From: Cochliopodium minus
Lineage: Eukaryota > Discosea > Himatismenida > Cochliopodiidae
DNA: 20,925 bases
Assembly (NCBI GenBank): GCA_024220525.1
Contig: JAMYWO010000096.1
Span: 110,169-131,093 of the forward strand
Direction: 5' to 3'
Below the pieces are notes generated by a model that ran no database searches, had not been told where the DNA came from, and saw only the letters and a program-made list of their open reading frames with translations. Both the position numbers and the translations under genes were made by a program. Shown here in pieces: positions 1 through 20,925 of the stretch; position 1 is the stretch's first letter, and each line of letters opens with the position of its first letter.

Positions 1-380
1 AAAATTTTTATTTTTTTATTTTGTTTATTTCAAACATTTTTTTATTTTATTTTATTTTATTTTTATATTTTTTTTTTATTTGTAAATATTTTTGTTATTT
101 ACATTTTTAGTATTTTTATTTTGTATTTGTTTCAATTAGTTTATTTTTATTTTTTTATTTTTCTTTTATTTTTAAATTTTTTATTTTTTTATTTTTTTTT
201 TATTTGAAAATATTTTAGTTTTTTATATTTTTAGTATTTTTATATTTGTTTACTTTGTTTCAATTACTTTATTTTTGCATTTATTTTATTTTTGTTTCAT
301 TTCGTTTCATCTTATTTTTTTTTTGTTTTTTTTTCTTTTCAATTAGTTTATTTTTATTTTATTTTTTCTTTTATTTTTAG
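1..380 (+). other. Intron of the left-edge EEP gene (5' end outside window)
   Basis: This stretch is almost pure T with scattered A and has no coding-like segment in any frame. It ends in a T-rich tract and an AG at 379-380, directly before the first recognisable EEP exon. The T-rich strand is the sense strand, as in most other introns here. The exons for the N-terminal part of the EEP domain (and any CBM20 domain) must lie to the left of the window. Several TTTTTAG strings could be cryptic acceptors, but no coding sequence follows them. Confidence 0.7.
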
Positions 381-1363
381 GTGATGGAGTGGACGGAGGA
401 GAGTTTTCACCTATCTACTTGAAAAAATCTTGTTTTGATGTTTTGGAACAAGAAACTTTCTGGCTTTCCTCGACGCCAGAGAAAATAGGAAGTATTGGTT
501 GGGGATGTCGCTTAGTAAATAAAATAAAATCAAAAAAAAAAATTATTTTAATTATTTTTATTTTTTTTTCATTTTTAAAAATAAAAAAAAAAAGCCCAGG
601 ATTTGTAATTTTTTTTTATTTTAATTCTTCATTAATTTATCTATTAAAAAATTTAATTTTTTAATTTTATTCGATAATTTTTGATAGGTTCATATGCTAT
701 TTTACTTCATAAATCTGGAAAGCTGTTGGGGTATTTTAATACTCATTTAGACCATGAAAGGTATGGTTTTTTAATTTATTATTAATTTAAATGAAACAAT
801 TTATAATTAATTTTAAATAATATTATTTTTTTAATTGAAAAAGTATTGAAGCGAGAGGGAGAGGTTTAGTTTTGATCACTAAAAAAATGAAGGAGATTGG
901 AGAGAAGTACCATCCCCAAACAATAAACTTTATTTTAACGGGAGACTTTAACGAAGATGTTGGTGATTATTCTTCCAAAGATGTTTTTGGTGTAAAATAA
1001 AAATAAAATATTAAAATAAAATAAATAAAAAATTTTTTTACACAATAGATTTTAAATTCTGATTATGGAAAATCTAAATATGGAGTATGTGAATTTAAGT
1101 TAGTTGATTCGAAAAAAGTTTCTGAAAAATTTGAAGGAGAGAATGGTAAAATAAATTAATACTAGGATCCTTTTTTCAATTTATGTACTTTTTTATTTTT
1201 TGTAGAAACATTCACTGGTTGGAGCAAAAGTGGAATCAATAGGATTGATTATATTTTTGTGGACGAAGGAGTCAAGGTAACAAACCACAAAACTTTGCCT
1301 AATCATATTGATGGGAAACTTGCCTCAGATCACAGACCCATCATCTCAGAAATTGAAATTTAA
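381..1363 (+). CDS. Endonuclease/exonuclease/phosphatase (EEP) family protein, 3' part
   Basis: This is the C-terminal two thirds of an EEP-fold metal-dependent hydrolase (DNase I/exonuclease III/phosphodiesterase superfamily); the substrate cannot be read from sequence. Exons are 381-514, 595-604 (a 10-bp microexon), 688-760, 844-991, 1049-1145 and 1206-1363, ending in TAA. Family landmarks appear in order: GEFSPIYLKK, FWLSSTP, GWGCRLPRICSYAIL (PRIC comes from the microexon), FNTHLDHE, LTGDFNED, RIDYIFVD and the terminal SDHRPIISE. The catalytic His/Asp/Asn and metal-binding residues expected of the fold are therefore present in GDFN and SDH. The N-terminal strand carrying the first catalytic Asn/Glu lies outside the window. 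The gene at the right edge supplies the beginning of a related protein (CBM20 then EEP), so this gene may also have carried CBM20. The two are probably paralogues; they do not overlap in content. Confidence 0.85.
595..604 (+). other. 10-bp microexon in the EEP gene
   Basis: The ten bases CCCAGGATTT are flanked by an A-run ending in AG and by GTAATT. Joining them between exon 381-514 (ends phase 0) and exon 688-760 (needs phase 1) restores the frame. They supply residues P-R-I plus the first base of Cys, giving the PRIC motif typical of this EEP subfamily. Without the microexon the only in-frame alternative is a poor GTCGCT donor at 507, which deletes the motif. Confidence 0.75.
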
Positions 1364-1424
1364 AAAATAAAATAAATTTTTTTTTTTGAAATTGAAATTT
1401 AATTTTTTTTTGTTAAGAAAAATA

Positions 1425-4139
1425 TTAATTTTTGTAATTTTTTTTTTTTTGAGCTTTTTCCTCTTTTTTCATTCTCATTCTCTCCTCTCTTTCCAATTTT
1501 TTTTTTAAAGTTTCTTCGGGAAGCTTCTTCATCTTTTTCTCCCAAGTGGAATAGTCATCAAAAAAAGAATCAGGTTTATTCAAAATAGGCAAGAAAGGAC
1601 GCTCAAAACAAAAGCAAACTTGTGGAAATTTAGTCAAAACATAGAGAGCTTTCATTGAGGTAGAAAGAGAAATTTTGTCGGGCAAAAATTTTTTTGAAGC
1701 AAAAATCTTATTCAATCTGATTTTGGGCAAATAATTGGTCTTGATTTTCGATGAATAATATCAATTGAACAGTTCTAGGAATGTTTTTGAAAAAAAAATT
1801 TTAAAATTTTTTTTATTTTTATTTTTTTATTTTTTTATTTTTATTTTTACAAAGTATCTAGGAACATATTTATAGTCTTGATCACATGAACGAATCAACA
1901 AAATTTTGATTACCTGATCTTGAAAGAGTCCTTTTCCTTTGACTGAATGGATCAAATCGTCCAAGTCGCAATTCATCAAGTTATCTTTTCAAATTTAAAA
2001 ATTAAAAAAATAAAAATGATAAAAAATAAAAAAAATAAATTTAAAATTTTTTTTTCGAGATTAATTAATATACCAATAGGTATTTCTATTCCCAATGACT
2101 GATACTTTTCCCAAGCTTGATCACTTATCTCTCTAATGTTAACCGTTCCATCTTTTAAATTAAAAAAATTTAAAAAATAAAAAAAAAATTAAATAGTAAA
2201 CAAGAAACAATTTAAAAAATAACTGAGATTACCTATTTTATTAGGAAATTTGGTTTCGAGCTGATCATAAAATTTTTTGAAGACAAAAGTCAAAAGTCTG
2301 ATGGAGCTGAAAGAATATCTTTTTTCTTCAACGAGAGTTTGTTCCTCTGTAATCGATGGTCTTTTGAACATTTTCATGTTGAAATCATTATCTTCAGAAT
2401 CACATTTTTTTTCTTTTTCTTTTTCTTTTTTACTGAAATCAATTTGTTCTGTGAAAGGAATAACTTTTGTTTTCTTTTCTTTAATTTTTTTTTCTTTTTC
2501 CTCAACTGAACTTCCCCTTCTAAAAAAAAAAATAAAAATAAAATACCAAATCAAAAAATACAAAATCAAAAAATAAAACCAAAATAAATAATATAATAAT
2601 CAAAAGTTACAATAAAATCAAAATGCAAAAATAAAAAAACAAAAAAACAAAAAAACAAAAAAATGAATATTCAAAAAATATTCTTAAAAAAATGAAAAAA
2701 TAAAACAGGAAAAGAAAAAGAAAAAATTAAAAATAAAAATAAAAATATTAAAAAAATCAAAAAAAAAATATTCTTAAAAAATAAAAATGATTAAAAATTG
2801 AAAAAAAAATGAAAAAAAATAAAATACAAAAAATCAAAAATCAAATTTTAAAAAATCAAAAAAAAAAAGAAATTACTTTCTTTTGTTGTCCTGTTTTTCT
2901 TCTTCATGAGGATTCTCTAATTCGATATCTTTCTTTTTCTGCTCCAAAATTTTGTGAATAAGTTGAGAAATGAGCTGTGGAAGAGAAAGTAGGGAAAAAG
3001 AAGGATGCAAGGACAACTCCTCTAGGTATCTATTCACCACAAACTCTTCATCTTTGTTTTCGAACAAGAAATCAACCAATTTGTTGCTTTTAAGGGCACT
3101 CGGAAAGAAAGGGAGAAGCTTTTTTGTTGTTTCAAATTCGTAATCATTCATCATGTTTTGGTCGCATATATTCAACATCGTAAACCTGAGATATTTGGAG
3201 AAGAGATATTTCAAAAGAAATTTCATGTTTAAAATTTTTTTTGACAATTTTTTTTATCAATTTATTAATTTTTTTTAATTTATATTAATATATTAAAATT
3301 TATATATTCATATCTGTAATGATATGGGAACTATATTTGAAAATTGATCTATCATATTTATAATTATAGATTTTTATTTTATTTTTTTGCTTATAAAGAA
3401 TTGAATTTCGTTTATTTTACCACATTTGGGAATCTTTATCCTCATCTTTATTCTTCATTTCCATAAAGAATGGAAGCACAATTCTCCTTGTTTCGAAACT
3501 CATCATGATAGGAACATCTACATATGGTCCTTCTTTTGCATTGAAAAGAACATTGAGATTCAGTATATCATCTTCTTTTGTGATGGAATGCAAGGAAAAA
3601 AGATCTTTCAATTCATTTGGGATTGAAATGAAATAATTTGTGGAAATCAATATCGAGGAGATTATAAAATCAAATTGATCCATTTCTTGATTTGATTGAT
3701 TCATCAATTCTCTTATTTCCGAATTTTCTGAATTTTTCCTTTTTTCGAATGATTTGATGGTTTTTTCGTGGAGATTTGTTCTTGTTTCTTCAAGATGGAG
3801 GTAAATCAATTTACCCAATGTTTTGCATGTCATTCCCAATGCAGCAATTGATTCAACAGGCAAGAATTTGAGGAGATATTTATGAATTACTTTGGGAAGA
3901 TGGAATAAAGAAATCTCTTTTCCTAATTCGATTGGTGTTTCATTTGATGGATGAAAAATCTTTTTTATTTTCAAAACATTCTCTTCCAATTTCGAATAAT
4001 TATCCTTATAATGATCAATAACTTTACTCACATCAATCTTTTTTTCTTTTGTGGGCTTCTTTCTTTTTATTGGTTCATTGGAATCAGATGAAGAATCTGA
4101 TGAAGAATATTTCTTATTTTCATTTTTCTTTCTGGGCAT
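1425..4139 (-). CDS. F-box family protein, copy 1 of 3 (six exons)
   Basis: The gene runs from 4139 down to 1425. Exons are 4139-3421, 3185-2877, 2519-2233, 2151-2074, 1984-1851 and 1739-1425, giving about 613 residues and ending in TAA. Residues 11-35 are Ser/Lys-rich and low in complexity. An F-box lies at about 79-118 (FHLPKVIHKYLLKFLPVESI, then a Cys/Leu-rich helix), implying binding to Skp1 in an SCF ubiquitin ligase. Conserved blocks unknown to me follow: LVDFLFENKDEEF (exon 2), a charged linker plus FVFKKFYDQL (exon 3), WEKYQSLGIEIPI (exon 4), IKILLIRSC (exon 5) and KALYVLTKFPQ with PFLPIL (exon 6), then a Lys/Glu tail. The TAA after exon 1 is part of the GTAAAA donor; all three copies share this phase-2 junction. 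The last exon could begin further upstream by homology with copy 3, but an in-frame TGA there suggests the AG at 1741-1740 is used. Confidence 0.75.
2520..2876 (-). other. Long low-complexity intron 2 of F-box copy 1
   Basis: This 357-bp intron lies between exons 2 and 3 of the first F-box copy. On the sense (-) strand it is T-rich, with repeated AAAAAAAC/GTTTTTTT units near 2632-2661. The donor is GTAATT and the acceptor is TTTTAG. I see no coding sequence or RNA gene in it. It is much longer than the matching introns of copies 2 and 3. Confidence 0.65.
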
Positions 4140-4212
4140 TTTCTTTTTTGATTTTTTTTTTTATTTTCTTTGAATTTTTTATTAGATATTTTTTTTGAGA
4201 AAGAAAAACCCT

Positions 4213-6697
4213 TTAATTTTGATTTAGAACTCTTTTTGAAGCAACAGATCTTTTTATAGTAGCATTGACAATTTTTTTTTCAGCTTCTTCCAACTCTCTT
4301 TTGATTCTCATCCTATCTCTTTTCAAAGTTTCTCGAAAAGTGTTCTCAGGCAACTCCCTCATTCTCTTTTCCCAAAAAGAATAATCAAGAAAAGAATTAA
4401 TGTCGTCAAGAATAGGAAGAAAGGGACGATTTAAAGAACGTGTAACTTGTGGAAACTTTGTCAAAACGTAGAGAGCTTTCATTGAGGATCCAAATAAAAT
4501 ATTTTTGGACTGATTTTCTTGATATCTTTTTTTGAACTTTAGTCAAATAATTGTTTTTGACATTTCTTTTGTATTTTGTGAGATTCATTGATTTTTCCTA
4601 TTTTTCAAAATTGAAAATATTAAAAAAGAATAAAAAATATTTTTTTGCTGGTTTTTTTTAAAATGTGTTTTTGTTGTTGTTAATTTTGTTATTTTTTTTT
4701 TTTTGATTCTTTAATTTTCTCATTATTATTGTTTAAAAATATTTTTGTGTTTTTTTTCTTTTAATGTGTTTTTTTTTGTTTTTTATTTTTTGTGTCTTGT
4801 TATTTTTTTTTTTACGAAGCAAATGGGAACATATCCTTCATTACTGCACGAACGTATTAGTAAAATTTTGAGGATTTGATCTTGAAATATTTGTTTTCCT
4901 TTGACAGAATTGATTAATGCGTCAATGTTTTTATTCTCTAAATTGTCTGAATAAAAAATTAAAGTAAATATAAAAATAAAATAAAAATAAAAATGACAAA
5001 AAATTTACCAATAGGTATTTCTATTCCCAATGACTGATACATTTCCCATGCTCGATCACTTATATCTCTAATGTTAACCGTTCCATCTAAAAAAAAATAA
5101 AAAATAAAAAATAAATTTAAATTTAAATAATAAAATTTAAAAATAAAAATAAATAAAAAATAAATCTTCGTAAAAATAACTTTTAAAATAATTTATAAAA
5201 AAATTTTGTATTGCCTTGTTTCTTTGGAAATTTGGTTGGGAGTTGATCATAAATTTTTTTGAAAATAAAAGATAAGAGGACGATGGACTTAAAAGCTATT
5301 TTTTTTTCCACTACAATAGGGACTATATCTTCCCCTTCTATCTCTACTTTTTCAGAATCTTCCTCACCTTCGTTGTTTTCTTCTAAGATGATATTCTCTT
5401 GTACAGTTCTTTTAAAGAAAGAAATTAAAAAAAAAGTATTAAAATAAAATAATAAAATAAAATAAAATTAAAAATAAAAATGAAATATTTAAAATAATAA
5501 AATATTAAAATACTAAAATAAAAATATCAAGAAGTATTAATTTATAAAATAAAAATAAAACAAAAATAAAAAATATGGATAAGTGATACTCGGGGGTTTT
5601 GGAACTTTCGCTTTTGATTTGAGGAGAAGTATTCTCGAACTCTAGATCTTTTTTTTTCTGCTCCAATATTTTATGTGTTAATTGAGAAATGAGTTGAGGA
5701 AGAGAAAGTTGGGAAAAGGAAGGATGCTCAGATAACTCTGTCAAAAAATGAGTGATCACAAACTCTTCATCTTTGTTTTCGTACAAGAAGTCCACCAAAT
5801 TTTTGCTTTTAAGTGCACTCGGAAAGAAAGGGAGGAGTTGTTCGACACTTTCTGACCTAACTGGGACAATATTATCTCCATTCTTGTCAAATAGGAAAAT
5901 ACTATTTCAAATGAATGGTTTGATAAAAAGGTTAAAAAAATTTTTATTTTTGATTTTATTTTTTTGATTTTATTTTTTTTGATTTCAATTTTTTTTATTT
6001 TTTTATTTTACCTTTTAATTTCGTTTGATTTTACTGATTTTCTGATTTTTTTTGATGTGTTGAAAGGTTCTACATTAGTTTTTTTTATTGTGTAGTTTAT
6101 CTTTATCGGAACATCCACATAAGGTCCTTCTTTTGCATTGAAGAAACAATCGAATTGGTGATATAACTTTTCTTCTCTCAATGCAGGAAAGGAAAAGAGA
6201 TCTTTCAATTCATTTGGGATTGAATAGAAATAATTTGTGCAAATCATTATCGAGGAGATAATATTATCAAATTGAGTCATTTCTTGATTTGATTGTTCAA
6301 TTATTTCTATTAATTCTGAATTTTCTGAATTTTTGCTTTTTTCGAATGATTTGATGGTTTTATCGAGGAGATTGTTTCTTGTTTCTTCAAGATGGAGGCA
6401 AATCAATTTACCCAATGTTTTGCATGTCATTCCCAATGCAGAAATGGATTCAACAGGCAAGAATTTGAGGAGATATTTTTGAATTACTTTGGGCAAATGG
6501 AATAAAGAAATCTCTTTTCCTAATCCGATTGGTGTTTCATTTGATGGATAAAAAATCTTTTTAATCTCCAAAACATTCTCTTCCAATTTCGAATATTTAT
6601 CCTTATAATGATCAATAGCTTTACTCACATCAATCTTTTTTTCTTTTTTCAATTTTTCCTCTCTTTTTTTTGGTATTTTCCTTTTTACTTCAATCAT
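4213..6697 (-). CDS. F-box family protein, copy 2 of 3 (six exons)
   Basis: The gene runs from 6697 down to 4213. Exons are 6697-6012, 5901-5590, 5408-5215, 5086-5009, 4946-4816 and 4536-4213, about 574 residues. The first in-frame ATG is at 6697; the open frame extends 27 bases further upstream as lysine codons without an ATG. The F-box block (FHLPKVIQKYLLKFLPVESI) and every later conserved block match copies 1 and 3. Two oddities stand out. Intron 3 appears to start with GC instead of GT (CAAG/GCAATA). In the last exon, the segment homologous to the start of copy 3 exon 6 (NLTKYKRNVKNNYL, from 4597) is one base out of frame with the KALYVLTKFPQ block. Using the AG at 4538-4537 avoids the shift. 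Only 73 bp separate this stop codon from the ATG of copy 1. The gene could be intact with a shorter exon 6 or slightly decayed. Confidence 0.72.
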
Positions 6698-6924
6698 TTT
6701 CTTAATTTTTTTTTTTTTTTTCAATCGAATTATTGATGTTATTTTTAAATTTTCATTTTTTTTTGAAAATGATTTCTAACATCACAATCTCTAATTTTGA
6801 ATCAAAAAAAAAAAAGTTAAATAACTTCAAATAAAATAAAGTTTATGCTTTCTTATCAAACATTGTGTAAAAATCCAACTTCTGATAACTTTATTAAAGC
6901 TAAGTTTTATAAAAAAAAAAATAA

Positions 6925-9172
6925 TTATTTGATTATCCTTTCAATGTATTCAGATTTTTCTTGATTTTCAAGTTTCTTTCTCAAAGTTTTTTCTGGCCTC
7001 TTTTTCAACTTTTCAACCCAAGAGCGATAATTACTAAAAAAAGAATCAGTATCATCTAAAATAGGAAGGAATGGGTAGTCCAAGCAAAAAATAATTTGTG
7101 GGAACTTAGTAAGAACGTAGAGAGCCTTGATTGATGACCCAATATAAATTTTGGGAGGTAATGTTTTTTTGGTCATCCTCTCTTTCCTTTTGTCTTTGTA
7201 CAAATAATTTTGTTGTATTTTTAGTCTGTATTCGGTGAAATTTTTATTCTTTTTAAAATAGAATAGAAAAATAAATAATTTTTAAATTTAATGAAGGAAA
7301 AAGAAAATAAAAATTTTTTTAAAAGAAAGGAGATTTTTACAATATCTGAGGGGACATAATTTTCTCCATGACAAGAACGAATGAACAAAATTTTTAAAAT
7401 TTGTTCCTGTAATACTTGCTTTCCTTTGGTTGAATGAAGTAAATCATCCATATCCCTGCTGCAAAGATTATCTTTAAAAAATTAAAAAATAATTTTTAAA
7501 AAAATTAAAAAAAAAAATAAAATCATAAATTAAGATTAAAAATTAAGATTAAAAATTAAAAATTAAAAATTTTGAAAAATTTTACCAATAGGTATTTCAA
7601 TTCCTAAAGACTGATACTTTTCCCATGCTTTGTCATTTATTTCTCGAATGTTCACAGATTCGTCTAATTCAAAAGATTTAATCAATCAAAAAAAGAAAAA
7701 AAAGAAATTTTTTAAAACAGGATTACCATCTTTCTTGAAAGGAAATATAATTTGAAGTTCATCATATATTTTTCTAAAAACAAAAGTCAAAATGTTAATG
7801 GAACTAAAGTAAAACCTCTTTTCTATTTTTAAAAAAGGTGTAATGTCCTTTTTTCTTTCTCTCTTGCTCAATTTTTTATCTTCTTCATCGGAATTACTTG
7901 TTTCTGAAGAAGTTTCTTCACTTGACTCCTCATCATCTCCTTCTACCCTTAATTTTTTAGATTTTAATGTTTCGCTGCTATCTCTCCTTTTGATAAGAAA
8001 ATTAAATCAAAAAATAAAAAATAAAATAGAATATTTAAAAATAAATAAAAAATATTTAAAAATAAATAAATAAAAAAATAATAATAAAAAAATAATAATA
8101 ATATTAGTAAAAATTAAAATTTTAAAAAATAAATTACTTTCTCTTATTAGTTTGGTTTTCTTCAAAAGTATTCTCAAATTTGAGATCTTTTTTCTTCTGC
8201 TCCATTATTTTATGTGTTAATTGAGAAATGAGTTGAGAAAGAGAAAGTTGGGAAAAGTAAGGATGCTCGGCTAACTCTGTTAAATAATGAGTGGTCACAA
8301 ACTCTTCATCTTTGTTTTCATACAAGAAGTCCACCAAATGATTGCTTTTGAAGGAACTTGGAAAGAAAGGAACAAGTTGTTTAATATTTTGAGAAATAAA
8401 AGTAGATTCATTCTCATTGTACTTATCGTATAAATTCAATCTTTCAAACAAAAACAAAAAAAAAATTTTTTTATAAATATATTTTCATAGAAAAAAAAGA
8501 TTACTTTGAAAACTTGATCTCCAATTTTTTTCTTTTCATTCTAATGTTTGTATATATGGGCAGTCTTTCATATTTGATGATGAAGCTCATCATTATAGGA
8601 ACATCTACATATGGTCCTTCTTTTGCATTGAAAAGAACATTGAGATTCAGCGTATAATCATCCTTTTCTGTGATGGAATGTGAAGAAAGAAGATCTTTCA
8701 ATTCATTTGGGATTGAATAGAAATAATTTGTGAAAATCAATATCGAAGATAAATGTGTTTCCAATTGAGCCATTTCTTGATTTGATTGATTCATCAATTC
8801 TCTTATTTCCGAATTTTCTGAATTTTTCCTTTTTTCGAATGATTTGATGGTTTTTTCGTGGAGATTTGTTCTTGTTTCTTCAAGATGGAGGTAAATCAAT
8901 TTACCCAATGTTTTGCATGTCATTCCCAATGCAGCAATTGATTCAACAGGCAAGAATTTGAGTAGATATTTATGAATTACTTTGGGAAGATGGAATAAAG
9001 AAATCTCTTTTCCTATTTCAATTGGTGTTTCTTTTGATGGATAAAAAATCTTTTTTATTTTCAAAACCTTCTCTTTTAAATTTGAATAATGATCGTCATA
9101 ATGATCAATAACTTGACTCACATCAATTTTTTTGGGAATTCTTTTGAATCTCTTTGAATTAGTTGTAATCAT
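6925..9172 (-). CDS. F-box family protein, copy 3 of 3 (six exons)
   Basis: The gene runs from 9172 down to 6925. Exons are 9172-8505, 8440-8138, 7986-7727, 7663-7586, 7471-7341 and 7248-6925, giving 587 residues. Every junction is in frame with GT donors and AG acceptors, so this is the cleanest of the three copies. The F-box is at about residues 58-97 (FHLPKVIHKYLLKFLPVESI). Exon 2 carries LVDFLYENKDEEF and a Leu/Ser/Gln-rich helical block. Exon 3 has an acidic Ser/Glu linker, then FVFRKIYDEL. Exons 4 and 5 carry WEKYQSLGIEIPI and ILKILFIRSC, and exon 6 carries KALYVLTKFPQ and PFLPIL. The F-box implies a role as a substrate receptor for an SCF-type E3 ligase. The rest looks like a helical, possibly substrate-binding, region of unknown family. 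It is divergent from the GTPase-like gene, with 141 bp between the two start codons. Confidence 0.78.
8031..8104. repeat. Short AT tandem repeat in intron 2 of F-box copy 3
   Basis: A roughly 21-base unit (TATTTAAAAATAAATAAAAAA) occurs about twice and is followed by AATAATAAT-type triplets. It sits inside the intron between exons 2 and 3. It looks like simple replication slippage with no coding content. Confidence 0.55.
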
Positions 9173-9313
9173 TTTTTTTTTTTTGAATCTTCAACTTTTC
9201 TTCAATCTTTTTTCATTTGATGAATCTAATTTATGCAATACTGTTCAAGAGTTCTCATCTATAACCTTGGTGATTAAAAACAATTGAACAGTTCATTTTT
9301 AAAATATAAAAAA
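9173..9313. promoter_or_regulatory. Divergent intergenic region between F-box copy 3 and the GTPase-like gene
   Basis: These 141 bp separate two divergent ATGs and must hold both promoters. A perfect 9-bp inverted repeat is present: ACTGTTCAA at 9240-9248 and TTGAACAGT at 9284-9292, 35 bases apart. The right arm sits within CAATTGAACAGTTC (9281-9294), which also occurs at 1762-1775. No TATA-like element can be singled out in such AT-rich DNA. Confidence 0.4.
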
Positions 9314-12300
9314 ATGGATAGAGAAAATATATCAATTAAATTTCTCCTTGTGGGAGATAAAGATAGTGGTAATATATAATCTAATTTTCTTCTTTTCAAT
9401 TGATTAAAATATCATTAATTAACAAGGAAAAGCAGAATTGTAAATATTTTTAATTTGCTTAATTCTTTCTCATTTACTGAAATCTGCATCAAATATCAGT
9501 TTAAACCTATTTTGTGGAGATAATGTAAATTTACATAAAAATTATATTTGTCTTAATTTGTCTTTAATATTTTCTTATTATAGAAAGAAAAGCTGAATAA
9601 AAAGCTCCATGTGGATGATAAAGAATATTTGGTTGAATTTCTTGATAGTGTTAAATTTCTAAAGCATTTTTAAAATTTCATATTTTTTTATCAAATCTTT
9701 AAATATAAAAATTAAAGGATGATGAAGGTGAATCACTAAGATATAATACGATAATTCAATATTTAATCAATTTTTAATTAAATAGATATATTCGAAGAAA
9801 ATATATTGAAGAGTGAAGCATTTGTATTCATATTTTCACTGAAATCAAAATCATCATTGACATATCTTCAAAACATGCTCCCAACAATAGAAAAAGTGAA
9901 AAACAAAAAAATAAAAAACATCCCAACCATCCTATTCGTAAAAACAGGAGAAAATCCACAAGAAAGAGAAGTATCAGCACCACAAACAGAGCAGATGAGC
10001 AAAAAACTGGGAAGCAAGGTCATAGAAATTAAAAACAAAGAAGTAGAAAAATCAGAAGAAGATTTCCTCAATATAATTAAGATCCTAAGTGAAGAAAAGA
10101 TATCTTTTGTAGATAGTAGTGAAAACGTCAGCCTTTCTTTCTCTAAAGACCACAAGAAAGTGGAAAACGATGAAGAGAAAACAAATTTTGTAGTTTCTAG
10201 CTTGATAGATATGAACAGAAAATATATATTGAGAATAAAAGCTAGATTTGGTGATGTAAACTCTTATTTGTTCGGTATTTTTTTTTAAAAAAAAATTGTG
10301 TTTTAAAATATTTCCTTTTATTTTTTTATTTAAATAATTCTTTTCATTTAAAATAAACTTTTTAATAGGTATTTGTGATTCTTCACCAATATCTTTTCAA
10401 GAAAGCAAAGATGAAAACCACATTTTTTTCAAGATAAATGGCAGTGGACTAACCAACGCTAAAGATTTCAAAAATCAGTCCTTTTCTGTTGTCAAAGATG
10501 AAGTGCAAGATTTTACACTATTCTTGGATTTGAGTAACACATATGTAGTAATATACAACAATACACATAACAATAATTTTCAAGCATCTGTATCTGTTCC
10601 TAATCTCGCCAAAAACTTTCGATTTTCGGTTTATTTTAACAAAAGAGCAGATTTCTGCGAAATTTCAGAGTTTTTTACAAATGATATTTTTCATTTTCAT
10701 TTAAATGATACCAACTATAACAATTTTGAATTATCCAACAATAAGTCTTGTGCCACAAAATACAGTGGACAAGAAAACTCAAGTTATGTTAGTCTTACAA
10801 GCAAAAACACATTCAGATTTTCAACAGTATCTGAAGGAAGTGAAAGATTATTTCTTAGGTTATTAATAAAATCAAATCCGAAAAAGCCAGTTCAAATTGG
10901 TATCACTCCCTTGACTCCTTTGTTTATAATCTTAAATTTTAAACTTTAAAAAAAAAAAAAATTTTTTTAGGATTTTGTGATCATAAAGAGGGGAAATCTG
11001 ATAATGAGATCAAGAAATGGGATCACACTATCGTTTTTTGTGAAAAGTCTGAGTTGGATGGTGAGCAAGAGGTACTCATTCTCCTCGATTTTATCTCCAA
11101 AAAGTACCAAATCGTCAATTCAAACATACAAGATTTTTCAAAGCTTCTCAATTTCAATATTAAAGCAAATTTGGTTAATTTTTGTGCAAGTATTTCGGAA
11201 AATGGTGATTATGTCAAAATTGGTAAAAAAAAAGAAAAATAATAAAAATATTTTATTTTATTTATTTTTGCTTAGTTGAAACAAATACTTTCAAATATGA
11301 ACTCCAAAAGGATATTTCTTACCACAACAACTTGATCACTTTTTCTCTTGGAAAAAGGGCAATTACTTATAAGGGTACTGGTGATCCTCTTTTCGTTGTA
11401 TCAAATCCAATTCTCCCTTATGACTCTTTAACCATTTTGTTTCACGTGACATTTCAAACAAATAATAAAAAAAACTTTTCTTTTGGTAAAAAAAAATTTT
11501 GTAACATTTTAAATTTTAAATAAATTTTTTTTCTAAAAAAAAAGGGATTATTCCTTTGGATTTTGGTGAAACAAAAAATTTGGAAGATAATGACAAGAAA
11601 ATAGAATTTGGAGCAGTTAATGAAGAAAAAAACAAGTTCAAAATCAAAGAAAAACAAAACAGTCACTTGATTATTTCCGTGAATTTTCCAAAAAAAATCG
11701 TTCATGTCTTTGATGTATCTGATCCTAAAAACTCATGTGTTATAGATAATATCCCACCAAATGGTATCCGTCTCTTTGTAAAAATATCTCCTTCTGATAT
11801 TTTCTCTATCAAAAACACTCTTCTTTCCCACCTCAAAATTGAAGAGATCCAACAAATCATTTTCGATTCAACCAAAAATGTTAAAGAATATGACTTTACT
11901 TCTACCATGTTTCTTTCTGAGAACTCTTTTTATAAACTTCCTTATACCACCTCCCAAAACACTTTTTCCAATCTTGAAACTCTCTCCTCTGAACAACAGA
12001 ATGTTTATGTAATCAAAAAAGGAATTTTGGAGAAGAAAGGAGGTTAGTTTGTTTCTAATTTTTATTATTCTTTTTTTTTTTATTCAAATATAAATTAATT
12101 TCATTCTTTGATTTTCTAAAAGGAGGAAAAATCTTTGGAAAGAATAGTTGGAAATCCAGACTTTTCATTTTTACTGAATTTCAGATTATTCTTTGTGATA
12201 CTAAAACTAACACTCCTAAAACTACTTTTGATATGAATGATGTAACCAATGTATCGGAGAGTGAAGATAACAAAAACAAGGATAAGTTTATTTTTAGATT

Positions 12301-12394
12301 AGAAATCAAAGGAAAAGAATATTTTTTCAGTTGTAAAGATAATAATGAAAGAGGAAAATGGATTTCAACAATAAAAAGGAATATCAAAAAATAA
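9314..12394 (+). CDS. Ras-like pseudo-GTPase, three SPRY-like repeats and PH domain protein
   Basis: There are eleven exons: 9314-9368, 9427-9439, 9500-9524, 9584-9649, 9718-9727, 9786-10274, 10369-10899, 10971-11222, 11276-11485, 11545-12042 and 12123-12394. They sum to 806 codons plus stop. Residues 1 to about 165 follow the Ras fold: IKFLLVGDKDSGKAEF (P-loop), VDDKEYLVEFLDS, SEAFVFIFSLKSKSSL, then IPTILF and EREVS. The key nucleotide-binding residues are altered: Ala replaces the P-loop Ser/Thr, no Gly is seen in the DxxG position, and NKxD has become VKTG. Residues of about 170-650 form three repeats, each with a front half (SLSFS / SLTSKN / ITFSLG) and a back half (LFLDL / LILLDF / LIISVNF). 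This resembles SPRY-type beta sandwiches. Residues from about 705 form a PH domain (VIKKGILEKKG ... RGKWISTIKR), suggesting phosphoinositide or membrane binding. It is likely a signalling scaffold. The exon map before 9786 is the least certain part. Confidence 0.75.
9427..9439 (+). other. 13-bp microexon in the GTPase-like gene
   Basis: Thirteen bases between AACAAG and GTAAAT supply the end of the P-loop (Gly-Lys-Ala-Glu plus part of Phe). The junction phases on both sides (1 then 2) fit the neighbouring exons. Exon 3 (9500-9524, 25 bp) and exon 5 (9718-9727, 10 bp) are similarly tiny. The 13-bp exon is supported by the P-loop it completes; the 10-bp exon 5 rests mainly on frame. Confidence 0.6.
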
Positions 12395-13516
<1,122 letters not shown>

Positions 13517-13785
13517 ACCTTTATCCAAAATTGAAACCTAAATAAATCATTTTATCCCTAAATTTACTTTTTTTATTGTGAAAAAAAACAAAATTTGATT
13601 TAAATTTCATCCAAATATAAATTTTTTTTTTCAGTGTATTTATTTTTTCCTTTTTCAAACATAGAAATGAAAGATAAATATTATTCTGAAATGAAAATGC
13701 AAACAACAAACATTTTGTTAATCTTCCAAAAAAAATAAAAAAAAATTGTTCAAAGATTCATATTTCAAAAAAAAAAAAACCAAAA

Positions 13786-14814
13786 ATGGACAATATTTGG
13801 AATGTATTTAAGCAAAGAACATTAGAAATACAACATATCTTTAATAATATGTTGGTACAAAGCTATAATCAATCTACTCAACCAAGGGAAAATATGGTAT
13901 TCAACGATTTAGAGGATCAACAAATACAACAAGCAATGGCATTATCAATAGGACAAAATGTGCAAAATATACAAAATTATAGAAATGATATTTTTCCTCC
14001 ACCTCTCCCACCAACCCCAAATGAATATTTAAGAGAGCAAAATGATATGATGCAGGAAGATGACACCCCATATGAAGATGATGAAGATTTGTTGAATTTG
14101 GCATTGAGAGAAAGTATGAAAGAAGCAAAGGAAAGGGGAGATATGAAAGATGATGAAAGAGAGCCCAACAATACAAATAATAACCTTAATCAAAACAATA
14201 ATAACAATAATAATAACTTCATATTTGAAAATTTTGGCAACATTAACAATGAAAAGGATAATGTTGATGAGATCATCAAGCAGATCAGGAGGGAGAGAAA
14301 TGAAAAGAAGATTAGGGAGCAGAGAAATCAATTGCTGATCGAACAAGAGGAGGCCTATCAAGAGTCCCTCCAACAAGACAACCTCAAGAAGTTGGAAGAG
14401 GAGAAGAAGATCCAGCAGGAGATGGAGCACCAAAAGGAGTTGGAACAAAAGAAGGAGATCGAACAAGCCCTCCTCCTCTCCAAGGAGCTATTCAAAAAGA
14501 ATAAGATCGAAAAAGTTCTCAACAACATCCCTCTTGAACCTCCAAAGAATGAGAAAGATTCTGTCGAGATTCTCGTTCGTTTGACTGATGGCACTAAAGT
14601 CTCTCGTCGATTCAAACATGATGATACTCTCCAACATTTGCACAATTGGATCGTTTCTTTGTCTGAGGAGAGGAGCATTCCTGAGATCTTTTCCATTTCT
14701 CAATCTTTCCCTAGGAAGAAGTTCACTGATTTGAATCTCTCTTTCAAGGAGTCCAATCTTGTCGGATCTGTTGTTCTTTTGATTGAGAATGAGGAAGAGG
14801 AAGATTTATATTGA
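13786..14814 (+). CDS. UIM and UBX domain protein (putative p97/Cdc48 adaptor)
   Basis: This intronless gene encodes 342 residues. Two ubiquitin-interacting motifs are visible: about residues 41-57 (DQQIQQAMALSIG) and 97-115 (DEDLLNLALRESMKEA). A proline-rich segment (PPPLPPTP, 71-78) lies between them, and an Asn-rich tract follows at 129-144. Residues of about 160-245 are a highly charged Glu/Lys/Gln coiled coil. It contains a further UIM-like stretch, EIEQALLLSKEL (224-235). The C-terminal 85 residues are a UBX domain, starting near VEILVRLTDGTKVSRRF. They include the FPR loop (SFPRKKF, 307-313) through which UBX domains dock on the p97 N domain. The order UIM, coiled coil, UBX resembles FAF1/UBXD-class adaptors, but no thioredoxin-like UAS domain is present. 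It probably delivers ubiquitylated proteins to p97 in the cytosol. Codon use becomes clearly richer in G/C-ending codons after about 14240. Confidence 0.92.
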   Translation: MDNIWNVFKQRTLEIQHIFNNMLVQSYNQSTQPRENMVFNDLEDQQIQQAMALSIGQNVQNIQNYRNDIFPPPLPPTPNEYLREQNDMMQEDDTPYEDDEDLLNLALRESMKEAKERGDMKDDEREPNNTNNNLNQNNNNNNNNFIFENFGNINNEKDNVDEIIKQIRRERNEKKIREQRNQLLIEQEEAYQESLQQDNLKKLEEEKKIQQEMEHQKELEQKKEIEQALLLSKELFKKNKIEKVLNNIPLEPPKNEKDSVEILVRLTDGTKVSRRFKHDDTLQHLHNWIVSLSEERSIPEIFSISQSFPRKKFTDLNLSFKESNLVGSVVLLIENEEEEDLY

Positions 14815-15347
14815 TCTGTTCAACTCCTTTCACCCCCTTCTTATATTATATTTGTATTTATTAAAACTTTAAAAGGACTTATTTATTATTTTAAATTTTA
14901 CAATTATTAAATGATTTCAAATTATTTTTTTGAACAATCATTAAGTTTTTTTAGGAAAATTGATTCTGTTGGTTTGTGTTGGGTAGGAAAATATTAGAAA
15001 CTGTATAACATTCATCCTTTACTTCAAGAAATTAGTTTTGAATAATTTAAAGAATATTTTTACGAGTTGTTGAAAGTATTTGTCATAGTTTAATTGATTA
15101 TCAAGACCAAGTGAAAGGGATAAGATTGTTTTCTTTTTTTTTTGGAGAAAATTAAATATATGATTTTGAAAGAGGAAACAATTTTAATCAGAGATATTTA
15201 AAAACAAAAGTCAAGAAAATGAGACATTAAACAAAATGAACTCATTTCATCAAATATGGATTTATTTATTTTTTTTTACAATTTCGGAAAAAATAAATGG
15301 GAAAGAATAAAATAATAATAAAAAAAATTTAAAAGAAAAAAAATAAA
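14815..15347. other. Intergenic region between the UBX and DOMON-b561 genes
   Basis: These 533 bp carry no open frame or RNA gene I can support. The first 60 bases after the UBX stop are relatively C-rich (a CACCCCC run) and lead to AT-rich sequence with AATAAA-like strings, consistent with a 3' untranslated region. The last 50 bases are the A-rich leader of the next gene. Confidence 0.6.
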
Positions 15348-17277
15348 ATGAAATTTTTTTCTTTTTCAACAATTTGTTTCATATTCTTAGCATTTATAGT
15401 TGTCAAATCAATAGAAAAAGGTAAAAAGAATTTTAAATTAAATTTTTAAAATCACAATTATTTTCATAACTATTTGAAAAAAAATTTTAATACTTCAAAT
15501 AATGAGATGAATGAAAGATGTGTCTTCCTTTAGAAACTTTTCAAGGAAATTTAAAAATATTTTTTTTCTAAAAGGAGAATTCAAAATTAAAGATAATAAA
15601 GTCACAAAGGGAACACATGAGATAAATGAAAAACATAAAGATTGGAAAGAATTGAATGTCGAGATTCGAGAAAAAAAAGATAAAAATGAAGAAATGTTCA
15701 CTGAAAAAAAATATATAAAAAAAAAATTTAAAGGGACTGATCGATCAAGATTCGATAGAAAAGAATTAACTAAAACAGGAGAATTGAGTTTGGATGTGGA
15801 TTTGGAAAACTACAACAAAATAACCTTGTTGAGCGGGATTTTCGATCTATTTTACCGCTTAGATAAAATAGGAGGTGTCATCGATTTCTATGCTGTTGCA
15901 AATACATCTGGATATGCAGGGATTGGATTTACATCAAAACCAGAAAATCCAATGAAACATGCAGATATCTATCTGGTTTCCAATAGCTCTATCGATGAGA
16001 TAAATATCACCGACAGATTTTCAACTCGGAGCAACACCCCTGTGATCGATACGGAGCATGGTGGATCTGATAATATTTTGGGATATGGGATCTACAGAAA
16101 TCCATCGATGCCTCTCCTCATTTTTAGATTCACAAGGAGTATAAACACATGTAAACAGATTTTTTTATTGTTTTAATTTTTAATAAATTTTTTAAAAATC
16201 AAAAAATAAATATATTAATTAAAAAAAAATTATTTTAAAATTTTTCTTAAAAATTTTTTTTTAAAAAAGGTGATGATAATGACATTGAAATTAATGAGGG
16301 TTACATGAACCTGATTTACGCTTTGAACAGAAAAACGACCAACCCCTCTATTTCCCACACAGACTCTGGTGTGGTGATCATCAATCTTTTTACTAACAGA
16401 ACCAAACCTGACATCAGAAGGGCAGCACATGGAATATTGATGTTTCTGGCATGGTCAGTTTTCATTGTAAATATCATTAATTTTTTATTTTTAAAAATTT
16501 TCATTAATATTTTTCATTTTTTTTTTTTTAAAAAAAATTTATTGAATTTATTTCTAAAATTCATTTCTAAAATTTATTTCTAATTTTTATTCATTTTTTA
16601 TATTTTTAAAATTAAATTTGTATTATTTAAATCTAATTTAGATGGGAGGTATTTTTGTTGCAAGATTTGTTCCAAAAAATTATAAATGGTGGTTTCCCGT
16701 TGTATGAATCATTTAGATTAATTTTAAATTAAACTTTATTTTTTTAAAAAAAAAAAGCACATTTCAATGACTTGTTTTGGTGTTGTGATGAATATTATTG
16801 CGTTTGCGATGTCCTTGAATATGATCCAAAATAAAAGAAAATTGGTTGGATTTCATGGTAAAAATAAATAAAAAAATTATTACATAATTATTGATGAAAT
16901 ATTGTTAGATGTAATAGGATACATAGTTTTTATTATTTCACTTCTCCAAATATTATTTGGTGTTGTTTCCGACATGTATTGGAGATATAAATCCAAAAAA
17001 GGAGAAAAGCCTGCCACATCAGTCTTTGATTTAATTCACTCTTGGTTTGGGAGGATAGTTATAATGTAAATTTTTTTATTCATTTTTTATTCAATTTTCC
17101 ATTAATTTTTTTTTATTAAAAAGACTTTCTATTGTAAATATATTTTTTGGGATTTATGAGATAAATGCACATTTTTCTTACTTTATTTTATTTGGTGTTT
17201 GGGTTGCTTTGTTGATAATACTTTTCATAACATTCGAAATAATAAAGAGGATGAAGAAAAAAGTTTCAAAGTACTGA
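15348..17277 (+). CDS. DOMON domain-cytochrome b561 membrane protein (FRRS1-like reductase)
   Basis: Seven exons (15348-15420, 15575-16150, 16270-16466, 16642-16701, 16758-16857, 16909-17065, 17124-17277) give 438 residues and a TGA stop. Residues 1-20 (MKFFSFSTICFIFLAFIVV) are a signal peptide. A Lys/Glu-rich spacer (about 25-95) follows. A DOMON domain then runs to about 265 and should face the lumen or outside; it includes YAVANTSGYAGIGFTS and HADIYLVS. The C-terminal half is a b561 core. The four conserved haem-ligand histidines are present at residues 270 (AAHGILMF), 303 (HISMTC), 335 (VGFHDVIG) and 379 (LIHSWFG). About five or six membrane helices are expected, with a basic cytosolic tail. 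This architecture matches ferric-chelate-reductase-1-like and plant CYB-DOMON proteins, which carry electrons across a membrane. The spacer is the unusual part. Confidence 0.92.
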
Positions 17278-17365
17278 AAAAAGGAAAGAAAAAAAACCTT
17301 ATTTATTCTCAAAAATTTGTTGTTTGATATTATTAAAAATTGTTTTGTTAAAAAAAATTTTTATT

Positions 17366-20030
17366 TTATTTATTTTGGTGTATGTGACAAAGATATTTGA
17401 TAATGTTGATAATAATCCCTTTAACCATCCATTTCATCTCATTATTTACACTTTGATTTCTGCACTTGCAAATGAGAAGAAGGGTAGTTATTTGTTTATT
17501 CAAAAAAGGAATGTTGTAAAAATTTGAATCCCAAAACTGATGGTATGAAGGATTCCAATTAACTTTGTTGTTTAATATAAAATCTTGGAAAAGATATTTA
17601 AAGTGTATTTTTTCAAAATCAGCCAAAAGATAACATTGATAGTAATAATTCGCAGAAATTTCCAAATCTTTAAAAACAAACTTCCCATCTTTGTAGATTT
17701 CAGCTAATCTCTTCGTAGAATCAATGTGTTTGAAATTACTTGCATTTTCAAGCAATTCAACAGCCTTTGAAAAAAAATTTGTTGGCTCATCCAAATTTTT
17801 TTCATCAAAATTTTTCTCGGAAGAATTTTTTATCAAAGAAAAATTTTTTTCATTTAAATAAATATTTGCTAAAGAATACATTGAATTAACGTCTCCCAAA
17901 TTGATAGATCTTTCATACAATTTGATTGCATTAATGATATTTTTATTGGTACCATTCTCATATATTTGAGCAAGGTAATAAGTTGCTTCTATGTCTCCGT
18001 GTTCACTTGCTTTGTTCAAATAAAACTGTGATTTTTGGCTATCTGGTTCTATATCATTAGATGACTTATAAATGAGACCTAAATATCTATTTTTAAAAAC
18101 AAAAAATTTTTATTTTGTTAATTGTCAAAAAGTTTTATTTTTTATTTTTTATTTTTTATTTTTTATTTTTTATTTTTTATTTTTTATTTTTTATTTTTTA
18201 TTTTTTATTTTTTATTTTTCATTTTATTTTTATTATTTATTATTTTTATTCATTCTTATTTTTTATGTTTTTATGTTTTTATGATTTTTATTATTCATTA
18301 TTTTTATTCTTTTATGATTATTTTATTTTACTGTAATGTTTGAGGGAGGGATCATCTTCATTTTCAGCAAACAAAAGTTGTTTGATATTTTCCAAAAGTT
18401 CATTTTCGAGTTGCTTGGAGTAGTTTTGGATTGCTTTATTCGCTTTTTGCATTCTCTCGATGCTTTGACATTCGAAAGCCAACAAATTTAGTTTTTTGAG
18501 CAAAATTGCTCTATCTTGAATAGTACTTTAAAAAAAAAATAAAAATTTTTTGTAATTTAAAAATAATTTAAAAATAAGTAAAAATAAAATAAAAAAAATT
18601 AGTAAAAAATTAAAATTTTATAAAATCTAATAAAATATGTAAAAATTAAATTAAAAAATGAATATCATTCATTTTAAATTTATAAATTTAAAATCAAATT
18701 TAGAGGATGAAAAATAAAAGTTAGAACTATTATTTAATTTTTGATAAAATTCAACAAAAAATTTAAAAAAAAAATAATGAAAAAAAAAGTAAAATTGAAA
18801 AATTTTTTTTTACCCAGAATCACTGAAGATTGGAGAATCGGATTTGCCTTTTAAGTTCATTTCAGAATAATACTCCATGATATCAGAAGCTTCCGTAGTA
18901 GAAATACGTTTGGCGTCAGCACCCGAAAGGCGATCTCCGATCTGGACTGCGATGTTCGTCACTTTGGACATGCGTTTGTCCAAATCCAACAATTCAGAAT
19001 GATATGAAGAAAAGTTGAGCTGGAAAATCTTCATTTGTTTTTGGTACAGCTTTTCTTCCTCTTCACACTTTTCTGTAAGCGCTGTATTTTTTTTTTTTAT
19101 AAAAAATTGAGAAATATTTTAAAATTTGTTTATCAATAAATAATTTATCATGTTATTCTGAAAAAAAATTTGTTTAATTATATATTCTCTCTTTTGCTTA
19201 TTTTTTTATCATGTTATTCTATTTTTAAATTTAATTCTAATTTATTATGTTTTTGAATTAAAAAATTAATCAAAATAATTAAATTAAAAAAAGACAATTA
19301 TAGAAAAGAATTCACTCAAAATTTGGAAAGTAAATCAAAAAAAAAAAAAGAGAAATTATCAAAATAATAAAATATTAGGTGGTTAAAATTGAAAGAAATA
19401 ATAGCAAAAAAAATTGAGTGTATAAAGTGATAATGAAAGAAATGATTGATTTAAAATTGAAGATTGATTTATTTATTTTACCTTGTATTTTCTCATTGAC
19501 GTTTTCATTGAGTCCGTTCAACTGATTCAATGCCTCTTGGAAGGTTTCGATGAGTGGAGATGGATCGAAAAGAAATTCTTCTTTGCCACTCAGGTTCATC
19601 CCCATTTTTATGTCGGAGATTCTGTTCACCTTCTTTTTTCCTCCCTTCTTCTTTTCTTGATCTTCTATCCTTTCCATTTCGCTCACTACAAAGTTGTGTG
19701 ATAGATTTTCTAACAAATTTGAGAGATCAAAGTTTTCATGCTTTGGATATAAGTTAATGTAAGTTAGATTTCATTTTTTAAAGAATTTAAATTATAGATT
19801 TGAGATATATGGAATATTAACAAGGCAGATTTATTTCAATCTTTGAATATTTCCAAAAAAGAAATGGATCTCCAAATTTTTAATCCTTCAGATTATATTT
19901 GAGGTTTATATATTTCAAAATATTAAACCATTTGCACATGATTTAAGTTCAAATTTTTTTTTGAGAATATTTTATTGATAGAGAATGTTTTAAATACCTG
20001 AAATTGTTCTTCTTTGAAGTTTTTGATCAT
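17366..20030 (-). CDS. Sec10 (EXOC5) N-terminal region fused to Sel1-like repeats
   Basis: Five exons on the - strand (20030-19998, 19740-19482, 19081-18814, 18525-18332, 18078-17366) sum to exactly 489 codons including TAA. Residues 1-251 follow the N-terminal coiled-coil part of the exocyst subunit Sec10: MIKNFKEEQFQ, FDPSPLIETFQEAL, then ELLDLDKRMSKV, IGDRL and TTEASDIMEYYSEM. The human EXOC5 equivalents are FDPKRLLEEF, ELDEHIS and GDQLEGVNTPRQRAVEA. After exon 4 the expected bulk of Sec10 is missing. Exon 5 encodes about four Sel1-like (TPR-related) repeats instead, such as ASEHGDIEATYYLAQIYENG and GDVNSMYSLANIY. Exon 5 has no in-frame ATG before its second repeat and joins exon 4 in phase at TTTAG/GTCTC, which argues for one chimeric gene. 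It could act in vesicle tethering or as a regulator competing with full Sec10. It converges on the b561 gene, 88 bp apart. Confidence 0.75.
18137..18219. repeat. Seven-base microsatellite (ATTTTTT)12 inside an intron
   Basis: Adenines occur exactly every 7 bases from 18137 to 18214, giving about twelve perfect ATTTTTT units. The tract sits in intron 4 of the Sec10-Sel1 gene, between 18079 and 18331. On that gene's sense strand it reads as A-rich, opposite to the T-rich sense strand usual for introns in this window. The surrounding intron holds only more simple T/A sequence. Confidence 0.95.
19082..19481 (-). other. 400-bp intron 2 of the Sec10-Sel1 gene
   Basis: This stretch between exons 2 and 3 has a GTAAAA donor and a TACAG acceptor. 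It contains a repeated element around TTTTTATCATGTTATTCT: near copies at 19143-19157 and 19203-19220. No reading frame or RNA gene is visible. Confidence 0.6.
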
Positions 20031-20203
20031 CTATAGGAAGTAAATGCAAAGTTATTTCTTCCAATTTTTTTTTTTTTTTCTCAGCGAATTTATCAATTTG
20101 TTTTCAAATTGAAAAGAATTTTCTAACACCTAGCAATCCCTCACCAATTCCTATCCATATTGAGAATCCAATGAGCCAATTCTGAAATATTAAAATAAAA
20201 AAA
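20031..20203. promoter_or_regulatory. Divergent intergenic region between Sec10-Sel1 and CBM20-EEP genes
   Basis: These 173 bp lie between two start codons pointing away from each other, so both promoters must be here or in the first introns. The region includes a pyrimidine run (20065-20081) and a patch richer in C (CACCTAGCAATCCCTCACC) near 20137. I cannot identify specific elements. Confidence 0.4.
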
Positions 20204-20777
20204 ATGAAAGCAAATTTCTCAATCAAATATAACACGAATTATGGAGAAAATATCTTCATAGTTGGATCTATAGAAGAAATGGGAAATTGGGATACAGAAA
20301 GAGGTAATAATATTTTGAAAGAAATAGGAATTTAGCCTAAATATATATTTTTCTTAAAAAGCAATAAAACTAGGTAAAAAAAAAGAATCTATCATTTGGG
20401 ATATCTTATTCATTATTGCAATTATAAGATTGCAAATTTCCCATTTGGAATTGTTCAATTGAATTGGCAAGCACCTATGAAAAGATAGAGTATAAATATC
20501 TCCTGAAAAATGGAGATAGCGTAATATGGGAGAACAGAGAAAACAGAGTGATAAAGATAAAACAAGAAGAAAATATTTTCATTACAGATAAATGGGTGAA
20601 ATTTCATATAATTTAATTTTTATATTTTTTTTTTTTATTTTTTTTGATTCTAATTTAGAATGGCCATTTGTTGTGTGAAAAGAATAGAAGTGAAGGGAAT
20701 TTTAGGGAAAAAGCAAAATTGAAAGTGATGAGCTTCAACATCAGATTTGACAACAAACAAGACGGAATTAATGCTTG
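20204..20777 (+). CDS. CBM20 starch-binding domain plus EEP domain protein, 5' part
   Basis: Exons are 20204-20303, 20362-20373 (a 12-bp microexon), 20429-20595 and 20659-20777; the gene continues beyond the right edge. Residues 1 to about 93 are a CBM20 carbohydrate-binding domain: YGENIFIVGSIEEMGNWDTE, then AIKL from the microexon. KFPIWNCSIEL, IEYKYLLKNGDSVIWEN and ITDKW follow. The two conserved tryptophans used for glucan stacking in this family (GNW and VIWEN regions) are present. After a short linker, an EEP domain begins: LKVMSFNIRFDNKQDGINAW, with the catalytic Asn of SFNIRFDN. The last exon ends in phase 2 inside the Trp codon, and an intron runs to the window edge. The protein might dephosphorylate or cleave a phosphoester close to starch or glycogen, but the substrate is unknown. 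The left-edge gene encodes the missing part of such a protein, in another copy. Confidence 0.83.
20362..20373 (+). other. 12-bp microexon in the CBM20-EEP gene
   Basis: The twelve bases CAATAAAACTAG lie between TTAAAAAG and GTAAAA. They add Ala-Ile-Lys-Leu and keep phase 1 on both sides, giving the NWDTERAIKL core of CBM20. Reading through the following GTAAAA instead runs into a stop and destroys the domain. The next intron (20374-20428) is only 55 bp. Confidence 0.8.
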
Positions 20778-20854
20778 GTAAAAATAAAAATGAAAAATAT
20801 TTATTCTTTCACAATTATTAATTCAATATTTTTTAAATTTCTTCTTTTCCTTTT

Positions 20855-20925
20855 ATTTTTTATTTTTTATTTTTTATTTTTTATTTTTTATTTTTTATTT
20901 TTTATTTTTTATTTTTTATTTTTTA
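20855..20925. repeat. Seven-base microsatellite (ATTTTTT)n at the right edge
   Basis: Adenines occur every 7 bases from 20855 to the last base, 20925, giving at least ten units of the same ATTTTTT repeat as at 18137. It lies in the intron after the last visible CBM20-EEP exon and continues out of the window. Confidence 0.95.

Follow-up and report, generated by a model that had tools for sequence, protein, structure and literature searches.

The window analysed here is a stretch of 20,925 nucleotides of the Cochliopodium minus genome (contig JAMYWO010000096.1, designated C96, positions 110169–131093; the genome searched comprises 44.65 Mb in 598 contigs). It is 75% A+T, and it contains a gene whose ten introns reach 86% A+T and whose product carries, in order, a Ras-like domain, three repeats and a PH domain. 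These compositions do not match the 80.65% and 91.86% published as whole-genome figures for Anaeramoeba ignava (PMC11550330). The features of this gene, numbered from the first letter of the window, are as follows.

9314..12394, forward strand: whole gene, 11 exons, 806 amino acids
9314-9368, 9427-9439, 9500-9524, 9584-9649, 9718-9727 and 9786-10274, forward strand: exons 1 to 6
10369-10899, 10971-11222, 11276-11485, 11545-12042 and 12123-12394, forward strand: exons 7 to 11
9338..10084 including introns, forward strand: Ras-like domain, residues 9-156, Pfam Ras E 3.8e-7, G motifs degenerate
9786..10274, forward strand: junction exon, one open frame that covers the later half of the Ras-like domain and the opening half of repeat 1
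10127..10676, forward strand: SPRY-like repeat 1, approximately residues 171-322, one phase-1 intron inside
10725..11280, forward strand: SPRY-like repeat 2, approximately residues 339-482, phase-1 intron at the same site of the repeat, plus another phase-1 intron where the repeat ends
11329..11816, forward strand: SPRY-like repeat 3, approximately residues 499-641, phase-1 intron at the same site of the repeat
12009..12385, forward strand: PH domain (residues 706-804), interrupted by one phase-1 intron, Pfam PH E 1.4e-13

The 806-residue product was rebuilt identically from the 11 exons, which are separated by ten GT-AG introns of 53–94 nt, and the reading frame is open across 2418 coding bases up to the stop. 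A small exon-intron program returned the same gene model as its best path, and as this program was partly trained on the window gene and also scored wrong strands highly, it constitutes weak support when taken alone. We checked the N-terminal exons by enumerating GT-AG splicings (introns of 35–170 nt, no more than five of them) that read in frame into the junction exon; of the 1163 in-frame products, 1129 had sufficient length for scoring with a Ras profile from which the window gene was left out. The splicing chosen in the initial annotation ranks second of the 1129, at 77.2 bits compared with 77.7 bits for a top product that is three residues shorter, and the positions of these small exons are less certain.

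The junction exon provides further insight into the unity of the gene. Alone it matches Pfam Ras (E 2.9e-7, the C-terminal half of the domain), and when residues 163–219 are compared with five of the paralog models described below they match the starts of repeat 1 in the models designated RG (E 1e-6) and K1 (E 6e-6), with chance-level matches only to K3 and K4 (none better than E 0.21) and none to K5. Because the transition from Ras-like domain to repeat lies inside one uninterrupted exon, we rejected a reading as two genes; that the Ras-like domain, the repeats and the PH domain belong to one gene, as annotated initially, is almost certain. A broader form of the alternative, in which the model fuses two adjacent genes or describes a decaying pseudogene, could draw on the very short N-terminal exons (several of 10–25 nt) and on the derivation of the model from sequence alone, but is highly improbable given the junction exon, the long open frame, and two observations presented below, namely that the branch of the window tail is no longer than that of the intact K1 and that intron sites are common to the window gene and its paralogs.

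The Ras-like domain is recognised by Pfam at 30.3 bits in the full product (cut-off 21.6) and at 30.6 bits in the junction exon alone, and the N-terminal exons thus contribute nothing to this score. Ras-family matches of the head in a PDB sequence search are weak, the best being Rap2A with E 0.0007. For alignment with the head we took eight Ras-like sequences from this genome, one of which is incomplete at its start. The P-loop of the head reads GDKDSGKA and not GxxxxGK[S/T], with the lysine and the glycine before it retained, and the DTAGQE, NKCD and SAK of a clear Ras of this genome are replaced by DSDDED, KTGE and KNK respectively. Switch I is missing, such that 21 residues separate the P-loop from the next strand compared with 30 in the clear Ras. 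A normal P-loop of the form GxxxxGK[S/T] occurs in 0 of the 1129 splicings and a DxxG or DPT-type switch in 0 of the 582 that retain an anchor after the P-loop, and both KTGE and KNK lie inside the junction exon where the choice of splicing plays no part.

Because the G motifs are degenerate and no splicing tried repairs the P-loop or DxxG, the head is very probably a pseudo-GTPase in which the motifs for nucleotide binding and switching are lost, and the earlier description of it as a nucleotide-switch-like module is not upheld. A working atypical small GTPase, which would make the protein a GTP-regulated membrane adaptor, accords with the Pfam score above cut-off and with the retained P-loop lysine and glycine. 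However, the replacements of NKxD and SAK in an exon free of splicing choice, the loss of switch I and DxxG, and the outcome of the splicing enumeration make this improbable, and we do not adopt it. Read in an alternative frame, the segment 9427–9524 gives GKS and, following the P-loop, a helix-like peptide. The peptide of this frame scores 0.3 bits against the Ras profile and GxxxxGK[S/T] occurs in none of the 1129 products, and we set the frame aside as an oddity.

At the opposite end of the protein the Pfam PH match is strong (51.7 bits, cut-off 25.1), and PH domains are also found in the PDB, at E 0.0073 with the window protein sequence and at a best E of 3.9e-9 with a profile of the tail, by which we mean the repeats and the PH domain together. 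The PH domain contains a K-x11-K-S-R stretch, counted by eye, which we take to fit a basic phosphoinositide-binding motif, and such binding is predicted.

The three repeats are homologous to each other in local hhalign comparisons (probabilities of 96.5 for repeats 1 and 2, 94.5 for 1 and 3, and 89.3 for 2 and 3), which together with the Pfam matches bears out the presence of all three kinds of module in one chain. Whether the repeats are SPRY-like, as first annotated, is less straightforward. Among Ras, SPRY/B30.2 and PH profiles, Pfam gives Ras and PH matches over their cut-offs, and in the 806-residue product no family exceeds its cut-off between the two, SPRY included. We compared by hhalign a repeat-1 profile (8 sequences) with a profile of 13 SPRY domains from the same genome, with 60 column shuffles for each of four queries. 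Repeat 1 scores 29.7 (30.1 without gappy columns) with about 114 columns collinear, at a probability of only 35–39%, and the maximum of its 60 shuffles is 14.4; the lectin, PH and Ras controls score 15.8, 10.8 and 10.8, the lectin value itself exceeding the shuffle maximum. All repeats pooled score 22.0–23.7 (shuffle maximum 13.6), while repeat 2 at 17.7–18.1 (15.1) and repeat 3 at 14.2–16.1 (15.4) are marginal, so that the SPRY identity depends on repeat 1.

Other searches gave a different picture of the same region. At E up to 10 the tail profile retrieves 43 sequences from the PDB, none of them named SPRY, with nearly all matches arising from the PH end and one agglutinin at E 1.7, and a genome-wide SPRY search has no tail locus among its 52 matches. 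An NCBIfam search with the tail gave nothing useful, and a single-sequence AlphaFold2 prediction of the exon containing half of repeat 1 and half of repeat 2 has a pLDDT of 33.7, too low to use. With moderate confidence we regard SPRY-like as the most likely identity of the repeats, the profile likeness of repeat 1 (30 against 14.4 for shuffles) supporting the initial annotation and the lack of a Pfam or PDB match to SPRY detracting from it. Another beta-sandwich family, with the likeness to SPRY reflecting a general beta-strand pattern, would be consistent with those missing database matches, with the absence of tail loci from the genome-wide SPRY matches, with the marginal scores of repeats 2 and 3, and with a lectin profile that also scores above shuffles. 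We consider it rather unlikely, as repeat 1 is collinear with SPRY over its 114 or so columns at twice the score of the best shuffle and nearly twice that of lectin, although no repeat passes a curated SPRY cut-off. Those SPRY domains of this genome that were inspected lie in other contexts, for example as tandem SPRY domains or, by eye, beside F-box-like segments.

We searched the genome contigs using three tails as queries (those of the window gene, of K3 and of RG). Counts from such searches are lower bounds, and at least seven further tail loci were identified: K1 (C96), K2 (C185), K3 (C325), K4 (C351), K5 (C87), RG (C20) and RG2 (C129). The gene models of these paralogs are predictions. 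K1 is situated on the same contig and strand as the window gene, approximately 15 kb upstream, and the two tails are 40% identical. Pfam finds a protein kinase head in K1 (E 5.7e-20), K2 (E 2.9e-25) and K3 (E 4.7e-25), with the kinase followed by three repeats and PH in K1 and K3, and with K2 running off its contig before the end of the tail. The kinase-like domain of K4 is below the cut-off (E 0.0038) and by eye reads HGG for HRD and NFK for DFG; K4 yielded no PH. The heads of RG (E 1.8e-27) and RG2 (E 1e-24) are RhoGAP domains, and no PH was found in either within the stretches read. T1, a tail fragment on C185 that starts close to an assembly gap, could represent the end that K2 lacks. We set aside a match on C117 to PH alone, as its protein has several PH-like segments by eye. 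The third repeat region of RG has a match to Neuralized that is below threshold (E 0.034). No relatives of the exon with half of repeat 1 and half of repeat 2 were found in viral and prokaryote contig collections, an absence that means little because these contain viral and prokaryote sequence only.

The tail-bearing kinases have a Roco-type architecture. The order in the K1 model is ankyrins, MORN-like segments (by eye), Roc, lectin, COR-like, a zinc-ribbon-like segment (by eye), kinase, repeats and PH. K2 begins with a Ras-like domain (Pfam E 4.8e-24, second exon), itself degenerate with a shortened switch I region and with DxxG and NKxD lost, and continues with ankyrins, Roc, lectin and kinase, while K3 and K5 have LRR-like starts (Pfam LRR below threshold in K3, by eye in K5, where the kinase, LRR and PH are assigned by eye and homology). 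Pfam recognises Roc above its cut-off of 27 in K2 (31.3 bits) and K3 (31.1 bits), legume lectin in K2 and K3, and ankyrins in K1 and K2; after the lectin insert COR-A is recognised weakly, below its curated cut-off, in K2 (E 0.00083) and K3 (E 0.002).

A legume-lectin search of the genome gives eight matches, which are K1, K2, K3, K5 and four other contigs (one below cut-off). The Roc-lectin-COR region of K2 matches at least 81 places (55 of 201 candidates scored), many of them with adjacent Roc and COR parts, and among the matches listed the lectin part is matched by the K1, K2, K3 and K5 loci only, with Roc- and COR-region matches at all four of these kinase loci. The many Roc and COR matches indicate that the tail-bearing genes are only some members of a large Roco family in this genome, and the predicted layout of their subfamily is ankyrin or LRR, then Roc, lectin, COR, kinase, three SPRY-like repeats and PH. 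The window gene itself has no Pfam match to Roc or COR.

We built a tree of eight tails and chose RG and RG2 for its root. The window gene forms a group with K1 and K2 (support of 82/84, below the tool's own mark of 95/80, with the order inside the group open), and K3 groups with K5 (100/100). The K2 sequence covers 44% of the columns, and the branches of K4 and RG are long. The window tail has an end branch of 0.62, no longer than the 0.76 of K1, as would be expected of a tail that continues to be constrained. Of the 18 modelled repeats in six genes, 17 share a site for a phase-1 intron: it occupies one alignment column in repeat 1 of five genes (RG differs), and likewise in repeat 2 and in repeat 3 of all six, and a joint alignment of the repeats brings all 17 introns into a single column. 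The five introns in the tail of the window gene are all in phase 1, and its inner tail exons are consequently symmetric, which is the form expected of shuffled exons. We hold with good confidence that the window tail is of Roco-type origin.

The tail-bearing paralogs share with known Roco proteins (LRRK1/2, Dictyostelium Rocos) the order Roc, COR-like and kinase, preceded by ankyrin or LRR, whereas Roc, COR and kinase are all missing from the window gene. AGAP (centaurin-gamma) ArfGAPs likewise combine a Ras-like (GTP-binding-protein-like) domain and PH in one chain, although the window protein has no Pfam match to an ArfGAP domain. To our knowledge, AGAPs have no SPRY-like repeats. p190RhoGAP differs from the window protein in family, domain order and tail. 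Its GTPase-like domains, situated inside a large multidomain signalling protein, are called pseudoGTPases in one account (PMC5593906), as we propose for the window head.

The flanks of Roco proteins are described as diverse in two reviews, and include RhoGAP, RhoGEF, RasGEF, GRAM and WD40 (PMC6320773, PMC6337361). In a 2024 paper PH is named among the flanks of Dictyostelium Rocos, and exon shuffling of phase-2 LRR exons is described in brown-algal Rocos (PMC11378527). A lectin between Roc and COR, and an end composed of three SPRY-like repeats and PH, are unmentioned in the parts of these three papers that were consulted, and SPRY has 0 occurrences in their main text. A search for papers treating Roc-COR together with SPRY found none, which is weak evidence of novelty as most subscription literature lay outside that search.

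The arrangement had been annotated as an unfamiliar one, and this is true of part of it: because the repeats and PH already form the tail of Roco-type kinases in this genome, the novel part is the head swap. The window protein is best understood as one of several cases in which related tails carry different heads, here a pseudo-Ras head joined to the kind of tail found in a subfamily of Roco-type kinases. We propose, as a reading with an even chance of being correct, that this protein acts as a kinase-less membrane adaptor. In this model the gene would be a kinase-less relative of Roco-type kinases from which the Roc-COR-kinase body is absent, with the Ras-like domain placed directly ahead of repeat 1. 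The head would most likely serve as a fixed protein-binding surface, binding a further partner without a GTP cycle of its own, the PH domain would carry the protein to the membrane, and the repeats would bind partners that the tails of Roco kinases also bind. The protein might then scaffold the kinase paralogs or compete with them, and this role of adaptor or competitor, which we infer together with membrane binding and partner sharing, is quite possible at somewhat less than an even chance.

Because the tail is also present on Roco-type kinases and its repeats also stand behind RhoGAP domains, it resembles a docking module that has been used repeatedly. A tentative and less likely extension is that the SPRY-like array, whether or not PH accompanies it, is a docking unit of symmetric phase-1 exons that can be moved from gene to gene, and that this lineage has placed it behind Roc-COR kinases, RhoGAPs and a pseudo-Ras. 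If so, the same partners would receive kinase output, Rho inactivation and a Ras-fold decoy that has no switch, and the window protein would be a kinase-less competitor of its Roco paralogs. Roco proteins of the LRRK2 kind are studied because the flanks of the Roc-COR-kinase core regulate that core. Here such a flank is parted from the core, with related tails on kinases, RhoGAPs and a degenerate Ras fold in one genome, which provides a natural route to asking how a Roco tail functions when its enzyme is absent. The locus and its paralogs also extend the known repertoire by a likely Ras-family pseudo-GTPase and by a Roco subfamily that contains lectin domains.

With regard to origin, the head and tail may always have been parts of one protein, the window gene having arisen by internal deletion of a full-length, Ras-headed Roco gene like K2. 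The degenerate Ras-like domain of K2 and the grouping of the window tail with K1 and K2 would both fit, and a clade of the window and K2 heads is not rejected (p-AU 0.277). However, among the eight Ras-like sequences of the genome the best BLAST partner of the head is C186a (65 bits, 40% over 130 residues), followed by C186b (59 bits), C442 (49 bits) and only then the K2 head (48 bits). The best head tree, in which the branch of the window head measures 2.55 changes per column, also leans to C186a and C186b, although with support of 65/54 only, and the closest tail, that of K1, belongs to a protein without a Ras head. This evidence neither demonstrates nor rejects common descent of the two heads, and we regard an internal deletion as less likely than a pseudo-GTPase head joined to a Roco tail by a head swap. 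A genome search with the head lists 51 matches, mainly ordinary Ras-superfamily frames together with the head's own exons.

The kinases of the Roco type that carry the tail (three SPRY-like repeats and a PH domain) have the order Roc, legume-lectin domain, COR-like region, and among the 81 Roco-region matches listed, the lectin part is matched only by these four kinase loci. In two genome stretches outside the window, this arrangement is found at the following positions:

L029 885-2207 (-)
L066 4134-4841 (+)

The start region of the tail-bearing kinase K1 is a single open frame that includes the K1 ankyrins:

L068 and L065 (C96:93979-96990): one 1004-aa open frame

By eye the first part of this region, where K1 begins, has an Hsp70/actin-like look, and this part is unrecognised by Pfam at E 0.01. 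On contig C351 (stretch L033), K4 retains the three repeats, while no PH domain was found in it; judged by eye from its motifs, HGG for HRD and NFK for DFG, it looks like a pseudokinase. Because the kinase K2 runs off the start of C185, the contig that also holds the tail fragment T1, K2 and T1 may be one gene divided by the assembly. Just before T1 a lone N occurs inside a low-complexity tract (L030 4143; C185:30642).

The best BLAST partners of the Ras-like head of the window gene are two Ras-like proteins on contig C186 (stretch L036), both of which have a P-loop shorter by one residue, an altered NKxD and a C-terminal extension. Near the start of the window gene, another frame of 9427-9524 (+) gives GKS with a helix-like peptide behind the P-loop; this frame is without profile support, and its GKS appears as a P-loop in none of the splicings tested.

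Upstream of the window gene, 3417-9190 on the minus strand holds similar genes in tandem, with these ORFs that are alike by eye:

3417-4160 (-), first ORF
6008-6775 (-), ORF
8501-9190 (-), last ORF

The last contains a sub-threshold F-box match (E 0.0077), and the same search of the first found none. On the other side of the window gene are the following:

12827-13513 (+), polyubiquitin, three units, directly downstream of the window gene
13690-14811 (+), UBX-domain protein (E 6e-15), adjoining the polyubiquitin gene
15511-16173 (+), DOMON-domain protein (E 2.3e-11)
17369-18109 (-), Sel1-repeat protein (E 5.5e-14)

The polyubiquitin sequence is unusual at some residues (15 protein letters, not shown), and the open frame that follows the DOMON gene has, by eye, a membrane-spanning look.
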